Shown here: positions 1 through 64,000 of the stretch, piece by piece
How positions within the stretch are numbered: the stretch's first letter is position 1
Layout: each line of letters starts with the position of its first letter
NCBI RefSeq assembly: GCF_013201665.1
Contig: NZ_CP053840.1
Span: 248,001-312,000 of the forward strand
Direction of reading: 5' to 3'
DNA: 64,000 nucleotides
From: Arcobacter venerupis
Lineage (GTDB): Bacteria > Campylobacterota > Campylobacteria > Campylobacterales > Arcobacteraceae
Made by a program: the position numbers and the translations under genes
Notes under the pieces: model-generated
Seen by the model: the letters and a program-made list of their open reading frames with translations, nothing else
Told to the model about the DNA's origin: nothing
The model's database searches: none

Positions 1-1
1 T

Positions 2-913
2 AAAATATTAAAAGTTTTTAAAGATACAGGTGTAACCTCAGTTTATAATATTGATTCATCAGTTGCTATGTGGGAACAAATGCAAAAGTTTGTACAAAAA
101 GCAAAAGATGGTCAAAAAGTAAATGGTGTATTCACTGACCCTAATACTGCAATCAAATGTGGAGGGGCTCCTAAAAAAGTTATGTATCTTACAAATGCTA
201 GATTAAATGAAGCAAATGCAAGAGCAAATGCAGATTTATCATTTTATACAGATTCTGGAAAATTATTTGGCGTAAAAGAGTATGCAGATGCAATTGAAAA
301 ACAGTTTATTGCAAGAGATATGAAGTGGAATTTTAATCATAATTTAACTGGAGTTGATTTTACAAAAAAAATAGCAACATTTGATAAGCATTGGCAAGAA
401 AAAGGTGAATATGATAAAGATTTAGAAGAATATGAAACAGTAACTAAGCATGCTAATATTGATGTTGCTTTTGATTTTTTACATATTACTCCTCCTCAAA
501 AAGCTCCAAACGAAATAGCAAATTCTGCAGTTGGTTCTGCAAAGGGTTGGGTTCCTGTTAATAAAGAAACATTACAACATGTTAAATATAATAATATTTT
601 CTCATTAGGTGATATTGCAGCTGTTCCTATGGGTAAAACAGGTGGTTCAGTTAGAAAACAGTATAAAGTGCTAGTTGATAACTTAATATCTATTATGGAA
701 GGTAAAGAGCCTAGTTCGAAATATGAAGGATATACTGTTTGCCCATTAATTACTGATATTGGTAAAGTAATGTTAGCAGAATTTGATTGGACGGCAAAAC
801 CAACTCCATCATTTCCACTTGATCCAACTCAGGAGAGATACATTTGGTGGTTATTGAAAGTTTATTTACTAAAACCAATGACACAATATGGAATGTTAAG
901 TGGCAAAGCATAA
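2..913 (+). CDS. sqr: Sulfide:quinone oxidoreductase-like flavoprotein, C-terminal part (5' end outside window)
   Basis: The reading frame is open from base 2, so the start codon and N-terminal FAD-binding Rossmann segment lie left of the window. The visible part carries the family hallmark TAIKCGGAPKK, whose Cys corresponds to one of the redox-active cysteines of sulfide:quinone oxidoreductases, then a second FAD-binding segment (IFSLGDIAAVPMGKTGGSVR) and the C-terminal VCPLITDIGKVMLAEFDW stretch with another conserved Cys. Family members sit on the periplasmic membrane face and pass electrons from sulfide to quinone. A tandem rhodanese follows after 9 bases, which fits a sulfur-oxidation unit. 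A flavocytochrome c sulfide dehydrogenase flavoprotein is the main alternative. The subtype cannot be assigned without the N-terminus. Confidence 0.85.
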   Translation, partial: KILKVFKDTGVTSVYNIDSSVAMWEQMQKFVQKAKDGQKVNGVFTDPNTAIKCGGAPKKVMYLTNARLNEANARANADLSFYTDSGKLFGVKEYADAIEKQFIARDMKWNFNHNLTGVDFTKKIATFDKHWQEKGEYDKDLEEYETVTKHANIDVAFDFLHITPPQKAPNEIANSAVGSAKGWVPVNKETLQHVKYNNIFSLGDIAAVPMGKTGGSVRKQYKVLVDNLISIMEGKEPSSKYEGYTVCPLITDIGKVMLAEFDWTAKPTPSFPLDPTQERYIWWLLKVYLLKPMTQYGMLSGKA

Positions 914-922
914 AGGTATATT

Positions 923-1723
923 TTGCTAAAAAAGTTATTGATTTTTTTTAATATTGAAATATTAATTTTTATATTTATAGGAACATCAAGTTTTGCATCA
1001 GAAATTGATAATATGTCAATTTCTGAAAAGAAAGTTTTAGAATTAGTTCAGGAAAATCAATTAAAACAAGTTGACTTTAATTATGTAAAAAAAGTTATAA
1101 AGCAGGGAAGTAGAACTACAGTAGATGCAATTTTAATTGATGTGAGACCTGAGATCAAATATCAAAAAGGAACAATTCCTACAAGCATAAATATTCCTGA
1201 TACAAAGTTTGAAGAATATTTTCCTTTATTAAAAAATATTCCACTTGATAAAGAATTAATAGTTTATTGTGCAAGTTCTACTTGTACAAAAAATATAGTT
1301 ATTGCTGAAAAACTAAAAGGAAAAGGTTTTACAAATATAAACGTTTATTTAGGTGGAGAATCTGAATGGAAGGATTTAAGTTATCTTGAAATTGATACCT
1401 CAGTAATAAAAATTTTTCAAGAAAAGAATAGTGCTTTAATTGTGGATGTAAGATTATATTCAAAATTTTTACAAGAAACAATACTTGGTGCAATTTCAAT
1501 TCCAGATAATAATTTTAATAAATTAATAGGGAGATTTCCTATTAATAAAAATGAAAAAATTGTTCTTTTTTGTGAAGGACATAGTTGTGAAAAATCACAT
1601 AATATTGCAAATAAATTAGTATCATTAGATTATAAAGAAGTAATGGTGTATTCAGCAGGGTTTGAAACTTGGAAAAATGAGTCTTTACCAACTACTAGGT
1701 TAAGTATTGAAACAAAAAAATAG
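923..1723 (+). CDS. Periplasmic tandem rhodanese-domain protein
   Basis: 266 residues. Residues 1-25 form a hydrophobic signal peptide ending near SFAS, so export to the periplasm is likely. Two rhodanese domains follow, each with an intact active-site loop: C116-ASST-C121 in domain 1 (about 60-155) and C217-EGHS-C222 in domain 2 (about 160-255). Both keep the persulfide-forming cysteine, whereas one domain of a tandem rhodanese is often inactive; each loop also has a second Cys at its end. The start is TTG, 9 bases after the upstream stop, with AAAGG before it. The position right behind an SQR-like gene suggests transfer or storage of sulfane sulfur made by sulfide oxidation; that role is inference. 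A strong hairpin follows. Confidence 0.85.
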   Translation: MLKKLLIFFNIEILIFIFIGTSSFASEIDNMSISEKKVLELVQENQLKQVDFNYVKKVIKQGSRTTVDAILIDVRPEIKYQKGTIPTSINIPDTKFEEYFPLLKNIPLDKELIVYCASSTCTKNIVIAEKLKGKGFTNINVYLGGESEWKDLSYLEIDTSVIKIFQEKNSALIVDVRLYSKFLQETILGAISIPDNNFNKLIGRFPINKNEKIVLFCEGHSCEKSHNIANKLVSLDYKEVMVYSAGFETWKNESLPTTRLSIETKK

Positions 1724-1741
1724 TAAATAAAAAATTGAGTA

Positions 1742-1779
1742 AAAAAAAGGGTTAGAAGAAAATCTTCTAACCCTTTTTT
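1742..1779. terminator. Bidirectional intrinsic terminator between rhodanese gene and rplT
   Basis: An 11-bp perfect stem (GGGTTAGAAGA at 1749-1759, complement at 1763-1773) with a 3-base loop is flanked by an A-run on the left and a T-run on the right, so it can terminate both convergent genes. Confidence 0.9.
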
Positions 1780-1792
1780 AGTGTTTGCAAAT

Positions 1793-2149
1793 TTATTTTA
1801 GTGCAGATTTAGCAGTTACTACTAAAGATGCAAATGCAGCAGAATCATTCATAGCCATATCAGCTAAGATTTTTCTATCAAATTCTAAACCAGATAATTT
1901 TAATCCGTTCATAAATCTTGAGTAGTTAATATCATTTAATCTACAAGCTGCATTGATTCTTATAATCCATAGTTTTCTAATATCTCTTTTTTTCTGTCTT
2001 CTATCTCTAAAAGCATAAACTAAAGATCTTTCTAATTGTTCTTTAGCTTTTCTAAAGTGTTTTCTTCTACCACTGAAGAAACCTCTAGCAGCTTTTAATA
2101 CTTTCTTGTGTCTTCTTCTTCTTACAACACCAGTTTTAACTCTAGGCAT
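1793..2149 (-). CDS. rplT: 50S ribosomal protein L20
   Basis: 118 residues, the normal length for L20. It begins [19 protein letters not shown] and continues [16 protein letters not shown], then [19 protein letters not shown], all diagnostic of L20. L20 binds 23S rRNA early in 50S assembly and in several bacteria represses its own operon by binding an mRNA mimic of that site. The ATG is preceded by AAAGGA on the minus strand. It is the last gene of the thrS-infC-rpmI-rplT cluster and ends just before a strong bidirectional terminator. The 104-base gap to rpmI holds several hairpins that could serve the autoregulation. Confidence 0.98.
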
Positions 2150-2189
2150 ATATATTTCCTTTCTTTACCATTATTTTTAAATAAGGTGT

Positions 2190-2255
2190 CAGCTATTGCT
2201 GAACTTTTCCATCATTTGATGGAGGGACAAAAATTACTTTTTTATAAAAGTAATT
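2190..2255 (-). promoter_or_regulatory. Cluster of three hairpins between rpmI and rplT
   Basis: The spacer holds a 10-bp perfect stem (2232-2241 with 2246-2255) that overlaps the rpmI stop codon, a CCATC/GATGG hairpin (2209-2222) and a CAGC/GCTG hairpin (2190-2201). There is no T-run, so simple termination is unlikely. In other bacteria L20 controls rpmI-rplT translation through folded mRNA here, so a regulatory structure is plausible but unproven. Confidence 0.4.
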
Positions 2256-2451
2256 ACGCTTTACACAACGCTATAAGAATTCTACCAGCATCAGTACTAT
2301 GTACAGTTTTTGGTCCTCTTAAGTTTCTTTTTCTTTTTTGTGTCATTTTAGTTAAGATATGGCTTCTAAAAGCTGATCCTCTTTTAATTGACCCGTTTTT
2401 CTTCACTTTAAATCTTTTTAAAGCGCCACTAACTGTTTTCATTTTTGGCAT
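2254..2451 (-). CDS. rpmI: 50S ribosomal protein L35
   Basis: 65 residues starting [20 protein letters not shown], with the family's [14 protein letters not shown] segment. The frame is open for 11 more codons upstream, but the start at 2451 is chosen because it gives the canonical MPKMKT N-terminus and is preceded by a strong AAGGAG ribosome binding site (2461-2466). It lies between infC and rplT as in most bacteria. A candidate -10 element lies upstream, so rpmI-rplT may also be made independently of thrS-infC. Confidence 0.97.
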
Positions 2452-2505
2452 TGAAGAATCCTCCTTATAAATTTGCAATTTCATTTAAACATGAAAAAGT
2501 TTTGG

Positions 2506-2511
2506 ATTATA
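2506..2511 (-). promoter_or_regulatory. Candidate -10 element for rpmI-rplT
   Basis: A perfect TATAAT reads on the minus strand about 55 bases before the L35 start and downstream of the infC terminator-like hairpin. No clear -35 is seen, which is usual in Campylobacterota. Confidence 0.45.
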
Positions 2512-2560
2512 CTTAAAATCAACTTATTTTAAGTTTAAAAAAATAGGATTTATATTCTGA

Positions 2561-2592
2561 ATAAAAGAAAAGAAGAGAAAAACTCTTCTTTT
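2561..2592 (-). terminator. Terminator-like hairpin after infC
   Basis: A 10-bp stem (AAAAGAAGAG at 2568-2577 and its complement at 2583-2592) lies 18 bases after the infC stop and is followed on the minus strand by CTTTTAT. It is AT-rich, so probably a partial terminator or attenuator inside the operon. Confidence 0.55.
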
Positions 2593-2609
2593 AATTTGGA
2601 GTAAAATTT

Positions 2610-3134
2610 TTAGTTTTTTGGAAGAGCCATCATATTAACGTATCTTCCCTCAAGTTTAGGTTCTTTGTCCATTACCGCAATATCTTCAATCATTGGCCAT
2701 ATTTTATTTAAAACATCAACCCCAGATTGAGGATTAGCCATTTCTCTACCTTTTAAGAAAACTCTAAATTTAACATGATTTCCCTCTTCAATGAATTCTC
2801 TTGCATGTTTAACTTTATAGTTAATATCATTTTCAGCAATTTTAACAGATAATTTAATCTCTTTAACAACAATTACTTTTTGATTTTTTTTAGCTTCTTT
2901 TTTCTTTTTTTCTTGTTGGTATCTAAATTTACCATAATCCATGATTTTTGCAACAGGAGGTTTACCATCTGGAGCAATTAAAACTAAGTCTAAACCTAAG
3001 CTATCGGCAGTTTGAAGCGCTTCAGCTGTGCTAATTATCCCATAATTAGTACCATCATCACCTGTACATCTCACTTCTTTTACTGTAATCATTTCATTCA
3101 TGATTACATCGTCTTTTCTTTTGTCTTTACTCAA
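2610..3134 (-). CDS. infC: Translation initiation factor IF-3
   Basis: 174 residues with both IF-3 domains: the N-terminal domain ([20 protein letters not shown] to about 80), the [21 protein letters not shown] linker helix region, and the C-terminal domain with [16 protein letters not shown]-3 binds the 30S subunit and checks the start codon. The start is TTG at 3134, overlapping the thrS stop (TTGA), with GGGAG upstream; an internal ATG at 3101 is possible, but the longer form matches related proteins that begin MSK. The AUU start used for autoregulation in enterobacteria is absent here. Confidence 0.96.
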
Positions 3135-4939
3135 ATTTTGCTCCCGCTTATTATTTCATTTAGCATTGATATAAACTCATCTTTGCTCATATTTGATTGT
3201 TCTCTAGTTCTTCTATTTCTTAAAGCAACAGATTTATTAGCAACTTCTTCATCTCCAATAACAACTATCATTGGAACTCTTTGTTTCTCTGCCATTCTAA
3301 TTCTTTTATTTAAACTTTCATTCATATCAAAGATTTTTGAATCCATGTCATTTTCTTGTAATTCTCTTTGTAATTCTTTTGCATATTCAACATGAGTATC
3401 AGCAATTGGTACAAAAATAACTTGAGTTGGTGCAATTGCAAATGGAAATTCACCTGCACAATGTTCTGTTAGAATTCCAATAAATCTTTCAAAAGAACCT
3501 AATATTGCTCTATGAATCATTACTGGTTGTTCTTTTTCCCCTTTTTCATTGATAAATTCTGCATTAAATCTAGAAGGTAAGTTCATATCAACTTGAACAG
3601 TTCCACATTGCCATTTTCTTCCAATTGCATCTAAGATTTTAATGTCGATTTTTGGACCATAAAATGCTCCTCCACCCTCATCAATACCATAAGAAATATT
3701 TTTCTCATTTAGTGCATCCATGATACCAGCAGTTGTTTTTTCCCAGAAAATATCATCACCAATTGCTTTTTCTGGTTTTGTAGATACTTCAATCTCATAT
3801 TTGAAGTCAAACATTTTAAGTAATGAATCTACAAATTCAAGAACTTCAAATATTACTTGTTTTATTTGATCTTGTGTACAAAAAATATGTGAATCATCTT
3901 GAGTAAACTCTCTAACTCTAAATAATCCATGCATAGCTCCTGACATTTCATGTCTATGAACAACCCCATATTCGAAAAGTTTTTTTGGTAAATCTTTATA
4001 TGAAACTAAATTATTTTTAAAGATTTGAATATGACCAACACAGTTCATTGGTTTAATACCATATTCTTGATCATCAATAGTAGTAAAATACATATTCTCT
4101 TTATAATTTGCATAGTGACCAGAGATTTTCCACATTTCTGCTTTTAAAATTTCTGGACCACGAACTGGTTCATAACCTCTAATTCTATGTGCTTTATATA
4201 AAAGATGTTCAAGTTTACTTCTTAATCTTGCTCCATTTGGTAACCACATTGGAAGTCCTGCTCCCACATCATCATTAAATGTGAAAAGTTCTAATTCCGT
4301 ACCTAGTTTTCTGTGGTCTCTTTTTTTAGCTTCTTCAATCATTTTTGTATAATCAAATAATGCTTGTTTATCGAAAAATGCAATACCATAAATTCTAGTA
4401 ATCATCTCATTCTTTTCATCACCACCAAGATAAGCACCAGCCACTCTTGTTAATTTGAAACTTCTAATCATTCTAGTATTTGGTAAGTGAGGACCTCTAC
4501 ATAAATCTTCAAAATCACCTTGTTTATAAATCGTTAGGGTATCATCTTTGATATTTTTAAGAACAGCTTGTTTTAATTCATCATTCTTGAATTTTTCGAA
4601 AAACTCTTCTTTTGTAGTTTCGTGTCGGGTAATCGGAAGTTTTCTATCTGCGATTTCTTTCATTTTCTTTTCAATAGTGGGTAAATCCTCATCTGAGATT
4701 TTACTTTCTACTTTAAAGTCATAGTAAAAACCTTCTTTTACAACAGGTCCAACGAAGAATTTTGCTTCAGGATAAAGTTCTTTGATAGCTTGAGCCATCA
4801 TGTGAGCACAAGAGTGTCTTAAAATATCTAAAGATTCTTTTGAATCATCAGCTTTAATCTCTTCTCCTTGGATATTTAAAGCCAGAGCAGTTTGAAGGTC
4901 GTAGATTTGACCATCTTTTAATATACCAATAGGTTCCAA
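3131..4939 (-). CDS. thrS: Threonyl-tRNA synthetase
   Basis: 602 residues, shorter than the roughly 640 of many ThrRS because the N-terminal TGS region is reduced to about 30 residues, as in Campylobacterota. The editing domain carries HSCAH (42-46) and the CRGPH motif. The class II catalytic core has MNCVGH near residue 300 with the zinc-binding Cys, and the [14 protein letters not shown] motif 2. The C-terminal anticodon-binding domain starts near [13 protein letters not shown]. The start is TTG at 4939 with AAAGGAA upstream. It is the first gene of a unit with infC, which it overlaps by 4 bases. Confidence 0.97.
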
Positions 4940-5038
4940 TAAATTCCTTTTTTTCTTAATTATTTATTAAATTACGTTTATTTTACCTCAAACTGACTTA
5001 AACTTAATGAGATATAACTTAATTTAGTAAATTTTCGT

Positions 5039-5044
5039 TACAAT
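5039..5044 (+). promoter_or_regulatory. Candidate -10 element placing transcription start at the next start codon
   Basis: TACAAT lies only 5 bases before the ATG at 5050, and no ribosome binding site is seen. If used, the mRNA would be leaderless. Confidence 0.35.
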
Positions 5045-5049
5045 TAAGC

Positions 5050-5565
5050 ATGATTTTAAACGTATCAAAAATAAAAACAGAAAGTATATTGTTATTTTGT
5101 AAAGACTTAATTCTATCTTATAAAGATGGAATAGACTTAGACAAATATGTTATGGATAAAGAAGTTATTACTAAATTTAATAATATTGGGAATGATATGT
5201 TAAAGCAGATTTCTAATGTAACATTATCTCCAAACTACTATTTATTAAATAGAAAACATTATAAAATAAAAGCTATTTTAGATGGATATAATTTTATAAA
5301 TACTGAAATATCAAAAAATTTAAAACAAAATGAAGAGTTTAACCCTTCGATGCTTTATTTCTCTCTTCTTGCTCTTTGGTTTAAAGAGTTAAATAAAGAA
5401 TCAAAATCAAAAGAGTATATTTATTTTATTATTTATCCATATGCAAATGTTTATGATAATCTTTTAATAGAGATAAAAGATAAAGAGTTTAGAAAGTTGA
5501 ATATTAAAATGATTGAACTTGCTGAAAAAGTTATATATAAATTTGATAAATACAATTTTAACTAG
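5050..5565 (+). CDS. Uncharacterised 171-residue protein
   Basis: No family recognised. The protein has no signal peptide and no membrane segment, is rich in Lys, Asn, Ile and Tyr, and looks mostly helical and cytoplasmic. It contains FNPSMLYFSLLALWFKELNKESKSKEY in the middle, which may be a hydrophobic core helix. It is transcribed away from thrS and ends at a strong bidirectional hairpin, so it is a single-gene unit. The start has no Shine-Dalgarno sequence but a -10-like TACAAT five bases upstream. Codon use looks like the neighbours. Confidence 0.7.
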   Translation: MILNVSKIKTESILLFCKDLILSYKDGIDLDKYVMDKEVITKFNNIGNDMLKQISNVTLSPNYYLLNRKHYKIKAILDGYNFINTEISKNLKQNEEFNPSMLYFSLLALWFKELNKESKSKEYIYFIIYPYANVYDNLLIEIKDKEFRKLNIKMIELAEKVIYKFDKYNFN

Positions 5566-5572
5566 AAAGTAT

Positions 5573-5598
5573 AAAAAAGGGAGTTAAACCCCTTTTTT
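5573..5598. terminator. Bidirectional intrinsic terminator
   Basis: AAAAAAGGG (5573-5581) pairs with CCCTTTTTT (5590-5598) around an 8-base loop. It lies between two convergent genes and can serve both. Confidence 0.88.
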
Positions 5599-5604
5599 AT
5601 ATTT

Positions 5605-7197
5605 TTAAAATCTATATCTCATATAAGCTCTAACATCTTGAGCTTCTTTAACTGGATTTTGTCCAGCACTTTGAGCTTCTGCCATTGTCATAGGAGTTCC
5701 ATCTGCTCCAAAGAATGAGTTTGAACCAGTGTAGTCATATTGCATTAATACATAACTAACTCCAAAACTTAAAGCATCTGTTAATTTTTGAGTTCTATAA
5801 ACTTCCCACGCTTGACCTCTAACTGCTATTTTACTTCCTGCGTAAGTATCTTCACCATAAGTCATAGATCTCCAGTATTTACTACCTTTGTTCCATTCAA
5901 ATCCAATTTTTGCACTATCAGGTAAAATAGGACAAGGTGCATTTACTCCCAACCAAACAGATGTTCCTGTTTCAGACTCCAGTGAACCTAACATACCTTT
6001 TTCATTTGGATTAGTTTTACTTGCTGCAAATGAAGCAAAAGCTATAGTACTATCTAAATAATCTGAAATACCATTTCCAATTCCTTCAGTTTTAAATAAA
6101 ATTGTTGCATAGTCAATGTCTCCAACATCTTTAAATGATGGAGTCATTGTTTGTAAAGTATATGCATTGTTCATATCAGGATTTTGTTGGTAATTTTTAT
6201 ATGCAGCATTAAAATTTTGTAAAGATTGTTTATCAAATCCAATTAAATTCCAAGCTCTTGCATAATTCATGTGAACTGAATATTGTCCATCATCATAAGG
6301 AACAACAATTAATCCTAATAAGTCAACATCAACATTTTTATCATCATCTGTTGAGTAAGCTGGGCTAAACATATCAAATCTTGGAGTTGCATTTGTTAGA
6401 CCTCTACCTGCACAAATTTTAAACCAAGAACCAGTAAATCCTGTAACTGCTTCAGTATCAAATTTAAATGAGAATCCATCAAATTCAACATCAACTACAT
6501 GTGAAAGCGGAGAGTTTTCTTTTTGATCATTTCTTATATTTATAGGTAAACCATCTGTTGATGGACGTCTACCAACTGATGCTGACCAAGGAACATCTGT
6601 ACCTAGGAATGTATCATTTGAGTATAACCAATATGCTTCTTTTAATTTGATTGTATTATCTGTTGCATTTTCATTTGTAACCCAATCAAAGTTTGCATAT
6701 CCAGGATTTGTATTTGATTGAGAGTGGTCAGCAGTATCTCCAAAAGCTTTGTTGTAAGATAATTTTCCATGAAATGATGAATTGTCATCAGCTTTATATC
6801 CCATACCTAACCATAATCTATTAGTCATTAAGGCATTGTTTTTTGCTTTTGAACCATCTGCAAGTTTATATTGTATATTATCAACTTGTGTTCTAAAATC
6901 AACATCCCATTTTAAATTATCATTCCCACTTTGGATTTTTGCTGCTGTTGCTGTTTTTGAAACTGTATCAAGTTTTTTTTCAATTTTTTCAATTCTTTTT
7001 TCATCAATAGTTGTTACCGCAGGTTGTTCAATTTTTTTTGTTTGTGTATCCTCTTGAGCTGCAACTTTTTTTTCTAAAGCATCAATTTGAGCTTTTAGAG
7101 CTTGAATTTGTTTTAACATTTCTGCATTAATATCACTAGCAAAAGATGTACTTGCAAATGCTGCTACGCATGATAGAGCAATTAGACTTTTTTTCAT
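5605..7197 (-). CDS. DUF3373-family outer-membrane beta-barrel protein
   Basis: 530 residues from the ATG at 7197, chosen over an upstream in-frame start because it yields a clean signal peptide (MKKSLIALSCVAAFASTSFA) and has AAAAAGGA before it. Residues about 22-50 form a heptad-like coiled coil (EMLKQIQALKAQIDALEKKVA), followed by a Lys/Glu-rich linker and a long region of alternating strands ending in YMRYRF, the aromatic C-terminus expected of outer-membrane barrels. The length and the VGRRPSTDGLPINIRND segment fit the DUF3373 family seen in Campylobacterota. Substrate unknown. It has its own candidate promoter and shares a terminator with the convergent gene at 5050. Confidence 0.8.
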   Translation of the reverse strand: MKKSLIALSCVAAFASTSFASDINAEMLKQIQALKAQIDALEKKVAAQEDTQTKKIEQPAVTTIDEKRIEKIEKKLDTVSKTATAAKIQSGNDNLKWDVDFRTQVDNIQYKLADGSKAKNNALMTNRLWLGMGYKADDNSSFHGKLSYNKAFGDTADHSQSNTNPGYANFDWVTNENATDNTIKLKEAYWLYSNDTFLGTDVPWSASVGRRPSTDGLPINIRNDQKENSPLSHVVDVEFDGFSFKFDTEAVTGFTGSWFKICAGRGLTNATPRFDMFSPAYSTDDDKNVDVDLLGLIVVPYDDGQYSVHMNYARAWNLIGFDKQSLQNFNAAYKNYQQNPDMNNAYTLQTMTPSFKDVGDIDYATILFKTEGIGNGISDYLDSTIAFASFAASKTNPNEKGMLGSLESETGTSVWLGVNAPCPILPDSAKIGFEWNKGSKYWRSMTYGEDTYAGSKIAVRGQAWEVYRTQKLTDALSFGVSYVLMQYDYTGSNSFFGADGTPMTMAEAQSAGQNPVKEAQDVRAYMRYRF

Positions 7198-7237
7198 GTT
7201 TTTTTCCTTTTTTAAATTTTTATTATTCTTGTTTAAA

Positions 7238-7243
7238 ATTATA
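7238..7243 (-). promoter_or_regulatory. Candidate -10 element for the DUF3373 gene
   Basis: TATAAT on the minus strand about 40 bases before the start codon, just downstream of the terminator of the preceding gene, so this gene is probably transcribed alone. Confidence 0.4.
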
Positions 7244-7253
7244 AGCACACATT

Positions 7254-7285
7254 AAAAAGGGGTGCTTTTTATGTCACCCCTTTTT
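7254..7285 (-). terminator. Intrinsic terminator after the cytochrome-c-like gene
   Basis: An 11-bp perfect stem AAAAAGGGGTG (7254-7264) with its complement (7275-7285) around a 10-base loop. It lies downstream of the minus-strand gene ending at 7305. Confidence 0.85.
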
Positions 7286-7304
7286 ATAATTTAAACTTAT
7301 ATTA

Positions 7305-7625
7305 TTAGCAAGAAGGAACGTTCCCTGAATCATTTGCAAACTCAATTGAAAATTCAATAATATTATCTTGCACAGATTTACTTAAATCACCAGCTTTTAT
7401 ATTTGGACAAATCTTGATTACTTCTGCTTCGAATTTGCCAGCTTCATTAATCTGTTTCCACTCTTCTTGTGAATGTTTAGCAGCAAATTTTGCACCAGTC
7501 ATATCACAAGGTCCTTTTAGAAATTTTGTAAATAACTTCTGACCTTTTACTGCATCTGCTGATAATGAAGTTGATGCAACACCTAAAGCTAATGCTCCTG
7601 CCAAAATGATTTTTAATAATTTCAT
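7305..7625 (-). CDS. Small periplasmic cytochrome-c-like protein without a heme-binding motif
   Basis: 106 residues with a clear signal peptide (1-22, ending SLSADA). The mature part resembles a small class I cytochrome c in layout (VKGQKLFTKF near the start, an AAKHSQEEWKQI helix, a C-terminal helix), but where CxxCH is expected the sequence reads KGPCDMTG, so covalent heme attachment is not possible by the usual route. Three cysteines remain: C40, C73 and C106, the last being the final residue. The ATG is preceded by GGAG. It has its own candidate promoter and terminator. The function is unknown; the cytochrome resemblance is my reading, not a database match. Confidence 0.65.
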   Translation of the reverse strand: MKLLKIILAGALALGVASTSLSADAVKGQKLFTKFLKGPCDMTGAKFAAKHSQEEWKQINEAGKFEAEVIKICPNIKAGDLSKSVQDNIIEFSIEFANDSGNVPSC

Positions 7626-7653
7626 GTTATACTCCGATTGAAAAATTTATCTC

Positions 7654-7659
7654 ATTATA
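7654..7659 (-). promoter_or_regulatory. Candidate -10 element for the cytochrome-c-like gene
   Basis: TATAAT on the minus strand 28 bases before the start codon at 7625, in AT-rich DNA between two divergent genes. Confidence 0.45.
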
Positions 7660-7710
7660 TCTAATGTATATAAAATAAATCTTAGAAAATATTATAAAAA
7701 GCGAACACAA

Positions 7711-9039
7711 ATGAAACATTTTTTATTAAAACAAATAGTCGATTATTTGGCTACAAATGCCCAGAATATAAAGCTTTTAAAGAGAATAGACAATAATATT
7801 ATTATAATTGAATTTAATAATAGAAATATAATCTATGTTGATATATCAAAAAGTAACAGTACAATTTACAAATGTAAGAAGGTTTTATCTTCAAAAAAAG
7901 ATTTTAATGCACCATTTGATGTTGCTTTACAAAAGAGATTTTATAACTCTAAAATAGAAAATATTGAACTTTATAATGATGATAAAATAATAAATATAAA
8001 AGTCAATTCTTCATCTTCATATAAAAAATTAACAACTATTTTACAGTTGGAGTTTACAGGAAAACATACAAATATAATTATCTTAGATGAAAATAGAGTA
8101 ATTATTGAAGCTCTAAGACATGTGGATGAATTTTCTTCAAGTAGAGTTGTAAAAGTTGGAATAAAACTTGATGAAATCCCAAAACAAACTTTTATCCCAA
8201 AAATTGATGAAGTAACAAATATTGAAGAGTATTTATATGAAATCTATGAAGAGAAAGAGAAACAAAGTTTAGAAAATGTAAAAAAACAAAAAAATTCTCA
8301 AATAGATAAAAAAGCAAAAAAACTAAAAAAAACTATTGAATCTTTGCCTAAAAAAGAGGAACTAGAAGTTGAATCAAATATGCTTTATGAAAAAGCAAAT
8401 TTGATTCTTTCAAATTTACATAATATTAAACCTTATCAAAAAAGTTTAAAAGTTTTCAATTATGAAGGAGTTGAAGTTGATATTGATTTAGAAGAGAAAT
8501 CAAGTGCTTCAAAATATTCAAATGATTTATTTAAAAAAGCAAAAAGAGCAAAACAAAAAGCTTCAAATATCTCATTAGAAAAAGATAATTTAGATGAAAA
8601 ATTAGAATTTTTATTAAGACTAATGAATAATATAAATAATGCTGAATCTATTGAAGAGTGCGAATTTTTATCTCCAAAAAAAGAGAGAAATCAAATTAAA
8701 ACAAAAAAAGCTCAACTTTGTGAAAGTTTTTATTTTGAAGGTTTTAAAATAATGTTAGGAACAAGTGAGAGAGAAAATATCTATTTATTAGAAAATTCAA
8801 AAGCTAGCGATTTTTGGTTTCATTTAAAAGATAGACCTTCCTCTCATGTAATTGTTCAAAATAGCAAAAAAACAATTCCAGATAATGTAATAGAGCAAGC
8901 AGCAATTTTATGCGCAAAATTTTCTGTAGATTTTGCAGGAACTTATGAAGTAGACTTTACCCAAAGAAGAAATGTAAAAATTCAATCAGGTGCAAATGTT
9001 TTATATAATCCATACACAACAATAGTTATAAAATTTTAA
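7711..9039 (+). CDS. rqcH: RqcH/NFACT-family ribosome quality control protein
   Basis: 442 residues, shorter than the roughly 570 of Firmicutes RqcH. The N-terminal NFACT-N domain (about 1-180) is followed by a long charged coiled coil (about 180-320) and an NFACT-R domain with the diagnostic DFWFHLKDRPSSHVIV near residue 365. Family members bind stalled 50S subunits and direct C-terminal alanine tailing; older annotations call them fibronectin-binding proteins. Where Bacillus RqcH has a conserved Asp-Arg pair needed for tRNA binding, the likely equivalent here reads NDDKIINI, that is Asp-Lys; the alignment is by eye. No Shine-Dalgarno is seen and a TATTAT element lies 15 bases before the ATG, so the leader would be very short. 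Confidence 0.85.
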   Translation: MKHFLLKQIVDYLATNAQNIKLLKRIDNNIIIIEFNNRNIIYVDISKSNSTIYKCKKVLSSKKDFNAPFDVALQKRFYNSKIENIELYNDDKIINIKVNSSSSYKKLTTILQLEFTGKHTNIIILDENRVIIEALRHVDEFSSSRVVKVGIKLDEIPKQTFIPKIDEVTNIEEYLYEIYEEKEKQSLENVKKQKNSQIDKKAKKLKKTIESLPKKEELEVESNMLYEKANLILSNLHNIKPYQKSLKVFNYEGVEVDIDLEEKSSASKYSNDLFKKAKRAKQKASNISLEKDNLDEKLEFLLRLMNNINNAESIEECEFLSPKKERNQIKTKKAQLCESFYFEGFKIMLGTSERENIYLLENSKASDFWFHLKDRPSSHVIVQNSKKTIPDNVIEQAAILCAKFSVDFAGTYEVDFTQRRNVKIQSGANVLYNPYTTIVIKF

Positions 9040-9113
9040 ATTTCATTAAAAATGAGTCAATAATGAGTCATTTGAATAGTATAATTATAGAATCAATTGA
9101 AAAAGGAAAAAGA

Positions 9114-9890
9114 ATGATAAAATTAAAATCATTAGGAATGAGTGTTGTAGCTGCAACTATATTATTTTCAGGTTGTGCAACATCAGAATTACAAACTAGT
9201 TCAAAAATGACACAAAGTGTATTTATAAATCCAGTTGCTAAAAATAAAAGATTAATTTTTGTTTCTAGTAAAAATACAAGTGGTCAAAATATAAATCTTG
9301 AAAACAGTATCTTAAGTGCATTACAAGCCAAAGGTTATACTGTAGTTGAAGATCCAGAACTAGCAACGTATGTTTTAATGATGAATGTATTATATTGTGA
9401 TAAAAAACAAGAAAATAATACAGCAGGAGGTGCACTAGCAGCAGGTGCAGTTGGTGCAGGAGTTTCTGGATATAATAATGGTGGGGCTGGACAAATGGTA
9501 GGAGTTGGCTTAGGAGCTGCTTTAGTTGGTGGACTAATTGCAAAAGCAACAGAAGACACAATTTTCCAAATGCAAGTAGATATTTTAATTAGAGAAAAAG
9601 CTAATGGAAAAGTTTACACTTCAACAGCATCAGCAAATGGACAAGCAAGTGTAAGTGATTCAAGTAAAGCTGGCTTTATGAATGGATTTACAGGAAATAT
9701 AAAAAATGCAAATGCTTCAGGGAAATTAAACTCTAATATGGGCAATGCAACAGCACAACAATATGAAACAGATTATATTGAACATAAAACAATGTTATTT
9801 GCGGAAGCTACAAAAATGAATTTAACATTAGCAGAAGCAACACCTATTTTAGAAAAACAAATTTCAGCTCAAATTGCTGGATTATTTTAA
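9114..9890 (+). CDS. TraT-family outer-membrane lipoprotein
   Basis: 258 residues from the ATG at 9114, which is preceded by AAAAGGA and gives a lipoprotein signal with lipobox LFSGC (Cys21); an earlier in-frame ATG at 9063 would bury the signal. The order of elements matches plasmid TraT: TQSVFINPVAKNKRLIFVSSKNTSG, an ALQAKGYTVVEDPELATYVL block, a glycine/alanine-rich hydrophobic stretch, and the C-terminal LAEATPILEKQISAQIAGLF. TraT blocks redundant conjugation and gives serum resistance; this copy sits among chromosomal genes with no transfer genes near, so its role is open. It may share a transcript with rqcH (74-base gap). Confidence 0.88.
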   Translation: MIKLKSLGMSVVAATILFSGCATSELQTSSKMTQSVFINPVAKNKRLIFVSSKNTSGQNINLENSILSALQAKGYTVVEDPELATYVLMMNVLYCDKKQENNTAGGALAAGAVGAGVSGYNNGGAGQMVGVGLGAALVGGLIAKATEDTIFQMQVDILIREKANGKVYTSTASANGQASVSDSSKAGFMNGFTGNIKNANASGKLNSNMGNATAQQYETDYIEHKTMLFAEATKMNLTLAEATPILEKQISAQIAGLF

Positions 9891-9897
9891 AAAAACT

Positions 9898-9928
9898 AAG
9901 AATAATGTATAAAAAATACATTATTCTT
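9898..9928 (+). terminator. Hairpin after the TraT-like gene
   Basis: A 13-bp perfect stem (9898-9910 with 9916-9928) around five A residues, 8 bases after the stop. There is no strong T-run, so termination is likely but not certain. Confidence 0.55.
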
Positions 9929-9980
9929 AATAATATTAATCTTCTTCTCTGCACTTTAATAATTACAAATCAATTTTGGA

Positions 9981-9986
9981 TATAAT
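9981..9986 (+). promoter_or_regulatory. Candidate -10 element of the cdsA-thiG operon
   Basis: TATAAT 30 bases before the cdsA start and downstream of the TraT-like gene's hairpin. No other promoter-like site is obvious before the ten overlapping genes that follow. Confidence 0.5.
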
Positions 9987-10016
9987 ATTGAACTTTTAAA
10001 TTTAAGGTTCAATGAG

Positions 10017-10775
10017 ATGTTAAACATAATAAATGAGAGTTCAACTCGTATAAAAACAGGTGTTGTATTATTTATAGCAATGCTGGTAATAGGTTATATC
10101 GATTCATATTTTATATTTTGGTTAGTTTTTGGAATCATGTTAATGATTTCTATATCTGAAGCAAAAAAACTTTTTGGTCTAAAAAGTGATAGTATTTATG
10201 TATACACTTCGCTTTTATGGATAGCAGCATATTTTTATCCAAAACCAGAGGATTTAGTATTTATTGTGGCTATTGCTTACGCTTCACAGTTGGCTTATAA
10301 AAAAACACTAAATGTACATATGTTTTTACCACTTTTATATCCAACGGCATCATTTTTATTTCTTTTATCGTTATATAGTGAATATGGTTCTATGACACTT
10401 TTATGGTTATTGGTAATTGTTGCGAGTACGGATATTGGTGCTTATTTTGTAGGAAAAAGCATTGGAAAAACAAAATTTTGTGAAACAAGTCCTAATAAGA
10501 CTTTAGAAGGTGTTATTGGAGGAGTTATTTTTGCAGTAATTTTAGGAGCACTTTTCTCAATAAATGAAGTTGGATTTATCAATTCTTTAATAATTTCAGC
10601 AGTTGTATCAGTTGCTTCAATTTTTGGAGATTTATTTGAAAGTTACTTGAAAAGAGAAGCTGATGTTAAAGATAGTGGCTCAATTCTTCCAGGACATGGT
10701 GGAATTTTAGATAGAACTGATGGATATTTATTTGGGGCTATTTTCATGTTAGTGTTATTAAGGGTTGTAATTTGA
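10017..10775 (+). CDS. cdsA: Phosphatidate cytidylyltransferase (CDP-diacylglycerol synthase)
   Basis: 252 residues, about seven membrane segments, and the CdsA signature near the C-terminus (GDLFESYLKREADVKDSGS followed by LPGHGGILDRTDG), including the metal-binding Asp residues. It makes CDP-diacylglycerol from phosphatidic acid and CTP, the precursor of all phospholipids. It is first in a ten-gene plus-strand operon and its stop overlaps the dxr start (TTGA). The pairing with dxr is common in bacteria. An ATG at 10012 is out of frame; the start at 10017 is chosen for the open frame. Confidence 0.96.
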   Translation: MLNIINESSTRIKTGVVLFIAMLVIGYIDSYFIFWLVFGIMLMISISEAKKLFGLKSDSIYVYTSLLWIAAYFYPKPEDLVFIVAIAYASQLAYKKTLNVHMFLPLLYPTASFLFLLSLYSEYGSMTLLWLLVIVASTDIGAYFVGKSIGKTKFCETSPNKTLEGVIGGVIFAVILGALFSINEVGFINSLIISAVVSVASIFGDLFESYLKREADVKDSGSILPGHGGILDRTDGYLFGAIFMLVLLRVVI

Positions 10776-11839
10776 TACTTCTTGGAAGTACAGGCTCAAT
10801 AGGTGTAAATACATTAAATATCGCACGTAAATTTAATCTCAAAGTTGAGGTTTTAGTAGCTGGAAGAAATATCGAGTTGTTAAACCAACAAATTAAAGAG
10901 TTTAAACCAAAAAAAGTTGTAATTGATAGAGAGCAAGATGTTTCTTTGGTAAATCATAACAATGTCTCTTTTGGAGAAACTGCTATTTTACAAGCAATAG
11001 AACAAAGCAAAACTTCTACTGTTGTAAATGCTTTAGTTGGATTTTTAGGTTTAAAACCAACTCTAAAAGCTATCGAGTGTGGAAAAAATATTGCTTTAGC
11101 TAATAAAGAATCTTTAGTTGTAGCTGGAAAATTTATAGACCAAACAAAACTAAAACCAATTGATAGTGAACATTTTGGACTTTGGTATTTACTCCAAAAT
11201 AAAAAAATTGATTCAATGTTAATAACTGCAAGTGGTGGATCTTTTAGAGATTATCCACTTGAAAAGCTTCAAAATGTATCAATCAAAGAAGCTTTAGCTC
11301 ATCCAAATTGGTCAATGGGAAATAAAATCACAATCGATAGTGCAACAATGACAAACAAAATGTTTGAATTAATGGAAGCGGCTTGGCTTTTCGATATACG
11401 AAAACTTGATGCAATTATCGAAACAAAATCACTTATTCATGCTTTTATAAATTTCACCGATGGAAGTACAACTGCACATATTGCAAATGCTTCTATGCAA
11501 CTTCCAATTGCTTATGCAATACTTGGAGCTTGTGATGAACAAATTCTAAAACCAGTTGATTTAGTAGAAGTGGCAAATTTAGAGTTTAAAAAAATAGAAA
11601 CTTCAAGATATCCAATTTGGGAAATTAAAGATGAGATATTAAATAATCTTGATTTAGGAGTTGTTTTAAATGCTGCAAATGAAGTTGCAGTTGCAAAATT
11701 CTTAAATTCAGAAATTGGTTTTTTAGATGTTTCAAAAATTACATTAAATGCAATAAATAAATTTAATAACGTAAAACCAACATCAATAGAAGAGATATTT
11801 GAAATAGATAAAGAAGTGAGAAATTACTGTGGGGCTTGA
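10772..11839 (+). CDS. dxr: 1-deoxy-D-xylulose 5-phosphate reductoisomerase
   Basis: 355 residues. The NADPH-binding loop GSTGSIGVNTL opens the protein at residue 5, which fixes the TTG start at 10772. The catalytic region has the conserved DSEHFGLWYLL, the flexible loop TASGGSFRDYP and NWSMGNKITIDSATMTNKMFE. It converts DXP to MEP, the first committed step of non-mevalonate isoprenoid synthesis. The slightly short length compared with E. coli (398) is typical for Campylobacterota. It overlaps cdsA by 4 bases and the next gene by 11. Confidence 0.96.
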   Translation: MILLGSTGSIGVNTLNIARKFNLKVEVLVAGRNIELLNQQIKEFKPKKVVIDREQDVSLVNHNNVSFGETAILQAIEQSKTSTVVNALVGFLGLKPTLKAIECGKNIALANKESLVVAGKFIDQTKLKPIDSEHFGLWYLLQNKKIDSMLITASGGSFRDYPLEKLQNVSIKEALAHPNWSMGNKITIDSATMTNKMFELMEAAWLFDIRKLDAIIETKSLIHAFINFTDGSTTAHIANASMQLPIAYAILGACDEQILKPVDLVEVANLEFKKIETSRYPIWEIKDEILNNLDLGVVLNAANEVAVAKFLNSEIGFLDVSKITLNAINKFNNVKPTSIEEIFEIDKEVRNYCGA

Positions 11840-12113
11840 TTTATTAATACCTTTTGGAATACTTTTGATTATGGTTATATATTTAATCTATTCAAGAAAT
11901 AATTTTGAAAAAGATATAACAAAATTGTATGAAGAAAAATTTGATGAATGGAAAAAACATAGTACAATAGAGAAAGAGAAAACTTCTCACAAAGAGTTGG
12001 TTGGTTTGGTTTATAAAACTGACTACAAAATAAATATTGAGTTGCTTGATGCTACCGTAGAATCAGCACTTAAAAGAGGAAAGTTTGAAGTATCCAATAT
12101 AAAGGATAACTAA
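11829..12113 (+). CDS. Small single-pass membrane protein, function unknown
   Basis: 94 residues. One N-terminal membrane helix (LLIPFGILLIMVIYLIYS, about 5-22) followed by a soluble, charged, probably helical tail with FEKDITKLYEEKFDEWKK. No family recognised. The start is GTG inside the end of dxr (11-base overlap), and its stop shares a base with the ATG of the next gene (TAATG), so translational coupling on both sides is likely. Confidence 0.7.
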   Translation: MGLDLLIPFGILLIMVIYLIYSRNNFEKDITKLYEEKFDEWKKHSTIEKEKTSHKELVGLVYKTDYKINIELLDATVESALKRGKFEVSNIKDN

Positions 12114-12538
12114 TGAAATACTTACTGTTAGTACTTGTTTTTTTGTCACTACTTGATGCAAGAATATACAGAGATAATACAAAACAGGTTGTTTTAGATG
12201 ATGTTACAAAATTAATGTGGATTGATGATATATCTGTAATTAAGAATTTAATGGATCATTATGAAGCTGAAGAGTATTGTAACAATCTTAGTTTTTTAAA
12301 TTTTTCAGATTGGCGATTGGCAGATATTGATGAATTTGAAACAATTGTATTTAAAAAGAATGTAAGAACAAATGTAAATTCTGCATTTAAATATAATGTT
12401 CCAGATGGATATTGGGCATCAACAGCTCATTGGAGAACCCTTTGGTACAATGCAGATTATATGCATTTTGTGAGTGGAACACCATACTATGATAATAGAA
12501 AAACAAAAAAATATGTACGGTGTGTTAGAAATTATTAA
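12113..12538 (+). CDS. DUF1566-type (Lcl C-terminal-like) exported protein
   Basis: 141 residues with a short signal peptide (MKYLLLVLVFLSLLDA). The rest fits the DUF1566 domain: a LMWIDD strand, WRLADIDEFETIV (family RLP..EL), DGYWASTAHW (family YWSST) and a terminal VRCVRNY with the conserved Cys. Such domains occur in secreted or surface proteins of unknown biochemical role. It is translationally coupled to the gene before it and sits 12 bases before a hydrolase gene. Its presence inside a housekeeping operon is unexplained. Confidence 0.78.
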   Translation: MKYLLLVLVFLSLLDARIYRDNTKQVVLDDVTKLMWIDDISVIKNLMDHYEAEEYCNNLSFLNFSDWRLADIDEFETIVFKKNVRTNVNSAFKYNVPDGYWASTAHWRTLWYNADYMHFVSGTPYYDNRKTKKYVRCVRNY

Positions 12539-12550
12539 AAGGATTAAAAA

Positions 12551-13114
12551 GTGAGTAAGAGAGTTTTAATACTTCATGGTTTGGGTGGAAGTGATTTCCC
12601 CCATTGGCAAGCACAGTTAGCAAGTGATTTAATAAAAGAAAATTATGTTGTTTCTTTTCCTGCTTTTCCAAATCGTGAAAATCCAAAACTAGAAGAGTGG
12701 AAAGATTTCTTAAAAAAAGAGTTAAATCATTTTAAACCAGATATGGTAGTTTGTCACTCATTGGCAAATATTTTATGGTTTCATACATGTGATGAACTTG
12801 ATATTAAGCTTGATAAATTGATGTTAGTTGCACCAGTTTCAAAAAATACAAATTTAGAAGTGATTAAAACTTTTTTCCCTTATCCAATTGCAAAAGATTT
12901 AAAAGCAAATGAGATAATAATGGCAGCTTCAACAAATGACCCATATATGAGTATTGAAGAAGCAATTGAACTTCAATCAAAACTAAATATTGGTATGAAA
13001 ATCATGGAAAATGCAGGACATATAAATGCAGCTTCTGGTTTTGGAAAACTTGATTGTGCATTGGATTGGATAAAACGAGTTGATGAATGTGAAATTAATA
13101 AAGAGCATGAATGA
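12551..13114 (+). CDS. RBBP9/YdeN-family serine hydrolase
   Basis: 187 residues, starting GTG with AAAGGA before it. It is a compact alpha/beta hydrolase: [14 protein letters not shown] near the start (oxyanion region), nucleophile elbow VCHSLAN with the Ser near residue 76, an acid in STNDPY, and the catalytic His in [12 protein letters not shown]. The HINxxSGFG ending is characteristic of the RBBP9-like group. The substrate is unknown; bacterial members are usually annotated as predicted esterases. The stop overlaps the tsaD start (ATGA). Confidence 0.85.
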
Positions 13115-14121
13115 TTTTAAGTATTGAAAGCTCTTGTGATGATAGCTCAATAGCTATCACAGAAATAAAAACAAATAAACTAATCTACCATAAAAAAATA
13201 TCTCAAGAACTTCAACATAGCGTTTATGGTGGAGTTGTTCCTGAACTTGCTGCTAGGCTTCATATAGAAGCTTTGCCTAAAATCCTAGAAGAGTGTAAAG
13301 AGTATTTCCCAAAATTAAAAGCGATCGCTGTTACAAATGCACCGGGTCTTTCAGTTACTCTAATGGAAGGCGTAACAATGGCAAAAGCACTAGCTATTTC
13401 ATTAAAACTTCCATTAATTGCTGTTAATCATCTAAAAGGTCATATTTATTCACTATTTATAGAAAAAGATGAAATCTTACCTATGACTATTTTATTAGTT
13501 TCAGGGGGACATACACAAATCATAGAAGCAAATAGTTTAAATGATATGAAAGTAGTTGCAAGTACTATGGATGATAGTTTTGGAGAGAGTTTTGATAAGG
13601 TTTCTAAGATGTTAGGACTTGGATATCCTGGTGGGCCAGTAGTTCAAGAGTATGGATTAAAAGGAGATGAGAATAGATTTGATTTGCCAATTCCACTAAA
13701 ACAAAGTCCAAAAATCGAGTTTTCATATTCTGGATTAAAAAATGCAGTTAGACTTGAAATTGAAAAACTTGAAAATCAAGAAGGTGGAATAACTTTGCAA
13801 GACAAATATCATATTTGTGCCTCTTTTCAGAAAACTTCTGTTTTACATATTATGCAAAAACTAAAAAAATTGTTTAAACAAAGTGTTCCAAAAAACTTCG
13901 CAATTGTTGGAGGGGCAAGTGCAAATATACATTTGCGTTCACAACTTGAAGAGTTATGCTCAAAACACAATACAAGTTTGTATTTAAGTGAACTGAAATA
14001 TTGTTCTGATAATGCAGCAATGATTGGAAGAGTTGCAGTTGAACAATATAAACAAAATGATTTTATATTAATAAATGATATTGATGTACAATCAAGAATC
14101 AAGGATTTAATATGGGCTTAG
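13111..14121 (+). CDS. tsaD: tRNA N6-threonylcarbamoyladenosine synthase, TsaD subunit
   Basis: 336 residues with the Kae1/TsaD features: N-terminal [26 protein letters not shown], the metal-binding H107 and H111 in [10 protein letters not shown], and LVSGGHTQI followed by [19 protein letters not shown]. TsaD with TsaB and TsaE transfers the threonylcarbamoyl group to A37 of ANN-decoding tRNAs; tsaB and tsaE are not in the window. It overlaps the genes on both sides. Confidence 0.97.
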
Positions 14122-14459
14122 CAGATAAATTAGCTTTCTCAATGGGCGCAAAATTGGATGGAGATAGTTTTGATACTACAAAAGAAGATAAAAAAAACTC
14201 AGCTAAATCTTCAAATGAAATAATTCCAAAAAATCAACATCAATTGGTTTTTACCTTTGAAAAAAGAAAAGGAAAACCAGTTACGCTTGTTGGAAGATTT
14301 AATATAAGTGAAGATGATAAAAAAGAAGTATTAAAACTTTTGAAGAAAAAATTAGCTTGTGGTGGAGCCATAAATGAAGAGTGGCTTGAACTTCAAGGGG
14401 ATGTAAAAGAGAAAATAAAAACTATTTTAGAAAGTGATGGTTGGAAATTTAGAAAATAA
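14112..14459 (+). CDS. SUI1/eIF1-like protein (YciH family)
   Basis: 115 residues. An N-terminal low-complexity segment (about 1-50) is followed by a SUI1 fold with [35 protein letters not shown] and the terminal GWKFRK. YciH-type proteins resemble eukaryotic eIF1 and can influence initiation fidelity in vitro. The gene overlaps tsaD by 10 bases, which places two translation-related genes side by side. Confidence 0.88.
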
Positions 14460-14473
14460 ATAAAGGATATATA

Positions 14474-15859
14474 ATGCAGAAATTATTTGATGAGGTTAAT
14501 TCTTTAGACAAAAGATGTTACGAGAAATTTTTATTAAGTGAAGATTTACTCATGGAACATGCTGCTTCAAGTATGGCTTTATATATCAGCGAAAATCACT
14601 CTTCTTATAAATCAATTTTAATAATATGTGGAAGTGGAAATAATGGCGCAGATGGAATTACACTAGCTAGACTTCTTCACACAAAATTTGATGTAAAACT
14701 CTATTTATTTTCAGATGCAAAATCAGAGATGGCAAAACTGCAATTACAAAGAGCTCATGCATTAGGTGTAAATGTAGTTGATGAACTCTCAAATGCTGAT
14801 GTTATAGTTGATTGTATATTTGGAACTGGTTTGAATAAACCATTAAATCAAAACTGTGAAAATCTAATAAATACTCTAAACTCTTATGAATCTATAAAAA
14901 TAGCTTGTGATATTCCAAGTGGAATAAATAGTCTTGGACAAGTTGAATCAGTAGCTTTGGAAGCTGATGTCACAATTACAATGGGTGCTTTAAAAACTTC
15001 ACTTTTTACTGATGTTGCAAAAGATTATGTTGGGAAAATTGTTGTTGCAGACTTAGGAATTCAAAGAAATCTTTATGAATTAGACTCAAATAAATATCTT
15101 TTAGATGAAAGTGATATGAACTTACCTTTTAGAAATAAAAAGAATTCTCATAAGGGAAGTTTTGGACACTTAAATGTAGTTGCTGGTTGTAAAAAAGGTG
15201 CAGGAATAATTGCTGCAAAAGCTGCTTTTGGTTTTGGTGCTGGACTTGTGAGCGTGGTTTGCCATGAAAATTTAGATTTGCCTTATCATATTATGCAAAC
15301 GCATTTTATTAGTGAAAATTGTACAGCAATTGCAATTGGAATGGGTTTAGGAAAATATGAAACGCAAGAGATAAGAAGATTACTAAATAAAGATGTAGCA
15401 AAAATAATAGATGCAGATTTATTTTATGATGAGCTAATTTGCGAAGTATTAAATCAAGAAGTAGTTTTAACTCCACATCCAAAAGAGTTTGTTTCACTTT
15501 TAAAACTTTGTGCAATTGCAGATATTGATGTTAGTGAATTACAAAATAATAGATTTTTATATGTGCAAATGTTTTCTAAAAAATATCCAAAAGTAGTGCT
15601 TTTGTTAAAAGGTGCTAATGTGATCATCTCTCAAAATGAGAAATTATTTGTAAATAGTTTTGGAAGTGCAGTTTTAAGTAAAGGTGGAAGTGGAGACGTT
15701 TTAAGTGGTCTAGTTGGCTCACTTTTAGCTCAAGGCTATAAAGCCCTTGATGCAGCTATAACTGCTAGCTTAGCCCATGCAATAGCTTCAAGAAATTATA
15801 AAAAAAATAACTACTCTTTAATTCCCTCTCATTTAGTAGAGGAGATTAGAAAATTATGA
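14474..15859 (+). CDS. nnr: Bifunctional NAD(P)H-hydrate epimerase/dehydratase
   Basis: 461 residues with two fused enzymes. The N-terminal YjeF_N epimerase domain (about 1-215) has CGSGNNGADG, the IVDCIFGTGLNKP loop and DIPSGINS. The C-terminal ribokinase-like dehydratase (about 220-460) has SHKGSFGHLNVVAG, VVLTPHPKEF, LLLKGANVII and the catalytic LSKGGSGDVLSG. Together they repair NADHX and NADPHX, the hydrated forms of the nicotinamide cofactors. The fused form is usual in Gram-negatives. RBS AAAGGA 14463-14468; it overlaps cutA by 4 bases. Confidence 0.95.
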   Translation: MQKLFDEVNSLDKRCYEKFLLSEDLLMEHAASSMALYISENHSSYKSILIICGSGNNGADGITLARLLHTKFDVKLYLFSDAKSEMAKLQLQRAHALGVNVVDELSNADVIVDCIFGTGLNKPLNQNCENLINTLNSYESIKIACDIPSGINSLGQVESVALEADVTITMGALKTSLFTDVAKDYVGKIVVADLGIQRNLYELDSNKYLLDESDMNLPFRNKKNSHKGSFGHLNVVAGCKKGAGIIAAKAAFGFGAGLVSVVCHENLDLPYHIMQTHFISENCTAIAIGMGLGKYETQEIRRLLNKDVAKIIDADLFYDELICEVLNQEVVLTPHPKEFVSLLKLCAIADIDVSELQNNRFLYVQMFSKKYPKVVLLLKGANVIISQNEKLFVNSFGSAVLSKGGSGDVLSGLVGSLLAQGYKALDAAITASLAHAIASRNYKKNNYSLIPSHLVEEIRKL

Positions 15860-16167
15860 ATATAGTTTTGATTCAAACAACTTGCTCAAATAAAGACGAA
15901 GCAAAAAAAATAGCAAAAGCTTTAGTTGAAGAAAAACTTGCAGCTTGCGTACAATTAAGTGAAATTGAATCTTTTTACTCTTGGAATAACGAGTTTTGTT
16001 GTGATAATGAAACACTTTTGAGTATAAAAACAACAAAAGAAAATTTTGAAAAAATCAAAAGCAAAATAAAAGAATTACATAGTTATGATTTGCCCGAAAT
16101 TATTCAATTAGATATTACAAATGCAAGTAAAGAATATTTAAAATTTATAGGAGATAATACAATATGA
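15856..16167 (+). CDS. cutA: CutA1 divalent-cation tolerance protein
   Basis: 103 residues with the CutA1 pattern: [32 protein letters not shown], the SFYSWNNE core and [13 protein letters not shown]. CutA1 forms a very stable trimer; it was first linked to copper tolerance, but its molecular function is unsettled. Coupled to nnr and thiG by 4-base overlaps. Confidence 0.94.
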
Positions 16168-16943
16168 GTGATATTTTAAAAATAGGTAATTATGAATTTA
16201 ATAGCAGATTAATCGTTGGAAGTGGTAAATATAAAGATTTTCAAACTACAAAAGATGCAACAATTGCAAGTGGAAGTGAATTAATCACAGTTGCAATTAG
16301 AAGAGTTAATATTATGAATCCAAATGAAGAGAATTTATTAGATTACTTTAAAGACACAAATGTAAAACTTTTACCAAATAGTGCAGGGTGTTTTACAGCA
16401 GAAGAAGCAATTACAACTTTTAGACTAATGAGAGAAGCTACCGGAATAGATATTATTAAACTTGAAGTTATTGGAGATGCAGCTAAAACTTTATATCCAG
16501 ATGTAATAGAGACAATTAAAGCTTGTGAAATTCTAAAAAAAGAGGGTTTTACAATTATGGCATACACAAATGATGATCCAATTATTGCAAAAAGATTAGA
16601 AGATGCAGGTGCTGATGCAATTATGCCTCTTGCTGCACCAATTGGTTCAGGACTTGGAATTCAAAATAGATACAATATTGCCTTTATAAAAGATGCAGTA
16701 AAAGTTCCAGTTATTGTTGATGCAGGTGTTGGATGTGCAAGTGATGCCACAATTGCAATGGAATTAGGTGCAGAAGCTGTTTTAACTAACACAGCGATAG
16801 CTTGTGCACAAAATCCAATACTAATGGCAGAAGCTATGAAGTATGCTGTAATTGCAGGAAGAATGGGTTATAAAGCAGGAAGAATTCCTAAAAAACCTTA
16901 TGCAACTGCTAGTTCACCAATTGATGGATTAATTCAATTTTAA
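16164..16943 (+). CDS. thiG: Thiazole synthase
   Basis: 259 residues, full length. The TIM barrel shows [12 protein letters not shown], the Schiff-base lysine K99 in [23 protein letters not shown] and [11 protein letters not shown]. ThiG joins deoxyxylulose phosphate, glycine-derived imine and ThiS sulfur to form the thiazole of thiamine. DXP is also the substrate of dxr, seven genes upstream in the same operon. The other thiamine genes are not in the window, and no THI-box riboswitch was recognised before the operon. Confidence 0.97.
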
Positions 16944-16949
16944 AATGTG

Positions 16950-16968
16950 ACCTCCTAAAAAAGGAGGT
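16950..16968. terminator. Hairpin between convergent thiG and azlD
   Basis: ACCTCCT (16950-16956) pairs with AGGAGGT (16962-16968) around AAAAA. It overlaps the azlD stop codon. T-runs are weak on both sides. Confidence 0.5.
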
Positions 16969-17260
16969 TACTTCTACTTAAATAGATTACAAAAACTCCA
17001 ATACTCATAGATAAAAAGATATTTTTTGTTTTAATCATTACTATAATTACAAATAAACTAGCAATTATGCCTACAGTTCCCTCTTTGATAATCGGTGGAA
17101 TAATAAGAGCAATAAGTAGTGTTGCTGGAATTGATTCTAAAAGAGAATCTACATATTTAAACTTCTTTAGTTTTGTTGATAATAAAAGTCCAGAGATCCG
17201 TAGTAAATAAGTTCCAAGTGCTACGGAAAAAATAATTAACAGAATATTTGAATTATTCAT
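16955..17260 (-). CDS. azlD: AzlD-family branched-chain amino-acid exporter small subunit
   Basis: 101 residues, almost entirely membrane-embedded (three to four helices), with the family's YLLRISGLLLSTKLKKFKYVDSLLESIPATLLIALIIPP layout. It partners with AzlC to export branched-chain amino acids or analogues. It starts ATG, overlapping the azlC end by 8 bases. Confidence 0.88.
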   Translation of the reverse strand: MNNSNILLIIFSVALGTYLLRISGLLLSTKLKKFKYVDSLLESIPATLLIALIIPPIIKEGTVGIIASLFVIIVMIKTKNIFLSMSIGVFVIYLSRSNLLF

Positions 17261-17936
17261 TTCTTGCCTTTTTATTAATAATCAAAGAGAAGAAAGAACC
17301 CAAAATTGCAGATATTAAAATATATATACTATTGCCTAATAATTTTTCAAGTATTATCGCAATAATCGCTGTGACAAAAAAAGTTAAGAAATCATTTTTT
17401 GATTTATACATTGTTGTTAAAATAGCAATAAACATTGCATAAAAGGTAAAATCTAAACCATAGTTTTTTGGCTCAATTATTAGTTCAGCGAAAAAATATC
17501 CAATAGATGTTCCTAAAATCCATGATAAAAAAATACATAAACTACCACCTAAAAGAAAATAAACATTAATATCTTTTTCTTTCATACTTTTCATAGTAAT
17601 TGCCCATGATTCATCAGTAACAAAATGCATGATTAAAAGTTTTTGTTTTATTGAACTATTTAAAAAGAGCTTATCTAAAGTTGTTCCTTTTAAAAAATAT
17701 CTCATATTTACAAGGATTGCACTACCTATAATTGTGGTTAAACTCAAATTGCTTGAAAGCATATCTACAATTACAAACTGTGAAGAGCCTGCAAATATAA
17801 AAATATTCATTAACATTAATTGTAAGTAATCTATATTTTTTGTATTACAAATACTTCCTAATACAATACCATATGCAAATACACTCAAACTAATTGGTAA
17901 ATTTGCTAAAAATCCGTTTTTCATATTATTTTTCAT
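17253..17936 (-). CDS. azlC: AzlC-family branched-chain amino-acid exporter large subunit
   Basis: 227 residues with about six to seven membrane helices and the family segments PISLSVFAYGIVLGSIC, IFAGSSQFVIVDML, ILVNMRYFLKG and HFVTDESWAI. AzlC-AzlD pairs export leucine, isoleucine or other amino acids, depending on species. A second in-frame Met lies at residue 5. An AraC-type regulator gene lies just upstream in the same direction (46-base gap), an arrangement that suggests substrate-responsive control. Confidence 0.9.
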   Translation of the reverse strand: MKNNMKNGFLANLPISLSVFAYGIVLGSICNTKNIDYLQLMLMNIFIFAGSSQFVIVDMLSSNLSLTTIIGSAILVNMRYFLKGTTLDKLFLNSSIKQKLLIMHFVTDESWAITMKSMKEKDINVYFLLGGSLCIFLSWILGTSIGYFFAELIIEPKNYGLDFTFYAMFIAILTTMYKSKNDFLTFFVTAIIAIILEKLLGNSIYILISAILGSFFSLIINKKARNE

Positions 17937-17982
17937 TTTTAAATTTTATAAAAAAATAAGAGTTGAGTATAGTACTAGGTTG

Positions 17983-18810
17983 CTAGAGAAAAAAGTTTTT
18001 GTATTCTCCTGGTGTTGTTCCTGTTAATTGTTTAAATTTTTTATTTAAATGACTTTGATCCGTGAATCCACATAAATATGCAATTTCACTTATGTTGGCA
18101 TTTTTTCTCAAAAATTGTTTTGCCTTTTCAACTCTTCTTATCATCAAATATGTATGAGGAGAAACAAAGGTATGTTTTTTAAATAATCTAAGAAAATGGT
18201 ATTTTGATATGTCAAATTCTTTTGCAAAGTCATCTAAAGTAAAGTTTTGACTGTAGTTGTCATTTATAAATTCTTTTGCATAGTTTACTAATTTGTAATG
18301 TGAGGGCAATACAATTTCATTTGAAACTTTTGTATTAATTTTTAAAACAGAACTTATTGCTTCGATTAGTTCACATTCCCAAGACAACTTTGAGAAGATA
18401 GAAGAGTCATATTTCATTAATGGGTATAGTTTTTGGTAAATGACTTCATTTGAAAATTGAAAATTTTTAAAAGAGAGTAGATTACTATTAAAATTCTCTT
18501 TTAATATATTATCCATTATATCGGTGGAAATATATAAGGAATGGTGTTTAAACCCTTCCTTTGATAATATGCCACAAGAGTGGATTTCCTCTGGATTTAT
18601 AGTAATAATAGATGATTTGTCAAATTTATGGTTAAAGCCTCTTAAAAATGCACCCATATTACCTCTTTCTATTAAAGTAATAGTATATTCTTCATGAATG
18701 TGTTTTTCAAAAGAAAAATTGTTATAATCACCCTCATAAAGAAAAATTTCTTTTTCTTTATTTGGTTTTGTAAATTTTACATTATGTATTAAATTTGAAG
18801 TGTTACTCAT
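17983..18810 (-). CDS. AraC-family transcriptional regulator, probably of azlCD
   Basis: 275 residues. The N-terminal half is a cupin-like sensor (HIHEEYTITLIERGNMGAF, ITINPEEIHSCGI). The C-terminal 100 residues hold two helix-turn-helix motifs: FTLDDFAKEFDISKYHFLRLFKKHTFVSP and ISEIAYLCGFTDQSHLNKKFKQLTGTTPGEY. It is in tandem with azlCD, so control of that exporter is the simplest inference. No ribosome binding site precedes the ATG, and a TATAAT ends 7 bases before it, so the mRNA may be leaderless. Confidence 0.9.
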   Translation of the reverse strand: MSNTSNLIHNVKFTKPNKEKEIFLYEGDYNNFSFEKHIHEEYTITLIERGNMGAFLRGFNHKFDKSSIITINPEEIHSCGILSKEGFKHHSLYISTDIMDNILKENFNSNLLSFKNFQFSNEVIYQKLYPLMKYDSSIFSKLSWECELIEAISSVLKINTKVSNEIVLPSHYKLVNYAKEFINDNYSQNFTLDDFAKEFDISKYHFLRLFKKHTFVSPHTYLMIRRVEKAKQFLRKNANISEIAYLCGFTDQSHLNKKFKQLTGTTPGEYKNFFL

Positions 18811-18817
18811 AGGTAAT

Positions 18818-18823
18818 ATTATA
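18818..18823 (-). promoter_or_regulatory. Candidate -10 element of the AraC regulator (leaderless start)
   Basis: TATAAT on the minus strand with 7 bases between it and the ATG at 18810, so transcription would begin at the start codon. Confidence 0.45.
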
Positions 18824-18904
18824 TCAATTATCGTATTTTATGTATTGTATGAGATTGCTAAAATAAAGAATTTTGAAAACTTTTGAGATTCTCACAAAAA
18901 AGCC

Positions 18905-18933
18905 TTGACAAATACTAAAAAACTTAATATAAT
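18905..18933 (+). promoter_or_regulatory. Strong sigma-70 promoter of the tRNA cluster
   Basis: TTGACA (18905-18910) and TATAAT (18928-18933) are both perfect consensus with a 17-base spacer. The GC-rich CCGTCC that follows resembles a stringent-control discriminator, as expected for stable RNA genes. Confidence 0.85.
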
Positions 18934-18970
18934 TCCGTCCACTTTTTGTGAAACTTCAAAAATATTTTGT

Positions 18971-19048
18971 CGGGGCGTAGCGCAGTCTGGTTAGCGCACC
19001 TGGTTTGGGACCAGGGGGCCGGAGGTTCGAATCCTCTCGCCCCGACCA
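18971..19048 (+). tRNA. tRNA-Pro (anticodon TGG)
   Basis: Full cloverleaf: acceptor CGGGGCG pairs with CGCCCCG, anticodon stem CCTGG/CCAGG around TTTGGGA, T-loop GGTTCGAATC, CCA encoded. First gene of the cluster. Confidence 0.97.
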
Positions 19049-19065
19049 CTTTATTTTTAACCTGT

Positions 19066-19143
19066 GGTAGGTATAGCTCAGTCGGTTAGAGCATCTGGTT
19101 GTGGTTCAGAGGGTCGTGGGTTCGAGCCCCATTACTTACCCCA
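19066..19143 (+). tRNA. tRNA-His (anticodon GTG)
   Basis: Acceptor GTAGGTA pairs with TACTTAC (one G-T). The extra 5' G at 19066 faces C73, the tRNA-His identity element. Anticodon loop TTGTGGT. CCA encoded. Confidence 0.96.
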
Positions 19144-19158
19144 TTTTTTTATATTGTT

Positions 19159-19235
<77 letters not shown>

Positions 19236-19285
19236 TTTTTTTTGGTTTAGATTACCAACTAGACATTTTTTCAAAAAAATTTATT

Positions 19286-19370
19286 GCGGATGTGGTGAAA
19301 TTGGTAGACACGCCAGACTTAGGATCTGGTGCCTCACGGTGTGGAAGTTCGAGTCTTCTCATCCGCACCA
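19286..19370 (+). tRNA. tRNA-Leu (anticodon TAG)
   Basis: 85 bases with the long variable arm of a class II tRNA (GTGCCTCACGGTGT). Acceptor GCGGATG pairs with CATCCGC. Anticodon stem CCAGA/TCTGG around CTTAGGA. CCA encoded. Confidence 0.96.
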
Positions 19371-19377
19371 CTATTGA

Positions 19378-19454
19378 GCGGGAGTAGCTCAGTTGGCTAG
19401 AGCTTCTGCCTTCCAAGCAGACTGTCGCGAGTTCGAGTCTCGTCTCCCGCTCCA
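19378..19454 (+). tRNA. tRNA-Gly (anticodon TCC)
   Basis: Acceptor GCGGGAG pairs with CTCCCGC, discriminator T, anticodon stem TCTGC/GCAGA around CTTCCAA, CCA encoded. Confidence 0.96.
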
Positions 19455-19458
19455 TTTT

Positions 19459-19505
19459 AAAAGCCTTATATAAGAAGTTTACACTTTTTATATAAGGCTT
19501 TTTTT
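19459..19505 (+). terminator. Strong terminator of the five-tRNA operon
   Basis: A 14-bp perfect stem (AAAAGCCTTATATA at 19459-19472 with its complement at 19489-19502) followed by T residues. It separates the tRNA-Gly gene from the second tRNA-Arg copy. Confidence 0.92.
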
Positions 19506-19521
19506 AGCTTTATTAATTAGT

Positions 19522-19598
<77 letters not shown>

Positions 19599-19605
19599 CT
19601 TTTAC

Positions 19606-20055
19606 TTATATTTTATAAAAATCTGATAACTCTATCATTCTATTCGTCGATTGAAGTTTATTTTCTAAATGTTCTGTATTTTCATTTGTTTCTGAACAAT
19701 CATTATTTTCAAGTTCTTCTTTAAAAAAATTACTATAATTTCTTTGATTTAAAATATGTAAGTCACCTTCTGAGTATTTTAATAACAAATTATCTATTTC
19801 TATTGTTTTATCACCAGCAAAATATACTCTAATATTATTCATAAGTTTTAAAAATTCTTTTTTACCTAAATATGAAGTAATAAGAGTATCTACATTTTTA
19901 CTTTTTAGCCAATCTATAACAGCTTGTCCATTTTTTTGTTCATTTTTTATAATCTCTATACCTTTATTGTTAATTAAAGCAAAATATTTAGCTTTTCCAA
20001 AAAGTGTAGAAATAGCACTATTTAATTTATTTGTTTTTACGGGTATTGCAATCAT
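19606..20055 (-). CDS. NifX/NifB-type (dinitrogenase cofactor-binding) domain protein of the cytochrome bd operon
   Basis: 149 residues. The first 100 form a NifX-like alpha/beta domain: MIAIPVKTNKLNSAISTLFGKAKYFALI, then GQAVIDWLKSKNVDTLITSYLGKKEF and VYFAGDKTIEIDNLLLKYSEGDL. The tail (about 105-149) is Asn/Glu-rich and probably disordered, with one Cys (DCSE). Family members bind or carry metal cofactors, but no nitrogenase genes are present here. The gene overlaps the 33-residue ORF before it (ATGA) and is last in the cyd operon, so a role in oxidase assembly or heme/iron handling is the inference. It converges on tRNA-Arg copy 2. Confidence 0.82.
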   Translation of the reverse strand: MIAIPVKTNKLNSAISTLFGKAKYFALINNKGIEIIKNEQKNGQAVIDWLKSKNVDTLITSYLGKKEFLKLMNNIRVYFAGDKTIEIDNLLLKYSEGDLHILNQRNYSNFFKEELENNDCSETNENTEHLENKLQSTNRMIELSDFYKI

Positions 20056-20153
20056 TTTATCTCCTTTGTTGCATTTAATATTGAGATTTTATATCCAAGA
20101 TATATAACCACAGGCCAAAGACTTAACCATAATAATTCATTAATATATTCCAT
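20052..20153 (-). CDS. 33-residue single-helix membrane peptide, CydX-like candidate
   Basis: A short frame that fills the gap between cydB and the NifX-like gene. It starts ATG at 20153, 15 bases after the cydB stop, with TAGGT upstream, and its TGA overlaps the next ATG (ATGA). The peptide begins MEYINELLWLSLWPVVIY and has one hydrophobic helix (about 7-27) with two Trp residues, then a short polar tail ending in Lys. Small one-helix subunits (CydX, CydS, CydH) are known in bd oxidases, though I see no clear sequence match to them. The position, coupling and topology make a small oxidase subunit the leading idea. Confidence 0.68.
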   Translation of the reverse strand: MEYINELLWLSLWPVVIYLGYKISILNATKEIK

Positions 20154-20168
20154 AATTTATACCTACTT

Positions 20169-21302
20169 TTAATAATTGTGAGAATCTTTTGATTCAATCT
20201 CTTCTTTTGTAATTTTTACTTTATCCATGCTATACCAAGCATAACTTATATAAGCTAATACAAATGGAACCATAAGTGAAACATAACTCATTGTCATTAA
20301 CGTATAGAGGCTTCCTGAACTATTCATAATAGTTAAGCTACTTTGTAAATCACTTGTTGATGGATAATAAGAGGTATTATTTAATCCCACATTTAATAAA
20401 ACAGCCATTACAGTAAGTACAATTCCAACTCCTCCTGTTTTTATACAACAAGTTTTTTTAAATGTAATAGTTACAAATACAGCAACTATAACCATTAAAA
20501 CTCCAATTAAAAACATTCCTAAAACAATAGGCATATCAATAAAATTTTGAAGATATTTAAATCTTTCAATAATGATTAAACCACTTTTTTCAACAGCATA
20601 TCCATCTTTAATAAGAATCCAGCCCATAAATCCTAAGAAAAATATTAAAAAGAAAATCATATTTATTTTGATTGAATTAACTGCTTTAATTCTTATTTTT
20701 TCATAATCAATATTATTTATAAAATATAAAGCACCACTAATTTTTGCCAAAAATACAAGAGCAAAACCTAAAAGATAATTATATGGATTAAGAAGTGCTT
20801 CTAATCCTCTCAGAGGATTTTGCCAATCTACAAAGTTGTTAGAATCAACTATAAATTCACTTCCACTAAAAAAGGTACTAATAGCAACTCCTAATAAAAA
20901 TGTTCCAATATTTCCATTTATTTTTAAAAACATTTCAAATGTTTTTTGACCTAAAAAATTATTTGGTTTTGTTCTAAATTCATAACTTACAGCTTGGATA
21001 ATAAAACAAAAAAGAATTGCTAACCAAACCCAATAAGCTCCCCCAAAACTTGTTGCATAGAATAAAGGAAAAGCAGCAAATAATCCACCACCAAATAGAA
21101 CTAAAGTTGTAAACCCAAGTTCCCATTTTCTTCCAATACTATTTATTAACATTGTTTTTTCTGTTTCATTTTCACTTAATTTATCTATTAAAGTTTGTCC
21201 ACCTTGAACAAACATAATAAATACAAAAAGACCACCAAGTAAAGATATTATAATCCACCAATATTGTTGAAGGCTTAAAAGTTCAAGTGATCCAAATCCC
21301 AT
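20169..21302 (-). CDS. cydB: Cytochrome bd quinol oxidase subunit II
   Basis: 377 residues, about nine membrane helices, starting MGFGSLELLSLQQYWWIIISLLGGLFVFIMFVQGGQTL, the CydB N-terminal pattern with the conserved Gln-rich turn. It forms the structural partner of CydA in the terminal oxidase of the inner membrane. The start codon directly follows the cydA stop without a gap. A 33-residue membrane peptide and a NifX-like gene follow. Confidence 0.93.
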   Translation of the reverse strand: MGFGSLELLSLQQYWWIIISLLGGLFVFIMFVQGGQTLIDKLSENETEKTMLINSIGRKWELGFTTLVLFGGGLFAAFPLFYATSFGGAYWVWLAILFCFIIQAVSYEFRTKPNNFLGQKTFEMFLKINGNIGTFLLGVAISTFFSGSEFIVDSNNFVDWQNPLRGLEALLNPYNYLLGFALVFLAKISGALYFINNIDYEKIRIKAVNSIKINMIFFLIFFLGFMGWILIKDGYAVEKSGLIIIERFKYLQNFIDMPIVLGMFLIGVLMVIVAVFVTITFKKTCCIKTGGVGIVLTVMAVLLNVGLNNTSYYPSTSDLQSSLTIMNSSGSLYTLMTMSYVSLMVPFVLAYISYAWYSMDKVKITKEEIESKDSHNY

Positions 21303-22832
21303 TTAGTGCTCCTTACTTTCAGGCCCAAGACCTATTTGTTTTGTCATAATTTTTATTTCAGCAATTAGTAATACGGTAAAAAGTATTGCAAATACAAAAA
21401 AGCTAATCATTACATTGGTAGAAGCTATTTTTGTTGCTGCAATGCCTACTGGCATTAAATCTTGAATAGCCCAAGGCTGTCTTCCAACTTCTGCTACAAT
21501 CCAACCAGCTTCACTTGCAATATATCCAAGAGGAATACTCCATAAGGCAGATTTTAGAATAATTGGATATTTCATAATATCTCTTTTTGTTAAAAAGAAT
21601 AAGACAATTATAAAAAGTAAAGTAAACCACATTCCAAGAGCAACCATAATATGAAATGAATAAAAACTAATTGCAATTGGTGGAATTACATCTTCTTTGT
21701 TTTTAATGTGTCCGTAACCAAAATATTTCATATTTTCTTCAAGTAATACCTTTGATTCATTTTGTAATAGTTGATTATTGGAATCTTTTGCTTCTTTGTA
21801 ATTTTCTAAAGAATTTATAGCAATTTTTCCTTTTTGCATTTTTTCTTCTGTACTAATTATTCCTTGTTCTTCATTCCCATAAACTAAATCTTTTATTCCC
21901 GGCACATAAGCATTAATATTGTGATAACTTAATAAAGATAAAGCATAAGGGATTGTGAACTCAAAAAGAAAAGCTTCTTCATTATTTGAAATTGTTTTTT
22001 TAGGATTTAATATTCCAAAGGCAACAATTCCTGCATCTTCTTTTCCCTCATATAAACCCTCAATCGCAGCTAGTTTCATAGGTTGTTTAAGTGCAACTTG
22101 ATGTGCTGATTCATCTCCACTTAGGATTAGAAAAAATGAAGTTACAAGTCCAAAACTAGCTCCAATAATCATTGATTTTTTGGCAAATAGTATATCTCTG
22201 TCTTTCAATAAATACCAAGCACTAATACCAATTACAAATAATGAAGCTAAAACATAACCACTTCCAATAGTATGTAAAAACTTACTAATAGCAACTGGTG
22301 AGAATAAAACATCCCAAAAATTATTCATCTCATTTCTTACAGTATTTGGATTAAAAGTCATTCCTGTTGGGTATTGCATCCAACCATTTGCCACAAGTAT
22401 CCATAAAGCTGATAGATTTGAACCAACTGCAACCAACCAAGTTGATAATAAATGAAAACCTTTACTTACTTTATTCCAGCCAAAAAACATAACAGCAAAA
22501 AAAGTACTTTCTAAAAAGAATGCAAAAATACCCTCAATTGCAAGTGGAGCTCCAAAAATATCCCCAACAAACCAAGAATAATTTGCCCAGTTTGTACCAA
22601 ATTCAAACTCCATAATAAGACCAGTTGCTACTCCAATGGCAAAATTTATAGCAAATAAGCCCATCCAAAATTTTGTAGTTTTTTTCCAAAATTCATCATT
22701 TGTTTTTACATAAATAGTTTCCATAATAGCAACAATAAACCCAAGCCCAAGTGTTAATGGAACAAAAATCCAATGATACATGGCTGTTAGTGCAAATTGG
22801 GCACGGGACCAATCTACTAAATGCTCTTCCAT
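21303..22832 (-). CDS. cydA: Cytochrome bd quinol oxidase subunit I
   Basis: 509 residues with nine helices. The axial heme ligand His is in ALTAMYHWIFVPLTLG (near residue 20), the second is in the KFLHTIGSGYVLAS helix, and the conserved GRQPW sits in AEVGRQPWAIQDLMP. The periplasmic Q-loop region (about 250-360) is of the short type, lacking the long E. coli insertion. The enzyme oxidises quinol and reduces oxygen with high affinity. Such short-loop forms are often called CIO in Campylobacterota. The DUF4492 gene lies 12 bases upstream. Confidence 0.95.
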   Translation of the reverse strand: MEEHLVDWSRAQFALTAMYHWIFVPLTLGLGFIVAIMETIYVKTNDEFWKKTTKFWMGLFAINFAIGVATGLIMEFEFGTNWANYSWFVGDIFGAPLAIEGIFAFFLESTFFAVMFFGWNKVSKGFHLLSTWLVAVGSNLSALWILVANGWMQYPTGMTFNPNTVRNEMNNFWDVLFSPVAISKFLHTIGSGYVLASLFVIGISAWYLLKDRDILFAKKSMIIGASFGLVTSFFLILSGDESAHQVALKQPMKLAAIEGLYEGKEDAGIVAFGILNPKKTISNNEEAFLFEFTIPYALSLLSYHNINAYVPGIKDLVYGNEEQGIISTEEKMQKGKIAINSLENYKEAKDSNNQLLQNESKVLLEENMKYFGYGHIKNKEDVIPPIAISFYSFHIMVALGMWFTLLFIIVLFFLTKRDIMKYPIILKSALWSIPLGYIASEAGWIVAEVGRQPWAIQDLMPVGIAATKIASTNVMISFFVFAILFTVLLIAEIKIMTKQIGLGPESKEH

Positions 22833-22844
22833 TTTAAATTCCTT

Positions 22845-23057
22845 TTAATTTTCTTTGATTAGATTTTTATATACAAAATCAACTTTCTCTTCATATGTCT
22901 TATATTCAGATTTTAATGATTTATTGTCAATGAAAAGATTTATAAATATAAGTAAAACTAATAATTTTATAATGATAATTTTCCATAAAGTCTTACCTAG
23001 TCTCATATTCTTGAAACCATTAAGATAAAAATAATATACATTCTTAATTATTAACAT
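22845..23057 (-). CDS. DUF4492 membrane protein of the cytochrome bd operon
   Basis: 70 residues from the ATG at 23057, which has AAGGAAAA upstream; an in-frame ATG at 23093 lies on the -10 element and is rejected. The sequence VYYFYLNGFKNMRLGKTLWKIIIIKLLVL is the DUF4492 hallmark: an amphipathic start, one membrane helix, then a charged C-terminal helix. DUF4492 genes are found directly upstream of cydA in Campylobacterota and Bacteroidota, so an assembly or small-subunit role is inferred. It is the first gene of the operon. Confidence 0.88.
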   Translation of the reverse strand: MLIIKNVYYFYLNGFKNMRLGKTLWKIIIIKLLVLLIFINLFIDNKSLKSEYKTYEEKVDFVYKNLIKEN

Positions 23058-23088
23058 ATAATTTTTCCTTATTATAATTATAAAAGAA

Positions 23089-23117
23089 AGCATAACACTT
23101 TAGTAAATATAAGTCAA
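23089..23117 (-). promoter_or_regulatory. Promoter of the DUF4492-cydAB operon
   Basis: On the minus strand TTGACT (23112-23117) and TATGCT (23089-23094) are separated by exactly 17 bases; transcription would start near 23081, about 25 bases before the DUF4492 start codon. Confidence 0.7.
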
Positions 23118-23193
23118 TAAAAATCTAGGATTATTACAAAGAATGATAAAAAGTAAAGAGGAAAATTAAGGTAAAAAGATTTTATTTAAAAAT

Positions 23194-23230
23194 AAAAAAA
23201 GCCCAGATAGAGAGAATCTATCTAGGCTTA
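23194..23230 (-). terminator. Intrinsic terminator of the oadGAB operon
   Basis: On the minus strand AAGCC(T)AGATAGA pairs with TCTATCT(G)GGCTT, followed by seven T residues, 17 bases after the oadB stop. Confidence 0.9.
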
Positions 23231-23246
23231 GAAAAAGATTTGAAAG

Positions 23247-24572
23247 CTATTTAAATATCGATAAAAGGACACCAGCAGCAACCGCTGAACCAATTACTCC
23301 AGCCACATTAGGACCCATCGCATGCATTAATAAAATGTTCGATTTGTCATAAAGTTGACCTTCTTTACTTACAACCCTTGCTGCCATTGGCACAGCTGAT
23401 ACTCCTGCTGCTCCAATCAAAGGATTGATCTGATTATCTTTTGAACTAACTAAATTCATTAATTTAGCCATTATTACACCCATTGCAGTACCTGCACTAA
23501 ATGCTAAAAGACCTATTGCCATAATCCCCATTGTCTCTGCAACTAAAAATTGCTCTGATGCTAGTTTTGAACCAACACCTAATCCTAAAAATATAGTTAC
23601 TATATTGATTAATGCATTTTGCATTGTATCTGAAAGTCTATCAACAACTCCTGATTCTCTTGCAAAATTTCCAAGACATAACGCTCCAATAAGTGGTGCA
23701 GCATCTGGAAGTATTAAAATTGTTAATGTTAAAACAACTAAAGGAAATACTATTTTCTCTAATTTAGATACCTTTCTTGTTGCTGGCATCTTTATTTTTC
23801 TTTCTTTCATTGTTGTTAATACTCTCATAATTGGAGGTTGAATTAATGGTACTAATGCCATATATGAATATGCAGCAACAGCAATGGCTCCAAGTAATTC
23901 AGGTGCTAATTTAGAAGCAACAAATATAGACGTTGGTCCATCAGCTCCTCCAATAATTGAAATAGCTGCTGCTTGTTCTAGGGTAAAATTAATTCCTGGA
24001 ACATATTGTGATAACAATACAGCACCAACAAGTGAACCAAATATACCAAATTGTGCAGCACCACCTAAAAGTGCAGTTTTTGGATTAGCTAATAATGGAC
24101 CAAAATCTGTCATAGCTCCAACACCCATAAATATTAGTAATGGAAAAAATTGATTAGTAATACCCATACTATAAATAATTCCCAACATTCCGTCATGTCC
24201 TGCCATATTAGCAATTGGAATATTTGCTAATAATCCACCAAATCCAATTGGAAGTAATAATAATGGTTCAAACCCTTTTTTAATTGCTAAATAAAATAGT
24301 AAAAAACAGATTAAAATCATAATAACTCTTCCTGCACCTTGTGCAAATAGAGTCATATCTTTTCCATGAGAATCTTTTACACCAACTTGGGGTTGAAGCA
24401 ATGCTTTAATCCCAGTTGTTGCGTAAAATGATTCTACTAATTCACCCATTGTTTTTGAATGGTATGGTTGTTTCTCTTGAGTACTTACTACATCTGTTCC
24501 TGCATTTGCAAAACTAGTTGTTGTAAAAAATGCGAATAAAAGAAATAAACCTACTAATATATTTTTTTTCAT
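23247..24572 (-). CDS. oadB: Sodium-pumping decarboxylase beta subunit (OadB family)
   Basis: 441 residues. A signal-like N-terminus ([22 protein letters not shown]) and a soluble segment precede about nine membrane helices. The family motifs [29 protein letters not shown] and [14 protein letters not shown] (with the conserved Asp needed for sodium binding) and the terminal [15 protein letters not shown] are all present. OadB couples decarboxylation of carboxybiotin to sodium export. The start is ATG at 24572, 16 bases after the oadA stop. It is last in the oadG-oadA-oadB operon. Confidence 0.95.
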
Positions 24573-24588
24573 TAACTACTTTACAACA

Positions 24589-26406
24589 TTAACCAATAAT
24601 GGCTAATGTTTCTCCCTCATCAACAGCTTGTGTATTATTAACTAAAATTTTAGTAATAGTTCCAGCAACTGGTGCATTAATCTCTATTTCCATTTTCATA
24701 GCTTCTAAAATCATAATTTGTTGATCAGCTTCAACATAATCACCTTCTTTTACAAGAATCTTCCAAACTGCACCATTAACAGCAGCCAGAACAGGAGTTC
24801 CTCCACTTGTAGTAGCTGGAGTTGATACTGTATTATTTATTACATTAGTATTAGTAACAGGTGTTACTTGAATATCAGCATTACCCTCAGCAATTGTTAC
24901 ATTAAACTTTTGACCATCTACTACAACTGTATAGTTTCCACTTGCGTTATTCATCTTTTTCTCTCCTAGTTTACAATCTTTATTCTCTTCACAAACAGCA
25001 TCAGTTTTTCTTACATTTAAAGGTGATTCACCTTTTAAGAAAGCAATTCCTTTTTCATCACAAGCAGCTGCGATAAAAATATTTTCTTCAGTTGTAGGAA
25101 TACCTTCCATTTCTAATCTTTGTTTCCAAACAGAGATTTTTTTCTTTTCATCTCTATCTGCAATATCTAAAGGATTTTCACTAGTTGGTTGAAGTTTTAA
25201 TTTAAGAGCTGCAAGTGCAATAATTTCAGGATCTGCAGGAACTGGAGTTTTACCAAAGTATCCTAATACCATTTTCCCATAACCAGGAGCTATTTGTTTC
25301 CAAGGTCCAAACATTACATTAGCATATGCTTGTTGCCAATAAAATTGAGAAACAGGAGTTACAGACGTACCATATCCACCACGTTCTACAACTTCTCTCA
25401 TAGCTTTAATAACTTCAGGGAATTTATCTAAAGTTCCATTATCTCTCATCATTTGAGTATTAGCAGTTAATGCACCACCTGGCATAGGAGAAAAAGGAAT
25501 TAAAGGAGAAACTTGAGTAGCTTCAGGGGGAATAAAGTAGTCTTTTAAACAATGATTTAATGTTTCTTGGTATTTTAGAATCTTTTCAATTTCTAAACCA
25601 CCTAAATCATAGTTTTTACCTTTAACAGCATGAAGCATTGTAAGAATATCAGGTTGGCTAGTTCCACCAGAAACTGGCGAAGCAGCTAAATCAATCCCAT
25701 CAGCACCAGCATCTAAAGCAGCTAAATAACAAGCAACTGAAACACCAGCAGTTTCATGGGTATGAAGTCTAATATGAGTATCAGTTCCAACTAGATTTCT
25801 AGCCATTTGAATTGTTTCATAGATTTTTTGAGGAGAAGAAGTTCCCGATGCATCTTTAAAACAGATTGAATCATAAGGAAGTCCACTATCAAGAATTTGT
25901 CTTAATGTTTTTTCATAGAAAGCAACATCATGAGCACCAAAGCAACCTGGAGGTAAATCCATTAAAGTGATTACTACTTCATGGTTCAAACCATATTTTT
26001 TAATACATTCAGCAGAATATTCAAGATTTTGAACATCATTTAAAGCATCAAAATTTCTGATTGTTGTTGTTCCATGTTTTGCGAACATTTTTGCATGTAA
26101 GTCGATTAGTTCTCTTGAACCCGTATCTAGCATAACTGTATTTATACCACGAGCCAAAGTTTGTAAGTTTGCATCTGGGCCAACGATTTGCCTAAATTTA
26201 TCCATCATATCAAATGCATTTTCTTGAAGATAGAAGAATAAAGATTGGAATCTAGCTCCTCCACCAAACTCAAAGTGAGTTATTCCGGCTTCTTTTGCAG
26301 CAGCTACTGCTGGAAAGAAATCATTCATTAGAACTCTTCCACCAAAGACAGATTGAAATCCATCTCTAAAAGTTGTGTCCATGATATCTATATATTTTTT
26401 AGACAT
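24589..26406 (-). CDS. oadA: Biotin-dependent carboxyltransferase alpha subunit (OadA / pyruvate carboxylase subunit B type)
   Basis: 605 residues. The HMGL-like carboxyltransferase barrel starts at DTTFRDGFQSVFGGRVL with a metal-binding HTHETAG near residue 215, followed by the conserved helical domain, a Cys-containing linker, and a biotinyl domain with the acceptor K571 in EAMKMEIE. With OadB and OadG present this is most likely an oxaloacetate decarboxylase, though the same chain type serves in two-subunit pyruvate carboxylase. Residues about 465-535 are a Ser/Thr/Asn-rich linker typical of the swinging biotin arm. Five bases separate it from oadG. Confidence 0.93.
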   Translation of the reverse strand: MSKKYIDIMDTTFRDGFQSVFGGRVLMNDFFPAVAAAKEAGITHFEFGGGARFQSLFFYLQENAFDMMDKFRQIVGPDANLQTLARGINTVMLDTGSRELIDLHAKMFAKHGTTTIRNFDALNDVQNLEYSAECIKKYGLNHEVVITLMDLPPGCFGAHDVAFYEKTLRQILDSGLPYDSICFKDASGTSSPQKIYETIQMARNLVGTDTHIRLHTHETAGVSVACYLAALDAGADGIDLAASPVSGGTSQPDILTMLHAVKGKNYDLGGLEIEKILKYQETLNHCLKDYFIPPEATQVSPLIPFSPMPGGALTANTQMMRDNGTLDKFPEVIKAMREVVERGGYGTSVTPVSQFYWQQAYANVMFGPWKQIAPGYGKMVLGYFGKTPVPADPEIIALAALKLKLQPTSENPLDIADRDEKKKISVWKQRLEMEGIPTTEENIFIAAACDEKGIAFLKGESPLNVRKTDAVCEENKDCKLGEKKMNNASGNYTVVVDGQKFNVTIAEGNADIQVTPVTNTNVINNTVSTPATTSGGTPVLAAVNGAVWKILVKEGDYVEADQQIMILEAMKMEIEINAPVAGTITKILVNNTQAVDEGETLAIIG

Positions 26407-26411
26407 ATATT

Positions 26412-26663
26412 TTAACCCTTTAGATTTTTATGATGTTGCACTGCTGCAACTATTGCGGCTATCTTTGCAGTTTCTACATTTGTATTATTCGCTTTTACTG
26501 GTGTTGTTACTACACTTACAATTTTTTCTTTTTGTGGAAAAAATCTTGTTAGTATTGCTCCTTGTGCTTTTAATACAAATATCATTATTGTTAGGAATGC
26601 AAATACTACACCCATCCCTAAAAACATGAATTTTATTGACTCTGCTACTAAGTTTATTTCCAT
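26412..26663 (-). CDS. oadG: Sodium-pumping decarboxylase gamma subunit
   Basis: 83 residues with one membrane helix (FMFLGMGVVFAFLTIMIFVLK) and a soluble tail (about 35-83), the standard OadG design. The gamma subunit ties the alpha and beta chains together. It is first in the operon, with AAGGG ahead of the ATG. The typical C-terminal histidine pair is present (VQHHKN). Confidence 0.88.
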   Translation of the reverse strand: MEINLVAESIKFMFLGMGVVFAFLTIMIFVLKAQGAILTRFFPQKEKIVSVVTTPVKANNTNVETAKIAAIVAAVQHHKNLKG

Positions 26664-26775
26664 AAGTAAACCCTTGTGTTTATTTAACGCTTGAATTTTA
26701 GGGAAATAATAAAAAAAGTTCTTCTTTTTAAGTGCTTAAAAAATTGTTTATTAATGCTAAATTTATAGTTTAAAA

Positions 26776-27666
26776 ATGCTACAATCTAGTATGAAAAAAG
26801 AAACCTTACAAAAAAGAACAAAAATCGCAAACGATATTATGTACTATATATACACTCATATAGAGACAAATATTGATATTGAAGAACTAAGTATTGATTT
26901 AAATATAAGTAAATTTCATATGCATAGGATTTTTAAAGAGGCATTTGGGAAAAATATTTATGAAAGTATTAAATCAATAAGACTACAAAAAGCATCAAAT
27001 TTACTTTTAACAAATAAATATTCAACAATTTCAAATATTGTTAATTTGTGTGGATATTCTTCTCAATCTTCTTTTATAAAAACATTTAAAGAACGTTTTG
27101 AAATGACTCCAAAAGATTGGAGAAATGGTGGATATAAAGAGTATTCAAATAAAATTTTACAACAATCACAAAGAGCTATGCAATCAAAAGCAAGTTTTAA
27201 AGATATGAAACCAACTATTGTAAAAATGCCAGCAATTGAGAGCTTTTATATTAGAAATAAAGGTTACAATGTAAATATTACAGAGACTTGGCAAAAACTC
27301 CAAACTTGGATTTTAACTAATAATATTACATCTTATAAAAGAATTGCACTTTTTCATGATAATCCAACAATTACACCTTTAAATGAGTGTCAATATATTG
27401 GGTGCATTGTAGTTGATGATAAAAAAAGTGTAAAAAGTGATAGACTACCAAATTTCAAAATTGCAGATGGAGTTTATGCAAAATTTGATTTAAAAGGAAT
27501 AACGGGAGACGTTTTACCATTTATTCATTGGGTTTATCATGAATGGCTACCTCAAAGTGAATATGAAACTACAACAAAACCATCTTATGCAATTTACAAT
27601 AAGATAGATTTTTTAGATGAGAGCAATGAATTTGATTTAAGCTTTTATGTCTCTATAAACTTTTGA
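26776..27666 (+). CDS. AraC-type regulator with GyrI-like effector domain
   Basis: 296 residues. Two helix-turn-helix motifs come first (IEELSIDLNISKFHMHRIFKEAFG and ISNIVNLCGYSSQSSFIKTFKERF, residues about 30-115), followed by a GyrI/SoxS-like small-molecule domain (about 145-296: IVKMPAIESFYIRNKGYNV to FDLSFYVSINF). This is the Rob/MarA-type order used by regulators that sense amphipathic drugs or metabolites. The start is uncertain: ATG at 26776 or 26791, neither with a ribosome binding site; a TACAAT sits 5 bases before the latter. It is divergent from oadGAB. Confidence 0.88.
   Translation: MLQSSMKKETLQKRTKIANDIMYYIYTHIETNIDIEELSIDLNISKFHMHRIFKEAFGKNIYESIKSIRLQKASNLLLTNKYSTISNIVNLCGYSSQSSFIKTFKERFEMTPKDWRNGGYKEYSNKILQQSQRAMQSKASFKDMKPTIVKMPAIESFYIRNKGYNVNITETWQKLQTWILTNNITSYKRIALFHDNPTITPLNECQYIGCIVVDDKKSVKSDRLPNFKIADGVYAKFDLKGITGDVLPFIHWVYHEWLPQSEYETTTKPSYAIYNKIDFLDESNEFDLSFYVSINF
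26780..26785 (+). promoter_or_regulatory. Candidate -10 element at the AraC/GyrI-like gene
   Basis: TACAAT followed by 5 bases and the ATG at 26791, which would give a leaderless message. A second -10-like TATAGT at 26764-26769 stands 6 bases before the alternative ATG at 26776. Confidence 0.35.
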
Positions 27667-27716
27667 TTAATTAAAATTTACTATAATGGCAAAATTATAA
27701 ATATAAAAGGTAAAAA

Positions 27717-28697
27717 ATGATTTTATTTTCGCTAGCTATACTAGCTGGATTCGTAATTCTTGTTTGGAGTGCAGATAAGTTTGTTGATGGTGCCGCATCA
27801 ACTGCAAAACATCTAGGAATGCCAAGTTTATTAATTGGTATTTTAATAGTAGGATTTGGAACAAGTGCTCCTGAAATGGTTGTTTCTGCAATTGCAGCAA
27901 TGGAGGGAAATGCAGGTCTTGCACTTGGAAATGCGATAGGTTCAAATATTGTTAATATTGCACTTATTTTAGGAGTTACAGCTCTTATAGCCCCAATTAC
28001 AGTAAATTCAAAAATAGTAAAAAAAGAAATACCTCTTTTACTTTTAATAGTTTTATTTTCAGGATATTTATTATCTGATAATATTTTAACATTGACAGAA
28101 GGTATTATTCTTTTATTTGGATTTTTTTCTCTTATTGGATGGTCAATTTTCACAGCTATAAAAGGTAAAGGTGATGCTTTAGAATCTGAAATAGATAAAG
28201 AATTAGTTGAACATGATATGAGTTTAAAAGCTGGAATTATTTGGCTAATAATAGGACTTCTTTTATTAATTGGAAGTTCAAGACTTCTCGTTTGGGGAGC
28301 TGTTGGAGTTGCAACAGAATTTGGAGTTAGTGATTTAATAATAGGACTTACAATAGTTGCTCTTGGAACTTCTTTACCTGAACTTGCAGCTTCTATAATA
28401 GCTGCAAGAAAAGGCGAACATGATATTGCAATTGGAAATGTTGTTGGTTCTAATATGTTTAATATTTTAGCAGTTATTGGAATTGCAATTGTAATTTCTC
28501 CTATGAATAATATTCCTTTAGAAGTATTACAAAGAGATTGGATAGTTATGTTGGTTTTAACTATAGCACTTTTAGTTATGTCTTATGGATTTAGAGCTAA
28601 AAATGGAGTAATTAATAGAGTTGATGGAACAATTCTTATTCTTTGTTATGTTGCATACAACACTTATCTTGGTATGAGCTTAACGGGTTCTATATAA
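27717..28697 (+). CDS. CaCA-family sodium/calcium (cation) exchanger
   Basis: 326 residues, ten membrane helices in two inverted halves. Each half has the alpha-repeat with its acidic ion-binding residue: GFGTSAPEMVVSAIAA then LGNAIGSNIVNI, and ALGTSLPELAASIIAA then IGNVVGSNMFNI. A charged cytoplasmic loop (about 145-165) separates the halves. This is the YrbG-like bacterial form, which exchanges Ca2+ against Na+ or K+. RBS AAAAGGT. Its stop codon overlaps the stop of the convergent Aat-like gene. Confidence 0.92.
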   Translation: MILFSLAILAGFVILVWSADKFVDGAASTAKHLGMPSLLIGILIVGFGTSAPEMVVSAIAAMEGNAGLALGNAIGSNIVNIALILGVTALIAPITVNSKIVKKEIPLLLLIVLFSGYLLSDNILTLTEGIILLFGFFSLIGWSIFTAIKGKGDALESEIDKELVEHDMSLKAGIIWLIIGLLLLIGSSRLLVWGAVGVATEFGVSDLIIGLTIVALGTSLPELAASIIAARKGEHDIAIGNVVGSNMFNILAVIGIAIVISPMNNIPLEVLQRDWIVMLVLTIALLVMSYGFRAKNGVINRVDGTILILCYVAYNTYLGMSLTGSI

Positions 28698-29415
28698 AAG
28701 GAAGTTTAACTTCCTTTAACCATCTTTTTAAGAAATCTTTTCTTGGAAAGATTTTTGCTCCTAAATCAAATTTATACTGCATATATGGATGGCCTAAATT
28801 CCAAAAACTATAATTATTTTCTTGAAGATACTTTGCTAAAAGAACTAATTGAAGTTTCCCAAAATTATTGTATTTCTTATCTTTTAGACAAAAACCAGTA
28901 AGTGAAGTGTAAGTTGAAGAGATTTTATAACCGATTTCCCCTGCAATTAAAGTATTAGTACTTTTATCCCAAACTTCAAAACTTTTAACTTCAAAATCAA
29001 TGCTAGGATGTTTATAATCTAAAAGCTCTTTTAGTAATTGATGATATTCACAACTCAACCAATTTGTTTCGTGGTGAGCTTGAATATTCTCTATTACTTC
29101 ATCAAAATTTTTATTTATTGTAAAAATAAAATCATTTTTATTTAAAATCTTTTTTACTTTTTTACTAATATGCAAATCTTCAAAATCTAAAATTGCATAT
29201 TCAAATTGCATTTCAGGAACTAAATAGAACTTCTCTTTTAGATAAACAGAAGTTGAGATAAAACCACAATATGCTTGATTTATATAAAAATCTTTTGATA
29301 AATCATCACTTATATAAAAGTTTGAATTCTCATTTGCATAAATGTAGTTGAAAAGAATATTTTTATCTTTTATATCTTCAAAAGTTAAATAATAAATTAC
29401 ACTTTTCTCTTTCAT
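28690..29415 (-). CDS. Divergent Aat-like (leucyl/phenylalanyl-tRNA-protein transferase superfamily) protein
   Basis: 241 residues. The C-terminal half has the GNAT-like core seen in Aat: FEVKSFEVWDKSTNTLIAGEIG, SSTYTSLTGFCL, GKLQLVLLAKYLQENNYSFWNLGH and KIFPRKDFLKRW, in the same order as the E. coli enzyme's SIEVW, GGLYG, SMFS, ALLVF and IPRRDYL elements. The N-terminal half is less conserved. Aat adds Leu or Phe to N-degrons. The match is distant and by eye, so another GNAT transferase is possible. An AAAGGAAG/CTTCCTTT hairpin (28697-28717) lies inside its last codons. Confidence 0.6.
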   Translation of the reverse strand: MKEKSVIYYLTFEDIKDKNILFNYIYANENSNFYISDDLSKDFYINQAYCGFISTSVYLKEKFYLVPEMQFEYAILDFEDLHISKKVKKILNKNDFIFTINKNFDEVIENIQAHHETNWLSCEYHQLLKELLDYKHPSIDFEVKSFEVWDKSTNTLIAGEIGYKISSTYTSLTGFCLKDKKYNNFGKLQLVLLAKYLQENNYSFWNLGHPYMQYKFDLGAKIFPRKDFLKRWLKEVKLPFI

Positions 29416-29429
29416 CTCTCCCCTTGATA

Positions 29430-30044
29430 TTATCTATGGTTGTTATCATTTCTTTGATGCTTATTGTCATCATAGTAATTATTTCTATTATCTGGTTTCC
29501 TATCATTATTCTGTCTATTATCTGGTTTTCTATCATTATTTTGATAATTTGCTTTTTTATTGTGTTCATTATAATTATTATTTTGTTTAGGTGCATTTCT
29601 ATAATTATTAGGTTTTTGATTATTTGGTCTATCATAATAATGACCATAAATTATTTCACCATCATTTCTATAGTTTCTTGATCTATTCCAATCATTTCTT
29701 TTATCAAATTTATATTTTCTATAATGAGGATGATGTGAGTCAAAATGACCTCTACGATGTAATCTATCGTAGTATGTATATCCATTATCAAATAAGAAGA
29801 AAATATTATTGTAAAAATACCCAGTTCTATCAAAATATCCATAATAATATCCAAAATCATCTGCATAAGCATTTCTATCATAATCAAAGTTTCTATATCT
29901 ATTATCATATCTATGATCATCTGATCTAAAATTTAAACCAATCATTCCACCATTTCCAATTGGTGTTTGAATGCTAACTCCAATATCTGCAGCAAATAAA
30001 CTTGAACCAAGTGTTAAAAGTGAAACCAAAATTAATTTTTTCAT
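29430..30044 (-). CDS. Exported Asn/Tyr/Arg/Asp-rich low-complexity protein
   Basis: 204 residues with a clear signal peptide (MKKLILVSLLTLGSSLFAAD) and AAGGGA before the ATG. After a short strand-like segment (GVSIQTPIGNGGMIGLNF) the sequence becomes very polar: Tyr/Asp-rich (about 40-100), a His-rich patch (HRRGHFDSHHPHYRK) and an Asn/Arg/Lys-rich tail with a direct repeat of NNDRKPDNR. No family recognised. The mature protein is probably disordered in large part and outside the cytoplasm. Repetitive codons keep other frames open here, but only this frame has a signal peptide and ribosome binding site. Confidence 0.72.
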   Translation of the reverse strand: MKKLILVSLLTLGSSLFAADIGVSIQTPIGNGGMIGLNFRSDDHRYDNRYRNFDYDRNAYADDFGYYYGYFDRTGYFYNNIFFLFDNGYTYYDRLHRRGHFDSHHPHYRKYKFDKRNDWNRSRNYRNDGEIIYGHYYDRPNNQKPNNYRNAPKQNNNYNEHNKKANYQNNDRKPDNRQNNDRKPDNRNNYYDDNKHQRNDNNHR

Positions 30045-30127
30045 AAAAAATCCCTTATGTGTTTGTCGAATCTTATATTCGCAGTGTGAATAAATTGTGA
30101 TTTATCATAAATTACATTTGATTTAAT

Positions 30128-30133
30128 TATAAT
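30128..30133 (+). promoter_or_regulatory. Candidate -10 element of the helicase gene
   Basis: TATAAT 24 bases before the TTG start at 30158, in a 113-base AT-rich divergent gap. Confidence 0.4.
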
Positions 30134-30157
30134 CAAGAATTAATTTTAAGGTATTTT

Positions 30158-32947
30158 TTGAATAATCTAATCACAAATAATCAATCAACAAATTTCTATA
30201 ATCATATCACAAAACTTCTCTTAGAGTCTAAATCATTTATTTTTAATGTAGCATTTATAAATTTTAGTGGAGTTCAGCTTTTATTGGATGTTTTATCGAA
30301 GCTTGAAAACAAAAATATAAAAGGTAAAATTCTAACTTCTACATATTTGAATTTCACTCAAGTAAAAGCCTTAGAAAAGTTAAAAGAGTTTTCAAATATA
30401 GAACTAAAGATATATGATTCAAATGAGACAAATATAGGTTTTCACTCTAAATCTTATATTTTTGAATTTGCAGATTCTTATGAAATAATTGTAGGTTCTT
30501 CAAATATAACAGCCAGTGCTTTTAAAACAAATATCGAGTGGAATGTAAAATCAACTGTAAAAAAAGATGATATGTTTTTAAAAAATATTTTAGATGAGTT
30601 TAATCTTTTATGGAATGATTCTTATGTTGTAGATGAAAAGTTTTTAAAAGATTATGAATTTTATTTAAACTCAATAAAAGATGAAAAAAGAGATTTCTTT
30701 GCTTCAAGTAAAAAAATAAGAACAAATTTTATGCAAAAAACAGCTTTAGAAAAGCTACAAAATCTACGACAAAAAAACCAAAATAAAGCACTAATAATTG
30801 CAGCAACGGGAACTGGGAAAACTTATCTTAGTGCTTTTGATGTGAAAAACTTTAATGCAAAAAAAATGTTATTTTTGGTTCATAGGGAAAATATACTTTT
30901 AAGTGCAAAACAGAGTTTTGAAAATATTATTCCAAATAGAACCTATGGATTATTCACAGGAAATACAAAAGAGAAAGAGCAAGATTATCTATTCTCAACT
31001 ATTCAAACTATGAGTCTGTATTTTGAAGAGTTTGAAAAAAATGAGTTTGATTATATCATAATTGATGAAGCTCACCATGCCACAAGTCCTAGCTATAAAA
31101 AAATTATAGAGTATTTTAAACCACAGTTTTTATTGGGATTAACAGCCACTTCAAACAGAATGGATGGAAATTCTATTTATGAAATATTTGATGAAAATAT
31201 TGCTTGTGATATTAGATTAAATGAAGCACTTGAAAACAATCTTGTTGTTCCTTTTCACTATTTTGGAATAAGTGATATTCAATCAATTGATTATGAAAAT
31301 GTAGATTTAACCAAAATAGATGAATTAGCGAAACTTCTAAAAGTGAATAAAAGAGTTGATTTCATAATAAAACAGATGAATTTCTACTCATATTTTGGAT
31401 CAAAAAGAAAAGCCATAGGTTTTTGTGTTTCTAAAGAACATTGTTTTTATATGAGTGAAGAGTTCAATAAAAGAGGAATAAATTCCACATATCTTACAAG
31501 TGAAGATTCGGTTATAAAAAGAGAAGAAGTTATTAAAAAATTAGAGAGTGAAAATGACTCTTTAGAAGTAATTTTTACAGTTGATATTTTTAATGAAGGA
31601 ATAGATATCCCCTCAATTAACACAGTTTTGTTTTTACGACCAACAAACTCTCCTATTGTATTTATACAGCAACTTGGAAGAGGTTTGAGAAAACATAAAA
31701 ATAAAGAGTTTTTAACAGTTCTTGATTTTATTGGAAACCATAAAAAAGCATATTTAATTGCCCTTGCCCTTGCTGGAAATAAAGCTATTGATAAAGATAG
31801 TTTGAAACTCTCTTTGATGAATAATTTTGCAAATTTTCAAAATGCCTTTATCTGTATGGATGAGATTTCAAAACAGAGAATTTTAGAGCAAATCGAAAAT
31901 CAGAACTTTAATAATCTTAAATATTTAAAAGAACAATATTTTGAGTTTAAAACTTTGACAAACAATAAGATACCAAAATTAACAGATTATCTAGCCTTTG
32001 ATGATTTGATTAATCCTTTAAATTTCGTTGATGAAAGCAAATCTTATGTGGAGTTTTTATCAAAAGTAGAAGTTGGAAAAACAAAGGATATTTACACAAA
32101 TTTTTGTTTAAATGAAGATTTTATAAAAGCAATTAGATTTATTGAAAATCAACTTCCAATAAAAAGAGTTTATGAATTTGTGATTTTAAAATATCTTTTA
32201 TTTAATGATTTTTGTGATGAAAATATTGCTTTTAAAATCTTAGGTAAATATCTAGATAAAGTTTGCAAAAAAACTATAATTCATAGTTTTTCTTATCTAA
32301 ATCAAGACTATTTTGATTCAGGACAAATAGGCAGATATTTAAAATGTGTAAATTTTGATGGAACAAAAGTTACAAAAACAAAAGAGTTCTCAAAGCTTTT
32401 AGAAAATAAAGAGTACAAAGATATTTTTGAAGATAGTCTAAATTATGGAATTTATACCTATGAAGAGGAGTTTAAAACCCTTGATTTTGGAATGCCATTT
32501 TTAAAACTATACTCAAAATATAATATGTTAAATATTGCTCAACTTTGTAACTTCCCAAAAATTCATAGTTCATTTAGAGGAAGTGGATTTCTAAAATATG
32601 AAGATGATTTTTTCTTATTTATCAATCTTGAAAAAGAGAAGTTTTCAAAATCTGCGAATTATTTTAATGCTTTTTTATCAAAAGAAGTTTTTACTTATCA
32701 AAGTAAACCATCTCAAAGTCAAGATAAAGGCGATGGAGAAAGATTGATAAAAAATCAAAAACATGGAGTAAAACTTCATATCTTTGTGAGAAAATTTGCC
32801 CAAGTGGATAAAAAGACTCAAAATTTTATATATTTAGGTTTGGCAAATAGTATTAAATATGAGGGAAATAAACCAATAAGTTTAGAGTTAAAGTTAGAAA
32901 TACCACTTGATAATAAGTTGTTTGAGGAGTTTACAAAAATAGTCTAA
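30158..32947 (+). CDS. PLD-nuclease-like / superfamily 2 helicase fusion, DUF3427 type
   Basis: 929 residues. Residues 1-160 form a phospholipase-D-like nuclease domain with H96-S-K98, N116 (GSSNITAS) and E127 (IEWN), the layout of PLD-type restriction nucleases. The helicase core has Walker A ATGTGKT (216-222), DEAH (303-306), GLTATSNRMDG and QQLGRGLRKHKN. The C-terminal 350 residues (DYLAFDDLINPLNFVDES onward) fit the DUF3427 region. The start is TTG with TAAGGT upstream. The architecture suits DNA processing or defence, but no methylase or other defence gene adjoins, so it acts alone or with distant partners. Confidence 0.85.
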   Translation: MNNLITNNQSTNFYNHITKLLLESKSFIFNVAFINFSGVQLLLDVLSKLENKNIKGKILTSTYLNFTQVKALEKLKEFSNIELKIYDSNETNIGFHSKSYIFEFADSYEIIVGSSNITASAFKTNIEWNVKSTVKKDDMFLKNILDEFNLLWNDSYVVDEKFLKDYEFYLNSIKDEKRDFFASSKKIRTNFMQKTALEKLQNLRQKNQNKALIIAATGTGKTYLSAFDVKNFNAKKMLFLVHRENILLSAKQSFENIIPNRTYGLFTGNTKEKEQDYLFSTIQTMSLYFEEFEKNEFDYIIIDEAHHATSPSYKKIIEYFKPQFLLGLTATSNRMDGNSIYEIFDENIACDIRLNEALENNLVVPFHYFGISDIQSIDYENVDLTKIDELAKLLKVNKRVDFIIKQMNFYSYFGSKRKAIGFCVSKEHCFYMSEEFNKRGINSTYLTSEDSVIKREEVIKKLESENDSLEVIFTVDIFNEGIDIPSINTVLFLRPTNSPIVFIQQLGRGLRKHKNKEFLTVLDFIGNHKKAYLIALALAGNKAIDKDSLKLSLMNNFANFQNAFICMDEISKQRILEQIENQNFNNLKYLKEQYFEFKTLTNNKIPKLTDYLAFDDLINPLNFVDESKSYVEFLSKVEVGKTKDIYTNFCLNEDFIKAIRFIENQLPIKRVYEFVILKYLLFNDFCDENIAFKILGKYLDKVCKKTIIHSFSYLNQDYFDSGQIGRYLKCVNFDGTKVTKTKEFSKLLENKEYKDIFEDSLNYGIYTYEEEFKTLDFGMPFLKLYSKYNMLNIAQLCNFPKIHSSFRGSGFLKYEDDFFLFINLEKEKFSKSANYFNAFLSKEVFTYQSKPSQSQDKGDGERLIKNQKHGVKLHIFVRKFAQVDKKTQNFIYLGLANSIKYEGNKPISLELKLEIPLDNKLFEEFTKIV

Positions 32948-32984
32948 AAATATATTATTTTTTATCTATTATTTAGGTTCACAT

Positions 32985-33521
32985 ATGCTAATATTCGCAA
33001 AATTGTTAGCTTATTATGAAGGCAAAATATTGAGAGAAGTAAAAAAAGGCGTAGTTGAAAAGGTTTTTGTGAAATTAAATAGTATTGATAAAGTTTTAGA
33101 AAGTAGAGTTGATATTATTTTATTAAGAATTATTAATATGCTTAAATATGTTTTTATATTAATAATGATTGTTTATTTAGCTATTTGTATTATGAGTTTA
33201 TCACATAAAATAGTCTCTTTTACTCTTGATCAAGGTGCATTAGATTTCTCTTCAATAAAAACGATATTGACAGATGGATTATTTACTTTAATTGTAATTG
33301 CAATTGTTAAAACACTATTTATCAAAAGTGGTTTTGATTATGCTTTAACTTTCTTAGAAATAGCCTTTGTTGTGATTATTAGAAAACTTATTTTACTTGA
33401 AAGTATTCCAAGTGAAACAGATTTATTAATAGCATTAGGAATAACATCGTCAGTATTTTTTATATTAATTGTTTACATACATAATATGAAAAGAAGATGG
33501 ATAAAAGAAGATCATAAATAG
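32985..33521 (+). CDS. PsiE-like integral membrane protein
   Basis: 178 residues with a charged N-terminal segment (1-50) and four membrane helices from about 50 on. The core DGLFTLIVIAIVKTLFI followed by LTFLEIAFVVIIRKLILLE resembles the PsiE (phosphate-starvation-inducible E) family. No molecular function is known for that family. AGGT lies before the ATG. It ends 7 bases from the convergent sensor kinase gene without a clear terminator. Confidence 0.65.
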   Translation: MLIFAKLLAYYEGKILREVKKGVVEKVFVKLNSIDKVLESRVDIILLRIINMLKYVFILIMIVYLAICIMSLSHKIVSFTLDQGALDFSSIKTILTDGLFTLIVIAIVKTLFIKSGFDYALTFLEIAFVVIIRKLILLESIPSETDLLIALGITSSVFFILIVYIHNMKRRWIKEDHK

Positions 33522-33528
33522 AGTTTAC

Positions 33529-35895
33529 TTAATTAATAGGAATCTCTATTTTGAACTCTGCACCTTTATATTTTATATTATCGTAAGTGTAGAGTTGATT
33601 CGAAACTGTTAAATTTCCATTCATATGTTTTTTTATAATTTCAGTTGACATATAAAGTCCAATTCCTGTACCTTGGCTTTTATATTTTGTTGTGAAATAA
33701 GGTTCAAAAACTCTATCTAAAATATCCTCTTTTATTCCACCTGCATTATCTTTTATTTTTAAAACCAAATTATTATTGTCTTTATATAGATTAATAAAAA
33801 TTATTTTTTGTTCACAGCTACTATCTTCAAATGCATCTAAAGCATTATTAATAATATTTATAAGAACTTGAATAAATTCATTAACAAGTCCTACTACAGT
33901 TAGTATTTCTGTGTTTCTTATAATAGTTATATTTCTATTTTTTAATTTTGAGTTAATTAAATATAGTACTTTATCAATTGGAATATTTACATCAAATGTT
34001 GAAGCTTCTTTTTCATTGGTAAAAAAGTTTCTAAAGTCATCAATTGTATCAGATAGATGTTGCGCAGAATTATTTATAATATCCATAGTTTCATAAAAAT
34101 CGCTATCACTTAACTTATCAAAATCTTTTTTTACTTTAGCGCCTGTTGCTGCTGTAGAAATTACAGATAATGGTTGTCTCCATTGATGTGCAATATTTTC
34201 AATCATTTCTCCCATTGCAGCCATTTTTGATTGATGATTTAGAATTTTCTCTTTTTCAATTAACTCTTTTGTTTTCTTATCAACTAAATTTTCAAGATTT
34301 TTATTCATATCATTTAATTTTTTAGTTTTTTCTTCTATTTTTAAAGTAAGAGATTCATTTAGACTTTTAAGAGTGTAAGTTCTATGTAAAAAAGCCAAAA
34401 TAATTATAAAAATCACAAATAATACCTGCCAAAATAAATCATAATTAAAATTTGTTTGGAATTGAACATTATTCCATTTTGTAATAATTGAGTTTAATTC
34501 ATTAATTGAAATTGAAGAGATAGCTTTATTTAAAATAGATTCTAAAATAGGATAATCATCTCTTATCATAAATTTCAAACTAAAATTTAAACCAGTATTT
34601 CCACTAACTTTTAGATTACTAAAATTATATTTTGAGATATTATAAAAAAGAACAGGTTGAATATCAATATAAGCATAAGCCTTTCCTTTTGAAACTAAAT
34701 CTAACCCTTCTTTTACACTATTTACAAGAATAAAATTCATATTAGGATAATTATTTTTCAAAATATTATGAGCAGTAAAATTATTCCCAATTGCTAATTT
34801 TTTATCTTTTATAAAAGAGATGTTTTCAATAAAATTTTCATCTTTTTTGGTGACAATAGATATTGGAAAATTTGCATACTCTTTTGTGAAAAGTGCATAT
34901 TCATCTCTTTGAGGAGTTTCACCAGCACTATAAATTAAATCAGAATTTTTATTTTTAATGCTAGCTAGTTGTTGACTAAAAGTTTTGAAAAATTCATTTT
35001 GTGTTTCTACTCCAATTTTTTTAGAAATTAAATTCCAATATTCAGATGAAATCCCAAAGGGTTCATTACTCTTTGATTTAAAGGTAAAAGGTTCCCATGA
35101 ATTGGAAATAGAAACTTTTATTTTTGTATTTTTAAGAAATTCTAGTTCTTTATCGGTTAAATTTATTTGTTGTTTGAAATTCTTATAATATTGTTCATTT
35201 TCATTTAAAATCCATTTTCTTTCAAGATTTAATAATTCACTTGTTGGGATTTTCAAAAATCCTTCATTAAAAATTTCTGCTTTTTCAGTTGTTGTAGTAA
35301 TTGCGTGTGTTTTAAACTTAGTTATCAAGTTATCCATAGGTTTAATCAAATAAAACAAATTGTTTTGAACAGAAAAATATTCAATTGCTAATTTATCATC
35401 ATAAATTAAGTCAATTTGTTTATTTCTAAGTGCTTCGATAGATTCTTTATAATCTTTGTAAATTGTAATAGTTGCATCTGGAAAATGTCTTAAAATAATT
35501 TCTTTATAATCTGAACCTATTAAACCAATATTTAGATTATCTTTCATTTCTAAAACTATATCGTTTTTTGAAAGAGTAAAAAATGTAGTTTTTGTTTCAT
35601 AAAAGAAATTTGAAGAAATCATCCAATCTTCAAAAGGATTTGTTCCTAAAAAGAAGTCAACTTTTTCTTCTTTTACTAAATTAATTGCATTTCCCCATGT
35701 TTTAGCATCTACAAATTCAATATTATAATTATTGTATTTTGCCCACAATTTCCAAATATCAATAAAAAGTCCAGCTTCTTTTTCTTCTTGTTTATAGGAA
35801 AAAGGAGCATAATTTGAATCATATGATATTTTAAAATTAGTTTCTTTTGCGAAAATAGAACAACATAATAAAAAAATGATAAACAGATTTTTCAT
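33529..35895 (-). CDS. Sensor histidine kinase with two periplasmic substrate-binding domains
   Basis: 788 residues. A signal peptide (1-16) precedes two SBP_bac_3-like domains: about 20-240 (ISYDSNYAPFSYKQ, TNPFEDWMIS) and 250-480 (VSISNSWEPFTFKS, SAGETPQRDEYALF). One membrane helix (488-505) and a coiled coil (510-560) lead to the kinase: H570 in AHQWRQPL, N-box NIINNALD (680-687), DNAGG (716-720) and GTGIGLY (742-748). The double sensor resembles BvgS-type kinases, but receiver and Hpt domains are missing. It is paired with the response regulator gene upstream and lies next to the type I secretion operon. Confidence 0.93.
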   Translation of the reverse strand: MKNLFIIFLLCCSIFAKETNFKISYDSNYAPFSYKQEEKEAGLFIDIWKLWAKYNNYNIEFVDAKTWGNAINLVKEEKVDFFLGTNPFEDWMISSNFFYETKTTFFTLSKNDIVLEMKDNLNIGLIGSDYKEIILRHFPDATITIYKDYKESIEALRNKQIDLIYDDKLAIEYFSVQNNLFYLIKPMDNLITKFKTHAITTTTEKAEIFNEGFLKIPTSELLNLERKWILNENEQYYKNFKQQINLTDKELEFLKNTKIKVSISNSWEPFTFKSKSNEPFGISSEYWNLISKKIGVETQNEFFKTFSQQLASIKNKNSDLIYSAGETPQRDEYALFTKEYANFPISIVTKKDENFIENISFIKDKKLAIGNNFTAHNILKNNYPNMNFILVNSVKEGLDLVSKGKAYAYIDIQPVLFYNISKYNFSNLKVSGNTGLNFSLKFMIRDDYPILESILNKAISSISINELNSIITKWNNVQFQTNFNYDLFWQVLFVIFIIILAFLHRTYTLKSLNESLTLKIEEKTKKLNDMNKNLENLVDKKTKELIEKEKILNHQSKMAAMGEMIENIAHQWRQPLSVISTAATGAKVKKDFDKLSDSDFYETMDIINNSAQHLSDTIDDFRNFFTNEKEASTFDVNIPIDKVLYLINSKLKNRNITIIRNTEILTVVGLVNEFIQVLINIINNALDAFEDSSCEQKIIFINLYKDNNNLVLKIKDNAGGIKEDILDRVFEPYFTTKYKSQGTGIGLYMSTEIIKKHMNGNLTVSNQLYTYDNIKYKGAEFKIEIPIN

Positions 35896-35954
35896 AATAG
35901 CCTAAATATGATGATTGATTTAATTTGCAGAACTTTGTAATATAATTAATTTAC

Positions 35955-35960
35955 ATTATA
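35955..35960 (-). promoter_or_regulatory. Candidate -10 element of the sensor kinase gene
   Basis: TATAAT on the minus strand about 60 bases before the kinase ATG, in the 103-base gap after the regulator gene, so the kinase may have its own promoter besides read-through. Confidence 0.4.
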
Positions 35961-35998
35961 ACAAACTATTATTAAATTAGTGTCAGAGATTTGAATAG

Positions 35999-36703
35999 TT
36001 AAAAATTAAGTCTGTAACCAACCCCTGAAATATTAATTATAGATTCTTTACCAATTTTTTTTCTAACTTTATTTAATAAATTTTTTAATGCAGAATCAGT
36101 AGCTTCAAAACAATCTTCCCAAACATTAGACTTTAATTCATCTGTTGAGACAATCCTATTACTATTTTTTATTAAAAAACTTAGTAAATCTAACTCTTTA
36201 GATGTTAAAAGCAACTCTTTTTGTGTATTTAAATCAATTAATGTTTTGTGAAGAACGTTGTATTGAATATTATTTTGAAATAAAATTAGATATCTTGAAT
36301 TATCTAAAATTTCTTCAACAGATTTATGTAATGCATTATTTAGTGTTTTAAAATCTACAGGTTTAGTTAAATAATCTACAAGTTTTAGTTTTGTAGCTTC
36401 AAGAAGATATTTTGTATCTGTATATGCACTTAATAAGATTACAGGGATAGTCTTATCTTTTTTTCTTACTTCTTTAATATAATCTATTCCGTTAGTATTT
36501 GGAAGATTTATATCTGAAATGATTATATCAATTCTTTGATTTTCGAAAATTATATTTGCTTCTTCTGTGTTAGCTGCATCAAATACATTTTCACATAATA
36601 AAAGCAATACTTTTTTAATATTAATTCTAATGTTTTCTTCATCTTCAATGTACAAGAGATTTAAATTTTTTAATATATTGTTATGATTAATATTTTTTTG
36701 CAT
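35999..36703 (-). CDS. OmpR-type response regulator next to the type I secretion operon
   Basis: 234 residues from the ATG at 36703 (GGAAGAG upstream); an ATG ten codons earlier lacks a ribosome binding site. The receiver domain has the acidic pair in LLYIEDEEN, phospho-acceptor D64 in IISDINLPN, and K114 in LTKPVD. The winged-helix domain (about 140-234) has LLTSKELDLLSFLIKN and RKKIGKESIINISGVGYRL. It precedes its probable partner kinase and is divergent from the TolC-SPOR gene; the shared 189-base gap contains an 11-bp-spaced repeat array. Confidence 0.92.
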   Translation of the reverse strand: MQKNINHNNILKNLNLLYIEDEENIRINIKKVLLLLCENVFDAANTEEANIIFENQRIDIIISDINLPNTNGIDYIKEVRKKDKTIPVILLSAYTDTKYLLEATKLKLVDYLTKPVDFKTLNNALHKSVEEILDNSRYLILFQNNIQYNVLHKTLIDLNTQKELLLTSKELDLLSFLIKNSNRIVSTDELKSNVWEDCFEATDSALKNLLNKVRKKIGKESIINISGVGYRLNF

Positions 36704-36780
36704 AATCTCTTCCAAATTTATATAAATAATCATGTATGTTATAATAAATAAACTTAAAAAAGTGAAAAATTGTCTTATTT

Positions 36781-36850
36781 GTAATTATAACGTAATTAAG
36801 GTAGTTATTTAATTAATGCTTAAGTAAAATACATGTAAAGTAATAGTAAA
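36781..36850. promoter_or_regulatory. Candidate OmpR-type regulator binding array (GTAA elements at 11-bp spacing)
   Basis: GTAAA occurs at 36824, 36835 and 36846, each exactly 11 bases apart, and GTAAT at 36781 and 36792, also 11 apart. Tandem direct repeats with a helical-turn spacing are typical of OmpR-family targets. The site lies between the regulator gene and the secretion operon. Function is inferred. Confidence 0.4.
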
Positions 36851-36892
36851 AATTATTTAGTCCTTTTAATTTATCCTGCATGGAGTCATAAA

Positions 36893-38674
36893 ATGTATAT
36901 TAGAAAATTATTAAAGTTTGCTTGTATTTCAATACTAGCGAGTAGTTCTTTACAAGCTTTTAGTTTGAGAGAGAGTGTTGAAAAGGTATTGGCTTCTAAT
37001 CCAGAGATTATTGCAGAAAAAAATAATCAGGAAGCTTTTAAAAAGTATATTGATGAAAGAGAAGCAAACTATCTTCCTAGAATAGATATTGATGGGAGGC
37101 TTGAAAAGAGTAACTCTGATAAAAAATATGATCAACCAAATTCTAGTAATCTTCAAAGTGGTTCAGATCAAGAAGATGGGTATAATGTTGGTATAGCTTT
37201 AAATCAAATGTTATATGATGGTAATTTAACGCCAAGCCAAGTTGCAGAAGCAAAACATAATGATTTATCAAATAAATATAGATCAGAAAAGAATATTGAA
37301 AATGTAGTTTATGAAACTATAGTTGCATATAAAGATTTGGTTCAATATAATGAAATGTTAGATTTAACAAAAGAAATGATAAAAACAAATGAAGAAAATC
37401 TTCAAATAGCAAAAGAAAAAGAATCTATTAGTGGTGAAATTCTTGAAACTTATGAGGTTGATTCAAAATTAAGTTTTGTAAAAGAGAAATATTTAGAAGA
37501 AAATGATTTAAAAAGTTCAAAAGTTAGTACATTTAAAAGATTTGTTGGTAGTGAACCTTCAGGAAATGAGTGTAGACCAAAAATAAATTTGTCTAAAATT
37601 CCAGATAATTTACAACAAATCGTAGAATTAGCAGTTTTAAAAAATTATGAAATTCAACAACAAATTGAAGTAATAAAAGCTCAAAGAGAAAAAATTGCAC
37701 AAGCTGATTCTAAATTTCTACCAAATTTAAATTTAGAATTAAAAGCGCTTACAGATAGCGATTTATCTTTAAATGAACTTGGTACAGAAAATCAAGTATA
37801 TGGAAGAATAAATCTTGCATGGAATCTATATAATGGTGGTGGAGATTATGCTGTTTCTAAACAAGAAGAACTATTCTTAGCTGAACAGAAAAAAAGATTA
37901 GATGCAATTACCAATAAAATTGTTGAGTCAATAAAGGTAAATTATCAAAGATTTATGAAAAATAAAGAGAGAATCTCTATTCTTAAAGATTATGTTGTTG
38001 CAAATGAAAATATTGTTGAAGTTTATAAAAGTGAATTTGAATCAGGTACTAGAACATTTGTTGATATTTTAGATGCACAAACAGTTTTATATGAAGCTAA
38101 AAAGAGTTTAGTTTCAAGAGAATATGAATTGTATACAAATTATTATGATATGTTAAATACATTATCAATGTTAACAAGTACAGTTTTAGAATCTGAAGAT
38201 GGCTGTTCTAGTGATAAAGCATTAAATACAATTGTTTCTGAACAAAAACAAGCATCAGATAAAACTGTATCATCAGATTTAAGAGCATTATTAGGTGATG
38301 ATACAGCAGTGGCAAAAGAACAAAAGCCTGTAGTTAATTCTATTCCTAAAGATGAAGTAGTAAAAACAAAAGTAACAAGTGAGTATAGTTCATTTTTGGA
38401 TGCTCCTGCAAGCTATTATACAATTAATATTACAACAACGGATAGTATAGATGCTGCTAAGAATTATATTAGCATGAATAGTCTGGATAAAAATAATTCT
38501 TATGTATATCCATTTGGCCCAGAAATGAAAAGTGCTAAGGTTATTTATGGTACATTTAAATCCGTAAAAGAGGCAAATGAAGCAATAAATAAACTGCCAT
38601 CATCTGTTATTGCAAATAAACCATATATAGATAATATAAGTAAACATCAAAAACTATATGCTAAATATAACTAA
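36893..38674 (+). CDS. TolC-family outer-membrane channel with C-terminal SPOR domain (LapE-like)
   Basis: 593 residues, longer than the usual 430-480 for TolC proteins. A signal peptide ends at A22. The TolC part (about 23-440) has SLRESVEKVLASNPEI, GIALNQMLYDG, two coiled-coil halves and EFESGTRTFVDILDAQ. A linker (440-505) leads to a SPOR-like domain (about 507-590: YYTINITTTDSIDAA to YGTFKSVKEANEAINKL), which in other proteins binds denuded septal peptidoglycan. GGAG precedes the ATG. It is first of the three secretion genes; TolC serves as the outer-membrane exit for the giant adhesin. Confidence 0.9.
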   Translation: MYIRKLLKFACISILASSSLQAFSLRESVEKVLASNPEIIAEKNNQEAFKKYIDEREANYLPRIDIDGRLEKSNSDKKYDQPNSSNLQSGSDQEDGYNVGIALNQMLYDGNLTPSQVAEAKHNDLSNKYRSEKNIENVVYETIVAYKDLVQYNEMLDLTKEMIKTNEENLQIAKEKESISGEILETYEVDSKLSFVKEKYLEENDLKSSKVSTFKRFVGSEPSGNECRPKINLSKIPDNLQQIVELAVLKNYEIQQQIEVIKAQREKIAQADSKFLPNLNLELKALTDSDLSLNELGTENQVYGRINLAWNLYNGGGDYAVSKQEELFLAEQKKRLDAITNKIVESIKVNYQRFMKNKERISILKDYVVANENIVEVYKSEFESGTRTFVDILDAQTVLYEAKKSLVSREYELYTNYYDMLNTLSMLTSTVLESEDGCSSDKALNTIVSEQKQASDKTVSSDLRALLGDDTAVAKEQKPVVNSIPKDEVVKTKVTSEYSSFLDAPASYYTINITTTDSIDAAKNYISMNSLDKNNSYVYPFGPEMKSAKVIYGTFKSVKEANEAINKLPSSVIANKPYIDNISKHQKLYAKYN

Positions 38675-38701
38675 TATAGGATATGAGATAAAAGGTAAAT
38701 A

Positions 38702-40858
38702 TTGGAAAATAATTCTGATTTAATAGAAAATGAAACATTAACAGACTTAAAAGATAGAAGAAAAGTAGATGACTTATTAGGTTGTCTACTTTTTTTATCT
38801 AAGTATCATAATAGAGAGACTTCTGCTGAATCTCTGACTTTTGGATTACCAATTCATAAAACTTCAATGAATATAACAATGTTCCATCAAGCATCTACTC
38901 GTATAGGTTTAGTTACAAAAACTGTTAAGAGAGAAAAATTAAAAGATATAACAAAACTTGCTTTACCATCCGTTTTAATTTTAGATAAAAATAGAGCATG
39001 TGTTTTATTAACTTATGATTTAAAAGAGGGCATTGCAAATGTTATTATCCCTGGATTAATTTCTGGTGAAACACAAATGACTATACAAAAACTTGAAAGT
39101 GAATATACTGGTGAAGTAATAATTATAAAACCTGAATATAACTTCAATAATAGAATAGAGAAAGAAGTTGTTATTGATAACCCAAAAGAGTGGTTTTGGG
39201 GAACATTATTAAGAAATAAGGGAATTTATCAGCAGGTTATTGTTGTATCTTTATTTATAAACTTATTTATTTTGGCAACACCACTTTTTACAATGAATGT
39301 ATATGATAGAGTTCTTCCAAATAATGCAATTGAAACATTATGGGCTTTATTTATTGGAATTTCAATTGTAATGTTTTTTGATTTATTATTAAAAATATTG
39401 AGATCTCATTTTTTAGGAACTGCGAGTAAAAGAGCAGACACGATAATGTCTAATAAAATATTTAATCATTTATTAAATATTAAACTTGATGCAAGACCTG
39501 CTTCAACAGGACAATTTGTAAGTAGATTACAATCTTTTGAAAGTGTAAGAGAATTTTTTACAGGGGCAACAATTGCCGCTGTTGTTGATTTACCTTTTGT
39601 AGTTATTTTCATAATTGTAATCTTTTTTATTGCAGGTCCATTAGCTTTTATTACAATAATAACAGTAATTATATCTCTATTAATTTCATGGTATATGCAA
39701 AGACCTCTTAAAGAAATTATTGCAAAGTCAATAAAAGAAGAACAAATAAAACAAACTACGCTTATTGAAACAGTTTCTGGCTTAGAAATAATTAAAAGTG
39801 TTAAAGCTCAAAATAGAATGAAAACGCATTGGGAAAATTCAATTAATAAAACTGTTCATTATGCTGATAAAGGTCATTTTTTATCTCAAACTATTACATA
39901 TTTGACAGCATTTATTTCACAATTTTCTAATATTGCAATTGTTGCTGCTGGAGTTTATTTAGCTCAAGATGGACAAATCACAATGGGAGCTATCATTGCT
40001 GCCATGATTTTAAATGGTAGGGTAATAGCTCCTATTTCACAATTAGTTGGAATGATTATTAAATTTGATAGAACTATGTTATCTTTAAATAATCTTGATG
40101 AGGTTATGAAAATGCCAGTTGAAAAAGAGAATAAATCTTATATAAGTAGACCGAATTTAAAAGGTGATATTGAATTAAAAGATGTTCAATTTGCTTATAA
40201 AGATCAAAATCATCAAACATTAAAAGATATAAATTTACTTATAAAAGAAGGTGAAAAAGTTGCAATCCTCGGAAAAATAGGATCTGGAAAGTCTACTTTA
40301 TTAAAGTTAATTATGAATTTATATGAGCCAACTTCTGGATCTGTATTAATCGATGGTTTGGATACAAGACAAATAGATCCAACAGATTTAAGACACTCTA
40401 TTGGAAGTGTTCCTCAAGAGCCTTTTTTATTTATGGGAACAATAAAAGATAATCTTACAATTGGTGAACAATATGTATCTGATGAAGAGTTATTAAGAGT
40501 ATCTAAAATTGCGGGATTAGATGATTTTTTAGGAAAACATGAAGCGGGATATGATTTATTAGTTGGAGAAAGAGGAGATGGTTTATCAGGAGGAGAGAGA
40601 CAATCAGTTACTCTTGCAAGAGCACTAATTTCTGATCCAAATATAATAATGCTTGATGAACCAACAAATTCAATGGATAGACAAACAGAAAAATCATTTA
40701 TTAACAGACTTCAAAATATTGTTTCAAATAAAACTTTGATAGTAGTAACGCATAAAACTTCTTTATTACAATTAGTAGATAGAATAATAATTGTAGAAAA
40801 TGGTCAAATAATAGTAGATGGACCAAAAGATGAAGTTTTTACTACAAAAGTAGGTTAA
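38702..40858 (+). CDS. Type I secretion ABC transporter (LapB-like) with degenerate peptidase domain
   Basis: 718 residues, TTG start with AAAAGG upstream. The N-terminal C39-like domain (about 20-135) has DDLLGCLLFLSKYH, where the catalytic Cys position of true C39 peptidases holds Asp, so it is a substrate-docking domain that cannot cleave. Six membrane helices (about 170-450) are followed by the ATPase: Walker A GKIGSGKST (near 524), LSGGERQ (near 628) and IIMLDEP (near 648). This is the form found with RTX adhesins (LapB, RtxB). It lies between the TolC-SPOR and adaptor genes. Confidence 0.95.
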   Translation: MENNSDLIENETLTDLKDRRKVDDLLGCLLFLSKYHNRETSAESLTFGLPIHKTSMNITMFHQASTRIGLVTKTVKREKLKDITKLALPSVLILDKNRACVLLTYDLKEGIANVIIPGLISGETQMTIQKLESEYTGEVIIIKPEYNFNNRIEKEVVIDNPKEWFWGTLLRNKGIYQQVIVVSLFINLFILATPLFTMNVYDRVLPNNAIETLWALFIGISIVMFFDLLLKILRSHFLGTASKRADTIMSNKIFNHLLNIKLDARPASTGQFVSRLQSFESVREFFTGATIAAVVDLPFVVIFIIVIFFIAGPLAFITIITVIISLLISWYMQRPLKEIIAKSIKEEQIKQTTLIETVSGLEIIKSVKAQNRMKTHWENSINKTVHYADKGHFLSQTITYLTAFISQFSNIAIVAAGVYLAQDGQITMGAIIAAMILNGRVIAPISQLVGMIIKFDRTMLSLNNLDEVMKMPVEKENKSYISRPNLKGDIELKDVQFAYKDQNHQTLKDINLLIKEGEKVAILGKIGSGKSTLLKLIMNLYEPTSGSVLIDGLDTRQIDPTDLRHSIGSVPQEPFLFMGTIKDNLTIGEQYVSDEELLRVSKIAGLDDFLGKHEAGYDLLVGERGDGLSGGERQSVTLARALISDPNIIMLDEPTNSMDRQTEKSFINRLQNIVSNKTLIVVTHKTSLLQLVDRIIIVENGQIIVDGPKDEVFTTKVG

Positions 40859-40861
40859 ATA

Positions 40862-42277
40862 ATGTATAAAGAGAAAAAAATTAAAGAAAAAAAAGGTCTT
40901 ATCGATTGGTTTAGAAGACTTTATGGATTAGAGGATGAAAAGCAAGAAGATTTAGAATTTATGTATAGTTTATATTCTAATTCAAATGAAAAACCAAGTA
41001 GAGTATCAAATATAATTTTTTTATTAATTACTGGTATCTTTTCTATTCTTGTATTATGGGCAGCATTTGCAGAAATTGATGAATTAGCAAGGGGAAATGG
41101 AAAGGTAATTCCAACAGATAAAATACAAACGGTTCAATCTTTGGATGGTGGAATAATTTCTGAAATATTCGTTAAAGAAGGTGATGTTGTAAAATTTGAT
41201 GACCCTTTAATGAAAATTGATACAACAAGATTTCAAGCTACACTTGAAGAGAGTAAGCAAGAATATTTATCTTTATTAGCATTAAAAACAAGACTAGAAA
41301 TTGAATCAACAATTGATATTAGTAAAGAGTTACCAGTTTTGAAATTTGATGAAAAAGTTATGAAAGATTTATCAAGATATGATATAAATGAGAATTTATT
41401 ATTAGAAAATAGATTTAGAGAATTAAAATCTTCAGTTAATGTTCTTGAAAACCAATTAAGCCAAAAAATTCAAGAACTAAAAGAGATTGAAAGTACAATT
41501 AATAAATTGACAGATAGTTTAGGTTTTATAGAAGAACAAAGAAAAACTATTAGAAAACTTGTAGAAAGAGGAATAAAATCTAAATATGATTTATTAGATA
41601 TTGAAAAAGAATATAATTTAACTAAAGGGGATTTGCAAACTGCAAAATTATCAATATCAAGATCAAATTTTGCAATTACAGAAGCAGAAAACAGAATAAA
41701 AGAAAAAATTGATACATTTAGAGCAGAAGCTTCTCGAGACCTACAAAAAACAGTAAGTCAAATAAATAGATTTGAAGCTAAATTAGTTGGAGATAGGGAT
41801 AAAGTTGCCAAAACAACAATTACTTCACCAGTTGATGGAATTATTAAACAACTAAATTTTAATACCATCGGAGGTGTTGTTCAATCTGGTATTGATTTGA
41901 TGGAAATAGTACCTTTAAGTGATGCTTTAGTTGTTGAAGCAAAAATTGATCCTAAAGATATTGCATTTATAAGTCCAACACAAAAAGCAATTATAAAAAT
42001 CACAGCATATGATTTTGGAATTTATGGTGGATTAGAAGGTAAAATTGTTGAAATCTCAGCAGATACAATTGTTGATAAAGACTCTAAAGATGGAAAAAGT
42101 TATTATAGAGTTTTAGTTAAAACAAATAAAAATTATTTAGAGAGAAAAGGTAAAAAATTACCAATTATTCCAGGAATGATTGCAACTGTAGATATTGTTA
42201 CAGGTAAAAAATCAATATTAGATTTTCTTCTAAAACCAATACTAAAAGTAAAACAAGACTCACTTCACGAAAGATAA
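40862..42277 (+). CDS. HlyD-family membrane fusion protein (LapC-like)
   Basis: 471 residues. A cytoplasmic N-terminus (1-48), one membrane helix (about 50-70) and a periplasmic region: a lipoyl-like half (GGIISEIFVKEGDVV), a long coiled coil (about 120-310), the second lipoyl half (ITSPVDGIIKQLNFNTIGGVV) and the C-terminal beta barrel with the HlyD signature near PIIPGMIATVDIVTG. It links the ABC transporter to the outer-membrane channel. It starts 3 bases after the ABC gene. A hairpin with a T-run overlaps its stop. Confidence 0.95.
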   Translation: MYKEKKIKEKKGLIDWFRRLYGLEDEKQEDLEFMYSLYSNSNEKPSRVSNIIFLLITGIFSILVLWAAFAEIDELARGNGKVIPTDKIQTVQSLDGGIISEIFVKEGDVVKFDDPLMKIDTTRFQATLEESKQEYLSLLALKTRLEIESTIDISKELPVLKFDEKVMKDLSRYDINENLLLENRFRELKSSVNVLENQLSQKIQELKEIESTINKLTDSLGFIEEQRKTIRKLVERGIKSKYDLLDIEKEYNLTKGDLQTAKLSISRSNFAITEAENRIKEKIDTFRAEASRDLQKTVSQINRFEAKLVGDRDKVAKTTITSPVDGIIKQLNFNTIGGVVQSGIDLMEIVPLSDALVVEAKIDPKDIAFISPTQKAIIKITAYDFGIYGGLEGKIVEISADTIVDKDSKDGKSYYRVLVKTNKNYLERKGKKLPIIPGMIATVDIVTGKKSILDFLLKPILKVKQDSLHER

Positions 42278-42299
42278 TCTAATTTGGTTATCTTTTTTA
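42270..42299 (+). terminator. Terminator at the end of the secretion operon
   Basis: AAAGATAA (42270-42277) pairs with TTATCTTT (42288-42295) around a 10-base loop and runs into T residues. It separates the transport genes from the adhesin gene; read-through may be partial. Confidence 0.65.
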
Positions 42300-42340
42300 T
42301 AAAAAATCTCAAATATAAAACTTTTTAGAGACTTTATTAA

Positions 42341-42346
42341 TATAAT
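42341..42346 (+). promoter_or_regulatory. Candidate -10 element of the giant adhesin gene
   Basis: TATAAT 51 bases before the adhesin ATG and downstream of the hairpin, so the adhesin can be made independently of the transporter. GGAGAG at 42387-42392 is the ribosome binding site. Confidence 0.5.
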
Positions 42347-42397
42347 ATTGTATTAATAATAGAAATAATAATTAGTCAATAAAAATGGAGAGATAAA

Positions 42398-45300
42398 ATG
42401 AAGTTAACAATTAAAACTGAAAATGGTCAAAGAGTTGTAGATTTAAAAAATGATTTACAATTTAAGGCCTTAAAAGGTGAAGAGTATGTCTTCTCAAATG
42501 GTTTCTCAAATTATGTTTTAAATTTTAAAGATAATCAAGAGTCAGTTGTTCTAACTTTTAATGTGAATGGTAAATCAATAAAAGTGGAACTAAATGGAAT
42601 TGTTCCACTTCTTCAAGCTAATACATCGGATATGTCTAATCCAACAGCAATTATTATTAATAAAGATATAAATAATAAAGATGTTGATAATATTATTGAT
42701 AACACTTCTTTTAATGGAGGAGAGATAATTAATCAATTAGAATCATTAATGTCTAACCCTATTGATCTAGGTAATAGTAAGGCTACTAATTTAACATTAA
42801 TAACTGATTATCAAACATTATTAGAATCTCTTGGTGCAGCAGCTGCAGGTGGTGATGCCGGAGGAAATACAAGTAATGGTTCAACATTTAACTCTACATT
42901 TTCATTAACTGCTGGTGCATTAAATGGTATTGCAGATAGTGCTAGAGGAGAAAATTTAACAGAATCTATATCTACTACTCCTGTTGATTCAGGGAATACA
43001 ATAGCTATAGCTAACACAACTCCAGTAACAGCAACAATTATAATTGGTGATGCAGGAAGTGTAAAAGAAGCAGATGGAGCAATATTAACATATTCAGTAA
43101 AACTATCAAACGCAGTTGGATCAGATGTAGAAGTAGATTTAACAACAGGTGGAACCGCTTCAAAAGGTGATGATTATACTAATACATTACAATACTCAAC
43201 AAATGGTGGAACAACTTGGTTAGATGTACCAGCAACTGGAAAAGTAACACTGCCAGCAGATGGATCTTCTGTTCTTGTAAAAGTAACAGTAAAAGATGAT
43301 GCAATAACTGAAAATGATGAAACAGTAACATTAACAGCAACAACAACAGATGCACAAATTACAACACAAACAGCAACAGGAACAGGAATAATCACAGATG
43401 ATAGAGGAAATGATAATCCAGATGTAGATGAAGATGTAAAAGCAAATATTGAAGTAACTGATGCAGGAAGTGTAAAAGAAGCAGATGGAGCAATATTAAC
43501 ATATTCAGTAAAACTATCAAACGCAGTTGGATCAGATGTAGAAGTAGATTTAACAACAGGTGGAACCGCTTCAAAAGGTGATGATTATACTAATACATTA
43601 CAATACTCAACAAATGGTGGAACAACTTGGTTAGATGTACCAGCAACTGGAAAAGTAACACTGCCAGCAGATGGATCTTCTGTTCTTGTAAAAGTAACAG
43701 TAAAAGATGATGCAATAACTGAAAATGATGAAACAGTAACATTAACAGCAACAACAACAGATGCACAAATTACAACACAAACAGCAACAGGAACAGGAAT
43801 AATCACAGATGATAGAGGAAATGATAATCCAGATGTAGATGAAGATGTAAAAGCAAATATTGAAGTAACTGATGCAGGAAGTGTAAAAGAAGCAGATGGA
43901 GCAATATTAACATATTCAGTAAAACTATCAAACGCAGTTGGATCAGATGTAGAAGTAGATTTAACAACAGGTGGAACCGCTTCAAAAGGTGATGATTATA
44001 CTAATACATTACAATACTCAACAAATGGTGGAACAACTTGGTTAGATGTACCAGCAACTGGAAAAGTAACACTGCCAGCAGATGGATCTTCTGTTCTTGT
44101 AAAAGTAACAGTAAAAGATGATGCAATAACTGAAAATGATGAAACAGTAACATTAACAGCAACAACAACAGATGCACAAATTACAACACAAACAGCAACA
44201 GGAACAGGAATAATCACAGATGATAGAGGAAATGATAATCCAGATGTAGATGAAGATGTAAAAGCAAATATTGAAGTAACTGATGCAGGAAGTGTAAAAG
44301 AAGCAGATGGAGCAATATTAACATATTCAGTAAAACTATCAAACGCAGTTGGATCAGATGTAGAAGTAGATTTAACAACAGGTGGAACCGCTTCAAAAGG
44401 TGATGATTATACTAATACATTACAATACTCAACAAATGGTGGAACAACTTGGTTAGATGTACCAGCAACTGGAAAAGTAACACTGCCAGCAGATGGATCT
44501 TCTGTTCTTGTAAAAGTAACAGTAAAAGATGATGCAATAACTGAAAATGATGAAACAGTAACATTAACAGCAACAACAACAGATGCACAAATTACAACAC
44601 AAACAGCAACAGGAACAGGAATAATCACAGATGATAGAGGAAATGATAATCCAGATGTAGATGAAGATGTAAAAGCAAATATTGAAGTAACTGATGCAGG
44701 AAGTGTAAAAGAAGCAGATGGAGCAATATTAACATATTCAGTAAAACTATCAAACGCAGTTGGATCAGATGTAGAAGTAGATTTAACAACAGGTGGAACC
44801 GCTTCAAAAGGTGATGATTATACTAATACATTACAATACTCAACAAATGGTGGAACAACTTGGTTAGATGTACCAGCAACTGGAAAAGTAACACTGCCAG
44901 CAGATGGATCTTCTGTTCTTGTAAAAGTAACAGTAAAAGATGATGCAATAACTGAAAATGATGAAACAGTAACATTAACAGCAACAACAACAGATGCACA
45001 AATTACAACACAAACAGCAACAGGAACAGGAATAATCACAGATGATAGAGGAAATGATAATCCAGATGTAGATGAAGATGTAAAAGCAAATATTGAAGTA
45101 ACTGATGCAGGAAGTGTAAAAGAAGCAGATGGAGCAATATTAACATATTCAGTAAAACTATCAAACGCAGTTGGATCAGATGTAGAAGTAGATTTAACAA
45201 CAGGTGGAACCGCTTCAAAAGGTGATGATTATACTAATACATTACAATACTCAACAAATGGTGGAACAACTTGGTTAGATGTACCAGCAACTGGAAAAGT

Positions 45301-48300
45301 AACACTGCCAGCAGATGGATCTTCTGTTCTTGTAAAAGTAACAGTAAAAGATGATGCAATAACTGAAAATGATGAAACAGTAACATTAACAGCAACAACA
45401 ACAGATGCACAAATTACAACACAAACAGCAACAGGAACAGGAATAATCACAGATGATAGAGGAAATGATAATCCAGATGTAGATGAAGATGTAAAAGCAA
45501 ATATTGAAGTAACTGATGCAGGAAGTGTAAAAGAAGCAGATGGAGCAATATTAACATATTCAGTAAAACTATCAAACGCAGTTGGATCAGATGTAGAAGT
45601 AGATTTAACAACAGGTGGAACCGCTTCAAAAGGTGATGATTATACTAATACATTACAATACTCAACAAATGGTGGAACAACTTGGTTAGATGTACCAGCA
45701 ACTGGAAAAGTAACACTGCCAGCAGATGGATCTTCTGTTCTTGTAAAAGTAACAGTAAAAGATGATGCAATAACTGAAAATGATGAAACAGTAACATTAA
45801 CAGCAACAACAACAGATGCACAAATTACAACACAAACAGCAACAGGAACAGGAATAATCACAGATGATAGAGGAAATGATAATCCAGATGTAGATGAAGA
45901 TGTAAAAGCAAATATTGAAGTAACTGATGCAGGAAGTGTAAAAGAAGCAGATGGAGCAATATTAACATATTCAGTAAAACTATCAAACGCAGTTGGATCA
46001 GATGTAGAAGTAGATTTAACAACAGGTGGAACCGCTTCAAAAGGTGATGATTATACTAATACATTACAATACTCAACAAATGGTGGAACAACTTGGTTAG
46101 ATGTACCAGCAACTGGAAAAGTAACACTGCCAGCAGATGGATCTTCTGTTCTTGTAAAAGTAACAGTAAAAGATGATGCAATAACTGAAAATGATGAAAC
46201 AGTAACATTAACAGCAACAACAACAGATGCACAAATTACAACACAAACAGCAACAGGAACAGGAATAATCACAGATGATAGAGGAAATGATAATCCAGAT
46301 GTAGATGAAGATGTAAAAGCAAATATTGAAGTAACTGATGCAGGAAGTGTAAAAGAAGCAGATGGAGCAATATTAACATATTCAGTAAAACTATCAAACG
46401 CAGTTGGATCAGATGTAGAAGTAGATTTAACAACAGGTGGAACCGCTTCAAAAGGTGATGATTATACTAATACATTACAATACTCAACAAATGGTGGAAC
46501 AACTTGGTTAGATGTACCAGCAACTGGAAAAGTAACACTGCCAGCAGATGGATCTTCTGTTCTTGTAAAAGTAACAGTAAAAGATGATGCAATAACTGAA
46601 AATGATGAAACAGTAACATTAACAGCAACAACAACAGATGCACAAATTACAACACAAACAGCAACAGGAACAGGAATAATCACAGATGATAGAGGAAATG
46701 ATAATCCAGATGTAGATGAAGATGTAAAAGCAAATATTGAAGTAACTGATGCAGGAAGTGTAAAAGAAGCAGATGGAGCAATATTAACATATTCAGTAAA
46801 ACTATCAAACGCAGTTGGATCAGATGTAGAAGTAGATTTAACAACAGGTGGAACCGCTTCAAAAGGTGATGATTATACTAATACATTACAATACTCAACA
46901 AATGGTGGAACAACTTGGTTAGATGTACCAGCAACTGGAAAAGTAACACTGCCAGCAGATGGATCTTCTGTTCTTGTAAAAGTAACAGTAAAAGATGATG
47001 CAATAACTGAAAATGATGAAACAGTAACATTAACAGCAACAACAACAGATGCACAAATTACAACACAAACAGCAACAGGAACAGGAATAATCACAGATGA
47101 TAGAGGAAATGATAATCCAGATGTAGATGAAGATGTAAAAGCAAATATTGAAGTAACTGATGCAGGAAGTGTAAAAGAAGCAGATGGAGCAATATTAACA
47201 TATTCAGTAAAACTATCAAACGCAGTTGGATCAGATGTAGAAGTAGATTTAACAACAGGTGGAACCGCTTCAAAAGGTGATGATTATACTAATACATTAC
47301 AATACTCAACAAATGGTGGAACAACTTGGTTAGATGTACCAGCAACTGGAAAAGTAACACTGCCAGCAGATGGATCTTCTGTTCTTGTAAAAGTAACAGT
47401 AAAAGATGATGCAATAACTGAAAATGATGAAACAGTAACATTAACAGCAACAACAACAGATGCACAAATTACAACACAAACAGCAACAGGAACAGGAATA
47501 ATCACAGATGATAGAGGAAATGATAATCCAGATGTAGATGAAGATGTAAAAGCAAATATTGAAGTAACTGATGCAGGAAGTGTAAAAGAAGCAGATGGAG
47601 CAATATTAACATATTCAGTAAAACTATCAAACGCAGTTGGATCAGATGTAGAAGTAGATTTAACAACAGGTGGAACCGCTTCAAAAGGTGATGATTATAC
47701 TAATACATTACAATACTCAACAAATGGTGGAACAACTTGGTTAGATGTACCAGCAACTGGAAAAGTAACACTGCCAGCAGATGGATCTTCTGTTCTTGTA
47801 AAAGTAACAGTAAAAGATGATGCAATAACTGAAAATGATGAAACAGTAACATTAACAGCAACAACAACAGATGCACAAATTACAACACAAACAGCAACAG
47901 GAACAGGAATAATCACAGATGATAGAGGAAATGATAATCCAGATGTAGATGAAGATGTAAAAGCAAATATTGAAGTAACTGATGCAGGAAGTGTAAAAGA
48001 AGCAGATGGAGCAATATTAACATATTCAGTAAAACTATCAAACGCAGTTGGATCAGATGTAGAAGTAGATTTAACAACAGGTGGAACCGCTTCAAAAGGT
48101 GATGATTATACTAATACATTACAATACTCAACAAATGGTGGAACAACTTGGTTAGATGTACCAGCAACTGGAAAAGTAACACTGCCAGCAGATGGATCTT
48201 CTGTTCTTGTAAAAGTAACAGTAAAAGATGATGCAATAACTGAAAATGATGAAACAGTAACATTAACAGCAACAACAACAGATGCACAAATTACAACACA

Positions 48301-51300
48301 AACAGCAACAGGAACAGGAATAATCACAGATGATAGAGGAAATGATAATCCAGATGTAGATGAAGATGTAAAAGCAAATATTGAAGTAACTGATGCAGGA
48401 AGTGTAAAAGAAGCAGATGGAGCAATATTAACATATTCAGTAAAACTATCAAACGCAGTTGGATCAGATGTAGAAGTAGATTTAACAACAGGTGGAACCG
48501 CTTCAAAAGGTGATGATTATACTAATACATTACAATACTCAACAAATGGTGGAACAACTTGGTTAGATGTACCAGCAACTGGAAAAGTAACACTGCCAGC
48601 AGATGGATCTTCTGTTCTTGTAAAAGTAACAGTAAAAGATGATGCAATAACTGAAAATGATGAAACAGTAACATTAACAGCAACAACAACAGATGCACAA
48701 ATTACAACACAAACAGCAACAGGAACAGGAATAATCACAGATGATAGAGGAAATGATAATCCAGATGTAGATGAAGATGTAAAAGCAAATATTGAAGTAA
48801 CTGATGCAGGAAGTGTAAAAGAAGCAGATGGAGCAATATTAACATATTCAGTAAAACTATCAAACGCAGTTGGATCAGATGTAGAAGTAGATTTAACAAC
48901 AGGTGGAACCGCTTCAAAAGGTGATGATTATACTAATACATTACAATACTCAACAAATGGTGGAACAACTTGGTTAGATGTACCAGCAACTGGAAAAGTA
49001 ACACTGCCAGCAGATGGATCTTCTGTTCTTGTAAAAGTAACAGTAAAAGATGATGCAATAACTGAAAATGATGAAACAGTAACATTAACAGCAACAACAA
49101 CAGATGCACAAATTACAACACAAACAGCAACAGGAACAGGAATAATCACAGATGATAGAGGAAATGATAATCCAGATGTAGATGAAGATGTAAAAGCAAA
49201 TATTGAAGTAACTGATGCAGGAAGTGTAAAAGAAGCAGATGGAGCAATATTAACATATTCAGTAAAACTATCAAACGCAGTTGGATCAGATGTAGAAGTA
49301 GATTTAACAACAGGTGGAACCGCTTCAAAAGGTGATGATTATACTAATACATTACAATACTCAACAAATGGTGGAACAACTTGGTTAGATGTACCAGCAA
49401 CTGGAAAAGTAACACTGCCAGCAGATGGATCTTCTGTTCTTGTAAAAGTAACAGTAAAAGATGATGCAATAACTGAAAATGATGAAACAGTAACATTAAC
49501 AGCAACAACAACAGATGCACAAATTACAACACAAACAGCAACAGGAACAGGAATAATCACAGATGATAGAGGAAATGATAATCCAGATGTAGATGAAGAT
49601 GTAAAAGCAAATATTGAAGTAACTGATGCAGGAAGTGTAAAAGAAGCAGATGGAGCAATATTAACATATTCAGTAAAACTATCAAACGCAGTTGGATCAG
49701 ATGTAGAAGTAGATTTAACAACAGGTGGAACCGCTTCAAAAGGTGATGATTATACTAATACATTACAATACTCAACAAATGGTGGAACAACTTGGTTAGA
49801 TGTACCAGCAACTGGAAAAGTAACACTGCCAGCAGATGGATCTTCTGTTCTTGTAAAAGTAACAGTAAAAGATGATGCAATAACTGAAAATGATGAAACA
49901 GTAACATTAACAGCAACAACAACAGATGCACAAATTACAACACAAACAGCAACAGGAACAGGAATAATCACAGATGATAGAGGAAATGATAATCCAGATG
50001 TAGATGAAGATGTAAAAGCAAATATTGAAGTAACTGATGCAGGAAGTGTAAAAGAAGCAGATGGAGCAATATTAACATATTCAGTAAAACTATCAAACGC
50101 AGTTGGATCAGATGTAGAAGTAGATTTAACAACAGGTGGAACCGCTTCAAAAGGTGATGATTATACTAATACATTACAATACTCAACAAATGGTGGAACA
50201 ACTTGGTTAGATGTACCAGCAACTGGAAAAGTAACACTGCCAGCAGATGGATCTTCTGTTCTTGTAAAAGTAACAGTAAAAGATGATGCAATAACTGAAA
50301 ATGATGAAACAGTAACATTAACAGCAACAACAACAGATGCACAAATTACAACACAAACAGCAACAGGAACAGGAATAATCACAGATGATAGAGGAAATGA
50401 TAATCCAGATGTAGATGAAGATGTAAAAGCAAATATTGAAGTAACTGATGCAGGAAGTGTAAAAGAAGCAGATGGAGCAATATTAACATATTCAGTAAAA
50501 CTATCAAACGCAGTTGGATCAGATGTAGAAGTAGATTTAACAACAGGTGGAACCGCTTCAAAAGGTGATGATTATACTAATACATTACAATACTCAACAA
50601 ATGGTGGAACAACTTGGTTAGATGTACCAGCAACTGGAAAAGTAACACTGCCAGCAGATGGATCTTCTGTTCTTGTAAAAGTAACAGTAAAAGATGATGC
50701 AATAACTGAAAATGATGAAACAGTAACATTAACAGCAACAACAACAGATGCACAAATTACAACACAAACAGCAACAGGAACAGGAATAATCACAGATGAT
50801 AGAGGAAATGATAATCCAGATGTAGATGAAGATGTAAAAGCAAATATTGAAGTAACTGATGCAGGAAGTGTAAAAGAAGCAGATGGAGCAATATTAACAT
50901 ATTCAGTAAAACTATCAAACGCAGTTGGATCAGATGTAGAAGTAGATTTAACAACAGGTGGAACCGCTTCAAAAGGTGATGATTATACTAATACATTACA
51001 ATACTCAACAAATGGTGGAACAACTTGGTTAGATGTACCAGCAACTGGAAAAGTAACACTGCCAGCAGATGGATCTTCTGTTCTTGTAAAAGTAACAGTA
51101 AAAGATGATGCAATAACTGAAAATGATGAAACAGTAACATTAACAGCAACAACAACAGATGCACAAATTACAACACAAACAGCAACAGGAACAGGAATAA
51201 TCACAGATGATAGAGGAAATGATAATCCAGATGTAGATGAAGATGTAAAAGCAAATATTGAAGTAACTGATGCAGGAAGTGTAAAAGAAGCAGATGGAGC

Positions 51301-54300
51301 AATATTAACATATTCAGTAAAACTATCAAACGCAGTTGGATCAGATGTAGAAGTAGATTTAACAACAGGTGGAACCGCTTCAAAAGGTGATGATTATACT
51401 AATACATTACAATACTCAACAAATGGTGGAACAACTTGGTTAGATGTACCAGCAACTGGAAAAGTAACACTGCCAGCAGATGGATCTTCTGTTCTTGTAA
51501 AAGTAACAGTAAAAGATGATGCAATAACTGAAAATGATGAAACAGTAACATTAACAGCAACAACAACAGATGCACAAATTACAACACAAACAGCAACAGG
51601 AACAGGAATAATCACAGATGATAGAGGAAATGATAATCCAGATGTAGATGAAGATGTAAAAGCAAATATTGAAGTAACTGATGCAGGAAGTGTAAAAGAA
51701 GCAGATGGAGCAATATTAACATATTCAGTAAAACTATCAAACGCAGTTGGATCAGATGTAGAAGTAGATTTAACAACAGGTGGAACCGCTTCAAAAGGTG
51801 ATGATTATACTAATACATTACAATACTCAACAAATGGTGGAACAACTTGGTTAGATGTACCAGCAACTGGAAAAGTAACACTGCCAGCAGATGGATCTTC
51901 TGTTCTTGTAAAAGTAACAGTAAAAGATGATGCAATAACTGAAAATGATGAAACAGTAACATTAACAGCAACAACAACAGATGCACAAATTACAACACAA
52001 ACAGCAACAGGAACAGGAATAATCACAGATGATAGAGGAAATGATAATCCAGATGTAGATGAAGATGTAAAAGCAAATATTGAAGTAACTGATGCAGGAA
52101 GTGTAAAAGAAGCAGATGGAGCAATATTAACATATTCAGTAAAACTATCAAACGCAGTTGGATCAGATGTAGAAGTAGATTTAACAACAGGTGGAACCGC
52201 TTCAAAAGGTGATGATTATACTAATACATTACAATACTCAACAAATGGTGGAACAACTTGGTTAGATGTACCAGCAACTGGAAAAGTAACACTGCCAGCA
52301 GATGGATCTTCTGTTCTTGTAAAAGTAACAGTAAAAGATGATGCAATAACTGAAAATGATGAAACAGTAACATTAACAGCAACAACAACAGATGCACAAA
52401 TTACAACACAAACAGCAACAGGAACAGGAATAATCACAGATGATAGAGGAAATGATAATCCAGATGTAGATGAAGATGTAAAAGCAAATATTGAAGTAAC
52501 TGATGCAGGAAGTGTAAAAGAAGCAGATGGAGCAATATTAACATATTCAGTAAAACTATCAAACGCAGTTGGATCAGATGTAGAAGTAGATTTAACAACA
52601 GGTGGAACCGCTTCAAAAGGTGATGATTATACTAATACATTACAATACTCAACAAATGGTGGAACAACTTGGTTAGATGTACCAGCAACTGGAAAAGTAA
52701 CACTGCCAGCAGATGGATCTTCTGTTCTTGTAAAAGTAACAGTAAAAGATGATGCAATAACTGAAAATGATGAAACAGTAACATTAACAGCAACAACAAC
52801 AGATGCACAAATTACAACACAAACAGCAACAGGAACAGGAATAATCACAGATGATAGAGGAAATGATAATCCAGATGTAGATGAAGATGTAAAAGCAAAT
52901 ATTGAAGTAACTGATGCAGGAAGTGTAAAAGAAGCAGATGGAGCAATATTAACATATTCAGTAAAACTATCAAACGCAGTTGGATCAGATGTAGAAGTAG
53001 ATTTAACAACAGGTGGAACCGCTTCAAAAGGTGATGATTATACTAATACATTACAATACTCAACAAATGGTGGAACAACTTGGTTAGATGTACCAGCAAC
53101 TGGAAAAGTAACACTGCCAGCAGATGGATCTTCTGTTCTTGTAAAAGTAACAGTAAAAGATGATGCAATAACTGAAAATGATGAAACAGTAACATTAACA
53201 GCAACAACAACAGATGCACAAATTACAACACAAACAGCAACAGGAACAGGAATAATCACAGATGATGACATAGCACCTGTAACAGTAACTGTATCAGAGG
53301 AAGGTTTGGCTAATGGAATTCCTGATAATAATGGTACACCAACAGATAGTACAAATGAAACAAGTGTTGAAGGAACTATTAACATTAGTAATTTAAATCT
53401 TTCTTCAAATAAAGAGTTTATGTTAAATATTCCATCAATTACTTTATCTTCACATGGAGAAGAGATAGTTTGGGAATTAAATGCTGATAAAAATGAATTA
53501 ATTGGTAAAACAAGTGGTGAAGATGCAATAAAAGTTACGATTGATGAAACAGGAAAATATTCAGTTGAGTTATTAAAACCTATTGATCATCCAGTAAATA
53601 GTGTTGAAGATGTTGTAAGTTTTGACATTAATGTAACTGTAAAAGATGGTACATTCCAAACAGATACAAAATTTACAATTAATATTGAAGATGATATGCC
53701 AACTGTTGAAGATACAACTATTGTATGGACACAATCTACTACTATTCCAGATATATTTACTGGAAATGTAAGCTTTACAGGAAATGGTGGAACACATTCT
53801 TCTTATTCTTTTGCAGGTGGTTCAGTTTTAGTTACTGGAAAAGGATTTACAAGTAGTACGGATTTAGATTTAGTAGATGCATCATTGAGCCAAAGTTCAG
53901 GTGGTTTGGGCGTTGCTAGTTCTTCTTCTCCTTATCATAATGTTTCAAATGAAGTTGATTATAGAAAAACAGCTAATGGTGAAGGTGCATCTGAAGAGTT
54001 AATTATTAAATTAGAAGATGGAAAAATATCTTATGGTGCTAAAATAAATTTTGCATACATGTATGGTGGCGAATTAGAAGTTGGTATTGCAGAATTTTAT
54101 AGAGATGGTGTTTTAGTTTCTACTCAAACATTTAGTTCAAATGCATCAAGTGGAAATTATGCTGCTAATTTTGAAGTATTAGATGGTGGCTTTGATACAA
54201 TCATTATAAAAGCAACTGATAATGGAAACTCATTTAATGTAAAAGATAATAGTGATTTTGCAGTTACAGGTGTTGAATTCTTAGGAACAACAGCTCCTCA

Positions 54301-57300
54301 AGCTAGCTCTTACGGTGAAGGCACAATTTCATATGGATATGGTGCAGATGGAGCAGGAAGTTTAGGATTTACAAATGTTAAAGATAACCTTACTTTAACA
54401 GATGGAACTACTGTAACTGTTACAACAACAGCTACTTCAATAATCGCAAAAGATTCAAATGGAGAATTGGTTTTCCAAGTTCAATTAACTCCAAGTACAG
54501 GAAAATGGGAATTCTATCAATATAAAGATTTTTTAATTGGTGATGGAACAAAAGAAACATTAGATATTTCTTTTAAAGTTGTTGATGCTGATGGTGATGG
54601 AGTTGATGGTTCAATAACGATTGGTGTTAATAAATTACCAACATCTTCAGACGACTCAATAGAAATATTAGAAGATAATAATCACACATTAACATTAAAT
54701 GACTTTGGAAATAATAGTAATGACTTCACAAAAGTTAAAATTGAAACATTACCAACAAATGGCATCTTATTATTAGCAGGTGTTGCAATTATTGCTGGTC
54801 AAGAAATTAGTAAAAGTGACATTGAATCTGGTAAATTAGTATTTAAACCTACAGAAAATTCAGATGCAGATAGTGGCTTTTCATTTAAAATAACTAATGG
54901 AACATTGTGGAGTGCATCATACAATACAGATATTAATATCGCAGCTGTTGCAGATAAACCAACAGCAAGTATTAGCGTTACAAAAATAACATCAAGTGAT
55001 GATGGAAGTTCAGGTTCTTCTAATCAAACAAACACAGACTTTAATGATTTAGATTTATTAACTGCTTCAACACAAGGTTCAAGAAAATATGAGAATTTAG
55101 ATCAAGATTTAGTATATAGTGGAACTAATGATATAGTTAAAGATTATCAAAATGCAAATGCTACAAATATAACAACTGATAAAGGTAATGATACATTAGA
55201 ATTCCAAAGTGCAAATAATAAAAATATTAACACTGGTGCAGGTGATGATAAAGTTATTATTAATCAAGGTTCAAGTGGAAATAATGTTCAACTAGGTGAG
55301 GGTAATAATAGTCTTACAATTGGTGGAAGTTTAAATCAAGGTACAACTCAAGCTGGTGCTGGAAATGATACTTTGATTGTTAATCAAGGGGCAAGTGGAA
55401 CACAAGTTAATTTAGGAGATGGAAATAATACAATTAGTATTAAAGAATCTTTAAATTCAAGTAATATCTCTACAGGAAATGGTAATGACACTTTAATCAT
55501 TGGAAATAATTCTGATGGTAATACTATCTATACTGGTGGAGGAGCTGATAAAGTTCAAATTAATGGAAATGTACAAGATACTAAAATAGATTTATCTGAT
55601 GGAAATGATAGCATTAAATTATCTTCACAAAGTAATGTAAACTTTAATATAAATACAGTGATTGATGGAGGAAAAGGAGATGATACTTTATACTTCTCAG
55701 GAAAAATGGAAGATTATAAAGTTGCAGTTGGTGTAGATACAGGAAACTCAGCATTGATTTCATGGGCCCAATTTGTTGAAATGAATAAAAATGCTGATGG
55801 ATATGCAAATAAAGAGTTTACAATTTATGAAGTTGATGGAAATGGAACTTTACAAGGATCAAAATTCGTTGTAAAAAATATTGAAAATGTTGTTTTTGAA
55901 TCTAGTGAAAATAGTGGAACAGTAACAACAAATGATTATAAAGTTGATATAAGTGCAGCACTAGCAGATTTAGATGGAAGTGAAACACTTACTGTAACTA
56001 TAAATAATGTTCCAACAGGAGCAACACTTACAAGTACAGCTTATACATTAGTAGATAATGGAAATAACACTTGGAGTGTAACTATTCCAGCAGGAACAAA
56101 ATCAATTAGTGATTCAATAACAATGAGTGTTCCAAAATCAAATACAGAGACTGTTAATTTAGAAATAACAGCAAGAGCTACAGAATCAAATGATAATACA
56201 AATGGCTTAAATTTTGCAGAAGCAACGGCTAATGATGGAGTTCCAGCAACTACAGATGATAAAATAACTACTAATGAAGATACATCAAAAGTACTAACTC
56301 TTTCAGATTTTGGTACATATAGCAATGGTAATGGAGATGCAATAAGTTCGATTAAAATAAACACATTGCCAACAAATGGTGTATTAATGTTTAATGGAGC
56401 AGCAATAAGCGCGGGTGTAGTTTTAAATGCTAGTGATATAAATAGTGGGAAATTAGTATTTATTCCAAACAATAACACAGATTTAGATAGCTCATTTACT
56501 TTCCAAGTTAGTGATTCAAAAGATTGGAGTATGACACATACAACTTCAATTGAAGTTATTGCAGTTGCAGATAAACCAACTGCAAATATAAATGTTGAAA
56601 GAAGTGTAACTATTGATACTTCAAATGTTACAGATACTTCAAAAGGTTATACAGTAACAGCATATAATACAAGTGGAAACCAAACAACAATTTCAACTGT
56701 AGATGGCACTAATCATAATGGATTTGGGGTTTCTGGGGCAAGTTCAGGGGATACAACAGAAATAGGTTATAACAATACAACTAAATCATCAGAAGTTCTA
56801 AAAGTAGCTTTTGAAAATGATGTTTCAAGTGTTGATGTAACTTTTGCATATAAAAATCCAAATGAAACAGCAGTTGTTAAATTCTATAAAGATGGAGTTT
56901 TAGTAGGTACTCAAATACTTACAGGAGGAACAGATACTGTAGATGGTCCTTTCACTTTAACAGCAGATAATGGTGCTGCCTTTGATGAAGTTAGCTTTTC
57001 AGCCCTAGGAAAAGATGATGATTATTTAATAAATAAAATAAGCTTTACAGAAGTAGAAACAAATAGCTCAGGTGCAATTGTTGGTGACATATATAATGTA
57101 GATATAAGTGCAGCCTTAGCAGATACAGATGGAAGTGAATCATTAACAGTAACAATTACAAATGTACCAACGGGAGCAACACTTTCAAGTGATAGTTATA
57201 CATTAGTAGATAATGGAAATCACACTTGGAGTGTAACAATTCCAGCAGGAACATCATCTATTGCTGATTCAATAACAATGAGTGTTCCAACATCAAATAC

Positions 57301-58675
57301 AGATGAAATTAATTTAGGAATAACAGCAAGAGCTACTGAAACAAATGATAATGCTGATGGATTAAATTATGCAGAGACAATTGATACAGATGCATTAGTG
57401 TATGGAATGAATGAAACAAATACTTTAGTATTTGGAGAAGTAACAACTAATTTATTGTTAACACTAGATGTATCAGGAAGTATGTCATTTAAAATAGATA
57501 ATTCATATGAGACAAGATTAGATATTGCAAAAAAATCTCTTATTGATACAATCAAAGCATATCAAGCAAATGGAGAGACGCAAGTTAATTTAACTTTATT
57601 TAAAGTTGATTCAAAAAATGTTGGTTGGATGAGTGCTGATGAAGCTATTAAATATATTAATAGTTTACAAATTGACTCTAAAACTTATCAGCTTACTTCA
57701 AATGGTGTAAATATTAATTTAACTGATGGTACAGGATATAATGATGCATTAATTGAAACAATGAAGGTAGATTTTACTGGACATGATGCAACTCAAACAA
57801 TAGCTTATTTTATCTCTGATGGTGAAGCAAATTCTGCAGTGGATAAAATTGATCAAGATAGTGATACAACTATAAAAAATTGGAAAAATTATGTAGATAA
57901 TAATATTGATACTTTAAATGTTATTGGAATAAGTAAAGATATTAGTGCTAAATATTTAAAAATTATACAAGTTCAAGATGGTGATAATGTAATATTAGTA
58001 CAAAAAGAAGAGACATTAGGTGATGTTTTATCAGGAACAGTGCATAGTTCAATTACTGGTGATGTATTGGATAATATAATAGGTGGAGATGGAAATACAA
58101 AAATAGATAGTATCGTTATTGATGGAAAAGAGTATACAAAAGACAATTTCCCAACAGATGGCGTTGCGCTTGATGGAGATGGAAAATTAACATTCAATTT
58201 TGATACAGGAAAATATGAATATAGTGTAAAATCTTCTGAATTTTCAGCTGATACAACAAAAACATTTGAAGTGAATGCAAGTGATGAAGATGGAGATAAA
58301 ACTACATTTGACGTAAATCTAAAAATAGATATTTCTCCAAATGAATCAGCACATACTTTAAATATATCAGGTGAAGATATTGATTTAAGTGCAATTATTT
58401 CATCTAATACAAATACAGATGTTATTAATTTAGAGAATTCAAAAGTTGATAAAATTTCTGTAGATTTAAATGATGTTTTACTTCAAGAAGATCACCAACT
58501 AATTATAAAAGGTGATTTAGGTGATAAAGTTGACTTAGATACGCCAAGTGATTGGTCAAATATAGGTAAAGAACAACTAGATGGAGTAAATTATAATGTA
58601 TATACAGGAACAGGGGCAAATTCTACAGTTAAATTATTAATTGACGATGATATTGATGTTACACCTGATATATAA
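42398..58675 (+). CDS. Giant LapA-like type I-secreted adhesin, 5425 residues
   Basis: Order of parts: N-terminal retention module (1-145) with candidate LapG site AAAAG (147-151); 25 identical-looking 137-residue Calx-beta-like repeats (218-3623); a T1SS-143-type domain (about 3627-3772); an unassigned beta-rich part (3773-4078); cadherin-like domain 1 (4080-4193); RTX-like Gly/Asn/Asp stretch (4260-4435); module A (4516-4600); cadherin-like domain 2 (about 4620-4730); module A again (4901-4985); von Willebrand A domain with LDVSGSMS (about 5010-5205); and a C-terminal secretion region (5318-5425). No cysteine is visible and the protein is Asp/Thr-rich and acidic. It is presumably exported by the three genes upstream and tethered to the surface to mediate attachment or biofilm; the ligand is unknown. 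Confidence 0.95.
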   Translation: MKLTIKTENGQRVVDLKNDLQFKALKGEEYVFSNGFSNYVLNFKDNQESVVLTFNVNGKSIKVELNGIVPLLQANTSDMSNPTAIIINKDINNKDVDNIIDNTSFNGGEIINQLESLMSNPIDLGNSKATNLTLITDYQTLLESLGAAAAGGDAGGNTSNGSTFNSTFSLTAGALNGIADSARGENLTESISTTPVDSGNTIAIANTTPVTATIIIGDAGSVKEADGAILTYSVKLSNAVGSDVEVDLTTGGTASKGDDYTNTLQYSTNGGTTWLDVPATGKVTLPADGSSVLVKVTVKDDAITENDETVTLTATTTDAQITTQTATGTGIITDDRGNDNPDVDEDVKANIEVTDAGSVKEADGAILTYSVKLSNAVGSDVEVDLTTGGTASKGDDYTNTLQYSTNGGTTWLDVPATGKVTLPADGSSVLVKVTVKDDAITENDETVTLTATTTDAQITTQTATGTGIITDDRGNDNPDVDEDVKANIEVTDAGSVKEADGAILTYSVKLSNAVGSDVEVDLTTGGTASKGDDYTNTLQYSTNGGTTWLDVPATGKVTLPADGSSVLVKVTVKDDAITENDETVTLTATTTDAQITTQTATGTGIITDDRGNDNPDVDEDVKANIEVTDAGSVKEADGAILTYSVKLSNAVGSDVEVDLTTGGTASKGDDYTNTLQYSTNGGTTWLDVPATGKVTLPADGSSVLVKVTVKDDAITENDETVTLTATTTDAQITTQTATGTGIITDDRGNDNPDVDEDVKANIEVTDAGSVKEADGAILTYSVKLSNAVGSDVEVDLTTGGTASKGDDYTNTLQYSTNGGTTWLDVPATGKVTLPADGSSVLVKVTVKDDAITENDETVTLTATTTDAQITTQTATGTGIITDDRGNDNPDVDEDVKANIEVTDAGSVKEADGAILTYSVKLSNAVGSDVEVDLTTGGTASKGDDYTNTLQYSTNGGTTWLDVPATGKVTLPADGSSVLVKVTVKDDAITENDETVTLTATTTDAQITTQTATGTGIITDDRGNDNPDVDEDVKANIEVTDAGSVKEADGAILTYSVKLSNAVGSDVEVDLTTGGTASKGDDYTNTLQYSTNGGTTWLDVPATGKVTLPADGSSVLVKVTVKDDAITENDETVTLTATTTDAQITTQTATGTGIITDDRGNDNPDVDEDVKANIEVTDAGSVKEADGAILTYSVKLSNAVGSDVEVDLTTGGTASKGDDYTNTLQYSTNGGTTWLDVPATGKVTLPADGSSVLVKVTVKDDAITENDETVTLTATTTDAQITTQTATGTGIITDDRGNDNPDVDEDVKANIEVTDAGSVKEADGAILTYSVKLSNAVGSDVEVDLTTGGTASKGDDYTNTLQYSTNGGTTWLDVPATGKVTLPADGSSVLVKVTVKDDAITENDETVTLTATTTDAQITTQTATGTGIITDDRGNDNPDVDEDVKANIEVTDAGSVKEADGAILTYSVKLSNAVGSDVEVDLTTGGTASKGDDYTNTLQYSTNGGTTWLDVPATGKVTLPADGSSVLVKVTVKDDAITENDETVTLTATTTDAQITTQTATGTGIITDDRGNDNPDVDEDVKANIEVTDAGSVKEADGAILTYSVKLSNAVGSDVEVDLTTGGTASKGDDYTNTLQYSTNGGTTWLDVPATGKVTLPADGSSVLVKVTVKDDAITENDETVTLTATTTDAQITTQTATGTGIITDDRGNDNPDVDEDVKANIEVTDAGSVKEADGAILTYSVKLSNAVGSDVEVDLTTGGTASKGDDYTNTLQYSTNGGTTWLDVPATGKVTLPADGSSVLVKVTVKDDAITENDETVTLTATTTDAQITTQTATGTGIITDDRGNDNPDVDEDVKANIEVTDAGSVKEADGAILTYSVKLSNAVGSDVEVDLTTGGTASKGDDYTNTLQYSTNGGTTWLDVPATGKVTLPADGSSVLVKVTVKDDAITENDETVTLTATTTDAQITTQTATGTGIITDDRGNDNPDVDEDVKANIEVTDAGSVKEADGAILTYSVKLSNAVGSDVEVDLTTGGTASKGDDYTNTLQYSTNGGTTWLDVPATGKVTLPADGSSVLVKVTVKDDAITENDETVTLTATTTDAQITTQTATGTGIITDDRGNDNPDVDEDVKANIEVTDAGSVKEADGAILTYSVKLSNAVGSDVEVDLTTGGTASKGDDYTNTLQYSTNGGTTWLDVPATGKVTLPADGSSVLVKVTVKDDAITENDETVTLTATTTDAQITTQTATGTGIITDDRGNDNPDVDEDVKANIEVTDAGSVKEADGAILTYSVKLSNAVGSDVEVDLTTGGTASKGDDYTNTLQYSTNGGTTWLDVPATGKVTLPADGSSVLVKVTVKDDAITENDETVTLTATTTDAQITTQTATGTGIITDDRGNDNPDVDEDVKANIEVTDAGSVKEADGAILTYSVKLSNAVGSDVEVDLTTGGTASKGDDYTNTLQYSTNGGTTWLDVPATGKVTLPADGSSVLVKVTVKDDAITENDETVTLTATTTDAQITTQTATGTGIITDDRGNDNPDVDEDVKANIEVTDAGSVKEADGAILTYSVKLSNAVGSDVEVDLTTGGTASKGDDYTNTLQYSTNGGTTWLDVPATGKVTLPADGSSVLVKVTVKDDAITENDETVTLTATTTDAQITTQTATGTGIITDDRGNDNPDVDEDVKANIEVTDAGSVKEADGAILTYSVKLSNAVGSDVEVDLTTGGTASKGDDYTNTLQYSTNGGTTWLDVPATGKVTLPADGSSVLVKVTVKDDAITENDETVTLTATTTDAQITTQTATGTGIITDDRGNDNPDVDEDVKANIEVTDAGSVKEADGAILTYSVKLSNAVGSDVEVDLTTGGTASKGDDYTNTLQYSTNGGTTWLDVPATGKVTLPADGSSVLVKVTVKDDAITENDETVTLTATTTDAQITTQTATGTGIITDDRGNDNPDVDEDVKANIEVTDAGSVKEADGAILTYSVKLSNAVGSDVEVDLTTGGTASKGDDYTNTLQYSTNGGTTWLDVPATGKVTLPADGSSVLVKVTVKDDAITENDETVTLTATTTDAQITTQTATGTGIITDDRGNDNPDVDEDVKANIEVTDAGSVKEADGAILTYSVKLSNAVGSDVEVDLTTGGTASKGDDYTNTLQYSTNGGTTWLDVPATGKVTLPADGSSVLVKVTVKDDAITENDETVTLTATTTDAQITTQTATGTGIITDDRGNDNPDVDEDVKANIEVTDAGSVKEADGAILTYSVKLSNAVGSDVEVDLTTGGTASKGDDYTNTLQYSTNGGTTWLDVPATGKVTLPADGSSVLVKVTVKDDAITENDETVTLTATTTDAQITTQTATGTGIITDDRGNDNPDVDEDVKANIEVTDAGSVKEADGAILTYSVKLSNAVGSDVEVDLTTGGTASKGDDYTNTLQYSTNGGTTWLDVPATGKVTLPADGSSVLVKVTVKDDAITENDETVTLTATTTDAQITTQTATGTGIITDDRGNDNPDVDEDVKANIEVTDAGSVKEADGAILTYSVKLSNAVGSDVEVDLTTGGTASKGDDYTNTLQYSTNGGTTWLDVPATGKVTLPADGSSVLVKVTVKDDAITENDETVTLTATTTDAQITTQTATGTGIITDDDIAPVTVTVSEEGLANGIPDNNGTPTDSTNETSVEGTINISNLNLSSNKEFMLNIPSITLSSHGEEIVWELNADKNELIGKTSGEDAIKVTIDETGKYSVELLKPIDHPVNSVEDVVSFDINVTVKDGTFQTDTKFTINIEDDMPTVEDTTIVWTQSTTIPDIFTGNVSFTGNGGTHSSYSFAGGSVLVTGKGFTSSTDLDLVDASLSQSSGGLGVASSSSPYHNVSNEVDYRKTANGEGASEELIIKLEDGKISYGAKINFAYMYGGELEVGIAEFYRDGVLVSTQTFSSNASSGNYAANFEVLDGGFDTIIIKATDNGNSFNVKDNSDFAVTGVEFLGTTAPQASSYGEGTISYGYGADGAGSLGFTNVKDNLTLTDGTTVTVTTTATSIIAKDSNGELVFQVQLTPSTGKWEFYQYKDFLIGDGTKETLDISFKVVDADGDGVDGSITIGVNKLPTSSDDSIEILEDNNHTLTLNDFGNNSNDFTKVKIETLPTNGILLLAGVAIIAGQEISKSDIESGKLVFKPTENSDADSGFSFKITNGTLWSASYNTDINIAAVADKPTASISVTKITSSDDGSSGSSNQTNTDFNDLDLLTASTQGSRKYENLDQDLVYSGTNDIVKDYQNANATNITTDKGNDTLEFQSANNKNINTGAGDDKVIINQGSSGNNVQLGEGNNSLTIGGSLNQGTTQAGAGNDTLIVNQGASGTQVNLGDGNNTISIKESLNSSNISTGNGNDTLIIGNNSDGNTIYTGGGADKVQINGNVQDTKIDLSDGNDSIKLSSQSNVNFNINTVIDGGKGDDTLYFSGKMEDYKVAVGVDTGNSALISWAQFVEMNKNADGYANKEFTIYEVDGNGTLQGSKFVVKNIENVVFESSENSGTVTTNDYKVDISAALADLDGSETLTVTINNVPTGATLTSTAYTLVDNGNNTWSVTIPAGTKSISDSITMSVPKSNTETVNLEITARATESNDNTNGLNFAEATANDGVPATTDDKITTNEDTSKVLTLSDFGTYSNGNGDAISSIKINTLPTNGVLMFNGAAISAGVVLNASDINSGKLVFIPNNNTDLDSSFTFQVSDSKDWSMTHTTSIEVIAVADKPTANINVERSVTIDTSNVTDTSKGYTVTAYNTSGNQTTISTVDGTNHNGFGVSGASSGDTTEIGYNNTTKSSEVLKVAFENDVSSVDVTFAYKNPNETAVVKFYKDGVLVGTQILTGGTDTVDGPFTLTADNGAAFDEVSFSALGKDDDYLINKISFTEVETNSSGAIVGDIYNVDISAALADTDGSESLTVTITNVPTGATLSSDSYTLVDNGNHTWSVTIPAGTSSIADSITMSVPTSNTDEINLGITARATETNDNADGLNYAETIDTDALVYGMNETNTLVFGEVTTNLLLTLDVSGSMSFKIDNSYETRLDIAKKSLIDTIKAYQANGETQVNLTLFKVDSKNVGWMSADEAIKYINSLQIDSKTYQLTSNGVNINLTDGTGYNDALIETMKVDFTGHDATQTIAYFISDGEANSAVDKIDQDSDTTIKNWKNYVDNNIDTLNVIGISKDISAKYLKIIQVQDGDNVILVQKEETLGDVLSGTVHSSITGDVLDNIIGGDGNTKIDSIVIDGKEYTKDNFPTDGVALDGDGKLTFNFDTGKYEYSVKSSEFSADTTKTFEVNASDEDGDKTTFDVNLKIDISPNESAHTLNISGEDIDLSAIISSNTNTDVINLENSKVDKISVDLNDVLLQEDHQLIIKGDLGDKVDLDTPSDWSNIGKEQLDGVNYNVYTGTGANSTVKLLIDDDIDVTPDI
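42836..42850 (+). other. Candidate LapG-type cleavage site in the adhesin
   Basis: Codons 147-151 encode AAAAG, fitting the [TAP]AA[GV] pattern cut by LapG proteases, with cleavage expected between A149 and A150. It is followed by a Gly/Asn/Ser-rich linker (GGDAGGNTSNGS). The preceding 145 residues would then act as a periplasmic retention plug. LapG and LapD genes are not in the window. Confidence 0.55.
43049..53266 (+). repeat. Array of 25 tandem 411-bp repeats inside the adhesin gene
   Basis: Units begin GATGCAGGAAGTGTAAAAGA at 43049 and every 411 bases to 52913. The first 24 are complete; the last runs for 118 of 137 codons before the sequence diverges (GACATAGCA at 53267). I see no base differences between copies, including at synonymous positions. 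Each unit encodes a Calx-beta-like domain (VKEADGAILTYSVKLSN, GTASKGDDY, VKDDAITENDETVTLTAT) and an acidic linker (RGNDNPDVDEDVKANIEVT). The DD and ENDE residues are typical calcium ligands. Confidence 0.97.
55174..55700 (+). other. RTX-like glycine-rich segment of the adhesin
   Basis: Repeated GNDT, GAGDDKV, GEGNNSL, GAGNDTL, GDGNNTI, GNGNDTL, GGGADKV and GGKGDDTL elements resemble RTX nonapeptides but with longer spacing (about 20-25 residues), so a calcium-binding beta-roll is possible. Confidence 0.65.
55943..57352 (+). repeat. Internal duplication of a cadherin-adjacent module in the adhesin
   Basis: The 85-residue module VDISAALADLDGSETLTVT at 55943-56197 recurs at 57098-57352 with a few substitutions (DTDGSESLTVT). 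The cadherin-like domains at about 54640-54975 and 56260-56590 are also related (LPTNG, SGKLVF, VADKPTA). These copies differ, unlike the 411-bp array, so they are older duplications. Confidence 0.8.
57427..58020 (+). other. von Willebrand factor A domain of the adhesin
   Basis: The metal-ion-dependent adhesion site is visible: D-x-S-x-S in LDVSGSMS, a Thr in LTDGTGYNDAL, and an Asp in YFISDGEAN. Such domains bind protein ligands through a divalent cation. Confidence 0.82.
58350..58675 (+). other. Type I secretion C-terminal target region of the adhesin
   Basis: The last 108 residues contain DVINLENSKVDKISVDLNDVL, HQLIIKGDLGDKVDLD, W-NIG and DGVNYNVYTG, the layout of the VC_A0849-type C-terminal target domain of T1SS adhesins, ending in an acidic IDDDIDVTPDI tail. 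Confidence 0.75.
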
Positions 58676-58709
58676 ACATAAATAGGAATTTTTCCTATTT
58701 ATGTTTTTT
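58674..58709 (+). terminator. Strong intrinsic terminator after the adhesin gene
   Basis: A 15-bp perfect stem (58674-58688 with 58692-58706) with a 3-base loop, followed by T residues. It begins at the adhesin's stop codon. Confidence 0.92.
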
Positions 58710-58741
58710 AAATTTGTAATAAAATAGGATAAATTTTTTAG

Positions 58742-59542
58742 ATGAGACAAACAAGAATAGATGAGTTTTTAGAGTTAGAATATCATAATAAAGAACTCGA
58801 AAAAAGAATAAAAGAAGAAGTTGCAAAAAATAGAGAAAAAGACAAGTTAATGTTTCAGCAATCAAAGTTGGCATCTTTGGGTGAAATGTTAGGAAATATA
58901 TCCCATCAATGGAGGCAACCACTTATGGAAATTAACTCTTTGTTTTTACCAATTGAAGCTAAGATTACTCTTGGTGTTCCTTTAGAAGATAATGAAATTC
59001 TTCAAACAATAGATAAATTAAATCATATTACTAAATATATGTCGAATACTATTGATGATTTTAAAAATTTTTTTGCGACAGATAAAGAAAAAATAAAATT
59101 TAAACTATTAGAACAAATTAATTCAACAGTAAATATTATTAGTGGAGGGCTAAAAACTCATAATGTTAAACTTGATATTATAATTAAAAAAAATCCTGAA
59201 ATAATTGCTTATAAAAATGATTATTCACAAGTTCTAATTAATATAATAAACAATGCAAAAGATGTTTTAGTTCAAAGAAAAATTGGAAATCCATATATAA
59301 AAATCTCAATATATGAAGAGAATAAAAATATTATTACCACAGTTGAAGATAATGCTGGTGGAGTAAAAGTTAATCCAATTGAAAAGATATTTGACCCTTT
59401 TTTTACTTATGAAAAAATGGGAGGTTCAGGAATTGGACTTTTTATGTCAAAGCTTATAATAGAAAAAAATATGAATGGCAAACTCTCAGTTGAAAATACA
59501 TCAAATGGCGCTTTTTTTAAGATAATAATTCCTAAAATTTAG
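58742..59542 (+). CDS. Cytoplasmic histidine kinase without sensor domain
   Basis: 266 residues, no signal peptide and no membrane segment. A short coiled coil (about 8-45) leads straight into the kinase core: H55 in SHQWRQPL, N-box NIINNAKD (167-174), DNAGG (203-207) and GSGIGLF (228-234). The core resembles that of the sensor kinase at 33529, with the same H-box type. No response regulator gene adjoins, so it is an orphan; the regulator at 35999 on the far side of the adhesin is one candidate partner. AGGA lies about 15 bases before the ATG. The upstream terminator suggests its own transcript. Confidence 0.9.
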   Translation: MRQTRIDEFLELEYHNKELEKRIKEEVAKNREKDKLMFQQSKLASLGEMLGNISHQWRQPLMEINSLFLPIEAKITLGVPLEDNEILQTIDKLNHITKYMSNTIDDFKNFFATDKEKIKFKLLEQINSTVNIISGGLKTHNVKLDIIIKKNPEIIAYKNDYSQVLINIINNAKDVLVQRKIGNPYIKISIYEENKNIITTVEDNAGGVKVNPIEKIFDPFFTYEKMGGSGIGLFMSKLIIEKNMNGKLSVENTSNGAFFKIIIPKI

Positions 59543-59547
59543 GAATT
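59527..59547 (+). terminator. Weak hairpin at the end of the orphan kinase gene
   Basis: AATTCCTAAA (59527-59536) pairs with TTTAGGAATT (59538-59547) across the stop codon; the following ATTACTTC is a poor T-run. Confidence 0.35.
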
Positions 59548-59579
59548 ATTACTTCATATTGTATTTAAACAATTTTAGA

Positions 59580-59585
59580 TATAAT
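59580..59585 (+). promoter_or_regulatory. Candidate -10 element of tkt
   Basis: TATAAT 40 bases before the tkt start codon, which has an AGGA ribosome binding site. Confidence 0.5.
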
Positions 59586-59625
59586 CACCGAAAATTAGAA
59601 AACTACACTTATTAATAGGATAATC

Positions 59626-61542
59626 ATGTCAAAACAATTATTACAAAAACAAGCAGATACTATCAGATTTTTAGCAGCTGATATGGTGCAACAAGCAAAT
59701 TCAGGACATCCAGGTGCTCCAATGGGATTAGCTGATATTGCAACAGTATTAAGTAAACACTTAAATGTAAATCCAGCAGATCAAAAATGGTTAAATAGAG
59801 ATAGATTAGTTTTTTCAGGTGGTCATGCAACTGGATTAGTTTATTCTTTATTACATCTTTGGGGATTTGATGTATCTGTAAATGATATGAAAAACTTTAG
59901 ACAAACTCACTCAAAAACTCCAGGACATCCAGAATATGGACATACTCATGGAATTGAAATTACAACTGGACCTTTAGGGCAAGGTATTGCAAATGCTGTT
60001 GGTTTTTCAATGGCTTCAAAATATGCTCAAAATGTACTTGGAAAAGAAGTTATTAATCATAAAGTTTATTGTTTATGTGGAGATGGAGATTTACAAGAAG
60101 GAATTTCTTATGAAGCAACATCAACTGCTGGACATTTAAAACTTGATAATCTTGTAATAATTTATGATTCAAATTCAATCACAATTGAGGGTGATACATC
60201 TTTATCATGGAGTGAAAATGTTAAAAAGAGATTCCAAGCTATTGATTTTGAAGTTATTGAAATAGATGGACACAATTTTGAACAAATTGACAAAGCTTTA
60301 ACAGCTGCAAAAGAATCAACACTTCCTGTACTAATTATTGCAAAAACAGCAATCGCTAAAGGTGCGGTTACAATGGAGGGAAGCCATCATGCTCATGGTG
60401 CACCATTAGGTGATGATGAAATTGCTAAATCAAAAATAAAAGCAGGATTTAATCCAGAAGAAAAATTCTTTGTACCAGCTGATGTTAAAGGTGCATTTGA
60501 TAAATTAATGATTGGTTCAACTGCTCAAAACGCATGGACTGAGTCTTTATCAGATGAAACAAAAGCAAAAATAGCTGAACTTCAGAATCCTGATTTCGAT
60601 TCAATTATTTATCCAACTTTTGAAGCTGATTCAAGTGTTGCAACAAGAGATTCAAACCATAAAATTTTAAATGCAATTGCAGCTGCAATTCCAGGATTTT
60701 TAGGTGGAAGTGCAGATTTAGCTCCATCAAATAAAACTGAATTAAAAGCAATGGGTGATTTCCCAAATGGAAGAAATATCCACTTTGGTATTAAAGAACA
60801 TGCAATGGCTGCAATGACTAATGCAATGAATTTATATGGTTTATTTAGAGTTTATTCTGCAACTTTCTTTGTATTTTCTGATTATTTAAAACCAGCAGCT
60901 AGAATCGCAGCTCTTGCTTCTATTCCTCAACATTTCATTTGGACACATGATTCAATTGGTGTTGGAGAAGATGGACCAACTCATCAACCAATTGAGCATT
61001 TATCACAATTTAGAGCATTACCAAATTTCTATACATTCAGACCAGCAGACGCAACTGAAAATGTAGATTCTTGGAAAGTTGCTTTAAAAATGAACGCTCC
61101 AACAGCATTTGTTTGTTCAAGACAAGGATTAAAAGTTTTAAAAGATGAAAAAGCATTTGGAACAGTTGCAAATGGTGGATATTTACTTAAAAAAAGAGAA
61201 AATGCAAATATTACAATTATGGCATCTGGTTCTGAATTAATGTTAGCACTTCAAACTGCTTGTGAATTAGAAAAAGATGGAATTATTGCAAATGTAGTTT
61301 CTGTTCCTTGTTTTGACTTATTTTTAGAGCAAGAAAAATCTTATATTGAGCAAGTTATTGATAAAAATACAAGAGTTTATGCAGTTGAAGCAGCTCGTGG
61401 TTTAGAGTATTATAGATTTGCAGATGTTGTATTTGGAATGGATACATTTGGAGCATCAGGTCCAGCAAATGACTTATTTGAAGAGTTTGGATTTACAATT
61501 CCAAAACTAAAAGCTAAGATAGTAGCTGATTTAAAAAACTAA
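59626..61542 (+). CDS. tkt: Transketolase
   Basis: 638 residues. The thiamine diphosphate region has NSGHPGAPMGLADIA, FSGGHATGLVYSLLHLWG and the GDGDLQEGISYEA motif with its metal-binding Asp, then YDSNSITIEG. The pyrimidine domain has GIKEHAMAAMTNAM, HDSIGVGEDGPTHQPIEHL and the C-terminal domain starts near NITIMASGSEL. It moves two-carbon units in the pentose phosphate pathway. Monocistronic by appearance, with promoter and terminator of its own. Confidence 0.97.
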   Translation: MSKQLLQKQADTIRFLAADMVQQANSGHPGAPMGLADIATVLSKHLNVNPADQKWLNRDRLVFSGGHATGLVYSLLHLWGFDVSVNDMKNFRQTHSKTPGHPEYGHTHGIEITTGPLGQGIANAVGFSMASKYAQNVLGKEVINHKVYCLCGDGDLQEGISYEATSTAGHLKLDNLVIIYDSNSITIEGDTSLSWSENVKKRFQAIDFEVIEIDGHNFEQIDKALTAAKESTLPVLIIAKTAIAKGAVTMEGSHHAHGAPLGDDEIAKSKIKAGFNPEEKFFVPADVKGAFDKLMIGSTAQNAWTESLSDETKAKIAELQNPDFDSIIYPTFEADSSVATRDSNHKILNAIAAAIPGFLGGSADLAPSNKTELKAMGDFPNGRNIHFGIKEHAMAAMTNAMNLYGLFRVYSATFFVFSDYLKPAARIAALASIPQHFIWTHDSIGVGEDGPTHQPIEHLSQFRALPNFYTFRPADATENVDSWKVALKMNAPTAFVCSRQGLKVLKDEKAFGTVANGGYLLKKRENANITIMASGSELMLALQTACELEKDGIIANVVSVPCFDLFLEQEKSYIEQVIDKNTRVYAVEAARGLEYYRFADVVFGMDTFGASGPANDLFEEFGFTIPKLKAKIVADLKN

Positions 61543-61552
61543 GAGTTTTTAA

Positions 61553-61585
61553 TAAATAGATAAGAAATCTTATCTATTTATTTTT
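61553..61585. terminator. Bidirectional terminator between tkt and the DUF4405 gene
   Basis: A 13-bp perfect stem (61553-61565 with 61568-61580), two-base loop, then T residues. It overlaps the stop of the minus-strand gene. Confidence 0.88.
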
Positions 61586-62063
61586 CGCTTAAAATACTAA
61601 CAACTTTAAAAGGTGAAGTCTTATTTAATTTCGCCAATTCATTAATTGACTTTGCCTTGTCAATTTTCAAATCTGCTTTCTCTAATTTTTCTTTTGCAAT
61701 TTGTGAGCTTTCACTAAATATAACAAATGAATTCTCAAGTGGTGCATTTAACACAGAATTAATTAGTGTTGTTTTAGGATTTTCTCCTGTTTTTGAAGTT
61801 AATATAAAAGTAAGAGCTACAGCTGAAATTATTATTCCAGAATATAAAAATACCTTTTTAGAAAAGTAACTTTTCATTGCTTTCCAGTTGAAAAAGACAT
61901 GAAAAAGTATTACTAAAACAAAAACTAAACCTAAATTCTCATGCATCTTTTTTGTGTAATTATCTAATAAATGAAAATACATTAAAACACCAGTTGTACC
62001 AATTACTAAAAACAAAAATGCCGTAAGAGATGTTGCAATATCTCTTTTCATAAATTTATTCAT
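61578..62063 (-). CDS. DUF4405-type cytochrome-b-like membrane protein
   Basis: 161 residues. Three membrane helices: about 10-30 (TSLTAFLFLVIGTTGVLMYFHLL), 42-60 (LGLVFVLVILFHVFFNW) and 70-90. Histidines in MYFHLLD, KKMHENLG and LFHVFFNWK are placed as in DUF4405 proteins, which resemble b-type cytochrome domains, so heme binding is possible. The C-terminal soluble part (about 105-161) ends SINELAKLNKTSPFKVVSIL, a compact helical module. A second in-frame Met is at residue 5. Function unknown. Confidence 0.75.
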   Translation of the reverse strand: MNKFMKRDIATSLTAFLFLVIGTTGVLMYFHLLDNYTKKMHENLGLVFVLVILFHVFFNWKAMKSYFSKKVFLYSGIIISAVALTFILTSKTGENPKTTLINSVLNAPLENSFVIFSESSQIAKEKLEKADLKIDKAKSINELAKLNKTSPFKVVSILSEK

Positions 62064-62154
62064 AAATTCCCTTTATTTGCGTAAAACTAATTATATACAA
62101 TTAGTTTTAATGAAGTTTTAATATAATGATAAATATCAATAAATTGGAGAAGTT

Positions 62155-63003
62155 ATGAAAATAGGATTTATAGGACTTGGAAATTTAGGACGAGCAATAT
62201 GTACAAGATTATCATCATTAGATATTGAATTAAAAGTTTATAATAGAAATAAAGAAAAAATAAAAGATTTAGCATATGACAAAGTAAACTCACCAAAAGA
62301 TTTATTAAAAGAGTGTGATGTTATTTTTTTATGTTTATTTGATTCAAATGCAGTTAGAGATATTTTAACTGGTGATAATGGACTATTATGTGAAGATTTA
62401 AAAGGTAAAACGATTATTGATTTAACAACAAATCATTATACAGACGTTTTAGAGTTTCATAAAATGGTAAATGATATAGGTGGAAACTATTTAGAAAATC
62501 CAGTTTTTGGAAGCGTTGCTCCTGCTTTAAAAGGACAATTAACAGTTGTTAGTTCAGGAAAAGTTGAAGTTTTTGAAAAAGTAAAACCAATTTTAGAAAA
62601 AATAGCACTTGAGATTTTCTTCTTAGAAAAACCATCAAGTGCTACAAAAATGAAACTTATAAATAATCTTTGTTTAGGTTCATTTATGGCTACTCTTGCA
62701 GAGTGTACAGCATTAGCTGAAAGTTGTGAAATTCCTAAATCAAAAGCCTTAGAGATTTTAGGAGTTGGTGGTGGACAATCACTTATATTAAAAGCAAAAA
62801 CTCAAAAACTAATAGATGAAGATTTTTCTGCACATTTTTCAAATAATGCAATAAATAAAGATTTACATCTTTTACAAAATTTAGCATATGAATTAAAAAG
62901 ACCACTTTATAGTGCAGCTGTTCCTAAAGAGTTATTTTCAAAAATGAAAATGATGGGAAAAGGTGAAGAAGATTTCTGCTCAATTTATCAACTATTTAAA
63001 TAG
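62155..63003 (+). CDS. Beta-hydroxyacid dehydrogenase family NAD(P)-dependent reductase
   Basis: 282 residues. The Rossmann start IGFIGLGNLGRAIC binds NAD(P); residues VYNRNKEK after strand 2 favour NADP. The substrate region has YLENPVFGSVAPALKGQLTVV and the catalytic Lys in TKMKLINNLCLG, with a C-terminal helical domain (KDLHLLQNLAYELKRPLY). It belongs to the 3-hydroxyisobutyrate dehydrogenase / glyoxylate-succinic semialdehyde reductase group, closest in layout to the latter. RBS GGAG. Substrate not assignable from sequence alone. Confidence 0.88.
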   Translation: MKIGFIGLGNLGRAICTRLSSLDIELKVYNRNKEKIKDLAYDKVNSPKDLLKECDVIFLCLFDSNAVRDILTGDNGLLCEDLKGKTIIDLTTNHYTDVLEFHKMVNDIGGNYLENPVFGSVAPALKGQLTVVSSGKVEVFEKVKPILEKIALEIFFLEKPSSATKMKLINNLCLGSFMATLAECTALAESCEIPKSKALEILGVGGGQSLILKAKTQKLIDEDFSAHFSNNAINKDLHLLQNLAYELKRPLYSAAVPKELFSKMKMMGKGEEDFCSIYQLFK

Positions 63004-63053
63004 TTGATAGATTAGACTCTAAAAATACTATACTTTCTATATAATAACAATAT

Positions 63054-63068
63054 TGATAATCTATATTA
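63054..63068 (+). promoter_or_regulatory. Weak candidate Fur box upstream of the receptor gene
   Basis: TGATAATCTATATTA fits the 7-1-7 Fur pattern with a perfect left half and 4 of 7 on the right. The 148-base gap before the receptor is very AT-rich, so chance matches are likely. Confidence 0.25.
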
Positions 63069-63151
63069 ATATTCTATTAACCTTTTTTTGCATATTATTC
63101 CATCTTTAAAACAATTAAAATTTTGTTTTTGGATTTATTACAAGGATTTAT

Positions 63152-64000
63152 ATGAAAAAAAAATTATATTTAGGAATTTCTTTACTTATTTGCAAAAATC
63201 TTGCTTTCGCAGATGATTTAAATGAAATTGTTGTCGAAGGTGCCCAAGAATCTTATTTTGAAGAATATTCTTCAACTAGTATGAAAGGTGAATTCAAAGA
63301 CAAAGAGACACCTTATTCAGTATCAGTTACTAAAGGTACTTTAATAAATGATTTACAAGCTCAAAGAATAGAAGATACATACGATTACACTACAGGTGTA
63401 ACTAAAGTTGGTAAAAATGCGGATGCTATACTTATTCGAGGATTTCAAACTGATTTAGAAAATATCAAAGTAAATGGAATGTCAGGACTAATTAGTAGAA
63501 TGGGTTCACCATCAACTGCAAATGTAGAAAGAATTGAAGTTGTAAAAGGTCCAGCATCTGTATTATATGGAGCGATGGAACCAGGTGGTTTAGTAAACAT
63601 GCAAACAAAACTTCCACAATCTGTACAAAGAACAACACTTGAAACATCACTTCAAACATACATGTCAAATAGTTCAAAATTTGGCGAAGATAATGGTATT
63701 ACAACTACAATTGATACAACAGGACCAATAACAAAAGATTTAATGTATAGATTTATAATTGTTGGAGAAAAACTTAATTCATATAGAGAAAATGTAGATT
63801 TTGAAAATGTTTATATCTATCCTAGTTTATTATGGAACGTAAGTGATCAAACATCTTTATTAGTTGCCATGGAATATGGAAAAGAAAAAGGTAGTGCAGA
63901 TGATGGACTGTTTGTAGCAAACCATGATATTTCAACAGCTGCACCAATTGATACAGTTTATCAAGAATCAGATGATTATGATAATGATGATGGAACAGCA
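63152..64000 (+). CDS. TonB-dependent siderophore-type outer-membrane receptor, N-terminal part (3' end outside window)
   Basis: 283 codons are visible and the frame is open at the right edge. ATG at 63152 with AAGGA upstream; signal peptide MKKKLYLGISLLICKNLAFA. The plug domain is clear: KDKETPYSVSVTKGTLI, ILIRGFQTDLENIKVNG, VERIEVVKGPASVLYGAMEPGG and LVNMQTKLP, after which barrel strands begin. The PYSVSV start and the GAMEPGGLVN form are typical of receptors for ferric siderophores. It should take up iron chelates with TonB-ExbBD. No substrate can be named. The gene stands alone within the visible part. Confidence 0.92.
   Translation, partial: MKKKLYLGISLLICKNLAFADDLNEIVVEGAQESYFEEYSSTSMKGEFKDKETPYSVSVTKGTLINDLQAQRIEDTYDYTTGVTKVGKNADAILIRGFQTDLENIKVNGMSGLISRMGSPSTANVERIEVVKGPASVLYGAMEPGGLVNMQTKLPQSVQRTTLETSLQTYMSNSSKFGEDNGITTTIDTTGPITKDLMYRFIIVGEKLNSYRENVDFENVYIYPSLLWNVSDQTSLLVAMEYGKEKGSADDGLFVANHDISTAAPIDTVYQESDDYDNDDGTA

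Follow-up and report, generated by a model that had tools for sequence, protein, structure and literature searches.

The 33-residue frame after cydB in Arcobacter venerupis is cydY (cioY), the gene of a previously described one-helix bd oxidase subunit

Does the short gap between cydB and a NifX-like gene in Arcobacter venerupis contain a gene of its own, and does this gene encode a subunit of the bd oxidase? The bd oxidases are drug targets. The initial annotation of the window (the whole analysed stretch of 64,000 nucleotides, contig NZ_CP053840.1, positions 248,001 to 312,000) suggested a hidden 33-residue membrane peptide in this gap, potentially a new accessory subunit. Comparative analysis of the locus confirmed the gene and demonstrated that it is cydY (= cioY), the gene for a subunit described previously.

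Results

Gene layout of the cydAB locus

The genes are transcribed from the minus strand in the order DUF4492 gene, cydA, cydB, 33-residue open reading frame and NifX-like gene, with the following features.

22845 to 23093, minus strand: DUF4492 gene (CydW-like small membrane protein), 5' of cydA; PF14899, E 8e-22; present in nearly all relatives
21303 to 22832, minus strand: cydA, oxidase subunit I, 509 aa, long Q-loop; PF01654, E 9e-167; nearest solved chain 6rko_A
20169 to 21302, minus strand: cydB, oxidase subunit II, 377 aa; PF02322, E 5e-68; TIGR00203 over cut-off
20161 to 20165, minus strand: TAGGT, Shine-Dalgarno-like site of cydY, 7 nt 5' of the ATG; relatives often have AGGAG there
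20052 to 20153, minus strand: cydY/cioY, gene for a single-helix subunit of 33 aa; ATG 20153-20151, TGA 20054-20052; identified by the open frame, homologues, pN/pS and adjacency to cydB in relatives
20100 to 20106, minus strand: TATATAT within cydY (around Val16-Ile17-Tyr18); the other genomic copy carries an additional TA and is frameshifted
20052 to 20055, minus strand: ATGA, in which the cydY stop overlaps the NifX-like start codon; the same overlap is found in most same-genus relatives
19606 to 20055, minus strand: NifX-like gene, 149 aa, overlapping the cydY stop; Nitro_FeMo-Co/NifX-like PF02579, E 7e-10

The cydY start codon lies 15 nt after the cydB stop with GTAGGT 7 nt upstream, and the encoded peptide is MEYINELLWLSLWPVVIYLGYKISILNATKEIK. 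The coordinates, ATG start and 33-residue length proposed initially were confirmed, and the AGGT-type site and the ATGA overlap are both present in the sequence. The product was described as one hydrophobic helix with a polar end, in agreement with our analysis; the helix is moderately hydrophobic (best 19-residue Kyte-Doolittle mean 1.53) and the C-terminus is Lys-rich. The conserved CydA haem ligands were mapped to H20, H187, M396, E100 and E448, and the Q-loop has 150 residues, compared to 148 in E. coli, with the same anchors.

Conservation and selection

The same gap was compared across the Campylobacterota cyd operons, as the initial annotation had proposed, and nearly all relatives had the same frame 8-18 nt after cydB, in most cases behind a better Shine-Dalgarno sequence (AGGAG). 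Peptide matches at E<=1 were detected in 52 of the 101 genomes of the family sample, with identity decreasing from 91% to about 40% and the frame remaining open; a metagenome-assembled genome labelled Aliarcobacter butzleri (L064) carries cydY at 59% identity. At 29 of the first 30 loci, cydY is located 8-16 nt 3' of a cydB whose product ends with K(I/M/L)TKEE....H.Y, and is usually preceded by AGGAG or similar; the thirtieth locus (L026) is a cydY relic. Trp13 is present in all 66 distinct homologues, Pro14 in 61 and Tyr18 in 57 of them.

Purifying selection on the frame, a check proposed in the initial annotation, was detected with 11 homologues of the same length: pN/pS was 0.26 in the true frame, compared to 0.83 and 2.44 in the shifted frames, and none of 1000 column shuffles gave a value as low. 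Disruption of the frame in close relatives would have spoken against a gene; the frame is intact in every family-sample relative with cydAB, the sole exception being a 2-bp frameshift in a second cydAB copy of the same genome. The occurrence of the same frame after cydB in nearly all relatives, together with the pN/pS value and the shuffles, is far beyond chance, and cydY is a genuine, strongly conserved gene. Short frames are common in short AT-rich gaps, and many are present in the list of open reading frames of the window; a chance origin of the frame behind cydB is nevertheless practically inconceivable in view of the conservation, the Shine-Dalgarno sites and the phylum-wide linkage, and is refuted by the pN/pS value and by profile matches beside cydB throughout the phylum.

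Co-occurrence of cydY with cydAB

The distribution of cydY was analyzed in the family sample (101 genomes) and in a phylum sample (347 genomes), with cydB counted over the Pfam cut-off. All 41 family genomes with cydB over the cut-off contain cydY. The phylum was searched with a profile built from Arcobacteraceae only and a peptide threshold of E<=0.01; with this profile, the gene was detected beside cydB in numerous further families belonging to the order. There cydB is over the cut-off in 144 of the 347 genomes, and cydY was found by profile in 125 of the 144, adjoining cydB in 123 of these 125 (coordinates compared by eye). Among the remaining 19 cydB genomes, 16 contain a divergent cydY 8-10 nt after cydB, bringing the phylum total to 141/144; in one genome (G181) cydAB is decayed, and in two of the 144 (G192 and G301) cydAB is intact and cydY was not found. 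Weak profile matches in two genomes lacking cydB (G038 and G066, E 0.002-0.009) were taken as chance, as was a match at a locus labelled Parvibaculum (L070), located inside a longer frame with no cyd genes nearby. A tblastn search of plasmids with the cydY peptide gave no match.

Loss and unlinking of the genes were also detected. In G322 an intact cydY (L126:3527-3640) lies 42 kb from cydAB, and cydY is missing from the long stretch behind cydB; in G242 (L128) an intact cydY lies about 0.5 kb from cydB. In G093, in G100 and at a third site of the present genome (G000), cydAB was lost, and a remnant of the cydB tail and a cydY relic precede an intact NifX-like gene; in all three relics the second Trp codon has become TAG, a stop at codon 13. 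The relics beside an intact NifX-like gene and the intact unlinked copies argue that cydY is kept with cydAB and not with its downstream neighbour.

Scars of lost cydAB were observed at L071:5310-5850, L072:3942-3446, L073:3949-4492 and L075:6844-6413, each with a stop-bearing or eroded cydY and an intact NifX-like gene; a relic cydB tail is present in these scars, except in L075, where none was seen.

The NifX-like gene (PF02579, 19606-20055, minus strand) overlaps cydY in Arcobacteraceae, in a translationally coupled arrangement, and is kept after the loss of cydAB. Its linkage to cydY is confined to Arcobacteraceae and some neighbouring families, and thus it does not belong to the core cassette. 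Given the coupling of both frames through ATGA in this genus, the short frame could be viewed mainly as a translational coupling or leader element for the NifX-like gene, with an incidental peptide. We consider this very unlikely: conservation acts on the amino acids of cydY and not on the open frame alone, cydY decays while the NifX-like gene stays intact when cydAB is lost, and most relatives outside Arcobacteraceae retain the peptide in the absence of the NifX-like gene. The relics and the relatives without the NifX-like gene refute coupling as the main function.

Identity of the subunit

In their screen of long-Q-loop cydAB operons without cydX, Allen et al. (2014) gave the name CydY to a short one-helix frame after cydB; it has an absolutely conserved Trp and occurs in Epsilon- and Deltaproteobacteria, with Arcobacter butzleri and Campylobacter in their figure (PMC4325964). 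Froschauer et al. (2025) demonstrated translation of the Campylobacter jejuni gene by Ribo-seq and western blot and renamed it CioY (PMC11955535). In the same study, reciprocal co-immunoprecipitation established CioY binding to CioA, the conserved W, P and Y were noted, and a model of CioY bound to CioA had it in the CydX position (PMC11955535).

The comparison with C. jejuni CioY, made by published features, identified the 33-residue gene as cydY (cioY). It is located directly after cydB, has a ribosome binding site, encodes one helix with the invariant Trp and the conserved Pro and Tyr, accompanies a long-Q-loop CydA without cydX and has homologues throughout the phylum. The length is 34 aa in C. 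jejuni and 31-45 aa in Arcobacteraceae. We found no feature separating the present gene from CydY/CioY; the present copy is one of two in the genome, the other being frameshifted. The proposal of a one-helix accessory subunit of the bd oxidase thus stands for this operon peptide, but the subunit is not new, having been named in 2014 and linked to CioA by binding in 2025 (PMC4325964, PMC11955535). The name CioY avoids a clash with E. coli YnhF (CydH), which Thesseling et al. (2019) also called CydY (PMC6853902).

The initial annotation pointed out that most annotations miss the small one-helix subunits of bd oxidases; no Pfam or NCBIfam model matched the cydY peptide or any of 22 homologues. 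The gene is therefore easily overlooked, and a model built from the collected homologues would fill this gap in both resources.

The initial annotation saw no obvious similarity to CydX, and this was borne out by the family scans. The CydX motif YxxWxxGx15E/D occurs in 97% of CydX (PMC4325964), whereas its YxxWxxG part was found in none of the 66 CydY homologues. PF08173 (CydX) gave no match in 150 genomes of the order, with a positive E. coli control, and E. coli CydX was not among the CydY-profile matches standing above shuffles. Profile comparison by hhalign gave a weak alignment of 15 columns, W-x3-W on W-x3-W, with a probability of 4%, which is not significant; a search of solved structures with the CydY profile gave no match. 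CydX (PF08173 / TIGR02106) was rejected as the identity of the peptide on the basis of the family scans and the motif. E. coli CydX/AppX (PF08173) resembles CydY in operon position, spacing (14 nt after cydB for E. coli cydX, 8-18 nt for cydY), size, the single helix, Trp at the helix start and the deduced N-out/C-in orientation, but differs in the motif, which CydY lacks, and in family assignment, and the profile match between the two is not significant.

CydZ (DUF2474, PF10617), also encoded after cydB, is a one-helix peptide and has a conserved Trp, but its partner is a CydA with a short Q-loop; this identity was rejected by the CydA type and by the absence of a PF10617 match. CydH (YnhF) of E. 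coli bd-I likewise binds CydA and has one helix and about 30 aa, but probably occupies another CydA site; its orphan gene is located outside the cyd operon, while cydY is inside the operon. CydW of Porphyromonas gingivalis, a small membrane protein encoded in the cyd operon (PMC4668044), matches the DUF4492 gene in position and size; it is a different gene, at the opposite operon end from cydY, and is not the 33-residue peptide.

Orientation of CydY

A CydY form of 70 aa with an N-terminal signal-like sequence, for example MKKIILLLTLFFANFLFAAEKLMPNG...TTWGVILFFMWPILIIISYKFIEFTLKKSGLEKDL, was detected in the f5 family (L107-L113, L125; G104, G106, G127, G138, G183, G379, G313, G137). A CydY profile excluding f5 matched four of five tested f5 members at E 4e-8 to 4e-6 and the fifth at 2e-4, compared to 0.025 for the best shuffle. 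We found no description of the 70-residue signal-bearing form in the CydY/CioY literature consulted. The mean net charge of the CydY homologues is -1.2 before the helix and +1.6 after it. Because the signal sequence precedes the helix in the 70-residue form, an N-out/C-in orientation of CydY is implied by sequence, and the charges fit. The C-terminal part of E. coli CydX is cytoplasmic by cryo-EM (PMC6853902), and Allen et al. gave the opposite orientation for CydX (PMC4325964).

Second copy of the cydAB tract

A second DUF4492-cydA-cydB-cydY-NifX set is located at G000:C1:1707354-1710765. Positions 22856-19973 of the window and L071:9552-12437 (G000:C1 about 1707551-1710436) are identical over about 2.9 kb except for one TA, and outside this shared tract the identity is about 70-75%. 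The near-identical 2.9-kb tract with such flanks suggests a likely recent gene conversion or duplication of cydAB. The extra TA in the second cydY leads to a frameshifted product of 26 aa, and the difference reflects either an error in the assembly or a genuine loss for which the intact cydY copy compensates. That TATATAT slips in vivo, switching one operon between an oxidase with and without CydY, seems a rather far-fetched explanation.

Discussion

The analysis corrects the suggestion of a new subunit to a known one and provides evidence of its distribution, selection, co-loss with cydAB, unlinked retention and orientation. The additions to previous knowledge are the phylum-wide family with the invariant Trp, the 70-residue signal form and the frameshifted second copy.

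E. coli CydX lies on CydA helices 1, 5 and 6, where it clamps the haem-binding bundles, and assembly requires it (PMC6853902, PMC8951039). CydY would be made from the cydAB operon, its gene having roughly the position of cydX in E. coli, and would insert with an external N-terminus and a Lys-rich C-terminus on the inner side. The helix may then pack against CydA, with the CydX site near helices 1, 5 and 6 as the probable location, and clamp the helix bundle holding the haems, contributing to the assembly or stability of the active enzyme and not to catalysis itself. By analogy, clamping of the CydA haem-binding bundle as in CydX is the most likely mode of action; the assembly/stability role would be carried over from E. 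coli CydX, for which the profile comparison with CydY is weak (probability 4%) and does not establish common ancestry. Froschauer et al. suggested the same role for CioY (PMC11955535). Overall, we regard it as highly probable that the gene is cydY and encodes a single-helix CydAB subunit packing on CydA and clamping the haem bundle for assembly or stability.

CydY could instead occupy the CydH (YnhF) site and control gas access to haem b595. CydH, a one-helix CydA subunit between helices 1 and 9, blocks an oxygen channel (PMC8951039); CydA has two such sites, and the sequence does not decide which one CydY takes. Occupation of the CydH site appears unlikely, however, given that cydH is an orphan gene while cydY is found where cydX is, 8-18 nt after cydB, that the published CioY/CioA complex model has the CydX site (PMC11955535), and that the only partial alignment found for CydY, a weak one, is the W-x3-W match with CydX.

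Nearly every Campylobacterota cydAB operon that was examined has the DUF4492 gene (22845-23093, minus strand here) 5' of cydA. A literature search under the name DUF4492 found no paper; Allen et al. mention an upstream hydrophobic protein without a name (PMC4325964), probably the product of this gene. Beside the operon, a tRNA-like cluster was noticed by reading only at window positions 18970-19600, with the same sequence occurring twice, near 19160 and 19520.
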